From assembly GCA_010356995.1 (NCBI GenBank), contig ML996712.1:1-64000 (forward strand): a stretch of DNA of 64,000 bases. Direction: 5' to 3'. The notes under the pieces are model-generated. The model was not told where the DNA came from. It did no database searches and saw only the letters and a program-made list of their open reading frames with translations. Each line of letters opens with the position of its first letter. Positions within the stretch are counted from its first letter, which is position 1. The translations under genes and the position numbers were made by a program. Origin of the DNA: Trichodelitschia bisporula (lineage: Eukaryota; Ascomycota; Dothideomycetes; Phaeotrichales; Phaeotrichaceae). This document shows, in pieces, positions 1 to 64,000 of this stretch.

Positions 1-125
1 TGACATGGACGAGATGCGATGATTGCTGACCGTGACCTGTTTGCGGATGTAGCAAGTAAGTATCACCCTTCTGACCTTTGTCAAATTGTGACTAAATATG
101 CAACCAAAAGCCCTGGACACCCCAG

Positions 126-1715
126 GTGGACGGTAGCTTTGCTACCGAATTCTTCAATGCTATCCAGTCTTCTCATACACAGCCCGAGAATTCTTTGTAC
201 TTTCCATTACTGCGTCAATGGCTCAAAAAATGTGACGAAAATCACAAATGTCACTCAAAGAAACATTTCTGGCCGACAAGGGTCATATTTGTCGGTCCTT
301 CGGATTCCACGGAGTTGGAGCTGTGGGAGACGGAAGAAAAAAAGAGCGTTCTGTCAAATGCAGATGGCTATATTGCGCTTTCTCACTGCTGGGGTCGCCT
401 GACGGACGAAGAGAAGAGGAAAATTTGCACCACCGCCGAAAATTTCGAAACTCGAAAGGGAGGATTCCCTCTGAGCGACTTGCCGAAGACATTTCAAGAC
501 GCTGTTGAAGTCACACGCCAACTCGGGAAGAAATACCTTTGGATTGACGCTCTCTGCATAAAACAACAGATTCCAAACGAGGGCAACCCAGACTTCGAAA
601 TTGAAGCTCCGCTCATGGGACAGATCTTCGGTTCAGCTTTCTGTACCCTTGCCGCCAGCTCAGCTGTGGATTGGAAGCAAGGCTTTCTTGCGCCGCGTCC
701 TACAAGTTATGACGCAGACGGAACACCTTTTCAAACACCCCAATATGTTTGTCATAGCCAAGTCTCTCAAAACTTCGAAGAGGATGTGGATGCCGCCCCA
801 CTCAATAAAAGAGCCTGGGTACTGCAAGAAAGAGTTCTGTCTCGCCGAACTCTTCATTTCACTGAAAGCTATACGTACTTTGAGTGTGGCGACGGTGTAC
901 GCTGCGAAAACCTTATTAGACTCAAAGGGTAAGGCTCGATTTGGTTATCCTTGGTGTTTTTGTTCGCTCTAACTTGACTGATTTATTGTAGTCGCGAGAT
1001 CAAGGAATACTTTCTTCTTGACCCAAGATTTCCGGAACGTCTCTATTCTTCGGGCTACATGCGCTCTCTTGACTTCATTCAGCACCTTTTTGAGAAATAT
1101 GCACAGTATCAACTCACCAATGAATCAGACCGGAACATTGCGATTTTGAGCTTGATGAAGCGAATGAGCGATGTCTTCCGCACTGGACACCGATACGGCA
1201 TCTTCGAATACTTCCGATTTCGACTTCTTCTTTGGCGACCTGGCCCCCAAAGCAATGACGGGAAAAATGTTGTGGACACCCAAAAGTTGCCATCGTGGTC
1301 CTGGATGAGATATTCCCAAATTCTTTTCTTCGAAACATGGTCTCTGTCTCTCGAAGTTCCAAGGAATGGAGCCTTTGAATTTTCTTATGAGCAGCAATGT
1401 GTATTGTCCATCCGAGTTAGGCAACTCAAAGACTACACAATGAAACAACAAGGAAGCGAAAATTTCATTCTGGATGCGAAGTCTGAGCATGTTGGGGTTT
1501 TGTGGTTCGATACCATGACCGATGCTAGTATTCCTATCCAAAAATGTGTCATTGTTGGGAGGGAGAGCAGTGGTGAGAGCCAAGATTCTGAGAAGACTTG
1601 CTACATTTTGCTTGTGGGAGACATGACCTCGGAGAAATCATACAAAAGGGTTGGAGTCGGGAAGATCAAGGCACGCTGTATATCCAAACGGTACTGGGAC
1701 GGAGAACTTTGTTGA
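126..1715 (+). CDS. HET-domain (heterokaryon incompatibility) protein, 5' end unresolved
   Basis: Two exons fit in frame: 126..928 and 992..1715, joined across an intron with GTAAG donor and TTGTAG acceptor, giving at least 508 codons. The HET domain starts at about residue 80 with YIALSHCWG and continues through LWIDALCIKQ and RAWVLQERVLSRR, the three signature blocks of the family. Before it lies the usual W-L-x3-C-x4-H-x-C cluster. HET proteins trigger cell death after fusion of unlike fungal individuals, or act more broadly in NLR-like immunity. The first coding base is uncertain: an intron with GTAAGTATC donor at 56 probably precedes this exon, and a short open stretch at 19..55 could belong to exon 1 or the gene may begin outside the window. 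Family membership is secure; incompatibility function is inference. The neighbourhood of repeats and retroelements is typical for HET genes. Confidence 0.9.
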
Positions 1716-1864
1716 ACACCACTGTTGCTGCCACAGTTGGCTTTCATTGCTATTCGCGCTCTCCTCTAGTTTTTCCTCTGTTTCCTATGGCTTGATGTTA
1801 TTTCCTAGGTATTTCCTGTTAATATGAAGTGTGAACATGTGTCAGACTGAGCAATGAGGGTATA
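1716..1864. other. Gene-free stretch after the HET gene
   Basis: Probably the HET 3' UTR. No further gene seen. Confidence 0.5.
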
Positions 1865-2023
1865 TGTTGGAAAGCGGTGGCTGTGTTCAGCCTTACCCAG
1901 TTTCAGCCACAGGGCTCGAGTATAAATAGACTCGGCTCCCCACCTCTTTAACAATTAAGTAACTTGTTCATGGACAGACCTTCGGTCTAACTTGTGATGC
2001 TGTGATATTTCCATCGATCACAC
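1865..2023 (+). mobile_element. Candidate solo LTR (Ty1/copia type)
   Basis: About 158 bp starting TGTTGGAAAG and ending near GATCACA, with a TATAAATA box at about 1921, the size and ends expected of a fungal copia LTR. There is no second copy in the window, no clear target-site duplication and no internal coding region next to it. It could instead be ordinary promoter-like sequence. Confidence 0.35.
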
Positions 2024-2194
2024 ATCTCCTTTTATTAGGCGTTGAGCTTTGACACAGGGGCCCATACCTAAGAGGAGTGTGGAGCTGCATACAAGGCTGC
2101 TTACTTGCGGAGAGAGAGCCCACGCAACAACACTACAAATACCACTCGTACTCCCTGTCGACCACCATATCGGCATCACGCCCCGGAGGTAAAC

Positions 2195-2455
2195 CGTACC
2201 ACGGGAACCATCACAACAACCCATATAACGCGACGAGCATATGTGTGCTTCCTAACGCTTCTGTTGTTTCTATATACCACGTAGAACCCCCTGAAGCATC
2301 ACAACAATCCATACAACGCGTCGAGCACATATGTGCTTCCTCACGCTTTTCTATATACCATACAGAACCCCGGAGAACCACCACAGCAACCCATATAACA
2401 CGTTACACACATGTTAGCATTCCTAACACTTCAATTGTTTGTCTATACCCCACGG
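2195..2455. repeat. Three imperfect tandem copies of an about 85-bp unit
   Basis: A block containing CCATATAACGCG, then GTGCTTCCTAACGCTT and a CTATATACCA end recurs three times. The CCATA anchors lie at 2221, 2309 and 2391, so spacing is 88 then 82 bp. The copies have drifted by substitutions and small gaps. A reading frame crosses the array but looks like chance. Confidence 0.75.
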
Positions 2456-2559
2456 CATGGACCCTGAGGGACTAGGAACCAGCCTGGATTGCTTTAAAAG
2501 CCGGCTGCTGTTGTGTGTAAGCCAACTCCTTTGCAATACACGTTTCGACAAAGCTTTCC

Positions 2560-2610
2560 ACCAAACTGCTTCATCAAAGCATTCGACCAAGCTGCTTCAT
2601 CAAAGCTTTC
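2560..2610. repeat. Short tandem duplication upstream of the 371-aa ORF
   Basis: CTGCTTCATCAAAGC occurs twice, about 27 bp apart, in the leader or promoter of the ORF at 2775. No regulatory role can be read from it. Confidence 0.6.
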
Positions 2611-2774
2611 TTGCAAACTATTTCATTTATCAGTTCCCATATTAAGTAAGTGTCATCCATATCTTTTGGCAAGGCTGGCGTCTCTCTGGTATACTTTGGA
2701 GAGAGATCGAGTCTTATATACAGCTTCAAAGCTTCGCGAGTACAGAGAGCTGACATCATTACAGCTCAGCCAAT

Positions 2775-3890
2775 ATGACTCCAATAGAGCTTTTCCAAGC
2801 CGCCAATGAGCTATTCGTCGCGTCTCTGACGGAAGCCAGCGACCGGGTCTTGCACAAGCTGGATGGCCCCAAGGGCAGCATCAAGACTCAGCTCGATGAG
2901 CTTGTAGCGAGCCTGCGGGAACGGTATCCCGAGAAGGGCATGGCTTCCAATGGCGAGCCTGAAAGCACTGGCATCCAGTCTAACACGCCTCCCTCTACTG
3001 AGATCAACGAGGAGATCGCCACGACGTCGACTTCCGAAGACACCCTCCCATCTCTCGCCCCAGAAACCGCGTCCTCCGAGGCGCACCTCATCATAGTCAC
3101 TTCGGCCCAGCCGACACTCCAGCATGCCACGACGCGCCCGGCTCCTGTTCCGCAGGTTGTCACAACCTCTGCCTCCACTGAGGATCAGGGCGATGAGACA
3201 TTTCCGGAAATCTCGACCACCGTGAGCACTGGCCCCCCGACGGCTCAGAACAACACCTCCTCCACAAAGCCTCCCAAGGCCAAGAGCACCCTTCCCTTGG
3301 GCACCGCGTCGCCGCTTCGAAACTCGCTTCGAAAGCTCCGCGCTGTAAACGAGCGCCACAACACACGCATCGAGCGGACCTTGAGCGCTGCCAAGAACCC
3401 AGCCCAGGCGGGAATCAAGCGTCACGACGCTGAGGCTTTAGCTCCCGGAGGTTTCACAAAGCCGCGCCTTAATTTCAGCACCGAGCAGCCGGGATCCCAC
3501 ACCCGGGACAAGACGCCATCCCCGAGCCGTGCATCGAAGAGCCCGGAGCCTAAGAGCGCGGGCAAAAAGCCGCTGTGGCTCCCTCCGGGCCGCGCCACAA
3601 CTCCGGAGTCCAACACAGTCCGCAAGAACACAAAGACCGACGGCATCAACCGGAAGCCATTGGCCCATCTCTCCGGCAACACGAAGCCGATCGGGCGTGC
3701 TACAACTCCCTCCAAGGTCACTACCGCTGTCGAGCCGCAGTCCCCGGCTGATGTGCTCAAGACCCAGCGCGAGGCGCTGAGGAAGCTGCTTGACCAGGCT
3801 CCCCCGAAGAAGGCGCGTGCGTCGGTCCCGGTTGCGGTGCCGGCTCCCGTGCATCCTCGTGTGAAGGTGCTCAGGAAGGAGGAGCAGTGA
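2775..3890 (+). CDS. Hypothetical disordered Ser/Thr/Pro-rich protein, 371 aa
   Basis: An uninterrupted ATG-started frame with codon use like the GC-rich neighbours. The first ~55 residues look helical (ELFQAANELFVASLTEASDR onward, then a QLDELVASLRERYPEKG stretch). The middle 100-150 residues are Ser/Thr/Pro-rich and acidic. The C-terminal half is basic with several PSPS, TPES and TTPS motifs that could be proline-directed phosphorylation sites, and it ends in a Lys/Arg-rich tail. There is no signal peptide or membrane segment. I recognise no family. It lies between repeat arrays and retroelement pieces, so it may be lineage-specific. The long frame on the opposite strand is explained by base composition. 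Confidence 0.6.
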   Translation: MTPIELFQAANELFVASLTEASDRVLHKLDGPKGSIKTQLDELVASLRERYPEKGMASNGEPESTGIQSNTPPSTEINEEIATTSTSEDTLPSLAPETASSEAHLIIVTSAQPTLQHATTRPAPVPQVVTTSASTEDQGDETFPEISTTVSTGPPTAQNNTSSTKPPKAKSTLPLGTASPLRNSLRKLRAVNERHNTRIERTLSAAKNPAQAGIKRHDAEALAPGGFTKPRLNFSTEQPGSHTRDKTPSPSRASKSPEPKSAGKKPLWLPPGRATTPESNTVRKNTKTDGINRKPLAHLSGNTKPIGRATTPSKVTTAVEPQSPADVLKTQREALRKLLDQAPPKKARASVPVAVPAPVHPRVKVLRKEEQ

Positions 3891-4424
3891 GCGCCGGGTT
3901 TTAGGGGCTTAGTTCTTCTATATGGTAGCATGATAACAGTACGGAGTGGATTTAGAGACGGATGGAGCGAGGAGTTTGTTGTGGAGGCTTTACAGGTTTT
4001 GACACTGGGTACAGGTGTTTTCTCAATTTGTACGATAATTGCCACCAAAGCTAGCATGCGATAATCACCTCGACTGCCTTATGTATTGCTTGTGACGTTT
4101 CGAGTGACCCACCTTCACGCAGTGCAAATATTGAAGTGTTGTATCGCCCACTTTCCCCATTCGGTGCCCCGCTTGGCACGTGTCTCGTCTCGAGGCTGAC
4201 CGCCTCAGGCTCCTTCCCACAAAAGGACGGTGCGGCCCGGCCCGCAAGCCGTCCGGGCGGGGCGGCCATGTTCTTGTGGGTTAGGGTCAGAATTACTACA
4301 GTCTCAGGCCTCATAAATAAGGGATCCAATGACCCACCCCGAAAAGTGTAGAACTCGTCCCCCACCGCTTTTAGCGAGGCTGATTTAAGGCAGGGCTCAC
4401 AGCACGTGCATGACAACATGGTGT
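3891..4424. other. Gene-free stretch
   Basis: Contains the 3' flank of the 371-aa ORF and a GC-rich patch around 4230-4270. No gene or repeat recognised. Confidence 0.4.
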
Positions 4425-4559
4425 TGTTGGAAGGTACCAAAAGAGACTTGTGTGAGAAAGGATTGACTTGATTGATTTTCTAGCAACGAGAGAGACTGTG
4501 TTTGTATATCCAAGTGATTGTCCTCTGTAATCTCCCAGCCTGTTCCATTTTGCCACTTA
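4425..4559 (+). mobile_element. LTR-like sequence ahead of a copia fragment
   Basis: Starts TGTTGG and continues into TTGTGTGAGAAAGGATTGA. A second sequence in the window at 10993 begins in the same way (TGTTGG, then TTGTGTGAGAAAAGATTGA), so these are probably 5' ends of related LTRs. The 3' boundary is not clear. Confidence 0.45.
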
Positions 4560-5236
4560 TTACAAATTGTGAGTCACAGTCGGCTTCTGCTTGCCGACGC
4601 CACTGTTGATCGCGCAATGATGTGGCGAGGTTGTCGTATGCCACCGCCATCACGACCGCTCAAAGGCATTGGAGGAAAGTTCCTTCAGCCCCAAGGAATC
4701 GGCATGATGAGACTCAACTGCAACACCCACGGAAGGAAGGTGCAACTCTTCTTGGAGGATGCGCTCTTCTGCCCCGACATGGGCGCCAACCTCATCTCCG
4801 CGTCGCAAATCCTGCGCGGTGGCTCCAAACCCACCATGACTTGGACGAAAGTCGAGTTCCTCGGGCCGCCACCACTCACCGTAAGCCAGGAATGCGGACT
4901 CTTCCTCCTCGACCTGTGGGAAGAACCGGTCAAGCAAGCGCTCCTCTCTCGCAAGGACGGTTTTCGCGCACCCAGAAATACACCCATTCCGGCGCAGCCG
5001 TCCGCTGTGTCTCGACCTCGAGCAAGCCCGACCTATAGGCTCTCTGATCCGAACATGCTCCTCTGGCACGACCGGATGGGGCACCTCTGCGAGCAGAACT
5101 TCGCAAGCTCGCGCAAATGTCCCACGGCATGCTTCCAGTCAAGGAAGGTTGCCTCTACGAGCCATGTGTGCTTGGCCGGATGAGGGAAGTACCGCACAAG
5201 ACGTCCATGGAGCGAGGGAAGTACCCTCTGGAGTTC
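4560..5236 (+). mobile_element. Ty1/copia fragment (protease to GAG-pre-integrase region), fossil
   Basis: The translation contains the copia protease tail (LFCPDMGANLISASQIL) and the GAG-pre-integrase motif LLWHDRMGHL, ending near the PCVLGRMREVPHK region just before integrase. It is related to, but clearly a different copy from, the element that starts at 5237. No gag, integrase core or reverse transcriptase of this copy is present, so it is a short, incomplete fossil, cut off exactly where the 5' LTR of the next element begins. Confidence 0.8.
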
Positions 5237-5377
5237 TGTTGAATTTGTGGCGGCAACCTGGGGTGGCTGGAGTGGAGCCAGGAGACAGGGGACGTCTCCT
5301 CACTAGGTATATAGTCAGCTCACTTCCTACTGCTAGTCAGTCAAGCAACTCAGTCAAGTTCACACTTCATTTTAACA
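5237..5377 (+). repeat. 5' LTR of the copia element
   Basis: 141 bp, TG..CA ends, with a GGTATATAGTCAG promoter-like core. It aligns end to end without gaps with 10391..10531. Confidence 0.93.
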
Positions 5378-5391
5378 GGTTATGAGCCCGG
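5378..5391 (+). other. Primer-binding site, half-tRNA iMet type
   Basis: GGTTATGAGCCCGG directly follows the 5' LTR. GGTTATGAGCCC is complementary to the anticodon arm of initiator tRNA-Met (GGGCTCATAACC), the internal priming mode known for Drosophila copia and many fungal copia elements. Confidence 0.85.
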
Positions 5392-5529
5392 GATTGCGCA
5401 ACAATGGCTAAGTGTCCACCCAAATTCTATGAAACTTGACAAGCTTGGATTCTCTGACCATATTGGTTCAAGGCAACTTAGGTCTAACCGCCTTCCACTG
5501 CGCGCCTTGAATTACGCAGAACAATCCAA

Positions 5530-5765
5530 AAATCCAGCTCTGGGCAGCACTCAGCCTAGAGACCCAGCTTGGGCAGCACCAAGCCTGGAGACCCAGCTTG
5601 GACAGCGCCCAATCTGAAAACTCGGCTTGGGCAGCACCCAGCCTGGAAACCCAGCTTGGGCAGCACCCAGCCTGAAAACTCGGCTCGGGCAGTGCTCAGC
5701 TTGGAAACTCTCCGGCTTGGGCAGCAGCGCTCAGCTGGAAAATCAGGTTCGGACGGCGCTCACTT
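5530..5765 (+). repeat. 29-bp minisatellite in the element's leader
   Basis: About seven head-to-tail units built on GGGCAGCACCCAGCCTGGAA followed by ACCCAGCTT, mostly 29 bp with one or two slightly longer. It lies between the primer-binding site and gag, so it is probably untranslated. Confidence 0.85.
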
Positions 5766-6069
5766 GAGGCAGTCTTTGCCTATACATGAAGACCCGGAAG
5801 ACGTCAATTGTTCATCAGTTTTCTCTCCGCAGGCTTCAGGACCACATAAAAAAAACTGGATGTGGATGTTCGCCATCTCTCATCTGTCCGTGCGAGTCAT
5901 ACAGGACTCGAAGTCAGATCCCCACCTCGATTTGCCCCTTGCCTCTCTACTCCACTTCCCTCACCGGAGGTAACTCCTTCAAGCCGAACCCTTCTTCCTC
6001 CTCCATCAATTCGCTTCACCTTTCTTCGCGCTTGCCTCACCGACGCTCCGCACCCTCAACCCTGTCACC

Positions 6070-7040
6070 ATGACTACGGGATCGCGCGGCAGTATGACTG
6101 TCAGCTTTGACAACGTCAAGCTGCTCGAGCATCCGGACGACTGGATTCAGTGGGAGAAAGAGATGAGGCAGACGCCCAAAGCTGCTTGATACAACGATCT
6201 CCTCTCCCGAAACCGGACAGCGCCCACAATCGAAGACGAAGAAACGGCCAAAGACTTCCGAGACCTCTTGACAACCTTGAAGGACAAGCAAGAGCAGGCC
6301 GTTGACATCGTTGAAAAGCGCGGTGGGCCAGATGCGGAGAAGCACATCGCATCCCTCTCTCAGTCCGACGACACCTTCCCCACGGTCGAAGACGTCTTCG
6401 CCACTCTTGAGCAGCACTACAAGCCCAGCGGGAGCGCCTACTTCAGGAACCTTGATCGCAAATATCAGGAACTGAGGCTGGCCGATTGCAAAGACGTCAC
6501 CGATTTCGCGCAGCGGCTCGGTCACGCATACCACGAGCTCGTTGCCCTTGATGCTTCCGTCAAACTGAGCGAGCACTTCCTTGTCAACAAGTTCCTCAAC
6601 GGCCTCGGCGAAGATTACGACAACTTCATCACAGCTTTCGAGCAGAACAACTGCCTTCTCCCGCTGCGAAACGCGGAGAAAGCCATCACCACGGCAGCAG
6701 TGTCCTTCAGTACTGTCCGCAAGGCCGTTCAAGAAGAGGAGCACAAGAAGAAAGTGAGAAGGGAAGTCTCCACAGCATTTCTGTCCAGAGCGAAGCCTCC
6801 AAAATCATCCATTCGAAGGAAGGAGTGCACCGATTGTGGGCGCTCAGGCTACACGACGGAAGAATGCTGGGAGACATACCCTGAGCTCAGGAAGGCGCAC
6901 GACATCAGGAGGAAAAGGAAGAAGGGAAAAGAGGCGGAGAGAAGAACGGACAAGAGGGCAAGATTTGAGGGTGGGGACGAAGGCGAGGAAGATGGAGGAA
7001 AGTCGGTGATGCTGGCACGCCACCAAGACCATTGTCACGG
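6070..7040 (+). pseudogene. copia gag region, fossil
   Basis: Begins near an ATG preceded by CACC. The translation shows the copia Gag (UBN2-like) pattern with a YHELVALD..LVNKFLNGLGEDYDNF block and a downstream zinc-knuckle-like Cys cluster (CTDCGRSGY..C) followed by a basic stretch. Part of the broken polyprotein. Confidence 0.8.
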
Positions 7041-7099
7041 ATCGGGCTTCCTCGCCGTTGACGACAAGAACGCCGATGATGATGTGTTTACAAGCGCTG

Positions 7100-7475
7100 T
7101 TACCGAGCGGACGGCGATTGGGTGTTCTTGGGTGCTTGGCTCAGGCGCCTCGACACACATGACCTGCCGCTTGGACGACTTCGTGGATGACTACGAAGCA
7201 TTCCCACCAGGGAGCGTGCAGACAATCAACGGCGTCGGCGGTTCGCGTCTGAGAACGGCGGGGAGCGGAACCGTGCGGGTGCAGTGCAGACACGAGGGGA
7301 GAATGGTGGGGTTGCGCCTTGAAAAAGTTCTGTATTGTCCAGAGCTTGGGGCCAACCTGGTTTCCATCTCCCGGTTGCTGCAGTCTGGGGCCCAAGTTGA
7401 TTTGCGAGTCGGCGGGGCCACAGTCACGGCTAGAAGCACTGTCGTCACGGCAGTAGCTCGCCAAGGGCTGTAGAT
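7100..7475 (+). pseudogene. copia aspartic protease region, fossil
   Basis: A protease-like block (GSGASTHMTCRLDDF) is followed by INGVGGSRLRTAGSGTV and the LYCPELGANLVSISRLL motif. This is the same region that survives in the separate fragment at 4560-5236, which allows the two copies to be compared. Confidence 0.82.
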
Positions 7476-7539
7476 GCTCGACTTGTGACGCCAGGAGTGG
7501 CCCGCCGCTGCCTTTGAGGCCTATTCCATTGAGGATACG

Positions 7540-8160
7540 CGCTTCCAACTTTGGCACAGCAGGATAGGCCACCCTGGAGAGCAAACGCTCAAAAAGACGA
7601 TGGAATCCACGACCGGCATGAGGCCGATTCCAGAGGACTGCATCTGCGACGCCTGCGTTCGGGGAAGAATGAGAGGGGGAGCGCACAGGCGGGCGATAAA
7701 ACGCGCCACAAACCCCCTCGAGCTCATCCACACCGACATATGCGGTCAGTTTTCTGTCACGAGAGTGGGAGGTGCAGCGTACTGGGTCACCTTCATTGAC
7801 GACTTCACCTAGATTGCCGAAGCCTACCCGATTGCGAGCAAGAGCGAATTCTTCACCTGCTTCAAGAGATTTCTCCTCAAGTGGGAGACAACCGAGAGAC
7901 GCTGCCTCAGGGTGAGGCTAGACTGGGGAGGAGAGAACCGGATCCAGGAATTCCACGACTTACTGTGCCGACCACGGAATAGTGGTCGAGCCGACTGCCC
8001 GAGAGCAGCACGAACAAAACGGAGTTGCGGAAGTCTTCAACCGCATTCTCCTTGAAAAACTCCGACCGACGCTCGGGTGTGACTGCTACGTTGGCGAGGA
8101 CGCAGCGCCACGAGCAGAAAATTGGATCCGACCTGACCGAGTGGTGCAAGCTCGTTGGTT
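7540..8160 (+). pseudogene. copia GAG-pre-integrase and integrase region, fossil
   Basis: LWHSRIGHPGEQTLKK is the GAG-pre-integrase zinc-binding motif. It is followed by CDACVRGRMR and ELIHTDICGQF..VTFIDDFT, the start of the rve integrase core. The remainder of the core is degraded. Confidence 0.82.
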
Positions 8161-8639
8161 TTGACGGACCGAGGAACTACAGACTTTTGAACGCGAATGG
8201 CAACCTCATTCGGTCAACAGATATCATCTTCAAAGAACCTCAACCGCATATTCCAGAGCTGCCATGGAGCCAAGAGCTGAGAAGTCTGCATCACCTCTTA
8301 GGGGAACCGAGCAGCGTCCGGAGCACAGCACACCTGTCCAAGTCGACGCGCCCCGGAGTGGTTCGAATGCCGACACCCCAGGAGACGCCTCAAAGGATCT
8401 TTCAGAGCAGACCGACTCGCAATCCGATGGCTATCAGTCAGAGGCCGGAAGCAGCTCTACCTTGTCAAACATTAACTTGCAGTCAACAGACTTGGCAGAC
8501 GAGGAAACAACCGAGCCACGCACAGAACCCCGATTCCCGGTGCGTGAGAACAGGGGGCGTCAGCGTGGTGCTGGATACCTCAGAAAATACGCCTTCCTTG
8601 TTGCGTTGATTGGTGCCGCCTCCCACAGTTCCGAGCCGT

Positions 8640-10211
8640 TCGAGCCACGGGATTTCCAGCAAGCAAATCCAGCAAGCAAAGGCCGATGATGTCCACTGGC
8701 CCAGATGGCTGAACGGCATGAAGTCGGAAGGCAAATCGCTCCAAGACAACCGAACCTGGACCCTTGTCGACCTGCCACCGGGGAAGAAGATCCTCCGTGG
8801 AAAGTGGGTGTACAAGCTGAAGAGGGGGCCAGGTGGAGAAGTGTTGCGATGGAAAGCGCGCTGGGTGGTACGTGGTTTCGAACAGCGAGAAGGCACCGAC
8901 TACAACGAAGCATTTGCCTCTGTCGTCAAGCCGATGAGCTACAAGATCATTTTCGCCATCGCCGCAGCCTTGGACTTGCAGATCCACTAAATGGACGTCA
9001 AAACGGCCTTCCTGTACGGCGACATCGACGAAGAGATCTATGTGGAGCAGCCGCATGGCCTCGAGGACGGAACAGATCGCGTCTGCTCGCTGAACAAAGC
9101 GCTGTACGGCCTGAAGCAGTCCCCACGAATCTGGTATAACACACTGTCGGCCTTCCTGGCAGAGCTGGACTTCCAACCTCTCTCGTCCGACATGGGTGTG
9201 TTTTCAAAGGGAAACACGTACATCGCCGTGTATGTTGACGACCTCCTCATCGCCGGACCTTCGGAGAACGAGGTGCAACAGGTCAAGGATGCCCTCAAAG
9301 CACGCTTCGAAGTGGTGGACCTGGGGCCCTGTGCGTTCTATCTCGGCACCTCAATCCGGCGAGACCGCCGGAACAGGGCCATTTCCCTCGGTCAGCGTGC
9401 CTACATTGAAAAGGTCCTTCGCGACTTTAACATGCTGGACGGGAAGCCGACAGTCACTCCCATGGCAACCGACAAGATCGTTTCAGCACCCGATGACTTC
9501 CAGGGCCCTCAGAGCCTCAAGACCTGGCATGCCAAAGCGATCGGTTGCCTCATGTACGCTATGCTCGGTACCAGACCCGACATCGCATACGCTGTTTCCG
9601 TCTGTAGTCGCCTCCGCGCGAACCCTGGACCCCAGCACAAAACGGCGGTCAAGAGGATCTTTCGCTACCTTCGGGGCACCATGGACATGGAACTTGTGTA
9701 CCGCGGATCGCTGGAAGCTCTGGCTGGTTACACCGACTCTGACTGGGCTGGGGATTCATCCACGAGGCGATCAACGGCCGGATACATCTTCAACCTCGGC
9801 AGTGGAGCAGTGAGCTGGTCATCGAAGCGCCAGAGTGTTGTTGCGTTGTCATCATGCGAAGCGGAATACATGGGGCAGACGCAAGCAACCAAGGAAGCTG
9901 TCTGGTTGCGCAACCTGCTCAAGGAGCTTCTCAAACACGACGAGCCAGCAGCTACTGTCATCTGCGGAGACAACCAAGGCGCCATCTCGCTGGCAAAGAA
10001 CCCCCAATTTCACGCCAGATCGAAGCACATCGCCATTCAGCACCACTTTGTACGCGAAAAGCAGGCAGAGGGGGTCATCGATATGCGGTACATCTCGACG
10101 AAGGAGCACATCGCTGACGGACTCACCAAGGCCTTGCCAAAGGATCCCTTTCTGGCTTTCAGGAAAGCATTGGGGCTGGAGTGTCGCTTCGGACGGGAAA
10201 GCAATGGGTAA
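8640..10211 (+). pseudogene. copia reverse transcriptase and RNase H region, fossil
   Basis: Standard RVT_2 order: WTLVDLPPGKKILRGKWVYK, WVVRGFEQREGTDYNEAFAS, MDVKTAFLYGDIDEEIYVEQ, LYGLKQSPRIWY and the YVDDLL catalytic box at about 9229. RNase H follows with DSDWAGDSSTRRSTAGYIF and SSCEAEYMGQTQATKEAVWL. The stretch 8991-10211 is the longest preserved piece of the polyprotein. Confidence 0.92.
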
Positions 10212-10390
10212 AGGCTTCTGGCACTCTTTTCCCTCGTTTTTCCCATGGGGCTTTTGAGGGTTTAATGAGGCCAGACACTGCCAACCCCTTCTTGTTTTTG
10301 TCTCTCTTGGAGTTTATTCCATCCCGGGACATGGGAGGCAGTGGGAGCTCACGGTTAGTGCACTTCTATCCACCTCAGTTTGAGTGGAAG

Positions 10391-10531
10391 TGTTGAATTT
10401 ATGGCGGCAACCTGGGGTGGCTGGAGTAGAGCCAGGAGACGGGGGTTGTCTCCTGGCGAGGTATATAGTCAGCTCACTTCCCACTGCTAGTCGATCAAGC
10501 GACTCAATCACGTTCACACTTCATTTTAACA
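10391..10531 (+). repeat. 3' LTR of the copia element
   Basis: 141 bp, same ends as the 5' LTR and about 90% identical. A short purine run (GAGTGGAAG) just before it may be the polypurine tract. Confidence 0.93.
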
Positions 10532-10835
10532 CACTCACCCGCTACACAGCAAACAGGCCACGGTCAGCAATCATCGCATCTCGTCCATGTCAGATACGGC
10601 CACTCACCAACTACACCAGCAACGAGGCCACGGTCAGCAATCATCGCATCTCGTTCATGTCAAGTGGGTCTACTTGCGCCCTAAATCAACCAATAAGCCA
10701 CGGTCAGCAATCATCGCATCGCGTCCATGTCACATAGGAGCACTAACGCGCTATATCAGCCAACAGGCCACGGTCAGCAATCATCGCATCTTGTCCATAT
10801 CAAGTAGGTCCGCTTACCTCCTACATCGGCACTCA
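10532..10835. repeat. 70-bp tandem array abutting the 3' LTR
   Basis: Four copies of a 70-bp unit. The conserved core GGCCACGGTCAGCAATCATC recurs with its first G at about 10556, 10626, 10696 and 10766, i.e. exact 70-bp spacing. The variable half of each unit begins CACTCACC- or CACTAACG-like. The first unit starts on the base after the LTR terminal A. Units differ at several positions. Confidence 0.88.
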
Positions 10836-10992
10836 AGATTAGCTAGTCAGCCTGGCCTGAATTATCTTTATGCATACCCGCTAAATTCGCATTACATCTG
10901 GGACTTCATCTTCGACTTGCGCTTCATACGTACAGTGAAACTTCCATGGGGGCCTTTAACAGTATAAAGGCGATCCCGGAGTACGTTCAACA

Positions 10993-11075
10993 TGTTGGCG
11001 GAAGTGCTCAAAGAATTGTGTGAGAAAAGATTGATTGCCCAGCTTGTTACCTTCTCTATTTTACAGAATGAACAG
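10993..11075 (+). mobile_element. Second LTR-like 5' end
   Basis: TGTTGGCGGAAGTGCTCAAA then TTGTGTGAGAAAAGATTG, similar to the start of 4425. The 3' end is not defined; a solo-LTR remnant is the simplest reading. Confidence 0.4.
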
Positions 11076-11099
11076 TATATATCCATGATGATTCTCCAG

Positions 11100-11790
11100 G
11101 ATGTTCCCGAACTTCATCGGACTTCGGCGTCGTCCATCTTCGTCACTTCGGTGTTCGCCGTGCCAAGCCTGCATTTCCGGGTAACACGACATCGGGTATG
11201 CCGACATCCCCCCCCCCGCTTCCTCCATCTCCTCCCATCCTATTCTTCCATTCTTCTCCGTATCCGTTACCTACCACTCATGGCCCTCCATTTCATCTTC
11301 GAGTAAAGAGTATTACTGGCCTACGTAACTGGAATCTGCATTCACCCTGCGCCTGGTCTTCCACTGCGTTCCGTACGATGCCCCCTCCCACTCCATCATC
11401 ACCTCCCCCTACGCACCCCTCTCCCTACCCTTGATATCCAAACCTAGCTCACAATTGCTCTAGTGAGTGGATTGCGGCAACTTGCACCAATTGCCAGTGC
11501 GCAAGGAGACACTTGTTGGCCGCCCGGTGGGAGCAACAGCATCAACAACTAGTACGCACATAGCCCTGGCCTAGCTAGAAGGAACCGCGGCGCAGTATCG
11601 ACAATCACCAGGATTTGGGTTAGGGAAAGGTCTGGTGAGGGTTGGAGCTGTTTTGTGCTTGGTTGAGTGAGGTAGAGGCATGATGTAAAGGGAATAGAGA
11701 AAATGCGCGAGTGCGGAGCAGGCGAAGGGCTCCAAGTGTGCCGGGACAGAAGGGTTCATCAATATCAGTCCAAGCGGCTTTGTGGGGAGG
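11100..11790. other. Gene-free stretch with C/T-rich patches
   Basis: Pyrimidine-rich runs at 11205-11260 and 11380-11430. No coding region recognised. Confidence 0.4.
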
Positions 11791-11795
11791 TCTGA

Positions 11796-12839
11796 TCAGG
11801 CACGGCGAGCGCTCCGCCTGACCAGTGAAAGCGCAAGGCCAAAGAAGGCCCCAATGGGGAAAACAATGGGGAAACACCGACGAGGAAGCCTCTCGCCGTC
11901 CTCCCGAACTGCGCTCCAGGGAGGTCGCCCTTCCTCGAGGTTGTCAATGATCCCGCCATTCATCCATGTAGCTGAGATCCCGTCGTCGGGAACATTCATC
12001 GTCACGCATGCGCGCAGAACTTGTGGAGGGAGTCGAACATGACGCTGCTCAGAGTTTGGGGATGCGTTGCAGTGTCGGAGGGGCGGGTGCGCCACTCGGC
12101 TCGTAGATGTCGGACACTACGCTGTTGGTGAACCTCTGGGACGTTCCGGGGAGTTATATAGAAGCCAGAGCATGCATCTCCTCCGGACGTGCCTCCGTCG
12201 CAGCCACCTCGTGCGATGGGGAGAAGGCGACGGCGCCGGGCAGTATCAGCCAGTGATGTGGATGTAGGGATCGCCTGAACTTCTTCAGTCGGTTCCTCGT
12301 CCCGTACGCCGCATGCCCCTCTGCGTTGCTCGCTGGCATGCCAAAGTCCATCACCGGGAATGGTAGTGGGAGGTGGGGGAAATGCTCCACACCCACTGCC
12401 CAGATCCTCCCGCGTCAGACCCGACTTCCGCTCCATGCACACCGTGCGCTCCGTGTTGACGCCGCCGCGCGCATAATTCGGATGGAAAGATGGCGCGTCC
12501 GGGTCGATGTTCTTGTTCTTTGGGGGCCGACACTTCCTTTCGACGACTGTGAGCCTCGGTTCAGGCATGGTCGCTGACTGTTTGACGTTGGGCGATGGTG
12601 TGGACGTCGGGGGCGGGAACGTCAGGTGTAGGAAACGATGGGTTAGAACGAAGGTCTAAGAGGTGGTGGAGGGGAAGAATAAGAGGGCGTATCTGCGATG
12701 TTGTAAGGGCGTGGAGGTATAGAGCGGCTGCGCCGTGGGCCGGACACGCCCGCACCCTTTGACTTTGGCCTTCGGCTGGCGGTTCACTCAAATAGGCGAT
12801 TCGGGTCTGCCGCTTCGTCTTCCCTGAGGACTTTGGCAT
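11796..12839 (-). CDS. Unresolved minus-strand hypothetical locus, possibly multi-exon
   Basis: Three minus-strand stretches look partly protein-like. One at the upstream end begins MPKSSGKTKRQTRIAY (ATG at 12839). A middle one, 12002..12568, contains DPDAPSFHPNYARGGVN and ERKSGLTREDLGS. A downstream one, ending at 11796, contains VTMNVPDDGISATWMNGG and EEGRPPWSAVREDGERL. Another frame around 12030-12130 reads RFTNSVVSDIYEPSGAPAPP, suggesting one or more introns I could not place. I recognise no family. It may be a real lineage-specific gene, a decayed one, or partly chance. Confidence 0.3.
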
Positions 12840-13789
12840 GACGAGGTTATCAACTCCGGATCTAGCGCTACGTCAGCCTTGCATTCCCAAGCGCGAGAAC
12901 ATGGGGAATACCTTGGAACAAGGGGTACATATCATTGTAGCAAGTCGTCTTCACTTCGGTCTCGCTGGTATACTTTGCAACGTACGTCAAGATGCCGTGT
13001 GGTGTGGCACACGGGGTTATATCCGTATTGGCAAGCCACCCGGTGGTATACTGTGGTAGTGTAAGCTAAGGAAGGCGGAAGGAGGCCTAATGCCCACCTC
13101 CACCATGCTCACTGAGGATCAGTTCATGGGTAAGGTTAGCGAGCGCGCTCCTGTCAGATTATGACACGCTGGGTAATGGTCGAGGCCGCAGTGTGTCTGT
13201 CGGGCCCACAGTTCATACCCAACATGCGTGTCTGATTCCCCGCCTCGTCCTAGGGGATCGCGGCGGTGAAGGCGACGATCACACAGTCAGCTGTGCAGAC
13301 TCGGTGGAGAGGAGATGGAGTGCGGGTCGTTGAAGCCATGGACGTGCGTGGATCTTCTAGACCTTCACGGGAGCGGAGGTTGAAAGAGATGGTAAGTCGC
13401 CAGTGCCGATGATGAGGGGTCAATCGCCGGTAAACACACAAAGAACTCCCGCGCAATGCTCGCGCATGGCCGGCGGGAGAGACGTGGGTGAATAGTAAGG
13501 GAACGTCCGGAGATATATAGTTGGTGGAGAGGAAGGGGGAGATATATAGTCGGGTCAAAACTAGGTGATGATGTACTGGAGCTGCGTGATTACGAAGGCC
13601 AGAGCCAGGCGACTGCGGTGATTGCTTGAATACCATGATTGCTAGGACAAAGACGCAATCGCCAGCCCACGGCCTACAATCACAGAGCAATCCCAGGTGA
13701 AAGCCGATTCGATTGATCTAAATGATACGCCGGTTATGCGTCTAGACTCTACTTTTGTGTAAGCACGAACCAAACTCGCAGCGCGACGG
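12840..13789. other. Gene-free stretch
   Basis: Frames on both strands are short or lack any coding pattern. The end nearest 13790 is the 3' flank of the chorismate mutase gene. Confidence 0.4.
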
Positions 13790-14673
13790 CTATTCCCACT
13801 CCGTCCCCTTGAGGCGCTGCATGAGGTATTCCACCTCCACCACCTTAGTCAGGGGAATCACAACATCCTGCCCACATCAGCCTAACCACCTCAAAACCAG
13901 CAGCAACTCACCTTATACATCGCCACCACAGCCTCAACATCAATCTTCCCCGGATCCTGACTCGCCTCATCCGGATCCGTCCCATACGTCTTCGCCTTCA
14001 ACCTCAACCGTTCTAGCACCATCTTCTCCACCTTCGCATTCGTAATCGCCTCATCAATCCCCTTCCGATCCTCCGCTTTGATCAGCGCCACAAACCGCTC
14101 CGTCTCGGTCTGGAACTTGCTCTCCGCGACAAACTTCCCGAAGTGGATACGCCGGGATAAGGCTTGGAGGCAGGGGACGTCGCAGGTGGCTGCGCTGCCG
14201 TAGTTCTCGCGGCTCTCGCCCCGGTCCTGCCGTGCTGCGCACACGGCGGGGAGGATGTCCTCGATGTACGCGCGCTTGAGCTCCGCGTTCACGTCCACGG
14301 TGTTGGAGTGCAGGATCGTGGGATAGTGCAAGGGTGCGAGGATAGGCTCCTGCAGCGCGTCTGGGAAGAAAGGGTATTCATCGGGGGACTGGTAGCGGCG
14401 GACGAGGGAATGCAACCGCTCCTGCTCGCGCAGCATCCAGTCGAAGAGGCTGAGGTCGGAGTTGGGGATGGCGACGCCGCCGGGGGAGTAGATGGTGGCG
14501 TTGAGGGGGAATTGGGCGCGCTCGATGAGGTAGAAGGTTATTGTGTCTTCGAGACGGCTGCGGATTGAGTTGCGCCCCGCGTTTTTGGGGGGCAAGGCTT
14601 ACATTAGTTGGTAGCGGATGTTGGAGAGGTCGAGGGCTTTGGAGGGGTGGGTGAGGTCGATTGTGGAGTCCAT
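13790..14673 (-). CDS. ARO7: Chorismate mutase
   Basis: Three exons on the minus strand, 14603..14673, 13912..14557 and 13790..13867, give 264 aa, the usual length of the fungal AroQ enzyme. Introns are 45 and 44 nt with GTAAGC/CAG and GTGAGT/CAG ends, and the joined frame restores the family sequence across both junctions ([13 protein letters not shown] at the first, [15 protein letters not shown] at the second). Further family blocks are [39 protein letters not shown] and [13 protein letters not shown]. It converts chorismate to prephenate, the branch point to Phe and Tyr, probably in the cytosol. Known fungal homologues are activated by Trp and inhibited by Tyr. It shares a 327-bp divergent promoter with MDV1. 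Confidence 0.96.
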
Positions 14674-15000
14674 TTTGGGGGGAGGGGGGAATGGCGGTGT
14701 TAGAAGGGGTGAATTGGGTTGGTGAGAAGGTGGTGATGCAGCTTTTATGTTGTTTCGCAGTCAGACTGCCGTCAGACGTGTGTTGTCCGCACATCGCAGC
14801 TGACGGAGTGCAAGGTCCGGCTTGGCATTTCGTGCAACTTTTCCGGCATCGCCAACTCCCATCAACGGCGTCATCTCGTCGTCCGGTCGTCTACCTCCGT
14901 AATCTCCCCACCCTCTTTTCTTCTCGACTTCATTCTCCTCCTACTAATCCCACACACGCATGCCCGCTCTAGGACCCACGCCACGCTCCCCGCCCCCCCC

Positions 15001-17072
15001 ATGGCCAGCCGCAATGCCTCGCCGCCTAACACCGCGCCCGCCAGCAACCGCTCGTCGATAATAATGTCCGACGACGAGTCCATCATCAACGTGCGTCCCC
15101 GTCTCGCCTCATTTCTTGTCACTAACTAGTATCCCCAGACTCGCCAACTCGAGGCCTTCAGCCGCAAAGTCACCGCCACCGCCTCCTTCCTCATCGCCGA
15201 CTCCGCACCCGCCACCTACCACGCCGCCGTGGGCGACATCCACCGCGAACTCCGCCGGCCCCTCATGCAACGCTCGCTCTTTTCCTTCACGCAGAGCGGG
15301 CCGCGCGAGCTCGTGCGCTCCACGCTGAGCAGCGCTGAGATCCAGCACCGCGCGCTGGCGTCCATTCCCGATGAGTTGCTTGCTCACGTGCCCGAGCCTA
15401 CAAATGCCTATTCCCTGTTTCAAGGCTTCCAGGCCTCGCTGCCAGATGCAGATGAGCGCAGGCGCGGCCGGAGGCGGAGTCGCAGGCTCTTGACGGAGAA
15501 TGAACGGGAGGAGGACGATGGCGCGCCGCCGCAGCTGCGCGAGTTGCGGAATGAGAAACTGAGTCTGCATCATAGGCTTGAGATGCTGGGCGTGAGGAAG
15601 AACATGTGCAGCACCGAAATCCGCGAAATAGACACGAAGATCGCGAACCTGCACCACATGCGCACCATCGTCCTCGAGCGGCTCGCGGGGCTCGAAACCG
15701 AAGAACTGGATCTCGAAGCCGAGATCTCGGGCGTGGACAACCGACTCGAGGACTTAACTGAAGAACTAGAAGATGCGGCTCAGCGCGCCAAAACCCCCTC
15801 ATCGCAAGGTGACCGCGACCCCGCCGCGCCAGACTTCATGTCCGAATCTATCTACGAGAAGATACCCGAGCCGCGGTCCCGGCGCAAGCGCGCTAATCGC
15901 CGCACCACGACCCCGATTCTGCACGAGCATTTGGAGCCCGGGAGTCGGATCAAGGAGTTGCATGCACATACCGATGCTATCACGGCGCTGGACTTCGACG
16001 TCCCGTTCGGCACCATGGTGACGGCCGCGCTGGACGACACCGTGCGGGTATGGGACCTCAACGCGGGGCGGTGCATGGGTCTGCTCGAGGGGCACCTTTC
16101 CTCCGTGCGCTGCCTGCAAGTCGAAGACGAGATCGTGGCCACCGGGTCCTCGGACGCTTCCATTCGTTTGTGGGATCTCTCCCGCGCGGCGTACGCACCA
16201 CGCGATAACCGAATCACTAGACCGGCCTCCGCAGCGAGCGACGACGGCCTCGACTACCACAACGAAGGCGACGAGCCTCCCCCACCCCCCCCGACCAGCA
16301 TGGCCGACTGCCCGCTCTTCAGCCTCAGCGCACACGTCGCCGAAGTCACAGCGCTGCACTTCCGCGGCAACACGCTTGTCTCCGGGTCCGCAGATAAAAC
16401 GCTGAGACAATGGGACTTGGAAAAGGGCCGCTGCGTCCAGACGCTCGATGTACTCTGGGCGGCGGCGCAGGCGGGCACGGAGGGGGGTGTGTGGAGGGGC
16501 CAGGGGCGCGGGAAGGGGGCGGATTTTGTGGGCGCGTTGCAGTGCTTTGATGCGGCGCTGGCGTGTGGGACGGCGGATGGGATGGTGAGACTTTGGGATT
16601 TGAGGTCCGGGCAGGTGCATCGGAGTTTGGTGGGGCATACGGGCCCCGTCACGGCACTGCAGTTTGATGATGTACATCTTGTTACGGGGAGTGGGGATCG
16701 GAGTATTAGGGTAGGTGTTCTCTTCTGAGGGGTGAGGAGGTGTTTGGGGAGAGCTGGGCTAACGGGTGCTAGATCTGGGACCTCCGCACGGGCTCCATCT
16801 ACGACGCCTTCGCGTACGACAACCCGATCAGCAGCATGATGTTCGATGCGCGACGCATTGTCGCCGCGGCGGGCGAGGATGTGGTTAAGGTTTATGATAA
16901 GACTGACGGACGGCATTGGGAGTGTGGGCCGGCGGCGCTGGCGGCGAGGGAGGGGACGGAGAGTAGGGCGGCGGTGGTGGAGAGGGTTAGGATTCGCGAC
17001 GGGTTAGGGAGAGGGGGAGGGAGAGTTGGTGGGGGGGAAGAGGGGAATTGGGAGAGGTGGGAGTGTACATGA
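15001..17072 (+). CDS. MDV1: Mitochondrial division protein 1 (WD40 fission adaptor)
   Basis: Exons 15001..15090, 15139..16710 and 16773..17072 give 653 aa. The first intron is 48 nt (GTGCGT..CCCCAG, CTAAC branch), the second 62 nt (GTAGGT..GCTAG). Residues about 30-110 are the helical Fis1-binding region. Residues about 164-244 form a long coiled coil ([13 protein letters not shown] onward). From about residue 300 there is a WD40 propeller with repeats ending in VRVWDL, IRLWDL, LRQWDL, VRLWDL and IRIWDL. Mdv1 links Fis1 on the mitochondrial outer membrane to the dynamin Dnm1. An acidic, Pro-rich insertion (around 16240-16300) separates two blades. Its 3' end converges on POL32 about 340 bp away. 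Confidence 0.93.
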
Positions 17073-17410
17073 TGAGGTGGACTGGGACGGGCGGTGGAGG
17101 TACATGGACCGTTGCGGTTCTTATTGGCGCTACGTGAATCGGACGCCGCAGGGTGTTTCTACCTGCTTATCCCCTATCATGGTCTTACCAGCCTCGCCTC
17201 AGCCTTACCTAAGTATCTCATTGCAGGTCTAACACAACCACGCGATGATATTCGCCCCATCTTCTCCACATAGCATTAGCAGTCTATGCAGAAAACCCAT
17301 TGCTCCGCAACGTCTCTACCCTCCACCCAGCCCCCCCCCCCCCCCCCCCCTGCGCCTCTCCGATCCGCATGCACAAGCCAGACGACCGTCCCACAGACCC
17401 AGTCCCCAGC
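17073..17410. repeat. Convergent 3' region with a 20-C homopolymer
   Basis: Space between the converging MDV1 and POL32 stop codons. It contains an uninterrupted run of 20 C at 17331..17350, a likely length-variable site. No gene seen. Confidence 0.7.
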
Positions 17411-18758
17411 CTACTTCTTCGCAAAAAAACTCGTAATACTCCCCTGCCCCGCACCACCCCCCTTTTTCCCCTTTTTCCCCCCCTTCTCCACCACCACCGG
17501 CATCGGCCTCTTCTTAACAACAGGCACTGGCTCATCCTCCGAAAAACTCTCCCACGCCTTCTCCTCCCTCGTCACCAGATACCCCTCCTCATCCTCCATC
17601 TGCACCTTCCGCACCACGCGCCTCTTGCCTCTTCGTCGGCCCCCCGTGGCTACGACGGCGCACTCCGTGCCTTCGGGCTCGTCTGGCTTTTTGGAGGGGG
17701 GGGCGCTTTCGTCCATGCCCACATCCTCGGGACTCTCGACGGGCGTCGCGGCCCCGGTCCCTGTCCCACTGCCAGCTCCGCTGCCGGCGTCGAGCATCTC
17801 CTCGTCCTCCCCGTCGAACATCCGCCGCCGCGCTTCGGCGCGTGCTTCCCGCGCCGCGAGCTGGGCGCGGACGATCTCGGGCGCCACTGCTTCTGCTTCG
17901 GCTTCCGAGTTGTGCTCGTCCGAGGACATGCCCATCAGCGCGTCGCCGTCTGCGTCGGTAGCCGGGGCCGATGCCGACGCCGAGGCTGCGGTGGGGTTTT
18001 TATAGGCTGGCTTGGGAGTTTTGGCGAAGGAGGCGGCGAGGGCGGATGGCTTCTTCGCTGGGCCGGGTTTGGAGGAAGAGGTTGTGGGCGTGGGTTTGGG
18101 TTTAGCGGGTCCGGAGGAGGATTTCGCAAAAAAATCCTTGGCGGCGGGTTTTTCCTTCGGTTTAGCTGGCGCCTTGGAGGGGAGGGAAGGTGTGGACGAG
18201 GGGTTCGATGCCGCCACGCGCGTGGCGGCGGGGAGGCTACGTGCGGCTGTGATGGCGCGCCGTTTTGCGGCGGGGTTGTGAATCGTGCCGTACGTGTTCC
18301 ATTGCGCGAGGGGATCGGCCTCGGGGTCGCGCGCGCGCGCATTGGCGCTGGAGAGCAGTGCGGGGTTTGGATTCGGGACGGGGGAGAGGGCGTAGATGCA
18401 TACTGTCGGTTGGCCGGAGAAGCTGGCTAGCGTGCTGGGGAGGGATGAGGAGGGGATGAGGGCGGTTGTTGTTGTTGGGATTGCTTCGTCGCTGTTGGAG
18501 GAGGGCGTAGAAGGGGAGGTGCTGCGGGTGCCGGATACCAGGTAGATGGCGTGCAGGTCGGAGTGTTTGGGCGAGTGCGTGCGGTGGAAGGAGGAGAGGC
18601 ATTGCTTTGCGGTGTGGGTGTGGATGCGCAGGGCGCGTGAGAGGGTGAAGTAGGTTACCTGCTTACGTTAGGGATTGTAGGAGAGGGGATTGAGGGGAGA
18701 GTACCACTTGGCCCTCGTTCAGCACCGCGATGGCGAGGTATTCGGTTGCGCGGTCCAT
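17411..18758 (-). CDS. POL32: DNA polymerase delta subunit Pol32/Cdc27 (POLD3)
   Basis: Exon 1 is 18705..18758 and exon 2 17411..18658, with a 46-nt intron (GTACTC..GCAG); 433 aa. The N-terminus MDRATEYLAIAVLNEGQVV then TYFTLSRALRIHTHTAKQ is the conserved winged-helix that binds the B subunit. LAQWNTYGTIHNPAAKRR marks the end of this domain. The rest is disordered, Ala/Lys/Pro-rich, with a GRRRGKRRVVRKV block and an acidic ESFSEDE segment. The protein ends in QGSITSFFAKK, a PCNA-interacting (PIP) box at the extreme C-terminus. It is the processivity subunit of polymerase delta in the nucleus. It shares a 221-bp divergent promoter with tubulin cofactor D that carries two ACGCGT boxes. Confidence 0.93.
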
Positions 18759-18815
18759 TGCGTTGTCGTGATGTGAGGTCGTGGTGTTGTGGATGGAGAT
18801 CCTTACTCCGGGCCC

Positions 18816-18869
18816 ACGCGTCGCGTTTTGCCCATCCCCGCGAGCACGTGCGGGCTCTTAACGACGCGT
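18816..18869. promoter_or_regulatory. Two ACGCGT (MCB-like) boxes in the POL32/TBCD promoter
   Basis: ACGCGT at 18816..18821 and 18864..18869, 58 and 106 bp upstream of the POL32 start codon. In yeasts ACGCGT is the MBF site that drives G1/S expression of replication genes, including polymerase delta subunits. The hexamer also occurs elsewhere in this GC-rich window, so assignment rests on position. Confidence 0.5.
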
Positions 18870-18979
18870 TACGCAGCCTAGGCAGCAGGTGAACGACATC
18901 GCCAACACTTCCCCCTCACTCCCCCCTCACTTCCCCTCACTTCCCCTCTCCAAAAGAATCCCTCCAAACAATAAAAAAC

Positions 18980-21900
18980 ATGGAATCCGCCGACGACACC
19001 GACCTCGCGCTGCTCACGGCCTCAGCCGGCCTGCTAACCGACGTGCGGAACATGCTGCCGGGTCTGCTCTTCAAGACGAAGCACGGCGAGACGAAGGTGC
19101 ACCGCGTAGTTAAGGTGGGGGAGCTGTATCGCTTGATCGGACGAGTGCGTCTTCCTACATATGATCTACTATAAGGAAGGGCATAAAGCTAAACCCCCCA
19201 GCTCGAGCCCTTCCAAGAAGACTCCCAACTCCTCGACACCGCCCTCACGCACATCCTCCCCCCCCTCGTACGCGCCTACATCGCAAGCCTAACCTCCAAA
19301 CCCATCCCCACGCTCCCAGCCTCCTGCGTCCCGCTCCGCTACGCCGTATCCCAGATCCTGAACACCCTGTGCAAAGTCCGCGGCGAGAAAGTCATCACCT
19401 ATTTCCTGTCCAACGAACCCCGCTACCTCGAGCCCCTCCTCAGCGCGTTTGAAAAAGGGGCAGAGCATGATGTGTTGGGGAGCGCGACGCCGCAGGAGTG
19501 GGCCGTACGCTACGTGCTCCTGCTGTGGTTGGGGCATTTGATGCTCACGCCCTTCGATCTGGCTACGATATCGGAGTACGTGCCCGAGTCGCGCGAGTGG
19601 GACAACTTCACGCCCCCGTCCGATTTGCCGGGTATCCCGCTCCGCATCTTACCGCTGGCCTTCGCGGGCCTGCGCACGGCGACCAAGGAAAGCAATGCCG
19701 CAGCGCGGCTGCTGGCACGCCTATGTCTGCGCCCGGATATGCGCAAGCTGGGCCTGCTGGACGCGGTTGTCACCTGGGCACTAGCCTCGCTCGCGCCGTC
19801 CGAGACCGAAGTCACCGACATTCACGCCTACCTGGGCTTGCTCACCTTCCTCAGCGCGCTCGTGTCGGCGGGGACAGGCGACGAGGTCGGCTCCTATTAC
19901 GAGCGCATCTTTGCCGCCACGCAAACCGTCCTCGAAGCCCCGTCCTTCGGCCCCATCCGCGCCTCCGCCGTAGCCCGCAAGTTACTGGTCAAAACGCACC
20001 GCGCTATCGCGATACACACGCTCACACTCGACCCCTCCTCCCCGCTCATCGAAGAAGTAATAGCGCACCTTCTCTCCTCCCTCGCAGACACCGACTCCCC
20101 CGTCCGCCTCTCCGCATCCAAATCCCTCGCCACGCTGACTCAAGCCCTACCCCCCGCCTTTGCGTCCGACGTAATCGACGCCCTACACTCCGCGTTCGAC
20201 GACGACGTGCTAGACGGGGATACGAGCGCCGTATCCCCGCTGCGCTGGCACGGCCTAACACTCACCCTATCCCATCTCCTCTACCGCCGCGCCATCCCCC
20301 CCACCCACCTCCCTCCCAGCCTAGACGTCCTCCTCCGCGCCCTAACCTTCGCCCAACGCAGCCCCACCGGCGCCGCAGTAGGCAGCAACGTGCGCGACGC
20401 CGCCAACTTCGGCATCTGGTCCATCTCCCGACGCTACACGACCGCCGAGCTAGAACCCATTCCCGCCTCCACCCTCAGCACCCCCTCCCCGCACTCCCTC
20501 CCGCAAACCCTCGCCCTCAATCTCCTCACCACCGCCACCCTGGACCCAAGCGGGAATATCCGGCGCGGCGCCAGTGCGGCCCTGCAGGAACTGACGGGGC
20601 GCCACCCGGCCTGCATCGCCGCGGGCATACCCCTCGTCCAGACTATCGATTTCCACGCCGTAGGCCTCCGCGCACGTGCAGTTACTGGGCTTGCGCCCGC
20701 GGCGGCGAGGCTGCATGCTATGTACTTCGATGCCCTGGCTGATGCCCTGCTGGGCTGGCGCGGTGTGCGGGCGGGGGATGCGCCGGCGCGGGAAGTCGCG
20801 GCGCAAGCACTGGGCGCGATGGCCGCGGCGCGTGAAGCACACGTTCTACACGAAATCGTGGGTAAGGTGCGTAAGGAGCTAGAAGCGCTGCGCGAGCACG
20901 AGGTCGAGGATAGGCACGGGCTGCTCCTCGCCCTCGCCGCCCTTGTCCAGCGCGCCGTCGACGCCCTCGCCTCCCCAGCCACCGATACAATAGTCCCGCG
21001 CACGCGCGCCGATCTAAAGCCGCTCCTCTCTATCTGGGACCTGCTAACCACGCTCCCCCTGCCCGAAGCAGCCTTCAAGTCGCCTCCAATGCGGCCGGAT
21101 CTCACCGCCGTCGCGGTGCCGAGTCTAATTACCTCCCTCACCGCGCTGTCCACCGCGCTGTCCACGCCGCAGGCATTCACGCCTTCGCTCCAACGCGCCG
21201 CGCAACTGCTGGCATACTGCTTCCCCCGCGCGGCGGCCCAGCCCGTCCTCGGCAGCGCAATGGTTGGCGTCGCCGCGCTGCTCCCGTCCATGCATCGCAA
21301 CGCCCTCGCGGACACCTACATGAATACATCACCGAGCGACCGCGCCTCGATGGGTACCGGGCTGCCCACCGTCCTCGGCGCGATATATCCGCTCCTCTGG
21401 CCCTCCATGCGCACCAAAATCATCACCACATTGGAAAGTTTCCCCACGACTCCAATGGCGGTGCAAGTCGCCACGCTGCACGCGCTGGGCGACATCCTCG
21501 TCGCCATCGCAGGCAAACACGACCTCCCAACCGAAGACGACATCGCAGCTGAAGGCGGCAATGTAGCCGAAGACGAGGACGCGAATCTGGAGCGTGCGGC
21601 TTTGGCCCTCTTGCGTGGGCTGAACGACTACACCCTCACGGCCCGCGGCGACGAAGGATCCCTCGCGCGCGCCGCCGCACTGGCTTCCGTGCAACGCGCC
21701 TGGGAAGCGCAGCTCTCCTTGCCTGCGACGATCCGCGCAGCCGTGGCGCGACTGGCCCACGAGCGCTTGGACAGGGTGCGGGTGGCAGCGGCAAAGTGCC
21801 TGTGCTTCGGCATACCCGTGAAAAACGATGATGGAACGGCGGCCGAGGAGCACTGTTTCCCTGGTCCGCCGCAGGAGATCGACATGCAGGCCGTGAGCGC

Positions 21901-22546
21901 GGAGAAGTACTTTTTTTCTGCGCTTTTTGTGCTGGAGCGCCCTGCGAGCATGCTATACCGGCGGTCGGTGCTGCAGGGCTTGGTTAGCTCGGCCGGGCTG
22001 GGAGGGGAGGGCGTCCGGGCGGCGGCGCGGGCGGCGCTGGTTCATCGCCTCGACCGGTTGAATCCCAAGACCTCCCAGCCGCTGCCCAGCGCTGACCGGC
22101 CTGCGGAGCGGGCGCTGAGCTTGGGCGAGACGGCGGGGTTGTTGCTTGATGTGCTGAAGGAGAGTATGGGGGATGAGCGGCTCGAACCCCCCATTCTCGA
22201 TGTTTGGGCCTTTGTGTTGGACATGGGATGCCTAGACCGGCTCGGAGACGAGTTCGCGTGGGAGACGGTCCTGACGCTGGTGAGCAAGACGCATTGGCGG
22301 AGTGGGAATGTGAGGAAGGTGATGCTGGCGCTGGACTGTTATAGGGGGTTGGGGAGGGTGAAGAGGATTCGGGCTGAGGTGTTGAGGAGGGTGGGCGGTT
22401 TGGCGACGGGAGGCGTGGGTGCGGTGAGGGGGCCGGCGGCGGAGGTGTTGTGGGTGTTGACGGGGGATGAGAGTCTTAAGAAGGTGGATTGGGCGGCTTC
22501 GAGGGCGGTGTTGAAGGGGGCGCTGGAGGGGAAGGTTTGGACTTGA
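18980..22546 (+). CDS. Tubulin-specific chaperone D (cofactor D)
   Basis: Exons 18980..19144 and 19202..22546, 57-nt intron (GTGCGT..CCCAG), 1169 aa, the normal size for the family. It is almost all-helical with HEAT-type repeats. Diagnostic blocks include LRYAVSQILNTLCKVRGEK, WAVRYVLLLWLGHLMLTPFD, the signature VGSNVRDAANFGIWSISRRY, and a C-terminal cofactor D domain with LEAPSFGPIRASAVARKLLVK-type and ESFPTTPMAVQVATLHALGD helices upstream of it. It captures beta-tubulin and helps assemble the alpha/beta dimer with cofactors A, B, C and E in the cytosol (Cin1 in budding yeast, Alp1 in fission yeast). Confidence 0.93.
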
Positions 22547-23311
22547 GGGAGAGGTAAGACTGAGGCGCGAGAAACGACGCAATGATGGAAGGATAGGCTG
22601 GACAGCTTCAATAGCTACGAGATGAAGCGACATGCTCATGAATGACGAAGAGAAGAAGCGAGTCGGAGACTTTAGAGACTTAAATCCACGATTGCCAAGT
22701 ATCCTCCTTCCCTCAACCATTCGTTCATTACGTCATGCCCCTTATTATGCTCCTCCCCGGCATACCAAAGATGGATGCTAGGCTTGATGTCTGAGCGAAG
22801 TGCCTGCCCGCGAGCGTTGAGACTACCGGGTAAGGCGCGGGTGATCGCTGCTTATGTACCGTATGAGGCTTTGTGAGGGATCAGCTGGGTTGTGGGTAGT
22901 GGGTCGGATCGGCGCTGTTAATATCGTGGCTCGGCTGTGTTGGGTGTACCGTATATTGCGATCGACGGCTAGATTAGCGGATCACGCACTCTGCGCATGG
23001 CATCTGAGGCGGGCGGGAGATCGTCCGGGGCTAGCATAACGTGCGAAATTGACTCCAGACGGCGTTTGGAAGTCGCGTAGCGGCTCAACTTCAGCCATCG
23101 CCGGAGACCCAGTCCGACATCCACCTTGAAAAGCGGGACACGCAGAGCTGAAGAATCGCATCACCCGGCAGACATGACCGCGCGCAATCCCAAGTGCTCG
23201 CGGCATAAACGAGCGTATCATTAATTACACAAAATCAGAACTAAACATATCCCCCTTTCCCTCCAGGCCTCCGAGGCCAAACCCATCCCATCCCAACCCC
23301 AACCCAGCCAT
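22547..23311. other. Convergent 3' intergenic region
   Basis: Lies between the cofactor D stop and the ammonium transporter stop. No gene, repeat or RNA recognised. Confidence 0.5.
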
Positions 23312-24908
23312 CTACGCCGTCTTCTCAGGCACCGCCTCATGCCCCTTAATACTATGCCCCGCAGACCCCGGCTGTGACTGCCCCGCAACCAACGCATGCT
23401 GCTCGAGGATGCTCCAATCCCCAATCTGCTCATCCATAAACTGATCGATATCGAGCCCCATCATCTCCGCCTCCTCGCTCACCCGCAAGTGCAGCCCGGG
23501 GATATACTTCATAACCAGCAAAATCGCGCACGTCACCGTGAAGCTATACGCGCTGATAGCGCATATCTCAGCAAGTTGCTTCCCAACCTGCACGCCATTC
23601 CCATCAATCGCTCCCGGCGCATCCGTCGCCCCGTCCAGCATAGACACCCAGCTCTGCGCAAAGATGCCCGTGAGGAACGAGCCCATCATCCCCCCCACAG
23701 CGTGGAGCTTGAATACTTCCATCCCCTCGTCGATCTTAAGCCACACGTTCAGGTTCTGCAGACTGGCGCACACGACCGCGGTCAAGAAGCCGATCAGCGC
23801 GGCGAGCCACACGGACACGTAGCCCGCGGCGGGCGTGATGCCGACGAGACCGGCAATGGCGCCCTCGCACGCGCCCACGACGCTGAACTTGCGCTTCTTG
23901 ATGTAGTCGACCATGACCCAGCCGAGCACACCCGTCGACGCCGCGGTGTTGGTGTTGAAGGCGGCGAGCATAGCGCGGACCGTACCATTCAGCGCCGAAC
24001 CACCCTAGTCGAGTCAGCCTTGCCAAGGAAAAAGCAAGCATGCGCCCCCACGCGGGGCTCAGCTGCAAGGGGAGTCAGGGGCACCTACGTTGAAGCCGAA
24101 CCAGCCGAACCAAATCAGGACAGTGCCGAGGAAAACCAGCGTCGTGTTATGCGGCTTGTGGTGCGTAACCTCGCCGATATGCTTTCTCTTCCCGAGTACG
24201 AGGGCATAGGCCAGCGCGGCCCAGCCAGACGCGATGTGCACGGGCCCGCCGCCGGCGAAGTCCAGCGAGGGCAGGTTGAAGAGCCAGCCGTTTGCGTTCC
24301 AGGTCCAGCAGGCGATGGGGCAGTAGACGATGGTGGCCCAGATGAAGCTGAAGACGAGGGAGGGGACGATGCGGCCGCGTTCGAAGCTACCACCAATCAC
24401 GATCTGCACGGTGCAGGCGCAGAAGAGCAGCTGGTAGAGGCAGAAGACGATTTCGGGGATGTTGCCGTTGCCGGGCGAGGGCGCGGACATGACGTTCTTC
24501 ATGCCGAAGTTGTCGAGGTTGCCGATGAATTTGTTGGCGCCGCGCGAGTAGGCGAGGGAGTAGCCCTGCGGAGGTTAGGGTTGAAGGGACGAGAGCTGGA
24601 GGGACATACCCAGAACATCCATTGCACCGTCACGACGGAGATGACGCACAGCGACTGGAAGAGCAGGGCCAGCGACGACTTGCGCCGCGCGAGACCGCCA
24701 TACAGAAGGCCGATACCGGGGATGATCAACCAGACGATGGCGGCGCAGAAGAGCAAGTAGGTGTAGTTGAACTCAACGCCGGCATACTGGAGGTTCACGT
24801 CGACGAGGACCGAGTCACCACCGTTTGGGTGCGCAGGATCATACTCGGGAGTCTATGAAAATGGTCAGCCTTGCACGGCGATCAGTGATCAACAAAACTT
24901 ACAGGCAT
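23312..24908 (-). CDS. Ammonium transporter (Mep/Amt/Rh family)
   Basis: Four exons on the minus strand: 24903..24908 (only Met-Pro), 24610..24852, 24089..24565 and 23312..24004, giving 472 aa. All three introns have GT..AG ends (GTAAGT, GTATGT, GTAGGT donors) and phase 0 junctions. Sequence blocks: GIGLLYGGLARRKSSLALLF (first pore helix), the family signature DFAGGGPVHIASGWAALAYA with the first pore histidine, GGSALNGTVRAM, NTNTAASTGVLGW, and the second pore histidine in KLHAVGGMMGSFLTGIF. About 11 transmembrane helices are expected, followed by a cytosolic tail of ~50 residues. Imports ammonium across the plasma membrane. Paralog type (Mep1/2/3-like) cannot be decided here. GATA sites upstream fit nitrogen control. 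Confidence 0.95.
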
Positions 24909-25092
24909 GTTGGCGACTTCAAAGGAATGAACTTGTCCGATCTCAAAATTGTCTGGGGCTCCGCGTTCTGATATACGACGCGCCGCAAACCCCCATCCCC
25001 AAACACACACAGCGCCCCACACTTGTCCCCAGATACCGGGGCCACACTCGCCTGCGGCGGAGCGGGAGATGTCCAAACATGCTGCTTGGCGA

Positions 25093-25197
25093 GATAAGAA
25101 GCCGCCGGGCGGGACGTTTGGAGCTTGGACGCGTTGGTAACGAAGCCTTCGCCAAGTTGAACGGCGGGACTTGGCTGCAGCGGGGGAATTGGATAAG
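25093..25197. promoter_or_regulatory. GATA-factor sites upstream of the ammonium transporter
   Basis: GATAAG at 25093..25098 and 25192..25197, about 185 and 285 bp upstream of the start. Further GATAAG at 25580 and CTTATC at 25815. GATAAG is the target of AreA/NIT2-type activators, which switch on ammonium permeases when nitrogen is poor. Binding is inferred. Confidence 0.5.
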
Positions 25198-25199
25198 AC

Positions 25200-27398
25200 G
25201 TGACGGAACGGGAGGACTGTGGGGGAATAGTAGGTCTGTTCATAGGAGCGAGTGTCGCGAACTCACGGCCAAAGTTTCCTGTAAGCTGACTCCTCAATGG
25301 ATGGTGAAGTTTCTGATCATCTCTTCATCGCGCCAAAACATTTATCCCTTTATTTCCGCATCTGGGAGGTCGTACCGCATCCGTGATCCTCTTTCTTCTG
25401 ATCGACCAATCACAGCGGAATTCCGCTCCGCCCCGGCCGGCGGAAGAACAGGAGCGTGGCGGGCGCCAAGTCGATGCCGAGCCTCACGCCTCAGCCACGG
25501 GCGGCGCACGGACTCCGTGGCGCGCGGGCGGGATTATCGCCTGGCCATTCCAATTGTCACTATCAGTCGGCCCGCCGCTGATAAGATACGAACTGTCGAC
25601 ATCAGCCAGTGACTTGACAGCTACACCCAAAACACCCAACGGGCGAATCTCGGCATGGCGCACTGGGAATGTAGGCATGTTGAGATCGCGACGCTCGAGT
25701 GGTTCTAGAAGACGGGCTTTGAATGTTCTGCAACTGCGAGGGTGGTGCGACTCGAGGTATGCTTCGCCGACACCGCGGACATGGGCATGCCAACTCTCGG
25801 GTCCGGTCCAGTTCCTTATCTCGCTGTTATTAGATTGCGGCACGCAACAGGAGCGGCCTTCTCGTCCACAGCGGTCGCTTGGCGAGTCCTGCGTGGGGAC
25901 GACGAGGCGACTTGAGGCGACATTCTGGCGGCAACGGTTGCCGGTAGCCGGATCGCGAGGCATGGACGCTTTGGCTTCGAATGGAATAGTCCGTGGAGAT
26001 GCTTTATCACCCCACGGGCGCAATGCGCTTTCGCTCCTGGCATCTGCGGGCGCGTTTCCGGTTCGACTCGCAATCAGCCAGACCAGTCATGACTACGCAC
26101 TACGAGGCGGCGTGGGACGCTGCTGTCACGTTGCTGGGCGACGGACTCTGCGAAGGAGCAGCCTCCGGTGGTTGGCTGGGATTGCGCTCCCAGGTGTTTC
26201 GCCGGCTGCATGGCATTCTCGCGTGTTGGTAATTCCCCGGCCCGGCTGCCCCGGCACAGTGGAGGATGGACGCAAGGGAGAGGGGGACCAATGCCGTACG
26301 ACAGGCGCTGGGAGTGCAGACGGAGGCTACTGTGGTACAGTGATACGACAGTCGACGTGGGATGGAGGATGATTTGGAACTGTAGACAAAGGAAACTGGT
26401 CGTGGGTTTTTGAGATTGAGACTGTCGACTATCGCACCATCCCGCGAATGCTCGGAAGATTTGTCTTGGTTCAAGGTAGACTGAAATTGAGTGGAGGATG
26501 GACGTCTTCTTAAAGTATCGCGATCCGGCTGTCGACAGTGGAGTACGTACCCGCCCGTTAGTAATCGCTTCCTCTGTCACCAGCCACCGCCGCCACACAT
26601 TGCACTAGCCACCACAGTCAGCATAGCCAACACCGCCACACCAACTGATGTGGTTATTCAAGGAGCATTCTGATGCAAGCATTGGACATGATGTAATGCG
26701 AGTATGATAGAAGAAAGGGGCAACGGAGGATACTTGGTATTTTAAGTCTCGAGAATCTCTGAATCTCTTCCTCTCCTCTCCTCTCCTCGTCTTCTACTTC
26801 AACCTTCAGTTTACACTGATGTTATTGCCTGTGTACGAGCCCTTCTCCCATCACCAACTACCCGTACGGTACCGTACGCTGTACGGATATACAGGCCGGT
26901 ACCGTAGCTACAGATGCTGCCGTCTCAAGTCAAGTGATTCTGCTGGCTTTCAGCAGCAAAGTCCCTCGCTTATCTCTCTTTGCATCTACTCTCTCTTCCT
27001 ACTACTTTGAATGCGTGTTCGCCAATCAAAATCATCTCAACCTCTCCGTCTGCTCTTTGCCGCATCTCGTCCCGCGCGGCCAAGGACCGGGCGAAAAGTC
27101 GTATGCATCCTGCCTGATAGTCTCTGCTTTGCAATGGGCAAAGAGGCCAGCGAAGGGAGGCTTTGACTTTCCTGGAAGACCGCTACGAGCTTTTCACGTG
27201 GCCGCTGGTCCCTGAAGCCACATGGATTGCTGCGCCAAGACGGGCCGATGGACGCCCGTCGACAACTTTTTCGCCGGCGGTGGCTTTTGATACTCGGAGA
27301 AGAACTTCACCGCCAAACAGACGACCACATCCATTCCTACTCTCTTAAGGGCAATTACTCAATCGCTCTTCTCAACATTCCTCCCTCTCCCTGTCGTC
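25200..27398. other. Long divergent intergenic region between the transporter and RPO41
   Basis: About 2.2 kb without a gene I can support. Open frames here (one of 329 codons on +, one of 179 on -) show no family motif or coding signature. It holds a CT-rich tract at 26765-26795 and a perfect 16-bp palindrome CGTACGGTACCGTACG at 26863..26878. The pyrimidine-rich stretch at 27360-27395 is probably the RPO41 leader. Confidence 0.5.
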
Positions 27399-30300
27399 AT
27401 GCTCGCGCGGGCTGCGGAGCGAAGGCTAAAGTCCCGGCCTTCCCACCGTCTCAACGCCGCCTTCGAGCAGCTCTACCTCCCATGGCTCTGTCCCGCACAG
27501 TTTCGCCGCCTCGGGGCCACAACCCTCAGCACAAAGGCCACGGCCCTTCCCACATGTGCGTCGGCCAGTCGCAGACGAGCATGTCTCTCACGACCACCCA
27601 AACACACGGCCTCGCGCTCGCTGGCCACCTCCGCCGACCTCTACCCACCACCCCCACAAGACCATATTCCGTTCCTCTCCACCTTCCCCAATAATCCGTC
27701 TCCTAGACAGGCAAATTCAGACGTCTCCCCTGCGCTGCAATCATGGAGTGTCCAGCCGCCCATCGTCATCCACGAAATGATCGCGGGCCCGGCACCCTTG
27801 ATGAGAAAGTCGCGCGGTCTTGGAGGCGACTCCGTAGAGATACACCAGAACCTGCACGCCTGCTGCGCTGTTGGCCGCTACGACCGGGTGGAGAGCGTCC
27901 TGCGCCGCCTCCCAGACCTTTACTTGCCGTGGGCGCCAGAAGTCATCGGGTTACATAACGTCTACTTGCGCAGTTTGGTCGATACTATGGCTGGCGGCAA
28001 CAAGAGCGAGAACATGAACAAGATGACGCATTGGTTCGAGATTGAGATCCGTGGCAACCACCATACCGGTCTTAAGCCGAACGCAGCCACCCTTGCTCTC
28101 ATGATCCGCGGCAGCCTCATGGCCTACTCCGGGAGAGGGCGTGACCGGGGGGTACGCCGGATACTGAACATTGCCGAGGAGTTGGACTTGCTCCACTCGA
28201 CCACCTCGTCCGGCGAGTACACTGAGGAGGAATGGCAAGAACTGATGGCCATTGCGCACGGCACCTCGCCACAACTTGCGCCGGCAACGAAGGCCGCTCA
28301 CAAAACCACTGAGGCGGCGCCCCGCGCGGATCCCACCAAAGGACCAGAAATCCTACCCATGTTTCAAAAAGGCCTCGGGCTGGTGACCCTCAAGCGGTCC
28401 CTCGTTACGGTCGACAACGACGAACAGGTCCCTTACCCACACCACATCGAGGGTACGGACGCCGACAGGCACCGCTCATGGATGCGCATGCGCCAGGAGC
28501 AGGTCGAGAAGGATGTGGTTGATGCGGCCATTGAGCGCTGGCGCGAGGAGAACGAGAAGATGCAGAACATGGGCATCAACACGAGCCTCTCTAAGCCCTC
28601 TCTGGATGCCGTCCTGTGGGAATGGCAATCAGAAATGGAGCGCTCCCTCAAAGCGGAACTAGTCGAGATCCGCAAGCTGCTCACATCGGCTAAGACTTCT
28701 GATGCGCGTTTTGCCTATGGCACGTACCTGGAGGCCGTGAGCGCCGATAAACTTGCCGCCATTACCATCATCACCGTCCTCTCGCTTTACGCCTCTGACG
28801 GCGTCGAAAAGGGCATCTCCATCAGCAGACTCACCGCGCAGATGGGTAAGAAGGTTGAAAATGAGGCCAAGAGCAGCCGCCCAAAGACGAACAAGCACCG
28901 ATCCGACAAGCGTGACGTCGAGGCCCAGCGCTCGCGTGCCGTGCATGAGCTATCGGGCCAAGCGGAGCCCACGGGCGGTTCCCGACTGGGCGACTCGCCG
29001 GAAGTCCTAGACGAGCGGCTGACGCTCAGCAAGGCTGACGAGTGGCCCACCGGTATCAAAATTCACATCGGCGCCTTGCTGCTGGGTAAACTCATCGACG
29101 TAGCCAAGATCCCAGCGTACGAGGACGTGGCCGCGCCTGATGGTTCGACAAAACGTAAGGCAACGCTCGAGCCCGCCTTCCGCCATGAGCTCGTTGCGGA
29201 GCGCGGCAAGAACATTGGCAAGTTTTTTTGCCATGCGGCGCTTTTGGAGCGCCTCATGAGCGAACCGCTCAGTATTGCGTTTGGCAGTGCCTTGCCCATG
29301 CTGGTGGAGCCGAAGCCGTGGAGGGGCCTCAAGGAGGGCGCTTACCTGCGCGACTCGTCGAATCTGGTCCGGCACAAGTCCCGTGACCCGCTGCAAGAGA
29401 TGTACCTGATGACTGCTTCTGACCGTGGCGACCTCGACCAGATCTACAAAGGGCTCGATGTGCTCGGGAAGACGGCGTGGCGCATCAACAAGTCCGTTTT
29501 CCGTGTCATGACGGAAGCATGGAATACGGGCGAGGCCATTGCCAAAATTCCGCCGATCAAAGTCGACGTCGAGTACCCGCCGGAACCGGACGCTTCGGCA
29601 ACACCAAGGGAGCGGATGCAGTGGCGTCATGCATGCCAACTCATCGAGAATGATAAGATGGGCCTTCACTCGAATCGATGCTTCATCAATCTGCAGATGG
29701 AGGTTGCGCGCGCCTTTCAAGACCACACCTTCTATTACCCGCACAACATCGACTTCCGCGGCCGCGCGTACCCTCTCCCGCCCTACCTCAACCACATGGG
29801 CGCCGACCATGCGCGCGGCTTGCTCATCTTCGACAAGGGCAAGGAGCTGGGCGAGCACGGGCTCAAGTGGCTGAAGGTGCAGCTGGCGAACGTGTACGGG
29901 TTCGACAAGGCGAGTCTGACGGAGCGCGAGCAGTTCGCTACAGATCACGTGGACGACATCTTCGACTCCGCGACGAATCCCCTCGGCGGCCAGAAGTGGT
30001 GGCTCAAGGCTGAGGATCCCTGGCAGTGCCTCGCGGCCTGCATGGACCTCAAAGCCGCCCTCGAGTCGCCCGACCCGAGCAAGTACGTCTCCCATCTGCC
30101 CGTGCACCAGGACGGGACGTGCAACGGCCTGCAGCACTACGCCGCGCTCGGTGGCGATGCCATTGGCGCCGCGCAAGTCAACCTCACGCCCGGCGACCGG
30201 CCGGCCGACATCTACAGCGCCGTCGCAACTCTGGTGCGCGACTCAGTGACGGAAGACGCAAAACAGGGCCACAAAATTGCCCAGGAACTCGAGGGCCTCA

Positions 30301-31580
30301 TCATGCGCAAAGTCGTCAAGCAAACCGTCATGACCAACGTGTACGGCGTGACCTTCGTCGGCGCCCGCGACCAAGTCGAGCGCCAACTCGACGCCTTGAC
30401 CCCCGAGGGCCGCGGCAACCCCAACTTCTACCGCGCCGCCTACGTCACGGGCAAGGTGTTCGAGGCCCTGCAGCATATGTTCTCCGGCGCGCATGCGATT
30501 CAGTACTGGCTTGCTGAGTGTGCGATGCGGATTAGTTGCGCTATTACGCCGGGCCAGGTCGAGCGCATACGCGGGCAGCTCGAGGGGCGCCACGCCGCTG
30601 ACTACTTTCCGGGCAAGTTCAACCGCGACGCCGCGCTGTACGCCGCGAGTCGGAGCTTCCGCAGTCATAAACCGGCGTTCACTAAGGCGAGCCTGGTGCT
30701 CGAGTTCCGCTCCTCCGTCATGTGGACCACGCCGCTGCGCCTGCCCGTCGTGCAACCCTACCGCGCGACCCGCATCCGCGAAATCAAAACCGAGCTGCAG
30801 CAAATCGCGCTCCGCGAACCGCGGTCCCACGACCCCATCTCGCGGAGGAAACAGCTCCAGGCCTTCCCACCCAACTTCATCCACTCCCTCGATGCGACGC
30901 ACATGCTCCTCTCGGCGCTCAAGTGTGATGAAATAGGGCTTACGTTCGCGGCCGTGCATGACAGTTTCTGGACCCACGCCTCGGACATCCCGGTCATGAA
31001 TAGAGTCCTGCGGGATGCGTTTGTGCGCATGCATCAGGAGGACATCATGGGGCGCCTCGGGGAGGAGTTCGACGTTAAGTACAAGGGGTGCTTGCGGCTG
31101 ATGAGCGTTCCCGCGGCGGGCGAGGCTGCAAAGCAGATACGCAAGCTGCGTCGCCGTCAGCCGCGGAGGCGCGGCGCGGTGCTGTTCGAGGAGCTGGTTA
31201 TTGAGCGGGATCGCCAGGTTCTGCTGGCCTCGGCGGATCCGGAAGAGAAGCAGAGGGGCGCGGAGATGGTGACCCCGGCGTCGATATACGAGGCGCTGGA
31301 GGCGCAGGGCTTGGTTGAGGGGAAGAGCGAGGTGGTGGATCTCTTGACCGAAGCGGGCGCGCAGCCGGACCTGGATCTGGAAGAAGACGTCGAGGACGTC
31401 GAGGACGTGGCCGAGAAAGAGGAGGACGCCAGCGACGCAGAAAACGACGCGCCCAAGCCCCGCAAAAAGCCCCGGAACCACAAACTCCAGTTCTGGGTCC
31501 CGCTCTCCTTCCCTCCCGTTCCGGTGCGCGGCGAGTTCGACGTCGCGCAGTTGAAGGAGAGCCAGTATTTTTTTTCCTGA
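27399..31580 (+). CDS. RPO41: Mitochondrial DNA-directed RNA polymerase
   Basis: A single exon of 1393 aa. The first ~80 residues are Arg/Ser/Ala-rich without acidic residues, a mitochondrial presequence (MLARAAERRLKSRPSHRL). Residues ~130-330 are the N-terminal extension, ~340-660 the RPOL N-terminal domain. The T7-like polymerase core follows: IDFRGRAYPLPPYLNHMG near 785, the catalytic-Asp motif HQDGTCNGLQHYAALGGD near 903, the O-helix motif RKVVKQTVMTNVYG near 970, and the second catalytic Asp in AAVHDSFWTHASD near 1185. It ends in the conserved ..ESQYFFS tail. An acidic low-complexity insert (about 1325-1360) precedes the tail. It transcribes mitochondrial DNA and primes its replication in the matrix. 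Confidence 0.97.
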   Translation: MLARAAERRLKSRPSHRLNAAFEQLYLPWLCPAQFRRLGATTLSTKATALPTCASASRRRACLSRPPKHTASRSLATSADLYPPPPQDHIPFLSTFPNNPSPRQANSDVSPALQSWSVQPPIVIHEMIAGPAPLMRKSRGLGGDSVEIHQNLHACCAVGRYDRVESVLRRLPDLYLPWAPEVIGLHNVYLRSLVDTMAGGNKSENMNKMTHWFEIEIRGNHHTGLKPNAATLALMIRGSLMAYSGRGRDRGVRRILNIAEELDLLHSTTSSGEYTEEEWQELMAIAHGTSPQLAPATKAAHKTTEAAPRADPTKGPEILPMFQKGLGLVTLKRSLVTVDNDEQVPYPHHIEGTDADRHRSWMRMRQEQVEKDVVDAAIERWREENEKMQNMGINTSLSKPSLDAVLWEWQSEMERSLKAELVEIRKLLTSAKTSDARFAYGTYLEAVSADKLAAITIITVLSLYASDGVEKGISISRLTAQMGKKVENEAKSSRPKTNKHRSDKRDVEAQRSRAVHELSGQAEPTGGSRLGDSPEVLDERLTLSKADEWPTGIKIHIGALLLGKLIDVAKIPAYEDVAAPDGSTKRKATLEPAFRHELVAERGKNIGKFFCHAALLERLMSEPLSIAFGSALPMLVEPKPWRGLKEGAYLRDSSNLVRHKSRDPLQEMYLMTASDRGDLDQIYKGLDVLGKTAWRINKSVFRVMTEAWNTGEAIAKIPPIKVDVEYPPEPDASATPRERMQWRHACQLIENDKMGLHSNRCFINLQMEVARAFQDHTFYYPHNIDFRGRAYPLPPYLNHMGADHARGLLIFDKGKELGEHGLKWLKVQLANVYGFDKASLTEREQFATDHVDDIFDSATNPLGGQKWWLKAEDPWQCLAACMDLKAALESPDPSKYVSHLPVHQDGTCNGLQHYAALGGDAIGAAQVNLTPGDRPADIYSAVATLVRDSVTEDAKQGHKIAQELEGLIMRKVVKQTVMTNVYGVTFVGARDQVERQLDALTPEGRGNPNFYRAAYVTGKVFEALQHMFSGAHAIQYWLAECAMRISCAITPGQVERIRGQLEGRHAADYFPGKFNRDAALYAASRSFRSHKPAFTKASLVLEFRSSVMWTTPLRLPVVQPYRATRIREIKTELQQIALREPRSHDPISRRKQLQAFPPNFIHSLDATHMLLSALKCDEIGLTFAAVHDSFWTHASDIPVMNRVLRDAFVRMHQEDIMGRLGEEFDVKYKGCLRLMSVPAAGEAAKQIRKLRRRQPRRRGAVLFEELVIERDRQVLLASADPEEKQRGAEMVTPASIYEALEAQGLVEGKSEVVDLLTEAGAQPDLDLEEDVEDVEDVAEKEEDASDAENDAPKPRKKPRNHKLQFWVPLSFPPVPVRGEFDVAQLKESQYFFS

Positions 31581-32174
31581 ATGGCGTTCCGGAAAGGGAA
31601 AGGAGGTGGAGGGTAAGGAGGGGGGTGGAGGATTTGGGGGGGTGGAAGGCTTTTGGGAGGGCGGCGTTTGGGTTGTGGGTTGAACGGACTTATGGTAGAC
31701 GGCGTCGGGGTAGGAGTACTCGTATTTAGCGGGGGGAGGGGGGGAGCGGATCTGTTGGTGGGGTTGTATGATAGGGTGTAAATAGTATGATGGGATGGCT
31801 ACGATTTACGCGGCTTTGAAATACTCGCGATGCTGCCCTGCCATTGACGTCGTCTCGCCCGCCAGCCTGAATCCAGATCAGGCAACCCACCCCTCCCAAA
31901 CTTACCTAGCGCCTTGGCATGCCCGCCCGCCACAACCGCACTGGACAGGGATCCCGAATCATCACCACCACGTCTCCGTTTACACATCACCACGCCCACC
32001 AGCCGTCTCTCCACTCCCGCACACACAATCGCATGCTTTACTCCATGCCATCTTTCCACCAACCTTACCCCTCCCATCGCCATCATCTCTCCCGCCTACC
32101 CTCCACCTCCCGCACCCGCCCTTCCTACCCGCAGACATACCCGACTCCGCAGCCATAGCCGACACAGCATCAGC
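31581..32174. other. RPO41-TRS85 intergenic region
   Basis: G-rich on + from 31605 to 31745, then C/T-rich 32080-32150 leading into the TRS85 start. No separate gene. Confidence 0.5.
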
Positions 32175-34620
32175 ATGGCAGACGCACCACCCACCCGCCC
32201 CCTCTCCGCCCGCCGTCCCTCCATGCGCGAAGCCGGGAATGACCCGCTCTCCGCCTCCCTCGCGACGAGTCCGATCCAGCCCCCGCGCCCGACGAGCGCG
32301 CGCAGCGCCAGTGGGATACATGCCCCGCGCCCGGTCTCGGCGGGGCAGGGCAGGCCGCCAGGTTCGAGGGGAAACACGCAGCCCTCGAGGGGAAACACAC
32401 AGTCACCGTCTTCTATGTCGCCTGCGTCCAGCATCGGGAGTCTGCCCTACCGGCCGAGCACGGGGAGTCTATCGACGCTACTGACCAACACACGTGATTC
32501 GAGTCTCGGTCTCCTGTCGAGTCTGACGGAGCGCAGTCCGAGGGGGAGTGGGGGGAGTACGCCGACGGGGCCGGGGGCTGTGCTCGGGTCCACCCTTACA
32601 TCCACAATCAACCCCTCCGCCTCCGCCTCCCTCCCCTCCGACGCCTTCCAGGCCTCCCACCCCTCCCACCCGGCCCTTCCACCCGACCCCCGCACCACCC
32701 TCCTCCGCTCTTTCGCCCCCCACATCGCTGTCCTTGCATCAGAAGACACGCAAGCGCTCCTCGCACGCAAAGGCCTACGCGGCGGGCTCTTACAGTTGAT
32801 AAGGCCGTTCGGCGAGCGCGTGCCCGGTCGTGTTACGATTAGGGATAGTGTGGGCGCGAGTCGGGCGTGGGCTGATTTTGGGGTTCGGTTTGTGGGGTTG
32901 GGGGAGAGGGGGGGAGGGGGGGATGTCCGGGGTGTGGAAGAAGAGGTTGAGAGGGCGGTGCAGGGTTTGGAGGCCAGGGGGGAGGGAGATGATGGGGGCG
33001 CGTTGTGGAATGCATTCCTGAGGAGGGTACTGCGTGAACAGCCGCTGGGCCCGGCGGAGACGTTTGCGCATCCGGTTGCGTGTGTTGTTGCGATATCGAG
33101 TGGGAATGGGGCGCCGATTGAGAGTTTGAGGAGGCTGTATGCGGCGACGAATGAGGGGCAGAGGGTGCCGGCTTGGGTGGATAATGAGTATTTGCGGTAT
33201 TATGTCCTCGTGCATGATGAGGATGGGCATGATATTGCGAAGAGTACGGCGTTGTATGAGCAGATGAAGAGGCATTTTGGGTTGCATTGCCATCTGCTGA
33301 GGGTGAGGAGTGCGGTTTGTGTGGCGAGCGATGATGATGGGGTTCCCTTGCCTTCATGCGAGTGGGGAGGAGATGAGGGCGTGGATGATGACGAGGGAGA
33401 CGAAGGTATCTCAACCCCCCACGAGAAAGGCGTATACTAACTCTATAGACTCACCCCCGCCCTACATCTTCGAATCCGACATAACCGCCCTCTCAACCTT
33501 CATCCGCTCCCTAATAACCCAATCCCTGCTCCCAAGCATGGAACGCAACACCGCCATTTGGAACGAGCAAATCGCCACCCGCCGAAGGGGCCTCTCAGGC
33601 CGCTTAATGTCTCTCTCCAAGCGCTGGAACCCGCTTGCCTCCACTGCCCGCGCCGGCTCCCCGGCTCCGACTACTTCGAACTACGATCCCGCCACCGGGT
33701 ACTACAAGCCTGGGAGCCCGGAGGCGCTGATGAGGCGGTTGGCGGATTGGGCGTTCCTGCTGAGGGACTTTAAGTTGGCGGGCAGTGTGTATGAATTGGT
33801 GAGGGCGGATGCGGAGGCGGATCGTGCGTGGGCGCATTTGGGGGCTGCGTGTGAGATGAGTGCTGTTTGCACTCTCTTGCTAAACACCCCCACCACCGCC
33901 ACATCTACCCCCTCCTCAACCACCACACCCAACGCCCCCTTCGAGCCCCTCGTCACCTCATTACTCTTTTCTGCGAAGAAATCACCCGCCTTGGCTGCTC
34001 TCCCTCGTACACTGGAAACAGCCCTGCACACCTACACCCAGCGCACAGGCACGCCCCTCTCCGCCCTGCGCACCATCCTACTCACCTCTGAGCTGCTCGC
34101 CACGAGGCCAGACGCGAGTGCAGATGAAGCACCGCTCCTTCTGGCTAGGGCGTTGGAGATGGGCCTTGGCTCTGTTGGGGGGGCGTTGGTTGCAGAGCGG
34201 GTGGCGGGGATGTATGCTGCTAGACCGGGGATGGGGGCGGGGTTGGGAGGCGAGACGGGACTAGGGGGTAAGGGACTGGGTATGAGGAAGAGGAAGGGGG
34301 GGTTCTGGGCTTGGAGGGCGGCGGAGGGGTGGGTTGCTCTTGGAGTTGTTGGGAGAGGGGTGGAAATGCTGAGGGCGTTGGAAGGATATGGAGTAGAGTG
34401 GGAGGGAATTGTGGAGGGATTGGAGGGGTTGAGATTGAAGCTGGGAGATGGAGAGATGGAGGAGGGGGAAGGGGAAGAGGGGGAAGTGGAAGTGGAGGTT
34501 AGTCAGGCGTTGCAGATCGGGCATCGGCGGGGACGAAGTAGGGCGGGCGTTGGTGTTGGGGCTGCGGTAGGAGTTACGGAGGTTGAGAGGGGCGTGGGGG
34601 AAGGGGAGGGGTTTGAGTGA
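32175..34620 (+). CDS. TRS85: TRAPP III subunit Trs85
   Basis: Exons 32175..33405 and 33449..34620, 43-nt intron (GTATCT, CTAAC branch, ATAG); 800 aa. The first ~160 residues are a Ser/Pro-rich disordered leader. Core blocks typical of Trs85/TRAPPC8: LRSFAPHIAVLASEDTQALL, RPFGERVPGRVTIRDSVGAS, FAHPVACVVAISSGNGAPIE, YLRYYVLVHDEDGHDIAKST, ALYEQMKRHFGLHCHLLRVR, then RRRGLSGRLMSLSKRW and MRRLADWAFLLRDFKLAGS after the intron. It is the subunit specific to TRAPPIII, which activates Ypt1 for autophagy and Golgi traffic. The last ~80 residues are Gly/Glu-rich low complexity, richer in repeats than usual. Confidence 0.92.
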
Positions 34621-35302
34621 TTGAGGGCGATTTTCTGGCGCTTTAGCGGGTTAGCGTAGATGATATCGGGATAGATGTATGAGTAGATGGGTTGACGACG
34701 TCTTGTGGTGATCTTGATGGTGTTCAGGGGGACTGGGAGTGGTGGTTGGCGAGGCATATGACTTAAAGACTCACAACCTGATTCTTTCACCTAGAATTCG
34801 AGTTGTTTAACAGTTGTTGCATCACCAGAGGTCCCGAGATCAACTTGGGCTTGTTGGGGGAATTGTCCAATTTTTCCTGATACTTTGCTCGGTTTAGGTT
34901 GTCTCCCAAAAAGGACCCCAAAGCACCCAACACGAACTTCACAACAACAGAAAATAGTCACAACACATCACGATTCACAATCTCGAACACAACAACAGAA
35001 AATAGTCACAACACATCACGATTCACAATCTCGAACAAGCGAAAGATGCATCCATTCTGGACCTTACGTAGTAAACCAGAAATGAGTAGAAAGACACCAA
35101 AACTCAACCACCATTCTAAACCCATAATCTTCGACTCCAAAAAAAAAAAACGACCAGAAAGCCACCAATCCTAAACCTCTATCTCCTAACTCCAAAAACG
35201 ATAGCAAGTCCAAAGAAAACGACAGCAACATGAACCAAAAATAACATATACCCGTGACTCATCACCCGCACACCAAAACACCCAATCTCCAAAATCCCCA
35301 CC
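34621..35302. other. Gene-free, locally AT-rich stretch
   Basis: From about 34890 the sequence becomes A/C-rich and unlike the GC-rich flanks; no gene supported. It marks the boundary between the core block and the repetitive accessory block. Confidence 0.5.
34941..35036. repeat. Perfect 48-bp tandem duplication
   Basis: Two adjacent identical copies, 34941..34988 and 34989..35036, each starting ACAACAACAGAAAATAGTCA and ending TCTCGAAC. No differences, so the duplication is young or conserved by slippage. Confidence 0.9.
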
Positions 35303-37354
35303 TCATGCTCCTCCCCAGCCCCAGCCAGTCTCCCCAGCGCAGGCACCTGGCACCGGGCGCGGCGGCGTACTCGGCGCCGTCATCAGCACACCCTCCATAC
35401 TCTCCGAAGTATCCATCTCCATCCCCGTCTCAACAGACAAGCGCGGCGGCGAGCCCGGCTCCGTAATCGGGCTATATGAAGGCCGTTCCGGCGTAGGCGG
35501 CGTCATGACCGGCTCGCCTTCCGTACTCTCCGACGAGCGCGGCTCCCTCACCCCGTCCTCAGGCTCAGCCGGCTCGCACCGCTCATCCCCCTGAGGACCA
35601 CCCAGCAGGTCAGAGTATTCGACGTCTGTATCCGGAAGGGCTGTCATTGGAAGGTCCGGGAACTCAGTCGTGCTCAGTGGCGCCGGCGCGGGTTCAAACA
35701 GGGGCGCATCGTCACGTAACCACGCGCGCTGCTCCAGAGTCTCCAAACCGGGCGGCGAGGCCGGGGCTGGCGGCCGAAGGCCCCCCACCTCCGTCATCTG
35801 CTGCGCAAAAGCCGGCGGGCAGCGCACCTCCGCTCCAACCGGCGGCGCCGGCTTCGTCCCTGCTACTTCCTGTGCGAAAGTGGCCGGCGGGGGCGCGATA
35901 CGCTCGAGCCGCACGACTTCGGCGAGGATGTCTTGCTTCTTTTTGCCGGTTGTTTTGTCATACATGGCCCAGAGGTGGTTGATGGTGGCTAGGAGCTCGG
36001 CGTTGAGGGTTGCGCGGGCTGAGGAGAGGACGGCGGCGGGGGGTGGGGCGAGCGCGGTCGGGGGACTGGAGCTGAGGGCCATAGTCGGGGAATTGGACGC
36101 TGAGAGCGAGTGGGGCTCCTGTGTGACTTGGGGCTCGACGATTGTGGGGCTTCGGGGTTCGGGTCCGGCGGTGGGAGCCGCTTCCGGGTTTTTGGGCTGC
36201 CGGTTGATTGCAAAGGCGATGAACGCCCGGGCAAGGAAGCGAATCCGTCGACCGGTGGCCAGAGTAATATTGTCGGATACGGTGGGGACGGGATCTGGGT
36301 TCGCGGCGGGGTGGATGTCATCGGCAACTATCTCTGCAGCGGTTTCGAGTTCATCAGCGAGCTGCAAAATGGTTTCAGCTCTCGACCATAAGTGATCCGT
36401 AGTGGGTGCTTCGACTATGCCCGCAAAGGCATCCGGTGCATCAGCCTCTGCGAGCCGGATAAATTTGTGGGCGGCCGCGGTGGCGCACTTGTAGAGGTCA
36501 TCGTCCATGCGAACCATGCTCCACAGCTTCTCAGACCCCATGCGTGCTTCCTGTTTCTGGGCGAAGAGAGCCGCTCGCGATTGCTCCAAGTTATTTGCTG
36601 CGAGATCTTCTGGCGTGGGCTGGCGTGTAGCTTGGATGTACTCCCTGACAATGCCGGCGACTCGCACTGCGGAGTAGCCCCAATAGGCCTTGGTTGGGGT
36701 GCGAGGGGGCACCCGGAAAACTTCCCGGCAAGTAGCCAGCAATTCGTTGTGGATGTTCTGTGCAGCCGTGCATTTTCTGGCCCAGTTGTCATCGTCGCTA
36801 AGTATAATTGTGCGCGTGACGCCCCATGCATTCTCTTCTGCGACCTCGAGGCACTTCCTCGTGACGGTGGCGAGGAAGGCGTGAATGAGCTTTTGGACCT
36901 GGGCCATGTCGTCTGGCGTGTCCTCCTCGGATGTGGGCGGCCACCGGCCGGTGGGCGGATTGCTTGCCGTCTCGTTCATGAACCGGAGGAACGTGTTGGC
37001 ATATTCCATGGCCATGATGCGGGCAGCTCTGGCACGGGCAATGCTTGGACCGGAACCAGTGGCATTGACGATTTCCCGGGCGGCGGCTATAAATATCCGT
37101 TGGACACCTCGGACAGCCTCATACAGCACTTCCCCACCCGCGGGGGTGAGAACCACGCCGAGTTGCCAGAGCTCATTGGGTGTGCACCGGCCCGCAGTTA
37201 AGACGCACTCTCGAGCAAAGTCGGCGGCATAGACGTGTTTGAGAGCCACGGAGCGAGCTAAGACGGTGAGGATTTCCTGAAGAGGAAGCGGAGGTTCGAC
37301 TCCTCCACGCAAGTGGTTCCCCTCACTCCCTGGTCCCGCCTCTGCCGTCTGCAT
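35303..37354 (-). CDS. Hypothetical protein, 683 aa, helical N-terminal half and disordered C-terminal half
   Basis: The first in-frame ATG (MQTAEAGPGSEG) is at 37354, only 20 bp past the stop of the 2984-codon ORF; the frame itself is open back to 37393. Residues ~25-360 look globular and helical with spaced Cys and Trp (RECVLTAGRCTPNELWQLGV, ATVTRKCLEVAEENAWGV, SDDDNWARKCTAAQNIHNEL). Residues ~360-470 hold another helix (ELLATINHLWAMYDKTTGKK). The rest is Pro/Glu/Ser-rich with repeated TPPTPERP-like and EPGSPP motifs. No membrane segment. I recognise no family. It is either an independent gene or the 3' part of the giant gene; see the junction finding. Confidence 0.6.
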   Translation of the reverse strand: MQTAEAGPGSEGNHLRGGVEPPLPLQEILTVLARSVALKHVYAADFARECVLTAGRCTPNELWQLGVVLTPAGGEVLYEAVRGVQRIFIAAAREIVNATGSGPSIARARAARIMAMEYANTFLRFMNETASNPPTGRWPPTSEEDTPDDMAQVQKLIHAFLATVTRKCLEVAEENAWGVTRTIILSDDDNWARKCTAAQNIHNELLATCREVFRVPPRTPTKAYWGYSAVRVAGIVREYIQATRQPTPEDLAANNLEQSRAALFAQKQEARMGSEKLWSMVRMDDDLYKCATAAAHKFIRLAEADAPDAFAGIVEAPTTDHLWSRAETILQLADELETAAEIVADDIHPAANPDPVPTVSDNITLATGRRIRFLARAFIAFAINRQPKNPEAAPTAGPEPRSPTIVEPQVTQEPHSLSASNSPTMALSSSPPTALAPPPAAVLSSARATLNAELLATINHLWAMYDKTTGKKKQDILAEVVRLERIAPPPATFAQEVAGTKPAPPVGAEVRCPPAFAQQMTEVGGLRPPAPASPPGLETLEQRAWLRDDAPLFEPAPAPLSTTEFPDLPMTALPDTDVEYSDLLGGPQGDERCEPAEPEDGVREPRSSESTEGEPVMTPPTPERPSYSPITEPGSPPRLSVETGMEMDTSESMEGVLMTAPSTPPRPVPGACAGETGWGWGGA

Positions 37355-37373
37355 TGCAGGCAATCGGTTTCCC

Positions 37374-40300
37374 TCACCGCCTAGTCCCGTCACTGACGTC
37401 GATTGTCAGCGCAGGTTTCTTCACCTCGCCCGACTCCCTCGGAACCTCGGGATCCATCTCACCTGGCGAATGTTTCGGCGGAGGCAGAGAGCTCGAGGGC
37501 ATGTGCACCATGGCGACTATGGGCCGCAAAAGCTCTGGATTCGGCTCGGCCAGGGGCGAGACCGGCAATTTGAGCGGCGAGATTGCGCTATCGTTTGACT
37601 CGCCCTCGGTTTTGTTGTTGTCATCGGCGCTTTCAACCTTGTCCGCTGGCGCTGCGTACGCTTTGGCGGGGTCCAAAACGCCGCAGTTCGGGTAAAACGG
37701 CGGGTAAATGTTCCACTCGCTTTCAGAGATCTCCCACGGCGGGTCCTCAGAAGAAGGGGACAGTTCCGAGTGGATTGCTGGGTTGGTGTTCGGGATTTGT
37801 ATCGGATCCGGGACGGAAGTCGGATCCGGGATTTTTGCCGAGGCCGGGTTGGAAGTCGGATTCGGAACCGAGACACGGATAGTCTCCGGCTTCGGCTTCG
37901 GCTCCACAACCAGCTTCACCCCCTCGGCCAAGACCACCGTCTCGCCCGCCGCTTCCCTCTCCCTCATCTCACGCCGCTTCCGTTGCAACTCATCCACCAC
38001 CTTGGTTACATACTTCTTAGCCTTCTCTTCCGTGGCCGCCTCCAATGCCCGCCATTCCGCTTCCTTCTTAAGCCGTTTCTGGTACCTCGCCCTCGCAAGC
38101 TCTTCATATTCACTCTCCGCCTTCCACTCCGCCACAACCTTGTCCCTCGCCTGTGCACCCGTGCGCTCCAGCTCGTTCACGTCGATGTGCTTCCCCTGCT
38201 TAACCGTCGTGACGACGTACCTCGAGCGCGCAACCAAAATGGCATCCTCGATTGCAGGTCGCAAGGCCTCTAACGTCCTGAGCCACTTGGCATGCTCGGC
38301 CGAACAGGCTTCGCAAGTGCACGACTTTGGACGCGACAACGGCTCCAGCGGATCGGCGGGGCTTCCTTGCATCGCCAAATCATACAGCATCTGTTCCATA
38401 CGCATCGCGTGTGCTGTCTCCTTTGGGTCGAGGAGCGTCTCCACGTCGACCTCCACATTGGGGTTCAAACCCTCTTTCTCCCTCTCTTCCCTGTACGCCT
38501 TCAGAGCCTTGATTTGGCGTAAAAGCTGGCTAGCGGGGAGCCCATACGGCCACTCCTTTGGCTGACGTTGGCCCAGGCCTGCATCAGGCATGGCCTTCTT
38601 AGCATTTTCCTCGGTCGGGTCGGGGATCATCGCTGCTTTGGCTTTCGCAAGGGCGTCGGAAAGAATTTTTGTCTGCTCCCTCAAACGCTGAATTTTACGT
38701 GGAAGTTCGCCGGGGACGAGCACAGGAGGCGAGTTATGCGACTGACGTCCATCCTTGACCGACATCTTGTTAAGACGCTTGGCCGGCTGTGCTTTGTCCG
38801 CATCAGCCAGGGCCTTCTCAGCGTCCGCCTTTGCCATATAGGCCTCAAAAACCTCCCGCGACTCGATAGCACTGCCCGTCTGCAGGTGCTTTTCCAGTCC
38901 CGTCTTCTCATCCTCACTCAGGTCGGAGTCCCTGTTCGCCGCGTCTATATCTTCTTTCTCTTCGCGTGTCAACATTTTGTCCCCCTGCCCCGCTACCTTA
39001 GCAAGAACACGCTTCGCCGCAGCTAGCTCCTTCGTGCGGATCAGGCCCCGAATGCACTTATCCGACAACACCTTAGGGTCCTTCGGTCCAGCGCTCATTT
39101 CCCCGTCCAAACCTGGAGCCACGCCAGGCGCAACGGGGCCCGGCGCGTGTCTATTCATCGTCAAACGAGGTCCCCCATCGGACCCCTTCGAGCCTATCTC
39201 TGGGCTCGGGGCCGACTCTCGCGCCGTGCGAGAGTCATCTTTGAAAGACATGCCCACATAATGTCGATCGACATTAGAATCGTTAGACGACAGCGACACG
39301 TCCCGCGTGGGCGGGGGTGCGTGCAGGCCGGTGGGGAGCTGAGGAATGTCGGCTAACGACGGCCGCGGCTGCGAGGGTGAATGACGGCGATACCCGTGTT
39401 TCGGGGCGAAGAAAGACAGGGCCTCGTAGCCACCGTCGGTGCTTGAAGGGCTGGCCGAGGAGGACTGAGATCGCAAAGGGGGCGGTGGGGGGGCCCTCTT
39501 CTGCAGCCACACAATCTCGGGCGCACCGGAATCTAACCCAATAATCTTGAACTGCGGCTCTGGGTATACGAGACTCCTTGAAGCCGGCGATAGTGCCCCC
39601 GCGGAGGAAGATGCGTGGGACTCATTCGACCACTCCGACTCCGGTGTGGATTCAAAATCCGCTTCTGGTTCGGGAGCAGCCTCGCGCACCGCGCGCTGGT
39701 GGTCAGACATATCGTAGCTGCGCTGGGTTTCTTCACTCTGGCGGTCTGACATCGTCGGTCGATTCCGGGTATCAATGTACGCGCGCATCAGCCGCATGGC
39801 ATTCGACTGGTCGCTCTGCGAGGACGACGGGGGTTGATCATCGGCGTTTGGGGACCAGAGACGCGTTGAAGGCATTTGTAGCTCTACAGCGGATGTAGGC
39901 AACGTCACAGGCGACAGCGGCCGGGATGGAAGCCGCATTGGGGAAGAAGGGGGTTGCCACGCGGTCGACCATTCCGACTCCGGTGTGGATTCGTTACCCT
40001 CCTCGTCCGGTTCGGGTGCAGCCTTGCGCTCCGCGTACTGGCGGTCAAACATGTCACGGCTGCGCTGTGTTTCTTCCTGCAGGCGCCCGGGCATTATGAG
40101 TCGATTCTGGGTATCAAAGTACTCCTCCGTCATGCGCCTGGCATCTGCCCAGTCGCTCTGCGAGGACGACGGGGGTTGGTCATCGGCGTTTGGCTCCTTG
40201 GGCGAGAGCGCAGGCGAGGCGATTGTCTGGCCGCTCAGTGAGGACGACCGGGGGTGTTCGTAGGCGTTCGGCTCCTTGGGCGGGAGCGCTGGCAAGGCTG

Positions 40301-43300
40301 TGATATTTTCCTCGGAGCTGTTGACAACTGTTTGACTGAGCTCGGATGCTATTTGACTGAGCTCGGAGTCACTCAACTCGGAGCCGTTGGTAGGACTTAG
40401 CGTCGGATCCAGTGTGGCTTTTGCCACCGGCAGCTGCTGCTCCTTCGGGGCCGCGAGTGGCACCGGGTCCCGTTTGGGTCCTCCAAACGCCGCCAGCATC
40501 TCAGAAGCGGGCGGGTGATGAATCAACGAACTGGGAAGCGTGGGAGCCTTTTGCGCCTCATCACTGGCTGACAGGAGCTCAAAAGGACCAGAGCTCTTGA
40601 CATTCAGTTCCTGCTGCTCCTCCAGGACCGCCGGCCGCGCAGAAGTCGACCACTGCGACTCCGACATGGAAGGGAAATGCGACCTAGCCGGCGACCTCGC
40701 ATACTCAGCTTTCTCATCTGAATCCTCGGTGGCCACGCGCTCCCCGTGCACCTGCTGGACCTTGGTGGCAAGGTCCGTGGCGGGTACAGCATGTGCTGGA
40801 GCAATCTCTTTACGGTCGCAAGGAGCCACCGGAGTCGGCGTCGGGTCGAACCCTGCTTCTGCCAACATCGATGAGAAGGACCGCGGCCCGATGGGGCCCG
40901 AGGAGCCCTCCTTCCGATGATCGGCAACCTTCCCCTGGAAAAATGCAGAGGAGAACATGCCGGTCATGCCCGACTGCAGGATTTCCCGCGCGGGCTGCTC
41001 GACCGGGGATGCGGGACGAGCGTCAGCCGGCGCGCTCGAGCTCTTCACATGTTCCGCCGGCACGCTCGGGTGCTTTGGCTTCTCACACTCACACGCCCGT
41101 TTGGCCTCCGCACGCGCTTCCCTAACCCCTACAAGCGCTTCCCTAGCCTCCTCACGCGCTTTCCCAGCCACCTCGAGTGCGAGCTTCGCATCCTCGCGCG
41201 CTTGCCGAACGACGTCGGCAATCCGCGTCATACATTGAACATGTGTCGATCCGCTCTCTTGGGGATTGCTAAGGGACGAGGGATTCGCCTCCGGCTCGCA
41301 TTCGCCTGCCGCCGACGACGGCGCGAGCTGCTGAGTGGGCTGGAGGGGTTGCGTGGCATGCTGGGGTGAAGAAAGTGGCGATGACCACGGGTAAGGCCGC
41401 GGCGAGGCCGGGTCCGGGACTCCCTGTGGGAGCGGTGGGTGCTGGGACGTGGGGCGTGCCTGAGGCTGCGGGGGAGGAATAACGGAAACGGGAACGGGGA
41501 AGTTGCTGAGCGGACCCGAAGTGATGGTTACCGGTGACAGCTGCTGGTGCGACGACGTGGGCCGCGCGAGAGGTTGTGTGGGAGAAACAGCGGGAGAGGG
41601 TGACTCGCTGCGCGGAATCGAAATTATGGTGACCGGCGGCAGCGGCTGGTATGGGGAATCGGGATGCACTTGAGGCTGCCAGGAAGATGTAGTGACGAGT
41701 TTGAGCCTGTCAAACGGATCAGATACTACGGCCACCGGTGACCGTGACTGGTACGAGGGCTTGGGATGTGCTTGAGGCTGCGCGGGAGGTACAGCGGGAG
41801 AAGGTGACTCGGGGGGCGGAATCGAGACCATGGTAACCGGTGGCAACGGCTGGTAAGGAGACTCGGGACGCACTTGAGGCTGCCAAGATGATGTAGTGAC
41901 GAGCGGGACCTTGCCGAGCAGAACCGAGTCCACGCCGCGCGGAGCCAACTCCACGGTCACGGGTGGCAGCGGCTGGTCCGGGGCCGTGGGACGTGCCGGC
42001 GGCTGCGGGGCAGATACAGCAGCAGAGGGGACCTTGCGGGGCGGGAGTGGACCCGATGTCACGGTCACCGGCGTCCCAAACGGTGCTCCGGACGCAGCGG
42101 CGCTGTTAGCCTCCTTGATAAAGTTCTCAGGCGACACAGCTAGGCGTTTCTGCGGGAGGGCTTGGAGGCCTATGGTATTTTTCTCCACTGCCCAGGACGC
42201 AGCGGCGGACGTGAAATGCGGGGATTTCTTCAGGAGGGCTTTGACATGTTCATCCATTGCCGCAGCCCGGGACCCAGCGGTGCTGTGAGCCTCCTTGACA
42301 AGGTCCTTCGGCGACAGGGGTTTCTTCGGGAGGGCGGGGAGGTCCTTTGGTGTCTCCACTGCCGCAGCCCGGGACGCGGCGGCGCTCTGAGCCTCCTTGA
42401 CAAGGTCCTCGGGCGTCAGAGGCCGGTGTTTCGTCTTCGGGGGGGATTTGAGGCCCATCGATCGTTTCTCCACGACCGCAGCCCGCCTCTTTTCCCATGC
42501 CTCCGCTGTCTTTTGCCATGCCTCCTCTACGGCGCTCTTGGTCTTCGTCGGCGGCTGCACTGCCTCCGCGGCAGCGCCGTTAACCTTCGCTGGTGTTTTC
42601 GTAACCGGAGGCTGCGTGGTCGTTGGTACTTCTGCTATGACATTATTGACCTTTTTCTGGGTCTCTCGAACAATAATGTTCATCTTTGCCCGTGTCTCCG
42701 CCACGGCACTGTCCATCTGAGCCTGCGACCACCGAGCGATACTGCGCATCTCCGCCCGTGACTCCGCAGTCTTATCCTTGTGCATTTTCTGTGACACCGT
42801 GACGACCTCGTTGACTTGCGCCGCGACGACACCATCGATTTTGACCATTGACTCCACAGAAATGCCCTTAATATTTGTCGGCTGTTGCACTGCCTCCGCT
42901 GCGGCGCCGTTGACCTCCGCCGGTATTTTCGTAACCGGAGTCTGCGTGTCCGTTGGCATCTCAACTTCGATATCATTGACCTTTGCCTGGGTCTCCCGAA
43001 CGATACTGTTCATCTGTACCAGTGTCTCCGCAGAGACACTGTCGGTCTTCGCCCAGAACTCCGCAGTGATACTCTCGATCTTCGCCTTCGTCTCCGCAGA
43101 CACTTCCTGAGTTAACTGTGACACCGTAACGACGTCGTTGGTTTGCGCCGCGACGACACCGCCAATTTTCACTAGTGACTCCACACAAATGTCCTTGAGC
43201 TTTGTCTGCTGCTGCACTGCAGGAGCTGCGGTGTCGTTGGTCTTTGCTGGCGATTTCGTAACCGGAGTCTGCGGCATCGTTGGCACCCCTGCTACGATAC

Positions 43301-46300
43301 CATCGAGCTTTGCCTGTGTCTCTCGAACGATACTGTCGATCGTCGCCTGCATCTCTCCAGCGGTTGTCTTGATGGCCGCCCATGACTGCTCAATAACATT
43401 GTTGATCTCCGCGTCTGTCTCATCAACGATGCTGTCGATCTGCGCCTGCATCTCCCTAGCCATACCGTTGCTCTCTGCTGGCAACTGCGTAAGGATATGG
43501 TTGAGCTCCGCCATTGAATCGTCCCAGATACCGTCAATATTCTCACGAGACCGCACAACTCCATCGTTGATCTTCATCTTCGTCCCCACAATGAGACCGT
43601 TGATCTTCGACCGCGACTCCGCAGCGACACCGTTAATCTTCGCCTGTAACGCTACAGGAAGGCCTTGGACAGTCATCTGCTGTTGTAATTCAGGAGGTGC
43701 GATGTCGTAGAGCTTCCCCTGGGTCTCCGCAACGAGACCATTAATCTTCGACTGCGCCTCCGTAACGATGCCCACAAACTTCGCCTGCATGTCTGCAAGC
43801 ATATCTTTGTCCGTCGCCCGTATCTCTTCGCATAGATCGTCGACCGTCACCTGAATCTCCGGAGGGAAACCGTCGGTCACCGGTGCTTCGGTAACAGGCG
43901 TCGGCGTCCGCGCCGGTGTCTCCGCTACAACACGGTTGATCGTCGCCGGCGGTTGCACTTCTGGAGCAGCGGTGCGATTGACCTTCGTCGACGGTTGCAC
44001 AACTGGAGCTGTAGTGCGGTGGATCTCCACCGGTGCTTTCGTAATCGCAGCGTGTTTCTCCGCCGGTGCCTCCGCTGTAGCGCCGTAGAACTTCGCCAGC
44101 GGCTGGCCTTCTGATGCCGCGATACCATCGATCTTCGCCTGAGTCTCCCGAACGATGCCGTTGATCGTGGCCTGTGTGTCTGTAGTTATATCGTTGATCA
44201 TCTCCTGCGTCCCAGCAACCAAACCGTTGATCGACTCCTGTGTCTCGACAACCAACCCGTTTATGGCGGCCTGTGCCTTTATAGCCAAACCATTGATCGC
44301 CGTCTGCATCTGCGGAACGATAGTATTGGGCACCAGTGCTTTGGTAATGGGCGTCTGCGTCTGCACTGTTGTCCCCGCTACAACACGGTTGATCGCCGCC
44401 GGCGGTTGCACTGCTGGAGCAGCGGTGAGACTGACCTTCGCGTGTGTCTCGGCAACCATACGGTTGATCGTGGCCTGTGTGTCTATAGTTGTATCGTGGA
44501 TCATCTCCTGTGTCCCTGTAACTAAACCGTTGATCGACTCTTGTGTCTTGACAACCAAACCGTTTATCGCGGCCTGTGCCTTTACGACCAAACCGTTGAT
44601 CGCCGTCTGCATCTGCGGAACGATAGCATTGGGCACCGGTGCTCTGGTAATAGGCGTCTGCGTCTGCGCCAGTGTCTCCGCTACAACAGGGTTGATCGTC
44701 GCCGACGGTTGCACTGCTGGAGCAGCGGTGCCGTCGGTCTTCGCTGGCGGCGGCCATGCCTCCACTGAGGGGCCGTTCATTTTCGCCTGCATCTCCGCAA
44801 CGATGCCATTGATGTTCGCCTGCGTCTCGGAAACCATACGGCCGATCGTCGCCTGTAGCTTCGTAACGAAACCCTTAATCGTCGCCTGTGTTTCTGCAAC
44901 TCTATCGGTGATCGTCAACCGTATCGTGAAAACGATATCACCGATTTCCGCCTGTGTCTCGCAAAGGAAGCGGTGGAGCTTGGCTTGTGTCTCCGCCACG
45001 ATTCCCTTGATCTTGGCCTGCGGCTGCGTTGCTGGAGCTACGCTGCCGTTGAGCTTCGCCTCTGCTTCCGCAGCGATACCATCGATGTTCGCCTGTGTGG
45101 TCGCAAGCATACCAAAGGTCGTCGCATATACCTTCGCAAGGCTACCATCAATCTTCGCCTGAACCTCTGCAACTTCACCGCGGATCGTCGCCCGTGTCTC
45201 TGCAACGATACCGTTAATCGTTGCCAGCAACTCCGCAACGACACCCTTGATCGTCGCCCACATCACTGTAACGATGGCGTCGAACACCGGCGGTGCGGTG
45301 CCGTTGAGCTTCGCTTGTGTCTCCGCAACGATACCATTGATCTTCGTCTGCGTTCCTGTAACCAGACCATTGATCTTCGCTTGTGTCTCCCGAACGATAG
45401 CGTTGATCGAGACCTGTGTGTCAGTAGCCAAATCGTTCGTCTTGTCGTGCGTATGTGCAACGATACCTTTGAACGTCGACTGTATCCCTGCAACCAAAGC
45501 GTTGGCTGTCGCCTGCACCTTTGCAATGATGTCGTCGACCTTCGCCGGCGATTGCACTGCCGGAGCTGCGGTGCGGTGAATCCCCGCCGGTGCTTTCGTA
45601 ACCGTAGCGTGCGTCTCCGCAGGTGGCACCGATACGCTACCGTTGGTCTTCGCCGGCGATTGCACAGTCGGAGCAGCGGTGCCGTAGATCCTCGACGGTG
45701 CCTTCTCAACCGCGCCCATCTCCGCCGCCTCCCCCGCACCACCCCTCACAGGAAGCCCAAACTCCATCGGCGCCCGCCACGGCACGCCCTCCCCCGCGCG
45801 CCGCGCCAGCCCATCCTCCCACTCAATCTGCCTCCCCAACCTCATCCGCAAAAAATCCTTCTGCTCCTTCAGCTTGTCCGCATACATAATCAAATCATCA
45901 CACCACGCCGGCCACGACGCATCCTTCTGCTCCTTCAGCTTGTCTGCATACATAATCAAATCATCACACCACGCCGGCCAAGGCGCGTAGATATTGTCCA
46001 TGGATTCGTACATCATGGCCTCGAGTGCCGGGGAAGGGTTTTGCAGAAGGAAGCGCGCGGGGAGGCGCTCGGAGCGGGAGGAGCGGCGGCAAGGGGAGGG
46101 GCGGGGGGGGGGGGCTGCCAGTGGAGTGGTGAGCGCGCTTCGATCCGGGGCGAGGGACGCGTTTCGGCTTGGGGCTGGAGGGGTGTTTCTGAAGAGTGAG
46201 CGCTCGAGGTTGGCGATACGGAGGCCGGGTGAGGCGGGGTGATGTCGTCCTGTTTGAGTGCTGGCCATGGCGCTGGGAACGGGGCGGGCTGGCGCGGGGG

Positions 46301-46328
46301 TGTGGGGTTTGGCGGCGGGGAGGGGCAT
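37374..46328 (-). CDS. Giant multi-repeat protein, 2984 codons, unknown family
   Basis: An unbroken frame from ATG 46328 to TGA at 37374. Order: Pro-rich N-terminus; a 22-residue duplication (WPAWCDDLIMYADKLKEQKD) at ~158-200; 11-residue repeats close to INGIVAETQAK at ~260-1240; three LTPEDLVKEA-type repeats at ~1300-1406; Pro-rich repeats of ~68 residues (SSWQPQVRPESPYQPLPPV) at ~1430-1650; Ser/Glu-rich region with repeated TPESEWS and PNADDQPPSSSQSD; a helical, charged C-terminal ~700 residues with a CTCEACSAEH cluster near 2671 and long KRLKKEAEWRALEAATEEKA-type helices. No signal peptide or membrane helix seen. The start may lie further upstream, spliced from the frame at 46329-47412. 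Function unknown; a structural, coiled or membrane-surface protein is inferred from the repeats. Length without stops in GC-rich repeats is strong but not absolute evidence of coding. Confidence 0.65.
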   Translation of the reverse strand: MPLPAAKPHTPAPARPVPSAMASTQTGRHHPASPGLRIANLERSLFRNTPPAPSRNASLAPDRSALTTPLAAPPPRPSPCRRSSRSERLPARFLLQNPSPALEAMMYESMDNIYAPWPAWCDDLIMYADKLKEQKDASWPAWCDDLIMYADKLKEQKDFLRMRLGRQIEWEDGLARRAGEGVPWRAPMEFGLPVRGGAGEAAEMGAVEKAPSRIYGTAAPTVQSPAKTNGSVSVPPAETHATVTKAPAGIHRTAAPAVQSPAKVDDIIAKVQATANALVAGIQSTFKGIVAHTHDKTNDLATDTQVSINAIVRETQAKINGLVTGTQTKINGIVAETQAKLNGTAPPVFDAIVTVMWATIKGVVAELLATINGIVAETRATIRGEVAEVQAKIDGSLAKVYATTFGMLATTQANIDGIAAEAEAKLNGSVAPATQPQAKIKGIVAETQAKLHRFLCETQAEIGDIVFTIRLTITDRVAETQATIKGFVTKLQATIGRMVSETQANINGIVAEMQAKMNGPSVEAWPPPAKTDGTAAPAVQPSATINPVVAETLAQTQTPITRAPVPNAIVPQMQTAINGLVVKAQAAINGLVVKTQESINGLVTGTQEMIHDTTIDTQATINRMVAETHAKVSLTAAPAVQPPAAINRVVAGTTVQTQTPITKALVPNTIVPQMQTAINGLAIKAQAAINGLVVETQESINGLVAGTQEMINDITTDTQATINGIVRETQAKIDGIAASEGQPLAKFYGATAEAPAEKHAAITKAPVEIHRTTAPVVQPSTKVNRTAAPEVQPPATINRVVAETPARTPTPVTEAPVTDGFPPEIQVTVDDLCEEIRATDKDMLADMQAKFVGIVTEAQSKINGLVAETQGKLYDIAPPELQQQMTVQGLPVALQAKINGVAAESRSKINGLIVGTKMKINDGVVRSRENIDGIWDDSMAELNHILTQLPAESNGMAREMQAQIDSIVDETDAEINNVIEQSWAAIKTTAGEMQATIDSIVRETQAKLDGIVAGVPTMPQTPVTKSPAKTNDTAAPAVQQQTKLKDICVESLVKIGGVVAAQTNDVVTVSQLTQEVSAETKAKIESITAEFWAKTDSVSAETLVQMNSIVRETQAKVNDIEVEMPTDTQTPVTKIPAEVNGAAAEAVQQPTNIKGISVESMVKIDGVVAAQVNEVVTVSQKMHKDKTAESRAEMRSIARWSQAQMDSAVAETRAKMNIIVRETQKKVNNVIAEVPTTTQPPVTKTPAKVNGAAAEAVQPPTKTKSAVEEAWQKTAEAWEKRRAAVVEKRSMGLKSPPKTKHRPLTPEDLVKEAQSAAASRAAAVETPKDLPALPKKPLSPKDLVKEAHSTAGSRAAAMDEHVKALLKKSPHFTSAAASWAVEKNTIGLQALPQKRLAVSPENFIKEANSAAASGAPFGTPVTVTSGPLPPRKVPSAAVSAPQPPARPTAPDQPLPPVTVELAPRGVDSVLLGKVPLVTTSSWQPQVRPESPYQPLPPVTMVSIPPPESPSPAVPPAQPQAHPKPSYQSRSPVAVVSDPFDRLKLVTTSSWQPQVHPDSPYQPLPPVTIISIPRSESPSPAVSPTQPLARPTSSHQQLSPVTITSGPLSNFPVPVSVIPPPQPQARPTSQHPPLPQGVPDPASPRPYPWSSPLSSPQHATQPLQPTQQLAPSSAAGECEPEANPSSLSNPQESGSTHVQCMTRIADVVRQAREDAKLALEVAGKAREEAREALVGVREARAEAKRACECEKPKHPSVPAEHVKSSSAPADARPASPVEQPAREILQSGMTGMFSSAFFQGKVADHRKEGSSGPIGPRSFSSMLAEAGFDPTPTPVAPCDRKEIAPAHAVPATDLATKVQQVHGERVATEDSDEKAEYARSPARSHFPSMSESQWSTSARPAVLEEQQELNVKSSGPFELLSASDEAQKAPTLPSSLIHHPPASEMLAAFGGPKRDPVPLAAPKEQQLPVAKATLDPTLSPTNGSELSDSELSQIASELSQTVVNSSEENITALPALPPKEPNAYEHPRSSSLSGQTIASPALSPKEPNADDQPPSSSQSDWADARRMTEEYFDTQNRLIMPGRLQEETQRSRDMFDRQYAERKAAPEPDEEGNESTPESEWSTAWQPPSSPMRLPSRPLSPVTLPTSAVELQMPSTRLWSPNADDQPPSSSQSDQSNAMRLMRAYIDTRNRPTMSDRQSEETQRSYDMSDHQRAVREAAPEPEADFESTPESEWSNESHASSSAGALSPASRSLVYPEPQFKIIGLDSGAPEIVWLQKRAPPPPPLRSQSSSASPSSTDGGYEALSFFAPKHGYRRHSPSQPRPSLADIPQLPTGLHAPPPTRDVSLSSNDSNVDRHYVGMSFKDDSRTARESAPSPEIGSKGSDGGPRLTMNRHAPGPVAPGVAPGLDGEMSAGPKDPKVLSDKCIRGLIRTKELAAAKRVLAKVAGQGDKMLTREEKEDIDAANRDSDLSEDEKTGLEKHLQTGSAIESREVFEAYMAKADAEKALADADKAQPAKRLNKMSVKDGRQSHNSPPVLVPGELPRKIQRLREQTKILSDALAKAKAAMIPDPTEENAKKAMPDAGLGQRQPKEWPYGLPASQLLRQIKALKAYREEREKEGLNPNVEVDVETLLDPKETAHAMRMEQMLYDLAMQGSPADPLEPLSRPKSCTCEACSAEHAKWLRTLEALRPAIEDAILVARSRYVVTTVKQGKHIDVNELERTGAQARDKVVAEWKAESEYEELARARYQKRLKKEAEWRALEAATEEKAKKYVTKVVDELQRKRREMREREAAGETVVLAEGVKLVVEPKPKPETIRVSVPNPTSNPASAKIPDPTSVPDPIQIPNTNPAIHSELSPSSEDPPWEISESEWNIYPPFYPNCGVLDPAKAYAAPADKVESADDNNKTEGESNDSAISPLKLPVSPLAEPNPELLRPIVAMVHMPSSSLPPPKHSPGEMDPEVPRESGEVKKPALTIDVSDGTRR
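39600..40290 (-). repeat. 339-bp in-frame duplication in the giant ORF
   Basis: The segment read on + as CCACTCCGACTCCGGTGTGG (39630) recurs near 39969 as CCATTCCGACTCCGGTGTGG, about 339 bp (113 codons) away. Both copies encode PEPxxxxxSTPESEWS after an ETQRS(R/Y)DM block. A shorter module encoding PNADDQPPSSSQSD is present near 39812 and 40162 with a diverged third copy near 40233. Confidence 0.8.
41500..41905 (-). repeat. 204-bp (68-codon) Pro-rich tandem repeat in the giant ORF
   Basis: Two close copies encoding LVTTSSWQPQV(R/H)P then YQPLPPVT, with anchors at 41629 and 41833 exactly 204 bp apart. More diverged copies of the PxQPxARP..LPPVT pattern continue on both sides from about 41400 to 42060. 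Confidence 0.8.
42111..42425 (-). repeat. LTPEDLVKEA-type repeats in the giant ORF
   Basis: Three copies encode LTPEDLVKEAQSAAASRAA, LSPKDLVKEAHSTAGSRAA and VSPENFIKEANSAAASGAP, separated by 40-60 residues of Lys/Pro-rich linker. Confidence 0.8.
42610..45545 (-). repeat. 33-bp minisatellite coding an 11-residue (hendecad) repeat
   Basis: Nearly 3 kb of 33-bp units in frame. Well-aligned unit translations include INGLVTGTQTK, INGIVAETQAK, IKGIVAETQAK, IKGFVTKLQAT, INGLVVKAQAA. Hydrophobic residues fall at positions 1, 4, 5 and usually Thr at 8, i.e. a, d, e, h of a hendecad. Pro-free runs of 80-115 residues are separated by Ala/Pro-rich linkers (TAAPAVQPPAT-like). A higher-order ~95-residue duplication is visible between about 44120 and 44700 (both copies carry QTQTPIT then NxIVPQMQTAING). 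Because 33 is divisible by three, long antisense frames also stay open. Confidence 0.88.
45856..45987 (-). repeat. 66-bp in-frame tandem duplication at the N-terminus of the giant ORF
   Basis: 45856..45921 and 45922..45987 are near-identical, each encoding WPAWCDDLIMYADKLKEQKD. The copies differ at only a few bases near the junction and one inside, so the event is recent. Confidence 0.93.
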
Positions 46329-47412
46329 GCCGGGAGGGGAGTGATGATCGTGGGCTTGGGGGGAGGCGCTGGGCCATTAACTTTGGTCCCCGTGGGGCTG
46401 GACCGGTGATGCAGGGGTTTTAGCGGGACGGCGGGGGGAGAGGCGCGAGCGGTTGGGGCAGATGCGTGTGGACGCGGAGAGCGGTGCGCGGGCAACCAGG
46501 GCGGGGTGTTGTGGTGCAACCCAACAACGACAGCGGCGCTGGAGAGGACTTGGAAGTCGAATGGGATGCGGGGGATTTTGAAGGCGGGGGGGGGGACGTT
46601 CGATTCGGTTGGGTCGACGGTGGTTGCCTCTGTTGATGGGGCAGATTCGGTGGGGCTGGGGGACAAATGGTGGGAGCTGTTGAAGCCGCTGTCCGAAGCG
46701 GGGGCGCAGTTCTCCGGGTCGGGGGATGGCGCGAAGGCGATGTGCTGATAGAACGCTTTGTGGACCCCACGGCTGAGAAGGTGCTGGTACGGATTTCTGT
46801 TGGAAGATGGGGGTTGGGGGAAGCGGCTGGTGAAGAGCAGGCCGCTTGGGGAGTGAATGAAGGCCGGGGGTCCGCGGAGCCTAGGGGGGAGTGGAACATG
46901 GCTCGTGGAAGCGCTGCGAGCCCGGGGTTTGCCGGATCTGTTCATGGTCTCGGTGCTGGATTCCGTCTTGACTTCTTCCTCAGCGGGAAAGAGAGGGGCG
47001 TGTCCGGCGGATCCGTTCATGGCATTGGTGCCGAATTCTGTCTCAACCGCGTCTCCGGCGGGGAACGGGAGGGACGAGGAGGAGTCGGGGGTCATTGGGT
47101 TGGACATGGTGGGCGAAGAGTCCGGTGTGAGTGATAAAACGCAACGGGCGTTATCAGCGGGTGTCCGGTGTTGCGGGTGTGGACACGGGGGTAAACGGAT
47201 GTGGTAAGAATGGCCGATATGGTTTGAGATGACAAGCGGTGGTGGTGCGTTCGTGGTTCGGGCGAGACGAGGGTTGGGGGATGGAGGGCGTTTTGTGTTC
47301 ACCATTTCTCCCATCGTACTCAAGAGAAGGGCTCTGGCTGCTGTAGGTACTGCTGAAGGAGCAGCTGTGCTACTGGAAGGGGTGGAGTGTGTCGCGGGAG
47401 GAGCTCCTAGGA
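46329..47412 (-). CDS. Possible 5' exon(s) of the giant gene or separate Pro/Ser-rich ORF
   Basis: A minus-strand frame stays open from 47434 to 46013 and overlaps the first 316 bases of the 2984-codon ORF in another frame. It encodes a Pro/Ser/Thr-rich sequence with in-frame ATGs at 47314 (MGEMVNTKRPP) and 47107 (MSNPMTPDSSSS). The region after 47107 carries two related blocks (AVETEFGTNAMNGSAGHAPL and EVKTESSTETMNRSGK). An intron somewhere in 46013-46328 could fuse it to the giant ORF. I could not fix the splice sites, and low complexity leaves open that the frame is fortuitous. Confidence 0.35.
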
Positions 47413-47872
47413 CTGGAGAAGTGACGAAGGACACTTAGCATTATCGTAGGTAACATTAAGCAGCAGTGCCACTCACCTCTAGAGAAGGGGCTCTGACTGC
47501 TGTAGCAACAACTGAAGGAGCGGCTATGCTGCTGGAAGGCGTGGCGTGAGGCTTGGGAAGAGCAGTTAAGACTAGAGAAGTGACAAAGGATACTTAGCAC
47601 TGTCGTAGGTAACATTAAGCAGCACTGGCACTCACCTCTGTCCCTTCGTCCTTTATCACACCGACACCCGGTGCTCTAGAGAAGGGGCTCTGGCTGTTGT
47701 AGCAACGACTGAATAAGCAGCTGTGCTGCTGGAAGGCGTGGAGTGTGTCGCTGGAGGAGCAGTTATGCTGCAGAAGGCGGAGCGTGAGTCTGGGAGGAGC
47801 ACCTGGGACTAGAGAGGTGCGGAAGGACACTTAGCACTATCGTAGGTAGCATTAAGTAGCACTGCCACTCAC
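47413..47872 (-). repeat. Three tandem modules, each with a 64-nt GT..AG intron-like block
   Basis: On the minus strand the blocks 47809..47872, 47572..47635 and 47413..47476 each start GTGAGTG after an AGAG(G)-type exon end, contain CTACGA(T/C)A and CTAAGT, and end TCTAG or TCCAG. All three are exactly 64 nt. The intervening pieces (173 and 95 nt, and the sequence downstream of the third) are related to each other and would encode variants of THSTPSSSTAAPS in one frame. They look like a repeated exon-intron unit upstream of the giant ORF. Confidence 0.75.
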
Positions 47873-47959
47873 CTCTGTCCATTTGTGTTTTATCACACGT
47901 GCACCCGGTACCCGTTGATTTACGCTTACTGGGTCCAGGCTCCCTTCACGCTCGCGGCT

Positions 47960-48480
47960 GTTGCTGACGGAAGTTGTGGGCGGTAATGGAATGATAGTTG
48001 CTTCGTGAGGCAGACGGAAAGTGTAAGAGGACGGAAACCTGCTTCTTCGTTCAGTAGATGTGATCCGTTTCAGGGAAGGTGATTAGCAGCTTGGAGGAAG
48101 AGACACCGACACACTCTCAAGCCACGAAAGGACGAACAACTGCAAAGGGAAGCCCGGGTCTTCAGACGCTGACGTGCTTGCTCTCTGAGTGAGCTTAGCA
48201 AGGGAATGAGAATGGACACCTGCTTCTGCGTTCAGTACGGGAGATCTGCTGAAGGAAGTTGTGAGCGGTGATGGGCTAATGGTTGCTTCTTGAAAAAGAC
48301 GGAAAAGACACGATGAACACCTGCTTCTGCGTTCAGCAGGGGAGATCCACTGCAGAGAAGCTGATTAGCAGCTTGGAGGAAGAGACAACGACACTATCTC
48401 AGGCCACGAAAGGACGAACAGCTGCGAAGGGAAGGCTAGATCTTCAGACTCAATGTGCTTCTCTGTACGTGAGCTTCGCA
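47960..48480. repeat. Tandem duplication of a ~283-bp unit
   Basis: Copy A from about 47968 and copy B from about 48253 share GGAAGTTGTG(G/A)GCGGT, CTGCTTCT(T/G)CGTTCAGTA-like and GATTAGCAGCTTGGAGGAAG blocks at 282-285-bp spacing, with moderate drift. No coding frame is maintained. Confidence 0.8.
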
Positions 48481-48890
48481 GTTAGCACGCCGTCGACACA
48501 CAGTCACGATCCCATACCTTTCGGTTAGAAGTTGCCAGAGTGTTCAGTTGAAGGACAGAACTGGAGAAGGAAGAGAGGAGATGGGGGAAGGCGGTGTTAT
48601 GAGAGGGAGGAGCAGGAAGATTCGGAGTCCCCCACCTCTCCAACCTCCGACTCCAAAGGCAAGTTCTCTCAGCAGTGACGCACAATCAGGGTAAGAAACT
48701 CCACCCCCGGATTCTGGCAGCGACCCAGAACCGGTAAAGAAATCTCCACCCCCGCACTCCGGTAAGGATCCAGGCGGTTTCCAGGCCTAAATGGTGGCGA
48801 GCACCTGATTAGTCCATCCCAAAGGTTCAGGTCATTACACAATCTGTTCCATGAAATCACAATCCAGGTCAGTCATAATGTCATGTGTTG
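48481..48890. other. Gene-free stretch downstream of the four-exon gene
   Basis: Short repeated CTCCACCCCCG-type pieces near 48700-48750. Probably 3' flank of the 449-aa gene. Confidence 0.4.
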
Positions 48891-50453
48891 CTAAATTCCG
48901 GTGCTGCCATGTGCGTCCAAACTCCCGTGATGATGCGTTGGGCAATGCGCGGAACCATATTCCCACAAAAGAGACCCTAGAGTCCCCTTGAGGCACTTCG
49001 CCGATACTCCGACGGACCTCCAACAGTCACAGCCCAGAACCAGTCGCCCATTCCCACAATCACATGTCGGCTTCCAGCCCCCAGTGTCCCTGATGTTTTC
49101 CGGAATGATGTACGGGCTCACCCGCCTCTTGGTCAACAGCCGGACCCAGAGACAGATCTGGTTCAGGCGCTCGGAAAATTTGTCCTCATCCGAGGGTGCA
49201 GGGAACTTGATGTGCGCAGAAATCGTATCGGGAGGCGCGCCAGGAACCATGTTGTCGGAAGGGGAGAAAAATTGCGGTCCCAACAAATCAGCGAGGGCGG
49301 CCCTCTGACCCCGCCTGTATGGACTGAGGGGAGCAATCTCATAACGAACAAGATTGTCTTCCGAGAGCGAATCCTTCGTCCAATCGTCTGCAACGCGCTC
49401 AGGGAAAACTGGGAAATACTGTTGTGTAGTCGCCGTGCCGAATGAAAGTGAAGGAAGCGAAGAAGAGGAAAAGTCGGAAGCTGCAAGGTCAATCAACTGA
49501 CAAAATAAGGGTTGAAGGGGACCTACCACAGGCGGAGTCGGCAACGGGCAGCACCATGGAGAGCGCACTAGCGCCGCTTCGCGCGCCCATCCCCGTCGGC
49601 CACACGCAACTCGCTGATGCTGGATAAACGCTATAGAGAACAAACATCAGTATACGTACAGGCCCAAGGTAGCAGTAAACAGAGCAAAATAGAAACATAC
49701 GGCAGTTGCGACGTCATGGCGTCGATGGCCTTCGAAGTGCCCATCGGAAATGGCCTGCTCCCGGCATTCGGGAGATTCTCCCAACTTTGCGGCAAGAGAT
49801 CAGCTTGAGCCTCCGAAGAGGCTTTCACGAAATAAAATGGCGGGCTGAGGCTCACGCGTTTGAGCGGGTTCAACGCAGTCGGAGCATCCTCCGTGGCGAC
49901 AACGGGACCATGCGCCGCTTCAGTAGCCACAGAAAGCCCCCAATCCAGGATGGTACGAGGGGTGGTGATGGCAACCGTAAAGGCCGCAGCGTTCCACTTG
50001 TTGTCTGGATGCGTCGAATCCTTCCCATCCAGAAGGATGACACGCTTGCAGAGAGCGTACGTCGGACCGCTGTAGAAGCCGTCCTCGTTAGTCATGGCCA
50101 GCTGCTCAGGGGTGATCGGATCTCCAAGAGTCAGCCTGCCGGGTTGCATCATGGCTGCGGGGAGATCACATGTTAGCGAAGGCCAGTGGCATAATCGCGC
50201 ATGATTGTAGGTTCAAGGGGGCGGCGATGGTGGTTGTGGATGTAGACATACCTGCGGCCGCCGCAGTCTCGAGCCTCGGCCGCTTAGCCTGGACAGCCTT
50301 GCGAACAGTGTCCAAGTCCATGATCCTGGATTTAGGAGGAGCAGTAGCCGACTCAGGGCGCGCGTCGGACTGCTGCGAAGACGAGTCGACAGTCGAGTCG
50401 TCCATGGGGTCGCAGGGAATGAAGGTGACTCCCTGCGGTAGGCGTTGGGCCAT
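48891..50453 (-). CDS. Hypothetical protein, four exons, 449 aa
   Basis: Exons 50252..50453, 49701..50154, 49527..49630 and 48891..49480 join in frame. Introns have GTATGT/GCAG, GTATGT/TATAG and GTAGGT/GCAG ends with plausible branch sites (GCTAACAT, TTGATTGAC). The protein starts MAQRLPQGVTFIPCDPMDDS, has an acidic Ser-rich segment, then MQPGRLTLGDPITPEQLAM, YALCKRVILLDGK and WNAAAFTVAITTPRT, which look like folded beta-rich sequence. The last exon has YEIAPLSPYRRGQRAAL, ICLWVRLLTKRRVSPYIIPE and a Cys-rich CDCGNGRLVLGCDCW block. No signal peptide. I recognise no family. The four consistent introns argue for a real, expressed gene; the terminal exon boundary is the least certain. Confidence 0.6.
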
Positions 50454-50873
50454 GGTGGGTGGATAATTCGGAAATGAGAAACGGAGGTGGGTGTGGGTGT
50501 GGAAGAAGTGGATAAGGATTTGAAAATCAAAAACAGGGATGTGTGAAAGGTTGTGGACGCAGCGGCCTTCACCTGCGGGCGCGGTAAAAAGAAGCCAGTA
50601 CTGTGATCGCGACGTCTTGGCAATGTTTTTCGCGGTTGCGGCTTGGCCAGCGGATCATCCTGCCTTCGCGCGCGCCGGAGTCGTCGGAACCAGCTTCAGC
50701 ATCGAGGACATGATTGTCAGATACATGGTGGTGCTCGGCCCTGTCTGCCCTCAGAGTCGCATCCTGCATACCGCCTCCCCCTATCGCACCTGCTCGAACC
50801 TCGAGTTTCAGTACAAACCACGATCGATGAAGAGCCAGTAGCGGACATTGCAGACTAGCCACCTGCCCTCTGA
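50454..50873. other. Upstream region of the 449-aa gene
   Basis: Promoter/leader of the four-exon gene, then no supported gene. Confidence 0.4.
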
Positions 50874-50974
50874 TTTTCCGCAAACTGCTGGATGCGCTGG
50901 GGCTGTTAGACGCGTGCGCGACGATGCTGTGCATGCATCTTACGGCCCCAGCGCATCGAACAGTTTGCGGAAAA
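50874..50974. repeat. 101-bp inverted repeat (hairpin / possible MITE)
   Basis: Arms 50874..50903 and 50945..50974 are 30 bp each and pair at 28 of 30 positions (TTTTCCGCAAACTG at the outer end, GATGCGCTGGGGC at the inner end), with a 41-bp spacer. No convincing target-site duplication flanks it. Confidence 0.88.
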
Positions 50975-51358
50975 CCAGCAGACCAGCTCCAAATCCGCAA
51001 CTTCCGCCTACGGGCTCATCATGAACGACGATGCATGCGGGAAATCGAGGTCTTCGATGTCCTGCGGCATCATTAGCTTCCTGTGCACCACCATATAATT
51101 TACTCACCGTGCTGAACTTCTTTTACTATCTTTAACTCCATGACCTCACAGAAAGGCATCCAAAAGTATGCGGAAATCAGCAGACCAGTTCCAAATCCGC
51201 ACATCCGCCTACCAACTCATTATCGACGACGGTGCATGCTGTAAATTGCCCTCTCTCAAGTCCTGTGCCATGATTAACTTCCTGTGCACCATCATAGAAT
51301 TTTCTCACCGTGGTAACCTTTTTGTATTGTCTTTAGCTCCGGAATCTCACCACATTTA
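50964..51358. repeat. Diverged ~203-bp direct duplication
   Basis: Starting inside the right hairpin arm, the sequence recurs 203 bp downstream: GCGGAAAACCAGCAGACCAG (50967) against GCGGAAATCAGCAGACCAG (51170), then CTTCCTGTGCACCA, TTTACTCACCGTG / TTTTCTCACCGTG and GTCTTTA / ATCTTTA blocks. About 75-80% similar by eye. Confidence 0.8.
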
Positions 51359-52169
51359 CACGGACAGGATCACAGCTTTCCCAACTCGGCAAACCGCGCA
51401 TCAAAGTCCATTGATCACCCACGGATGACTAGGTGCCAGGATCGAGGAACGATCAGCAGGAAGAATCCAATATATGACAGCGAACGCATGGTAATCGCCT
51501 TGACAGGACATTTATCGTTCGCGCGTTCGCGATGTATATTGCTTCACGACGGTGGCTGGGGGTCCGGCCCCGAGCATGCGTTTCTGTTTAGAATTAGTTC
51601 TACCATTTGCGTCACTAACACTTGACAAGGAGCATTGAAAATGTAGGACCATTGTCATTCATAGACCTGCGGGAAAAGCATTGTTACATTTGTAGACGTG
51701 AGGACATTTGGTGAGATACGTTTGCAGTCGAGACGACATGTCGTTAGAAGTCAAGCAATCGCGTCGGAAACTAGTTTCGCCGCACCGTCACGTCTTCAGG
51801 TTAACGCGGGTTAGGGGATTAACGCCACCGCACAGCGCCACAGCGCCACAGCGCCACCCCTCTATTCGACACACACATCATCTCACCCCCTCGCCAAATA
51901 AACAACCACCTCTCATCTCGCTCATACCACATCTCAACTTCTCAACTCACATGCCCAAACTAAGATTGTCGATCTCCCTAGCAATATCCCCTCGGCAAAG
52001 ACCCGCACAGCAAAAATCACCACGTAACCTTGCATGTTGACACATGGGCCACAAAGCCCACAACTGAAATTATTCACACACCGAAGCCTCAAACCCCAAG
52101 GCTCATCTCCTACTATACACATCCCATCACCCCCCCAATCCGCTTTTCGTCATCTCCATCTCCATTCCT
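51359..52169. other. Gene-free stretch
   Basis: Contains a CACAGCGCCACAGCGCCACAG triplet-like repeat at 51833-51855 and an AT-richer patch. It includes the 3' flank of the secreted-protein gene. No gene recognised. Confidence 0.4.
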
Positions 52170-52977
52170 CTAAGCCTCAACCTCAAACCCCCCCTCCACG
52201 GCCGGGAATTCCCCCTCCACACCCGGGCCGTGCGAGTGCCCGCCCATACCGCTCATACCGCTCATACCACCCATAGCCGGCTGCGGCGCCGGAGCCGCAG
52301 GCTTAGGCGTCGCGGCGGCAACCGGGGTCACGGCCTTGGGGGGCGCAGCAGGAACAACAGGGGGCTTGGGCGCCGGCGCCGCAGCGACCGGGGGCTTCGG
52401 GGCCGCGGCCACGGGCGTGGGCGCCGCGGGCTTGGGCACAACAGCAGCAGCGGGCGTGGGCGCTGCAGCTGCAGCGGGCGTGGTAGGCGCCGCACCCGGG
52501 AAGGTCGTGAAGGGCGGGGCAGGCGCGCCGCCGCCGAAGCCGGGCAGACCACCGGGAACGGAGCCAGCGCCGAGGCCGCCGAGCAGGTCGAGCCCGGGGA
52601 TCATGGGGATGCCGCCGGTGCTGCTGAGCCAGGTGCTGAACTGCGACACCTCAGTCCCGAGACCGGTCAGGATGCTGTCGAAGGTGAAGGTGGTGTTGGC
52701 GGGCATGAAGGCGCCGAGGATGCCGCCGATGGTGGCGCCGAGGGTGGCGAGGAGGCCGCCGCCGATAATGGCGGCCTCCCAGTTCAGGGAGGTGGTGGCG
52801 CTGGTGCCGTTGGCTTGGGTGATGGTTAGGGCCATGGAGGGGTCTGCGGGGTTAGCTGGGCTTGAGGGGGGGGTGGGCGTGGGACGAACATTGCTGGGCG
52901 CGCTTGTGGAGCGGGGAGGCATCCACGGCGGCAGCGGCGGCCAGGACGGCCGTAACGGCGTTGGCGATCTGAACCAT
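52170..52977 (-). CDS. Putative secreted/cell-surface Ala-Pro-rich protein, 253 aa
   Basis: Exon 1 is 52890..52977 and exon 2 52170..52843, a 46-nt intron with AGCTAAC branch and CCGCAG acceptor but an unusual GTTCGT donor. The N-terminus MVQIANAVTAVLAAAAAVDA is a signal peptide, followed by SPLHKRAQQ with a Kex2-type KR site. Then an N-glycosylation-rich short domain (NGT, NTT sequons), a hydrophobic Gly-rich helix (AAIIGGGLLATLGATIGGIL), a Gly/Pro-rich linker, a long Ala/Pro/Lys repeat (PKPPVAAAPAPKPP-like) and a GMSGMSGMGGHSHG tail. It is likely secreted or wall-attached; no GPI signal is evident. Effector or wall roles are conjecture. Confidence 0.7.
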
Positions 52978-55544
52978 TTCTAAGACGTGCGAAAAGACGG
53001 TGGGAGCGACTGAAGCGAGTGACGAATACGAAGACGGCGGCGGATGGTCTTTGAATGGCGTTCCGCAGGGCGCATCTTATATATGCCGTACAGCGCACGG
53101 CGCCTCCCGCGTGGCATCAATGCGCCCACCGAACAAGCCAGGTACGCGAAAGGCTATTCAACGCTTCATCTGCGGGGACCGGGGCCGCACAGAGAGCGAC
53201 GGCATAGCACATGGTGCGCGCAGGCCCGCCCGGCATCAGGCGCAATACCCTACTGCTCACGTTGACCGCCCTGATCCGGCCTGCAAACCCGATTGCAATG
53301 GTGGACCAGCGTACCGGACCTGCACTCTCCGCCACCGCCTCGTTTATCCCAACACTCGTGGTGCTGGGCGTCCGAGGGGCCAATCCGCGGTCGCGGAGGG
53401 TGTTTGTCTGCGACGTCGAGATGAAGCTGTTATTGGTCTTTGGTGTGGGGGATATACAGTGCGTCCGAGCCTGAGCCCGAGCCCTATGGGTCGTTGGGCG
53501 AGGCTTGGCGGCTTGTTTCGTTTGGCACGGAACGAGCAATGCTTGTGGTGATGCGACGCGGGGTGGAGCAAGAGTCGGGATGCCGATCGGGCGTTAGGAA
53601 GAACACATACTCCACTTTCATGCGGAATGGAAGCTGCACAAAAATTACGTCGGACGCGCGTGTGGCGTGTAATCACGATAGGCGAAGAGGGCGTCGGAAG
53701 CGAGAACCCTCGGAAAGCCCTAACCCCCCGGCTCGTCCGTGGAATTCTCGAAGCCTCAAAGGCAGGCAGGGCACGCCATCCACGCGGAACACCAATCGGC
53801 GGGGAACACCAAGCGATCTGGGCAAGACAGGCGATGAGGCGAACTGAGCCCTCAAGCGAAATCTGGGAATCACTTTGCGGCGACATCAGGGCCATTCGGC
53901 GGTTTTCCTGGATAGACCGCGAGCTGATGGTGCTTGCAGCCCTCGGTACATTCATGTCACAGCGGGCGGTGGAGAGATTTCCACGCGGGGTTGTCGATCG
54001 ACACTGGGACCTCGCCTGGTCAGCGCAAGGCGCGCCCGGATGCGGCAATGGCGTCGTTCGGATATCCCGCTGGTGACTAGCGGCAGCCGGCCTGCCGTCG
54101 ACCTCGTGCGAGCCCTCAGGGACTAGCTCGGTGTCGTCCCACAGGCCGTCACTGCGTCCGCGACGAGAAGCAAAGTAGCCTGCATAAGGATCTGTATACG
54201 AAGCCTTGCGTAATCCACCGCCTGCTAAGATGCGCCGAGGCGGCTGCGCTACCCCGCTTTGCGTAGATCCGGGGAAGCGGGCGAGAGCGTTCGTGAACGA
54301 CGGCTGCGCGCCAGGCGGATAGAGTTTGGACCGCAGAGTACCGAGTTCCAGGGGCGATGGCGCTCATCGGGGATCTTAGGCGGGGTGCATTGCGTGCACA
54401 AGGCCTGTGGTGGGATCGATGCAGCGTGTGGAGGGTGCATAATTCGCTCGAGCGCTATAAGAGCCTTTCAGCGTCGTTCGCCATATACCCTTGTTATTAG
54501 CGGTTCGTAGCGGGCGGTGAGGCTGATTGAGGACAGAAGCCCTGGTGGATGCGGGCCCGGGCGTGCCGATTGATTCGAGCTAGATTTCCGCGTTGAGGTT
54601 GAGCGAATGAGTGAAGCTTCTGGGTAGGTATATTTCCGTGGGTGACGGGCCGACGGCGGCAAATATCTGGGTTCGACCTCAAATTGCTGAGATGCAGGCC
54701 ATTCGTCGGCGGATATCAGTCCGCGAAGGTGAAGATGCGAACGCGGCCTTCACAGATGAAGCAGAGAAACGAGTATGCAAGAATGATGAAGCAGATAGTA
54801 AGGCGTTCCACGCGGAGAAGCCGGACAGATGCCGCATGAGGAGCATACTCAATCGACGGGCCGCATTCGGGAGAGAAGACGCTGGAGCTTAGAGCAGACG
54901 AGATACTTTGGAATTCACAAGGTGAAAAATGGATTCCGCGCGGACAGGCGGCTAGACGCTGGGTAGGAAGCACCGCAACTGCAAACCTGGAGTCGAGAGC
55001 CGGCAATCACGCTGCAGACGAAACTGAGGCAAGGCGGCGCGGCGAGATGACGATGTTCGTCGTCCTCTTCCCTTGACCGTTCAGAGTCACTTACTCTATC
55101 TGTTGGCACTGGGTGTTCAGTCAGTGCTCCCCATGTTGTCAAGCATCTGGAAGCGATATGGTATACTTGCAAGAGGTTCGCAGACAGAGGAGAATGCCAT
55201 TCGGCCATTGGAGCAGCAGACATACATTCCAGCGTAAGTACTTCTTACACCTGATAGTCTCTGTCAGCAGTCGTACATCTAGCATCTCATAAGTACTTAC
55301 ATCAAGCGCGTTCCACTCAGGCGAGGTGTTGTGGAAGTGAAGATGAAAAGTGGTGTTCAAGTGAAGGTGAAAAGAAGAGATTTCGCAATGTCAAAGAAGA
55401 GATTTCGCGATGTCGCAGAATCCCTCATCAATGTCGTCATCATCAGCCCCTCATACCTCGCCATCCCTTTCACGTTTAGGCGAAGGGATCATAACCCATG
55501 GCATTAAGAGCGCGCACAAAAATCAGTCCTCTACCCCCAAACAT
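52978..55544. other. Long region without a supported gene
   Basis: About 2.5 kb. Frames up to 234 codons occur on the minus strand (53344-54048) but show no family pattern. A 22-bp near-repeat AGAAGAGATTTCGC(A/G)ATGTC occurs at 55373 and 55395. The part next to 52978 is the promoter of the secreted-protein gene. Confidence 0.45.
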
Positions 55545-56774
55545 CTACGGCTTCAGTAAAACCTTCCCCATCGTCTTCCTCCCCTCAAGATCCTCATGCG
55601 CCCTCGCAACCTCCTTCAACGGATACACATCATGCACCCTAACATCCACCCCCTTCGCCACCATATCCCACAACTCCTTCGTATATGCTTCCCACTCCTC
55701 CCTCTCCGCAACATACCCCATAAGCGTCGGCCTCAACAGCTTGATATTCTTCGCCGTCAACCGAAAGAGAGCCACCGGCTCCACCGGTCCACTCGCATTC
55801 CCAAAACTCACCAACGTGCCCTTCCGCGCCAAAACCTCGAGATCAACGTCAAAAGTCGCCTTCCCCACGCCGTCAAACACCGCCGCCACGCCCTTCCCTC
55901 CCGTAGCCTCGGCGACTACACGCTTGATCTCCTCCGTCTCATACCCGCACACAACATCCGCCCCCAGCTTCCGTGCGACGCCCTCCTTTCCCTCCCCGAC
56001 CGTCGCAATAACCTTCCCGCCCAGAATCTTCACCAACTCAACCATCAACCCGCCCACGCCCCCTGCGGCGGCGTGAACGAGGATCCAATCCCCCTTCTTA
56101 ACTTCATACGCCTCGCGCACGAACGTCAGCGCAGTGAGACCCTGCAGCAGCGCGGCCGCCGCGACGTCGCCGCCCACGCCCTCGGGGATCTTGGTGGCCA
56201 TCGCGGCCGACGCGAGGGAGTATTCCGCATACGTCCCTTCGCCCATGTACGCGACCCTATCGCCCGGCGTGAGGCCGTATATGTTGCCGGATCCGACGGA
56301 GAGGACGGTGCCGGAGGCTTCGCGGCCGAGGATGTAGGGCATTTTGGGGGCGGGGTACAGGCCGGTGCGGAAGTACCTGGGTTGGTTTAGCTTAGGGGGT
56401 TGGGGGTTTGGGAGAGGAGGGGGGGGAGCCTACGTGTCGATATAGTTCACGCCGATGAACTCGTTCTTGACGAGTACTTGTCCTTTGCCGGGCGAGGGGA
56501 CGGGCGCGTCGGGCGTGTATTCCAACACCTCTCGGCCGCCGGTTTTGTAGATTACGACTGCGGGACCGGCTTTGGGAATTTCGCTAGCCATTGCGCGGGA
56601 GGCTGAAAAGCTGCGATGGGTCGAAGGGAGGCGTGTGGGATTGAGCTGTGCGGTTAAGGCGCGGAGACGAAACGAGGTATCTGAGCGGGTTGAAGCGACG
56701 CGAAGACGAGACGAGGAAATCCAGCGGGTTGGAGCGACGCAGAATGGTAGCTGGAGGACCGCTCGGACAGACAT
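55545..56774 (-). CDS. ZTA1: Zeta-crystallin-like NADPH:quinone oxidoreductase
   Basis: Exons 56434..56774 and 55545..56376, 57-nt intron (GTAGGC..CCCAG), 390 aa from the upstream ATG. MDR superfamily: GroES-like N-terminal domain (VVIYKTGGREVLEY, NEFIGVNYIDTYFRTGLYP, LGREASGTVLSVG) and Rossmann domain with the NADPH motif HAAAGGVGGLMVELVKILG and ADVVCGYETEEIK. It lacks the structural-zinc Cys set, as in quinone reductases. The first 61 residues (MSVRAVLQLPFCVAP..RSFSASRA) are Arg/Ser-rich without acidic residues except one Asp and look like a mitochondrial presequence. A second ATG at 56591 starts exactly at the family's usual N-terminus (MASEIPKAGPAVV). It reduces quinones with NADPH, protecting from oxidative stress. 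Confidence 0.93.
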
Positions 56775-57224
56775 ATATGTTGTTTTGGGGAGGAAGTGAG
56801 GTTTATCATGCGCAAGCTGTGAGGTTTGTCATACACAAGCTATTTGGTGAGGGTGGTGGGGCGGTGGGGTGGGGCCGCCGGGACGGCCGGGTAGCTACCG
56901 TAATGCCAGGTAGCTAATGCGGGGTTAGGCTAAGGCCGACGGCGTGGCTTACCGATGCGCGCGGTGGGGGCCGCGTGCCGAAGCGGCGGGAATCACCATC
57001 GGCGTTAAGGGACGTGGCTTGCATTTGAAACATGATAACGCCGATCGGGACGAAGAATGGACGCGGCTGAACTGAAGCTTGATATCACCGCTCGGGATTC
57101 AGGATTAGATTCTACGGTACGTTGTACGGATGTAGACGCTCGGGATTAGATTCCTACGGCGCAGATGCTTAGTATTAGACTCCTACGGTGTAGATACTTC
57201 GGTGATGTTCTGATATCTCGGCCT
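56775..57224. other. ZTA1 promoter and CLP1 3' flank
   Basis: No gene. Contains the small repeat listed at 57100-57190. Confidence 0.5.
57100..57190. repeat. Small imperfect tandem repeat
   Basis: GGATTAGATTCTACGGTA (57102), GGGATTAGATTCCTACGGCG (57142) and GTATTAGACTCCTACGGTG (57171) are three drifting copies at 30-40-bp spacing just past the CLP1 stop. Confidence 0.7.
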
Positions 57225-58740
57225 TTACCCAACCAAATCAACCACATCCTCCGGAAACCCCCCCCACAGCAGCGCCTTCGCCGGGACCCTTGCACTCACC
57301 GGACTCAGCACACGCAGCTTCTTCTTCCCCTCATCCACATCCGCGACATACACGTAGCCCATCACACTCGCCATCCTGATCTCATCCGCGCTCTCACTCG
57401 GGTCCGCGTGTGTAACAGCGAGGAGGCTGTTTTGTAGAGCTAGAGATGGGGTGATCTTGTCTTGGGCGCTGCCGTACACTTCGGGCTCGTACTCGTCGTC
57501 GTCGTCCGCGGTGGAGGAGGCGCCGGGGTCGAATGCAGAACTCGTCGCCGCTGAAAAACATTAGCTTTTGCCCGAACGGTAGAAGCGAGAAGGGAAGGGA
57601 GGGGGGCCTACGGCCTGAGACGCGGAATATGGATGTTGAAGCGAAGTCGAGCATTTGCGTGTATGGCGAGAGGGTAACGGCGCCGCGCCCAAAAAAGTAC
57701 TCGCGTATCTGCGCCTGCCGTGCTGCGCGCATCCAGCTCTCATCGCGGTCTACACATCCACCGCTTTTGTCGAGTTTCAGGATGGAGGTTGGGCTGCCCG
57801 GGGGATAGAGCTGTTTGAGGGAGGAGTAGAGGCGTTCGGAGCCGAGGACGATGAGGGTTGTTACTGCGCCGTTAGCTAGGTAAAAGAAGGGGGAATAGAA
57901 CCACGAACCCGAGAACTCGCTCACAATGTACTGAATAAGCTCATAGCCTCCTTTACCGCTGGCGACAGATCCAGACGTATCAACCACACACCCCCCCGCC
58001 CTAACATCCCCATCCTCATCCAGGCGACTCGTAACCGCCAGTGCCAACCTCGTCACCAACCCCTTAAACAACCTCGCATTCTCCTCCGGCACCGCACTCC
58101 CCAAATGATACACAAGCGGCATCTTAACCGGCACCACACTCGGCCCAGAGATAGGACTACTCCCCCACCCCTCCTCCACATCCACCAAACTCGCAAACGT
58201 AGCCGCAGATAACGTGCCCGGCACCGATAGCATGCCCATCCCCGGATCCAAGTTCACAACGACGGTCTGCCTCCGTGCTTTCACCGCATACCCAGTCAAT
58301 ATCCTCACCAGACTCGTCTTCCCACTCCCCGCCGGCCCGACCACGCACACCCGTGGCCCTATCCCCCCTCCCATCTCCGCCGCGTTCCTCATCCCTTCGA
58401 GCGCGAAATGCAGATTCGCATACTGCCCCATCGGCGTCTCCTCCGCCACATACTCCCCATCCGCGGCACCGGTTATCTCGAGCACGCACCCGTGCCAGGT
58501 GTACACAGCCCCCTTGGCGTGCTGGAAGTTGTAGGGGACTTGGGGGGCGAGTTCGGTGCCGAAGAGTTCGGCGGTGCCGGAGAGGAGTTTTATGGTTAGG
58601 GGGGAGTGCGGGGGGGATTCGAAGCGGTACTCTGTGCGGGGGGGGAGGGTGTGCGTCCTTGATGTTGGGGAGGGGGCGGAGGTGGGGGGGGGAGCGTTGG
58701 AGAGGGTTAGGCCGGGGAGGGTGAGGCCGGGGATTGACAT
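57225..58740 (-). CDS. CLP1: mRNA cleavage and polyadenylation factor Clp1
   Basis: Exons 57612..58740 and 57225..57550, 61-nt intron (GTAGGC..TTTCAG), 484 aa. N-terminal beta domain (TEYRFESPPHSPLTIKLLSG, AELFGTELAP), P-loop GPAGSGKTS near residue 134-143, NLDPGMGMLSVPGTLSA Walker-B-like region, and CVVDTSGSV. The C-terminal domain follows the intron with GYVYVADVDEGKKKLRVLSP and ends ALLWGGFPEDVVDLVG. It is a subunit of cleavage factor IA in the nucleus, bridging Pcf11 and the poly(A) machinery. Fungal Clp1 binds ATP but is generally not an active RNA kinase. The central domain carries a short insertion of acidic Gly-rich sequence (RLDEDGDVRAGG). Confidence 0.94.
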
Positions 58741-59144
58741 TGTGGTGATGTAGACGTAGGTGGAGGGGGAGAGTGGTGGGGGTGGTGGTGTCGCGGTGCG
58801 ACGGGGCGTTCGCTCTGTTTACGCTTACGAGATTGAATCTCCGTGCGATGCAATGGCGAAATTTGCAGCGAAAAGGGTATGTAAACGACGGGGCGGGTAT
58901 TGAGTTGCGTGGAATGCGTTGCGTGGTCGACGCGTTGTGTGGAATGCGGAGGAGCTTGCGGAGGAGCTTTGCGGCGTTAAAAATTCTTGCCTCAGGCACC
59001 AATTTCTGCCTCATCACAACCGGGCCGTTCATGGCATCCACCACAAACGCAGCGAGCGCCGCCAACGAGCTTCAATAATAGTGCTACTGACTGCCTGCCA
59101 TTACTCGCCTTCACCGCACCGCGCCATCATCAGCTATCTGCAGC
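58741..59144. other. CLP1 promoter and ALG2 3' flank
   Basis: A 404-bp space between two minus-strand genes. No additional gene supported. Confidence 0.5.
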
Positions 59145-60633
59145 CTAACCCCCCCAGCACTCCTCCGGACACCCACCAGTCCCCCCCTGCCGCATCACAG
59201 TCACAAGCACTCCAATGAGGAGCACCAATCCCGCCCCAGCCCACACCAACATCCTCCCATCCAATACCGGCGGCCGAGTAACGCTCGCCAGCGCACCCAA
59301 CTCCTCCTCAAACCGCTTCGCCATCCTCTCCTTCGAAAAAAGTTCCACAACCCTCTCCCTCCCCCTCCGTCCCATCCCCCTTAACCCCTTCTCATCCCCC
59401 TCAAGCACCCCCCTCATAACCCGCGTCCACTCCTCCACCGCCCCCACATCGCGTAACCACCCTGTCTCCCCCTCAACCACCGTCTCCGTCGGCCCCCCCT
59501 CATTCGCCGACAGCACCGGTACCCCGGCGAGCATAGCCTCCAGCGGCACAATACCAAAATGCTCATTCCGGGGCGTGTACACCAGCAGCCTCGCCGAGGC
59601 CAAGAGCGTCGCCTTCAAGCCGCTCGGGACGGAGAGCAAGAACAGGACCTGAATGTTCGCCGGAATGGCCTGGGCGCTCACGATCGTGCGCGCCGTTGCA
59701 TGGGCCAGACGGAGCGACTCGGCCAGCGCGGCAAGCTCGTTGTGATACTGGACGTTTTCGGGCACGCGCGCATCGTACCCGCCTAGCTCTTTAGTCAACA
59801 TCCCATATCGGCGTAAGAAAAACCCACCCGCGATGACGAGCCGCGTGTTCGTGCGCTCGGCCTCTGAAAGGCGCGCGAAGGCGCGGATAGCGAGGCCTAT
59901 GTCTTTTTTGCGCTCGAAGCGGTTTATGCTAAGCAGGACCCGCGTGTTGGGCCATAAGTGCCCCGTACTCTCCGGCGTGTTCTTTGTGTCGACGCAGGGG
60001 TACACGACCCGTGGCTTGCGGTCCTTTAAGCGGGGGAATACGGACGCGAAGACACCGAGCGTGAAGTTGCTGTTGACGACGATGCCGTCGGCACAGCCTG
60101 TGCTCCAGCTCTCGAGCGCGTCGAATGGGTATCTGTACACGCGCTTGAGCAGCCCGCCCTTCTGCGCGAGCAACTTGTCCGGAAAATGGCAGTAGAAGAG
60201 TAGGCGCGCTGGGGGATACACCCAGCGCAGCAGCGGGACGCCCGCGCTCAACTGGTCCACTACAAACGCGCTTGGCTTCAAAGCGCGCAGCTCGCCCGTG
60301 TACACGATTTGCAGTATGAGGTGCACCTGCCGCAGGATAGCACATAGAATCGCGAAACGGCCTAGAATAGACGGAGGCACGACGTTGCCGCGGACGCGCA
60401 CGTCGAGGGTACCTTTTTACTCAGCTACGGACCTCAGTATGTGCCACCGCACCTGGGGTAGACGTACCATCGCGCGCCTCGTCGAAGCAGTGTGTGGGGT
60501 CGCGGTGCGAGGTGAAGATTGTGACTTTGTGCCCGCGGTCTTGGAGGCCGACGGCTGCATCGATGATGAGCCGTTCTGCACCGCCGATGCCTAGATCGGG
60601 GTGGAAGAAGACTACGTGCTGTGGCGGGGGCAT
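59145..60633 (-). CDS. ALG2: Alpha-1,3/1,6-mannosyltransferase Alg2
   Basis: Exons 60468..60633 and 59145..60412, 55-nt intron (GTACGT..AAAAAG), 477 aa. GT4 family, GT-B fold: N-terminal [17 protein letters not shown], then [55 protein letters not shown], and the nucleotide-sugar EX7E motif in [20 protein letters not shown] hydrophobic C-terminal segment ([20 protein letters not shown]) anchors it to the ER membrane. It adds the second and third mannose to the dolichol-linked oligosaccharide on the cytosolic face of the ER. It shares a 229-bp divergent promoter with VPS15. Confidence 0.95.
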
Positions 60634-60862
60634 GGTGGTGTTCCGTCCTCCGTCTCCTCCGCGAACTCCGATGAAGCCGCGTGGAAGCTGGGGATGACGT
60701 AAGCCAAACATGCGACACTATCACGTGTAGGCATCACAACCCCGATGCGACGACGTGCTGCCCGACTCAGCGTTCCATCTCTGCTTGCATTGGAAAGTGA
60801 CTGAATGCCACTGCCATGCCAGCAGCCTTACCCTTCTCTCAACAAACCCACTCCCGGTGACG
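60634..60862. promoter_or_regulatory. Divergent ALG2/VPS15 promoter
   Basis: 229 bp between the two start codons, without a TATA box at a useful distance from either. No specific site assigned. Confidence 0.6.
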
Positions 60863-63800
60863 ATGGGCCAGGGCTACTCTCTAACCACGCTATCGGCCGG
60901 CGCCGCGGGCATCGACGTGCCCGAGCTATCGGACCTCAACTACGAAAAGTCGCTCGGAAATGCGCGGTTCATGAAATGCATCCGCGCGCGCCACAAAGAC
61001 GGGTTGGTGGTGGCCAAGGTGGTGATGAAGCCGTATCCCAGCCTGAAGCTGGATGACTACGTCCGGACCCTGATAGGTATGTTTGCCTGTCTTGTGGGTA
61101 GCAAGTCTAATAAAGCAGATGAGCGGCGGGTATTGAATGAAATACCGAATGCGCTGGGTTATCATCGGATCATTGAGACGGGGACTAGTGGATATCTCGT
61201 CCGCCAGTATATCCATAGCTCGCTTTACGATCGCATGAGGTAGCCTATTCTGCATATCATGGTATCCTCCCTTCTAACTCGCATCCCCAGCACTCGCCCG
61301 TTCCTCGAAGATATCGAGAAGAAATGGCTTGCCTTCCAGCTGCTCTGCGCGGTGCGCGACTGTCACGCCCAGAACCTCTACCACGGCGACATCAAGACTG
61401 AAAACATCCTTGTCACGTCCTGGAACTGGCTGTACTTGGCTGACTTTTCGTCCTCATTCAAGCCGACCTACCTCCCCGAAGACAACCCGGCCGACTTTTC
61501 CTTCTTCTTCGACACCTCCGGCAGGCGGACATGCTACCTGGCGCCGGAGCGCTTCCTCGGGCCCGGCGAAGATGCCACCGGAAAGCCGCCCATCAACTGG
61601 GCCATGGACATTTTCAGCGTCGGGTGCGTCATCGCAGAGCTGTTCCTCGAGACGCCCATTTTCTCCCTTAGCCAGCTATTCAAGTACCGCTCAAAGAAGG
61701 AGTACGACCCGGAGCACACGCACCTCAACCGCATCGCCGACAAGGACATCCTCGACATGGTCGCCCACATGATCCAGATCGACCCGCAGGATCGGTACAC
61801 GGCCGAGGAGTACCTCAACTTCTGGCGTCACAAGGCGTTTCCCGAGTACTTTTACAGCTCGCTACATCAATACATGTATGTCATCACCGACCCGACGTCC
61901 GGCCGGCGGCCCATCACGGCTGGGAACGAGAATCTCGGCGAGGCCGACGACCGCATCGACCGCGTGTACGACGAGTTCGATAAGATCTCGCAGTTTTTGG
62001 GATACGAGAGCGTGGTCAAAGGCTCGCGCGACCGCTACGGCATCGGTTCGGACACCGTGCTCTTCCCGCTGCAGGTCGACATCCCCAACAACCGCCACCA
62101 AGCATCAGCGTTGAACAACAAAACCGCCGACGACGGCACTCTCATCTTCGTAACGCTCGTCGTGTCCTCAATCCGCAGCACCGCGCGCGCCACAGCCCGC
62201 GTCCGCGCGTGCGAACTCCTCCTCGCATTCGGCGAGCGCGTCACCGACGAAGCAAAGATGGACCGCATCCTACCGTACCTAGTCTGGCTCCTAAACGACA
62301 AGGCAGACATCGTCAAATGCGCCGCCATACGTACGATAACGCAGCTGCTAGCGCTCGTCCAAGCCGTGTCCCCGATCAACGCGTACATCTTCCCCGAGTA
62401 CCTGCTCCCGCGGCTCCAGCCCTTTGTCCTCGGCGTCAACTCCAAACCCAGCCCATGGGTGCGCGCCACGTACGCATCGTGTCTGGCTACCCTCGCGACC
62501 ACGGCGTCGCGCTTCCTAGGCATGATGCAGGCACTGCGCGCGGACGGGACGATCCCGACGAGTGATCCCGAGGCGGAGGATGGCACGGTCAGCCAGTCCG
62601 TGTATCAGAACCTATTCGACCTCGCGCGCGAAGATCTTATGGGGCAGTTTGAAGCGCAGACGAAGGCGCTGCTTACAGACTCCGACTCGGCGGTTCGGCG
62701 CGCGTTTTTGGGGTCTGTGTCGACGTTGTGTGTGTTCTTTGGTACGGCGAAGGCAAGTGATGTTATTTTGAGCCATCTCAATACCTATCTGAACGATAGA
62801 GATTGGATGCTCAAATGCGCGTTCTTTGAGACGATTGTGGGTGTGGCGACGTTTGTTGGCGCGCCTAGCTATGAGGAATTCATCCTCCCGCTCATGATCC
62901 AGGCATTAGCGGACCCGGAAGAGGCCGTGGTCGAGCGCGTTCTGCGTTCTTTTGCCTCCATTGCCGAACTTGGCCTCTTTCAACGCTTCAAGACGTGGGA
63001 GCTTGTTGACGTCGTCGGCCGCTTCATGATGCACCCTAACATCTGGATTCGCGAGGCCGCCGCGCAGTTCATCTCAGCTGCGACTACGTATCTGATGCCA
63101 GCGGACTATCACAGCGTCATAATACCGCTCATCCGCGTCTACTTGAAGGCCTTACCGACGGACCTCAGTCACCTCGCTCTCCTCGATGCGCTGAAGAAAC
63201 CCCTCCCGCGATTGGTGCTCGAGATGGCGAGCAACTGGGCGTTGAAGTCGGAGCACAGCCTCTTTTGGAAGACGGTAAACCAGCAGCACACATTCTCATT
63301 TGGGGCTGGGAGCACGCTGCCGTCCATCTCTGCGCGAGATCTCGGTCCAAAGGCCCTTGGCCGCGTGCGTAAGAATGAGGAGGACGAGAACTGGATTCAA
63401 CGGTTGCGCAATGCGGGCATGACTCCTGAAGATGACTTTAAGCTGCTTGCCATGAGGGAGTACATCCGGCGCTCAGCCCATCGCAAGTCACAAGAGCACG
63501 CCGACTCCACACCCTCCAAGTTGAACGGCATCGTAGCACTGAAGGACCTCGGTATTGCGGCACAAACCATCTTCTTCTCGCAAGACCAGGATCTATTCCG
63601 ACAGAACACGGCACAGATCACGTCTACCGATGGCCACCGCACCATCGCCGAAGCGCTGCAGGACGCGTCGTCACCGACGCCCGAAGCCAAACTCAAACCG
63701 CCCGCAATCGCCACTGACCTCCCCCTCCCCTCTCCAAGCCTCAGCGTCCCCAATTCCGGCCTCCAAACCCCCGCCGAAGGTCCGCATCCCCCGCGCCCTC

Positions 63801-64000
63801 CCCTCGCCACCTCCCCTGTCAACTCCGTCCTCAGCCTCCGCCTCAGCGACCAAACCGTCAACCGCAAACCCAGCGCCATAACCCTCCTCCCCCGCACCGC
63901 CAGCAACAGCACCAAAGCCGTCGCCGAAACAAGCACAACCCCCGCCACCGCCTTCGCCAAACTCGAATCCCTGCCACCCCAAAAACCCCCCCTAACCATG
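60863..64000 (+). CDS. VPS15: Vps15/PIK3R4 protein kinase, 3' end beyond the window
   Basis: Exons 60863..61076, 61119..61239 and 61291 onward, introns 42 and 51 nt (GTATGT..GCAG, GTAGCC..CCCAG); 1015 codons visible. It starts MGQGYS, an N-myristoylation signal used by the family. Kinase domain: FMKCIRARHKDGLVVAKVV, HGDIKTENILV catalytic loop, LADFSSSFKPTYLPEDNP, DTSGRRTCYLAPERFLG. Here DFS in place of DFG is normal for Vps15. From about residue 400 a HEAT-repeat region (LLNDKADIVKCAAIRTITQL, DSDSAVRRAFLGSVSTLC). The linker begins in Pro/Ser-rich sequence near the window end; the WD40 domain lies outside. It is the regulatory subunit of the Vps34 PI3-kinase on endosomes and phagophores. Confidence 0.95.

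Follow-up and report, generated by a model that had tools for sequence, protein, structure and literature searches.

A giant open reading frame on the minus strand

The window, that is, the whole 64,000-nucleotide stretch analysed, carries on its minus strand a very long open reading frame (ORF), P0001, that contains an extended 11-residue repeat. The gene model and its principal regions are as follows (aa numbering refers to the main ORF):

37374..46328, minus strand, main ORF P0001, 2984 codons with zero internal stops; its first ATG, at 46328, is the candidate start
37393..37462, minus strand, predicted 70-nt intron (GTGAGA ... CTGAC ... CAG); splicing it out would eliminate the stop and fuse the next ORF in frame
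35303..37392, minus strand, probable last exon within ORF P0002 (predicted)
46013..47434, minus strand, ORF P0003, possible upstream exon
42510..45689, minus strand, hendecad repeat region (aa 214-1273), about 85 units near INGIVAETQAK, degenerate toward the ends
41259..42461, minus strand, Pro-rich region (aa 1290-1690), 20.7% Pro
37929..39056, minus strand, charged stretch (aa 2425-2800)

An in-frame stop at 46379 lies ahead of the main ORF. Through the predicted intron, for whose donor three alternative acceptors score equally, the protein perhaps extends to 3651 aa. At the upstream end, a search for an intron joining P0003 to P0001 gave none convincing, and the C-run near 46595 may, as a guess, hide a frameshift; the codon score of P0003 is weakly coding-like and in places no higher than that of a plus-strand frame.

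Codon usage favoured the main ORF frame as the best of six in almost every 300-base window within the ORF, the exceptions being window 41650-41351 and the windows at both ends; the score drops below zero in the Pro-rich part at about 42100-41200. Plus-strand coding was rejected: antisense ORFs reach 408 aa but are piecewise and mostly have a lower codon-usage score.

Judging from the sequence, the Pro-rich region is probably disordered and the charged stretch (36.8% charged residues in aa 2425-2560, 37.8% in aa 2600-2800) probably helical. A 19-residue Kyte-Doolittle scan of the main ORF and P0002 detected no transmembrane segment near the C-terminus; the highest mean in the main ORF, 1.71 at aa 351-369, falls inside the amphipathic repeat, and P0002 reaches 1.08, the usual transmembrane mark being 1.6. 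The predicted model of 36134-37354 consists only of helices and is of poor quality, with a mean pLDDT of 48.

Extent and composition of the 11-residue repeat

The original prediction described a giant protein with about 980 residues of hendecads, and both the ORF and the repeat are present, the span corresponding to aa 262-1240 (979 aa). Sequence identity is 0.243 at lag 11, 0.212 at lag 22 and 0.173 at lag 33, against a composition background of 0.079. An iterated profile placed 106 units across the main ORF (1353 bits in total), of which 85 begin within aa 201-1275. Of those 85, 72 reach 9 bits or more, and 55 of the 72 are without Pro. Unit number alone proves little, because residue shuffles of aa 201-1300 passed through the same procedure also yield 49-59 weak units (425-478 bits in total; range from 10 of 30 shuffles).

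Position preferences were read from 52 units taken in register from hand-chosen contiguous tracts, which excludes 33 of the 85 as linker, isolated or end units. They agree with the 33-bp units near INGIVAETQAK and the a/d/e/h core that had been proposed: large hydrophobics (ILVMFWYC) occupy position a in 46 units, d in 45 and e in 41, Thr or Ser occupies h in 32, and Gly occupies c in 26. Only 3 of the 208 residues on the a/d/e/h face of these chosen units are charged. Across aa 264-1275 the hydrophobic fraction is 0.42, with aromatics at 0.02 and charged residues at 0.19; the 979 aa of repeat have a net charge of -22, and Glu is preferred to Asp (68 versus 41). Of the 34 Lys, 26 occupy g or k on a single flank, and the basic residues as a whole are divided between c, g and k (30 of 54) and b, f and i (22 of 54). 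The consensus contains an N[x]6Q pair, found in 18 of 52 units; this is weak evidence, because given N and Q will sit seven apart about once in ten in any 11-mer.

Within the repeat, a 303-bp tandem duplication (44160-44730) covers most of rods 4 and 5 listed below, and a 327-bp tandem array (42547-43336) contains rods 9 and 10. No second copy of the repeat was detected elsewhere in the window by tblastn, for which the positive control worked.

The 11-mer periodicity and the T/Q/A/K/E-rich helices would also suit a LEA group 3 type of protein that guards against drying or stress, disordered in water but folding into helices on drying. LEA proteins are strongly hydrophilic, whereas this repeat has three large aliphatics per 11 residues and a GRAVY of -0.06, and it is embedded in a giant multi-region protein. 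No LEA family appeared among Pfam matches to E 10. On profile and composition we reject LEA membership, and the LEA-like protection originally suggested is very improbable.

Pro-free rods and their predicted structure

Ten Pro-free tracts of at least 40 aa were delimited in the repeat:

45294..45545, minus strand, rod 1, aa 262-345, 84 aa; AlphaFold2 helix at model residues 2-80
45036..45287, minus strand, rod 2, aa 348-431, 84 aa; AlphaFold2 helix at model residues 85-166
44772..45020, minus strand, rod 3, aa 437-519, 83 aa; AlphaFold2 helix at model residues 173-257
44103..44615, minus strand, rods 4 and 5, aa 572-637 and 673-742
43284..43859, minus strand, rods 6 to 8, aa 824-877, 892-949 and 951-1015
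42627..43220, minus strand, rods 9 and 10, aa 1037-1124 and 1151-1234; weakest 11/3 moments

Pro linkers thus divide the repeat into rods as anticipated, but the rods are 54-88 residues long, not 80-115. At 98.2 degrees the hydrophobic moment of all ten tracts beats most residue shuffles (of 5000 shuffles, 0 to 45 match or exceed the observed value), and nine of them peak at 97.5-99.5 degrees in a 60-180 degree scan, corresponding to an 11/3 helix; the exception, aa 892-949, peaks at 164.5. The mean moment over 414 Pro-free 33-residue windows is 0.327, computed with the HeliQuest scale and not with HeliQuest itself, and the 11/3 moment is highest in the ORF frame (0.347 versus 0.068-0.192 in the other five). 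A beta-solenoid reading of the 11-mer was rejected, the profile moment being 0.320 at 98 degrees versus 0.200 at 164. When the positions of the mean profile (72 units) were permuted, however, 22361 of 300000 orders (7.5%) gave an equal or larger moment, so the 11/3 periodicity above shuffles asked for in the original prediction is only marginal by this measure. Overall, the sequence supports a repeat that would form amphipathic 11/3 helices in long, Pro-punctuated rods.

AlphaFold2, run on the single sequence with no alignment, predicted three long helices that coincide with Pro-free tracts (best model pLDDT 83, pTM 0.66; pLDDT across five models 83.0 to 66.5). The best fold match of this model is the designed three-helix bundle 4tql (TM 0.58-0.70, 8-9% identity); the two share three long helices, 4tql being artificial and the repeat model a single-sequence prediction. 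The result fits both a lipid coat and a coiled-coil scaffold.

A permanent protein scaffold or tether is nearly as likely as the lipid-surface coat considered below. Stable hendecad bundles or coiled coils, within one molecule or between several, would here form a spectrin-type chain that spaces partners bound by the terminal parts, with no lipid involved. Positions a/d/e/h are the canonical hendecad core, and hydrophobic residues at these positions are common to hendecad coiled coils and the repeat. The first three rods, which are 84, 84 and 83 residues long and joined by short Pro turns, would fit antiparallel bundling, the other seven ranging from 54 to 88; the pTM, the match to 4tql and the charged C-terminal stretch are likewise consistent with a scaffold. 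Against such a structure, the prevalence of Thr/Ser at h and of Gly at c is unfavourable for a very stable coil, the repeat is 19% charged versus about 37% in the C-terminal stretch of the same protein, and the two top Pfam families it matches are apolipoproteins, which bind lipid. Should the protein be such a chain of hendecad bundles, it would provide a natural counterpart to long designed helical bundles.

Giant fungal tethers do exist, for example leashin (LAH), the Woronin-body tether of filamentous ascomycetes, which shares with the main ORF its giant size, repetitive middle, complex ends and fungal origin (PMC2690989, PMC5345055). These sources give a charge of -1088 for Neurospora leashin and a C-terminal transmembrane segment for Lah. 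The repeats of LAH are acidic, with an abundance of P, E, L and S, a composition from which the present repeat differs; leashin membership was rejected, the protein being without either acidic P/E/L/S repeats or a C-terminal transmembrane segment.

Selection and drift in the repeat

In the ORF frame none of the 52 units contains a stop, whereas neutral drift would be expected to produce 10.5-11.4 (three transition weights, each simulated 2000 times; minimum 1-3 stops), with the qualification that this frame was chosen for being open. The units differ from their consensus at a mean of 9.0 of 33 bases. Residue constraint is nevertheless weak: pN/pS across all pairs of the 52 units is 0.92, no lower than in other frames (0.79-0.95 in the other five, with 0.79 in the +1 frame), third codon positions are as variable as first (0.440 versus 0.439), and dN/dS of eight internal duplicate pairs spans 0.58 to 2.6.

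A test of whether core substitutions stay hydrophobic gave z 3.6 in the ORF frame, and z 3.3 (55 units) and 2.2 (85 units) in score-selected versions. The +1 frame passes it too (z 4.7), as does an antisense frame (z 2.7), so the test is not specific and was rejected as proof of selection. With residue constraint weak and 7.5% of position orders as amphipathic, selection for amphipathicity is suggested but not proven.

These observations bear on a rather unlikely alternative, a fast-evolving expansion with little specific function, in which a chance-amphipathic 33-bp unit multiplied in a disordered region and was tolerated as open and soluble. The pN/pS value, the equal variability of codon positions, the spread of dN/dS, the permutation result and the passing of the core-substitution test by other frames all agree with it. 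The absence of stops, in a frame chosen as open, argues against it, as does a hydrophobic face that stays nearly charge-free despite the divergence of the units.

Resemblance to lipid-binding proteins

The top Pfam match of aa 262-531 is Apolipoprotein (PF01442), at 42.5 bits against a gathering cut-off of 90; the whole main ORF scores 39.4 bits, with aa 369-517 as the best stretch. ApoLp-III (PF07464) ranks second on aa 262-531 (26.4 bits, under its cut-off of 36.3), and lower matches include coiled-coil and other helical families. Because the reversed sequence keeps 32.1 bits (one control), the Apolipoprotein match reflects a shared pattern and is not evidence of descent. A residue shuffle and reduced-moment, near-zero-moment and equal-moment permutations (one control each) gave no match, and keeping a/d/e/h while shuffling the other positions left 24.3 and 22.5 bits (two controls). 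Since the equal-moment permutation lost the match, the profile reads more than amphipathicity alone.

A PDB sequence search with P0001 and P0002 returned nothing at E 1; an eightfold consensus gave 17 weak matches (best E 0.11), including ATP synthase b, apoA-IV, apoE and acetyl xylan esterase. PHROGs yielded two weak matches of unknown function (best 7.6e-05) and NCBIfam none. The repeat was not found in IMG/VR or GTDB (six short peptides each, the consensus not among them) or in phages (tblastn, low-complexity filter on), nor was P0002 in GTDB; these collections are viral and prokaryotic, so the negatives are silent on fungi. Among the best matches of a literature search, mostly open-access papers, none named a fungal protein of this design; an excerpt of a Sclerotinia splicing paper reports one gene with an Apolipoprotein Pfam match beside PH and DUF3450.

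The likeness to perilipin 11-mers proposed originally holds for moment and composition but not for kinship: no perilipin family appeared among Pfam matches to E 10 for P0001, P0002 or P0003, and family membership was rejected. Like human perilipin-4 (Plin4), the repeat has about 1000 residues of 11-mers fit for a 3-11 helix (predicted here), a low moment, few aromatics, a T/V/A-rich composition, the N[x]6Q pair and Lys mostly on one flank. The two differ in higher-order unit (a 33-mer without insertions in Plin4, an 11-mer with Pro linkers here), in net charge (positive versus negative), in basic residues (one-sided with Lys far above Arg in Plin4, Arg on both sides here) and in acidic residues (Asp far above Glu in Plin4, Glu above Asp here).

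Exchangeable apolipoproteins are short and secreted, and they form soluble bundles that open on lipid. Apolipoproteins A1/A4/E and apolipophorin III share with the repeat tandem 11/3 amphipathic helices broken by Pro, but the profile scores stay below the cut-offs and pattern explains much of them. In design the repeat resembles the proteins that coat fat droplets and lipoproteins in vertebrates, with no clear kinship to them, and most likely arose independently.

Published work on Plin4 (PMC5889406, PMC8064757) describes 29 repeats without insertions, unfolded in buffer and helical with lipid or TFE, forming a helix that exceeds the other known organelle-targeting amphipathic helices in length by an order of magnitude. 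According to the same work, droplet targeting requires the N[x]6Q pair, and a net-negative mutant lost targeting unless made more hydrophobic (PMC5889406, PMC8064757).

A possible lipid-surface coat

Our preferred reading, held tentatively, is that the middle third of this giant, probably fungal protein comprises about ten Pro-hinged amphipathic helices that would bundle in solution and open flat on lipid, with the C-terminal two thirds tethering or recruiting. Away from lipid, the rods (3-11 helices of 54-88 residues) would form helical bundles by packing their a/d/e/h faces together. Contact with a lipid droplet or a comparable surface would open these bundles and lay the helices flat next to one another, their I/V/L sinking into the lipid; one flank would carry N (position b) and Q (position i), and the opposite flank E (g) and K (k), which would form lateral contacts. 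Exchangeable apolipoproteins and perilipin-4 have been proposed to act in this way. The C-terminal two thirds, Pro-rich and charged, may serve as a tether or in partner recruitment.

The moment and composition of the repeat fall inside the span of four 11-mer lipid-binding helices, whose published moments are 0.257 (Plin4), 0.30 (synuclein), 0.35 (Plin3) and 0.39 (apoA-I) (PMC5889406, PMC8064757). Also in favour of a coat are the 11/3 periodicity of nine of the ten rods, the near absence of charge from the hydrophobic face, the apolipoprotein profile matches (both under their cut-offs), the predicted AlphaFold2 helices, the N[x]6Q pair and the one-sided placing of Lys. Against it stand the net charge of -22, unlike droplet-targeting Plin4; basic residues on both flanks, a preference for Glu and interrupting Pro linkers, all of them departures from Plin4; the lack of a perilipin family among the Pfam matches; an a/d/e/h pattern that would serve a hendecad coiled coil equally well as its core, along with coiled-coil families among the lower Pfam matches; the spread in pLDDT of the five AlphaFold2 models; and the weak residue constraint (pN/pS 0.92, against 0.79 in the +1 frame).

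More speculatively, and in our estimation improbable as a whole, fungi may have independently evolved a perilipin-4-like giant lipid coat in which the amide (N/Q) and Glu/Lys flanks of about 85 11-mers zip helices into a stable layer, and the Pro-hinged rods, anchored to a long tether, fold back into bundles when lipid is absent. If so, an unrelated fungal helix of Plin4 length, with a similar amide pair and opposite net charge, would offer a test, by convergence, of which properties (length, polar-face order, charge) a coat of this kind requires.

Neighbouring genes

Judged by neighbouring genes, a fungal source is likely, though not proven. The neighbouring mitochondrial RNA polymerase gene has as its best PDB chain 6ymv (736 bits; next 483), which we take to be the yeast enzyme. 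The best chain for the neighbouring CLP1, however, is 8hmy (205.7 bits), presumably human, ahead of 2npi and its kin (126.5 bits), 2npi presumably being from yeast.

Repeat array and helical periodicity

The analysis centers on three minus-strand features:
37374-46328, minus strand: single 2984-codon main ORF (residue numbers refer to it), encoding a predicted giant protein with 11-residue repeats
35303-37392, minus strand: probable last exon, inside ORF P0002
46013-47434, minus strand: ORF P0003, a possible upstream exon

The very long 11-residue repeat array originally predicted at 42610-45545 (aa 262-1240) was recovered, with self-identity at lag 11 of 0.243 against 0.079 expected from composition and extra peaks at lags 22, 33 and 44. 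Iterated profile analysis placed 106 units (consensus INGIVAETQAK; 1353 bits in total), compared with 49-59 weak units and 425-478 bits when the residues of aa 201-1300 were shuffled (figures from 10 of 30 shuffles). Eighty-five units begin within aa 201-1275; 72 of these score at least 9 bits, 55 of them lacking proline. The ten proline-free tracts of at least 40 residues measure 54-88 residues, shorter than the proposed rods of 80-115.

The expected hydrophobic periodicity at the 11/3 helix angle (98.2 degrees) stood out against residue shuffles, 0-45 of 5000 of which reached the moment of each tract, and was less clear against position permutations. This stricter control of amphipathicity was less kind to the repeat: when the 11 positions in the mean profile (72 units) were permuted, 22361 of 300000 permutations equaled or exceeded the observed moment. 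Scanning 60-180 degrees revealed a best angle of 97.5-99.5 degrees in nine of the ten tracts, aa 892-949 peaking at 164.5 degrees instead. When any angle was allowed, tracts aa 1037-1124, 892-949 and 1151-1234 were matched by 108, 42 and 27 of 1000 shuffles, respectively, and the remaining seven by 0-10.

Residue placement was analyzed in 52 of the 85 units, hand-chosen from contiguous tracts, with 33 linker, isolated or end units dropped. Of the 208 residues on the hydrophobic face (positions a, d, e and h of a-k), 148 are large hydrophobics and 43 are Thr or Ser; the rest are 13 Ala, 1 Gly and 3 charged residues. Acidic residues lie mainly at g (32/71) and Lys mainly at k (20/34); amides number 25 at b and 32 at i, while Gly favors c (26) and Ala favors f and j. 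Taken together, 30 of the 54 basic residues fall at c, g or k and 22 at b, f or i.

Predicted structure and resemblance to lipid-binding proteins

AlphaFold2 modeling of aa 262-531 without an alignment yielded three helices matching the proline-free tracts (mean pLDDT 83.0 to 66.5 across five models; best model pLDDT 83, pTM 0.66). Both chains of 4tql, a computationally designed three-helix bundle, were the top Foldseek matches in the PDB (chain B, E 6.9e-4, TM 0.58 and 0.65; chain A, E 1.0e-3, TM 0.61 and 0.70). The helices of this design are about 80 residues long. Together, the pTM and the Foldseek match point to a predicted bundling of the three helices.

The top Pfam match was Apolipoprotein (PF01442), at 39.4 bits for the whole ORF and 42.5 bits for aa 262-531, both below the cut-off of 90. 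For the latter segment, ApoLp-III ranked second (26.4 bits; below its cut-off of 36.3), followed by coiled-coil and other helical families. Shuffling its polar positions left 24.3 and 22.5 bits to Apolipoprotein; the match was absent after residue shuffling and in three position permutations (one each of reduced, near-zero and equal moment). The match therefore depends on how hydrophobic and polar positions are ordered, beyond moment alone. Much of it persists on reversal (32.1 bits), which descent would not account for; the reversed segment also matches, again below cut-off, a baculovirus envelope protein as well as rubber elongation factor.

In the portions of the literature available, four known 11-mer lipid-binding helices cover a range that includes the moment and composition of the repeat. 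These sources also describe an N[x]6Q pair as important in human perilipin-4, a giant 11-mer amphipathic helix; our consensus also contains the pair, as do 18 of the 52 units, a likeness that could be coincidence (chance about one in ten). They record fungal perilipins, and among the matches listed none names a fungal protein of this design.

A lipid-surface coat and a protein scaffold are the two leading models, invoking the same helices and differing in what the hydrophobic face contacts. The negative net charge of the repeat, the spread of Arg around the helix and the AlphaFold2 result favor the scaffold, in which that face contacts protein. However, the scarcity of charge, the placement of Thr at h and of Gly at c, and the profile matches to lipid proteins speak against it, and because of these features we slightly favor a bundle that lipid can open.

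Coding status and constraint

With codon usage learned from the ORFs for RNA polymerase, TBCD and CLP1, the main ORF's frame scored best in nearly all windows within that ORF. Although the units diverge from the 33-bp consensus by a mean of 9.0 bases, none of the 52 contains a stop in this frame, itself picked for being open; neutral drift predicts 10.5-11.4 stops, and at each of three transition weights all 2000 simulations contained at least one. The other five frames have 38, 38, 47, 18 and 49 stop-free units of 52. Two observations speak against constraint on the repeat: pN/pS among units is 0.92 (0.79-0.95 in other frames), and third codon positions are no freer than first. The tendency of core substitutions to stay hydrophobic (z 3.6) was discounted as a sign of selection because the +1 frame (z 4.7) and one antisense frame (z 2.7) also score. 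Among eight internal duplicate pairs, dN/dS was 0.58-0.72 in the three most alike and 0.72 to 2.6 in the other five.

Plus-strand ORFs at 44155-45162 (335 aa) and 44973-46199 (408 aa), which lie inside the repeat or extend across it, are probably by-products of its periodic codons.

Gene structure and other repeats

A good 70-nt candidate intron (37462-37393) would remove the stop and lead into P0002, giving a predicted product of 3651 aa in all; three further acceptors scored equally. Upstream, P0003 is weakly coding-like, and no convincing intron was found at its junction with the main ORF. Neighboring genes encode mitochondrial RNA polymerase, TBCD, Trs85, a WD40 protein and CLP1. Of these, the polymerase indicates a fungal source, but CLP1 matches a human chain better than it does yeast, which makes a fungal source probable rather than certain.

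Further repeats were observed as follows, along with more internal duplications of the giant protein around aa 2000-2240:
45855-45980: near-perfect 66-bp tandem duplication inside the main ORF, repeating WPAWCDDLIMYADKLKEQKD
40154-40298: 78-bp duplication in the C-terminal half of the main ORF
34940-35037: a 48-bp sequence duplicated perfectly in tandem, in the 3′ flank
47319-47900: ~159-bp tandem units just upstream of the gene; by eye these look like an exon-intron pair (GTGAGT ... TCTCTAG) that was duplicated, and they may be repeated 5′ exons or the remnant of a mobile element
10532-10831: ~70-bp minisatellite
5530-5726: 29/58-bp minisatellite
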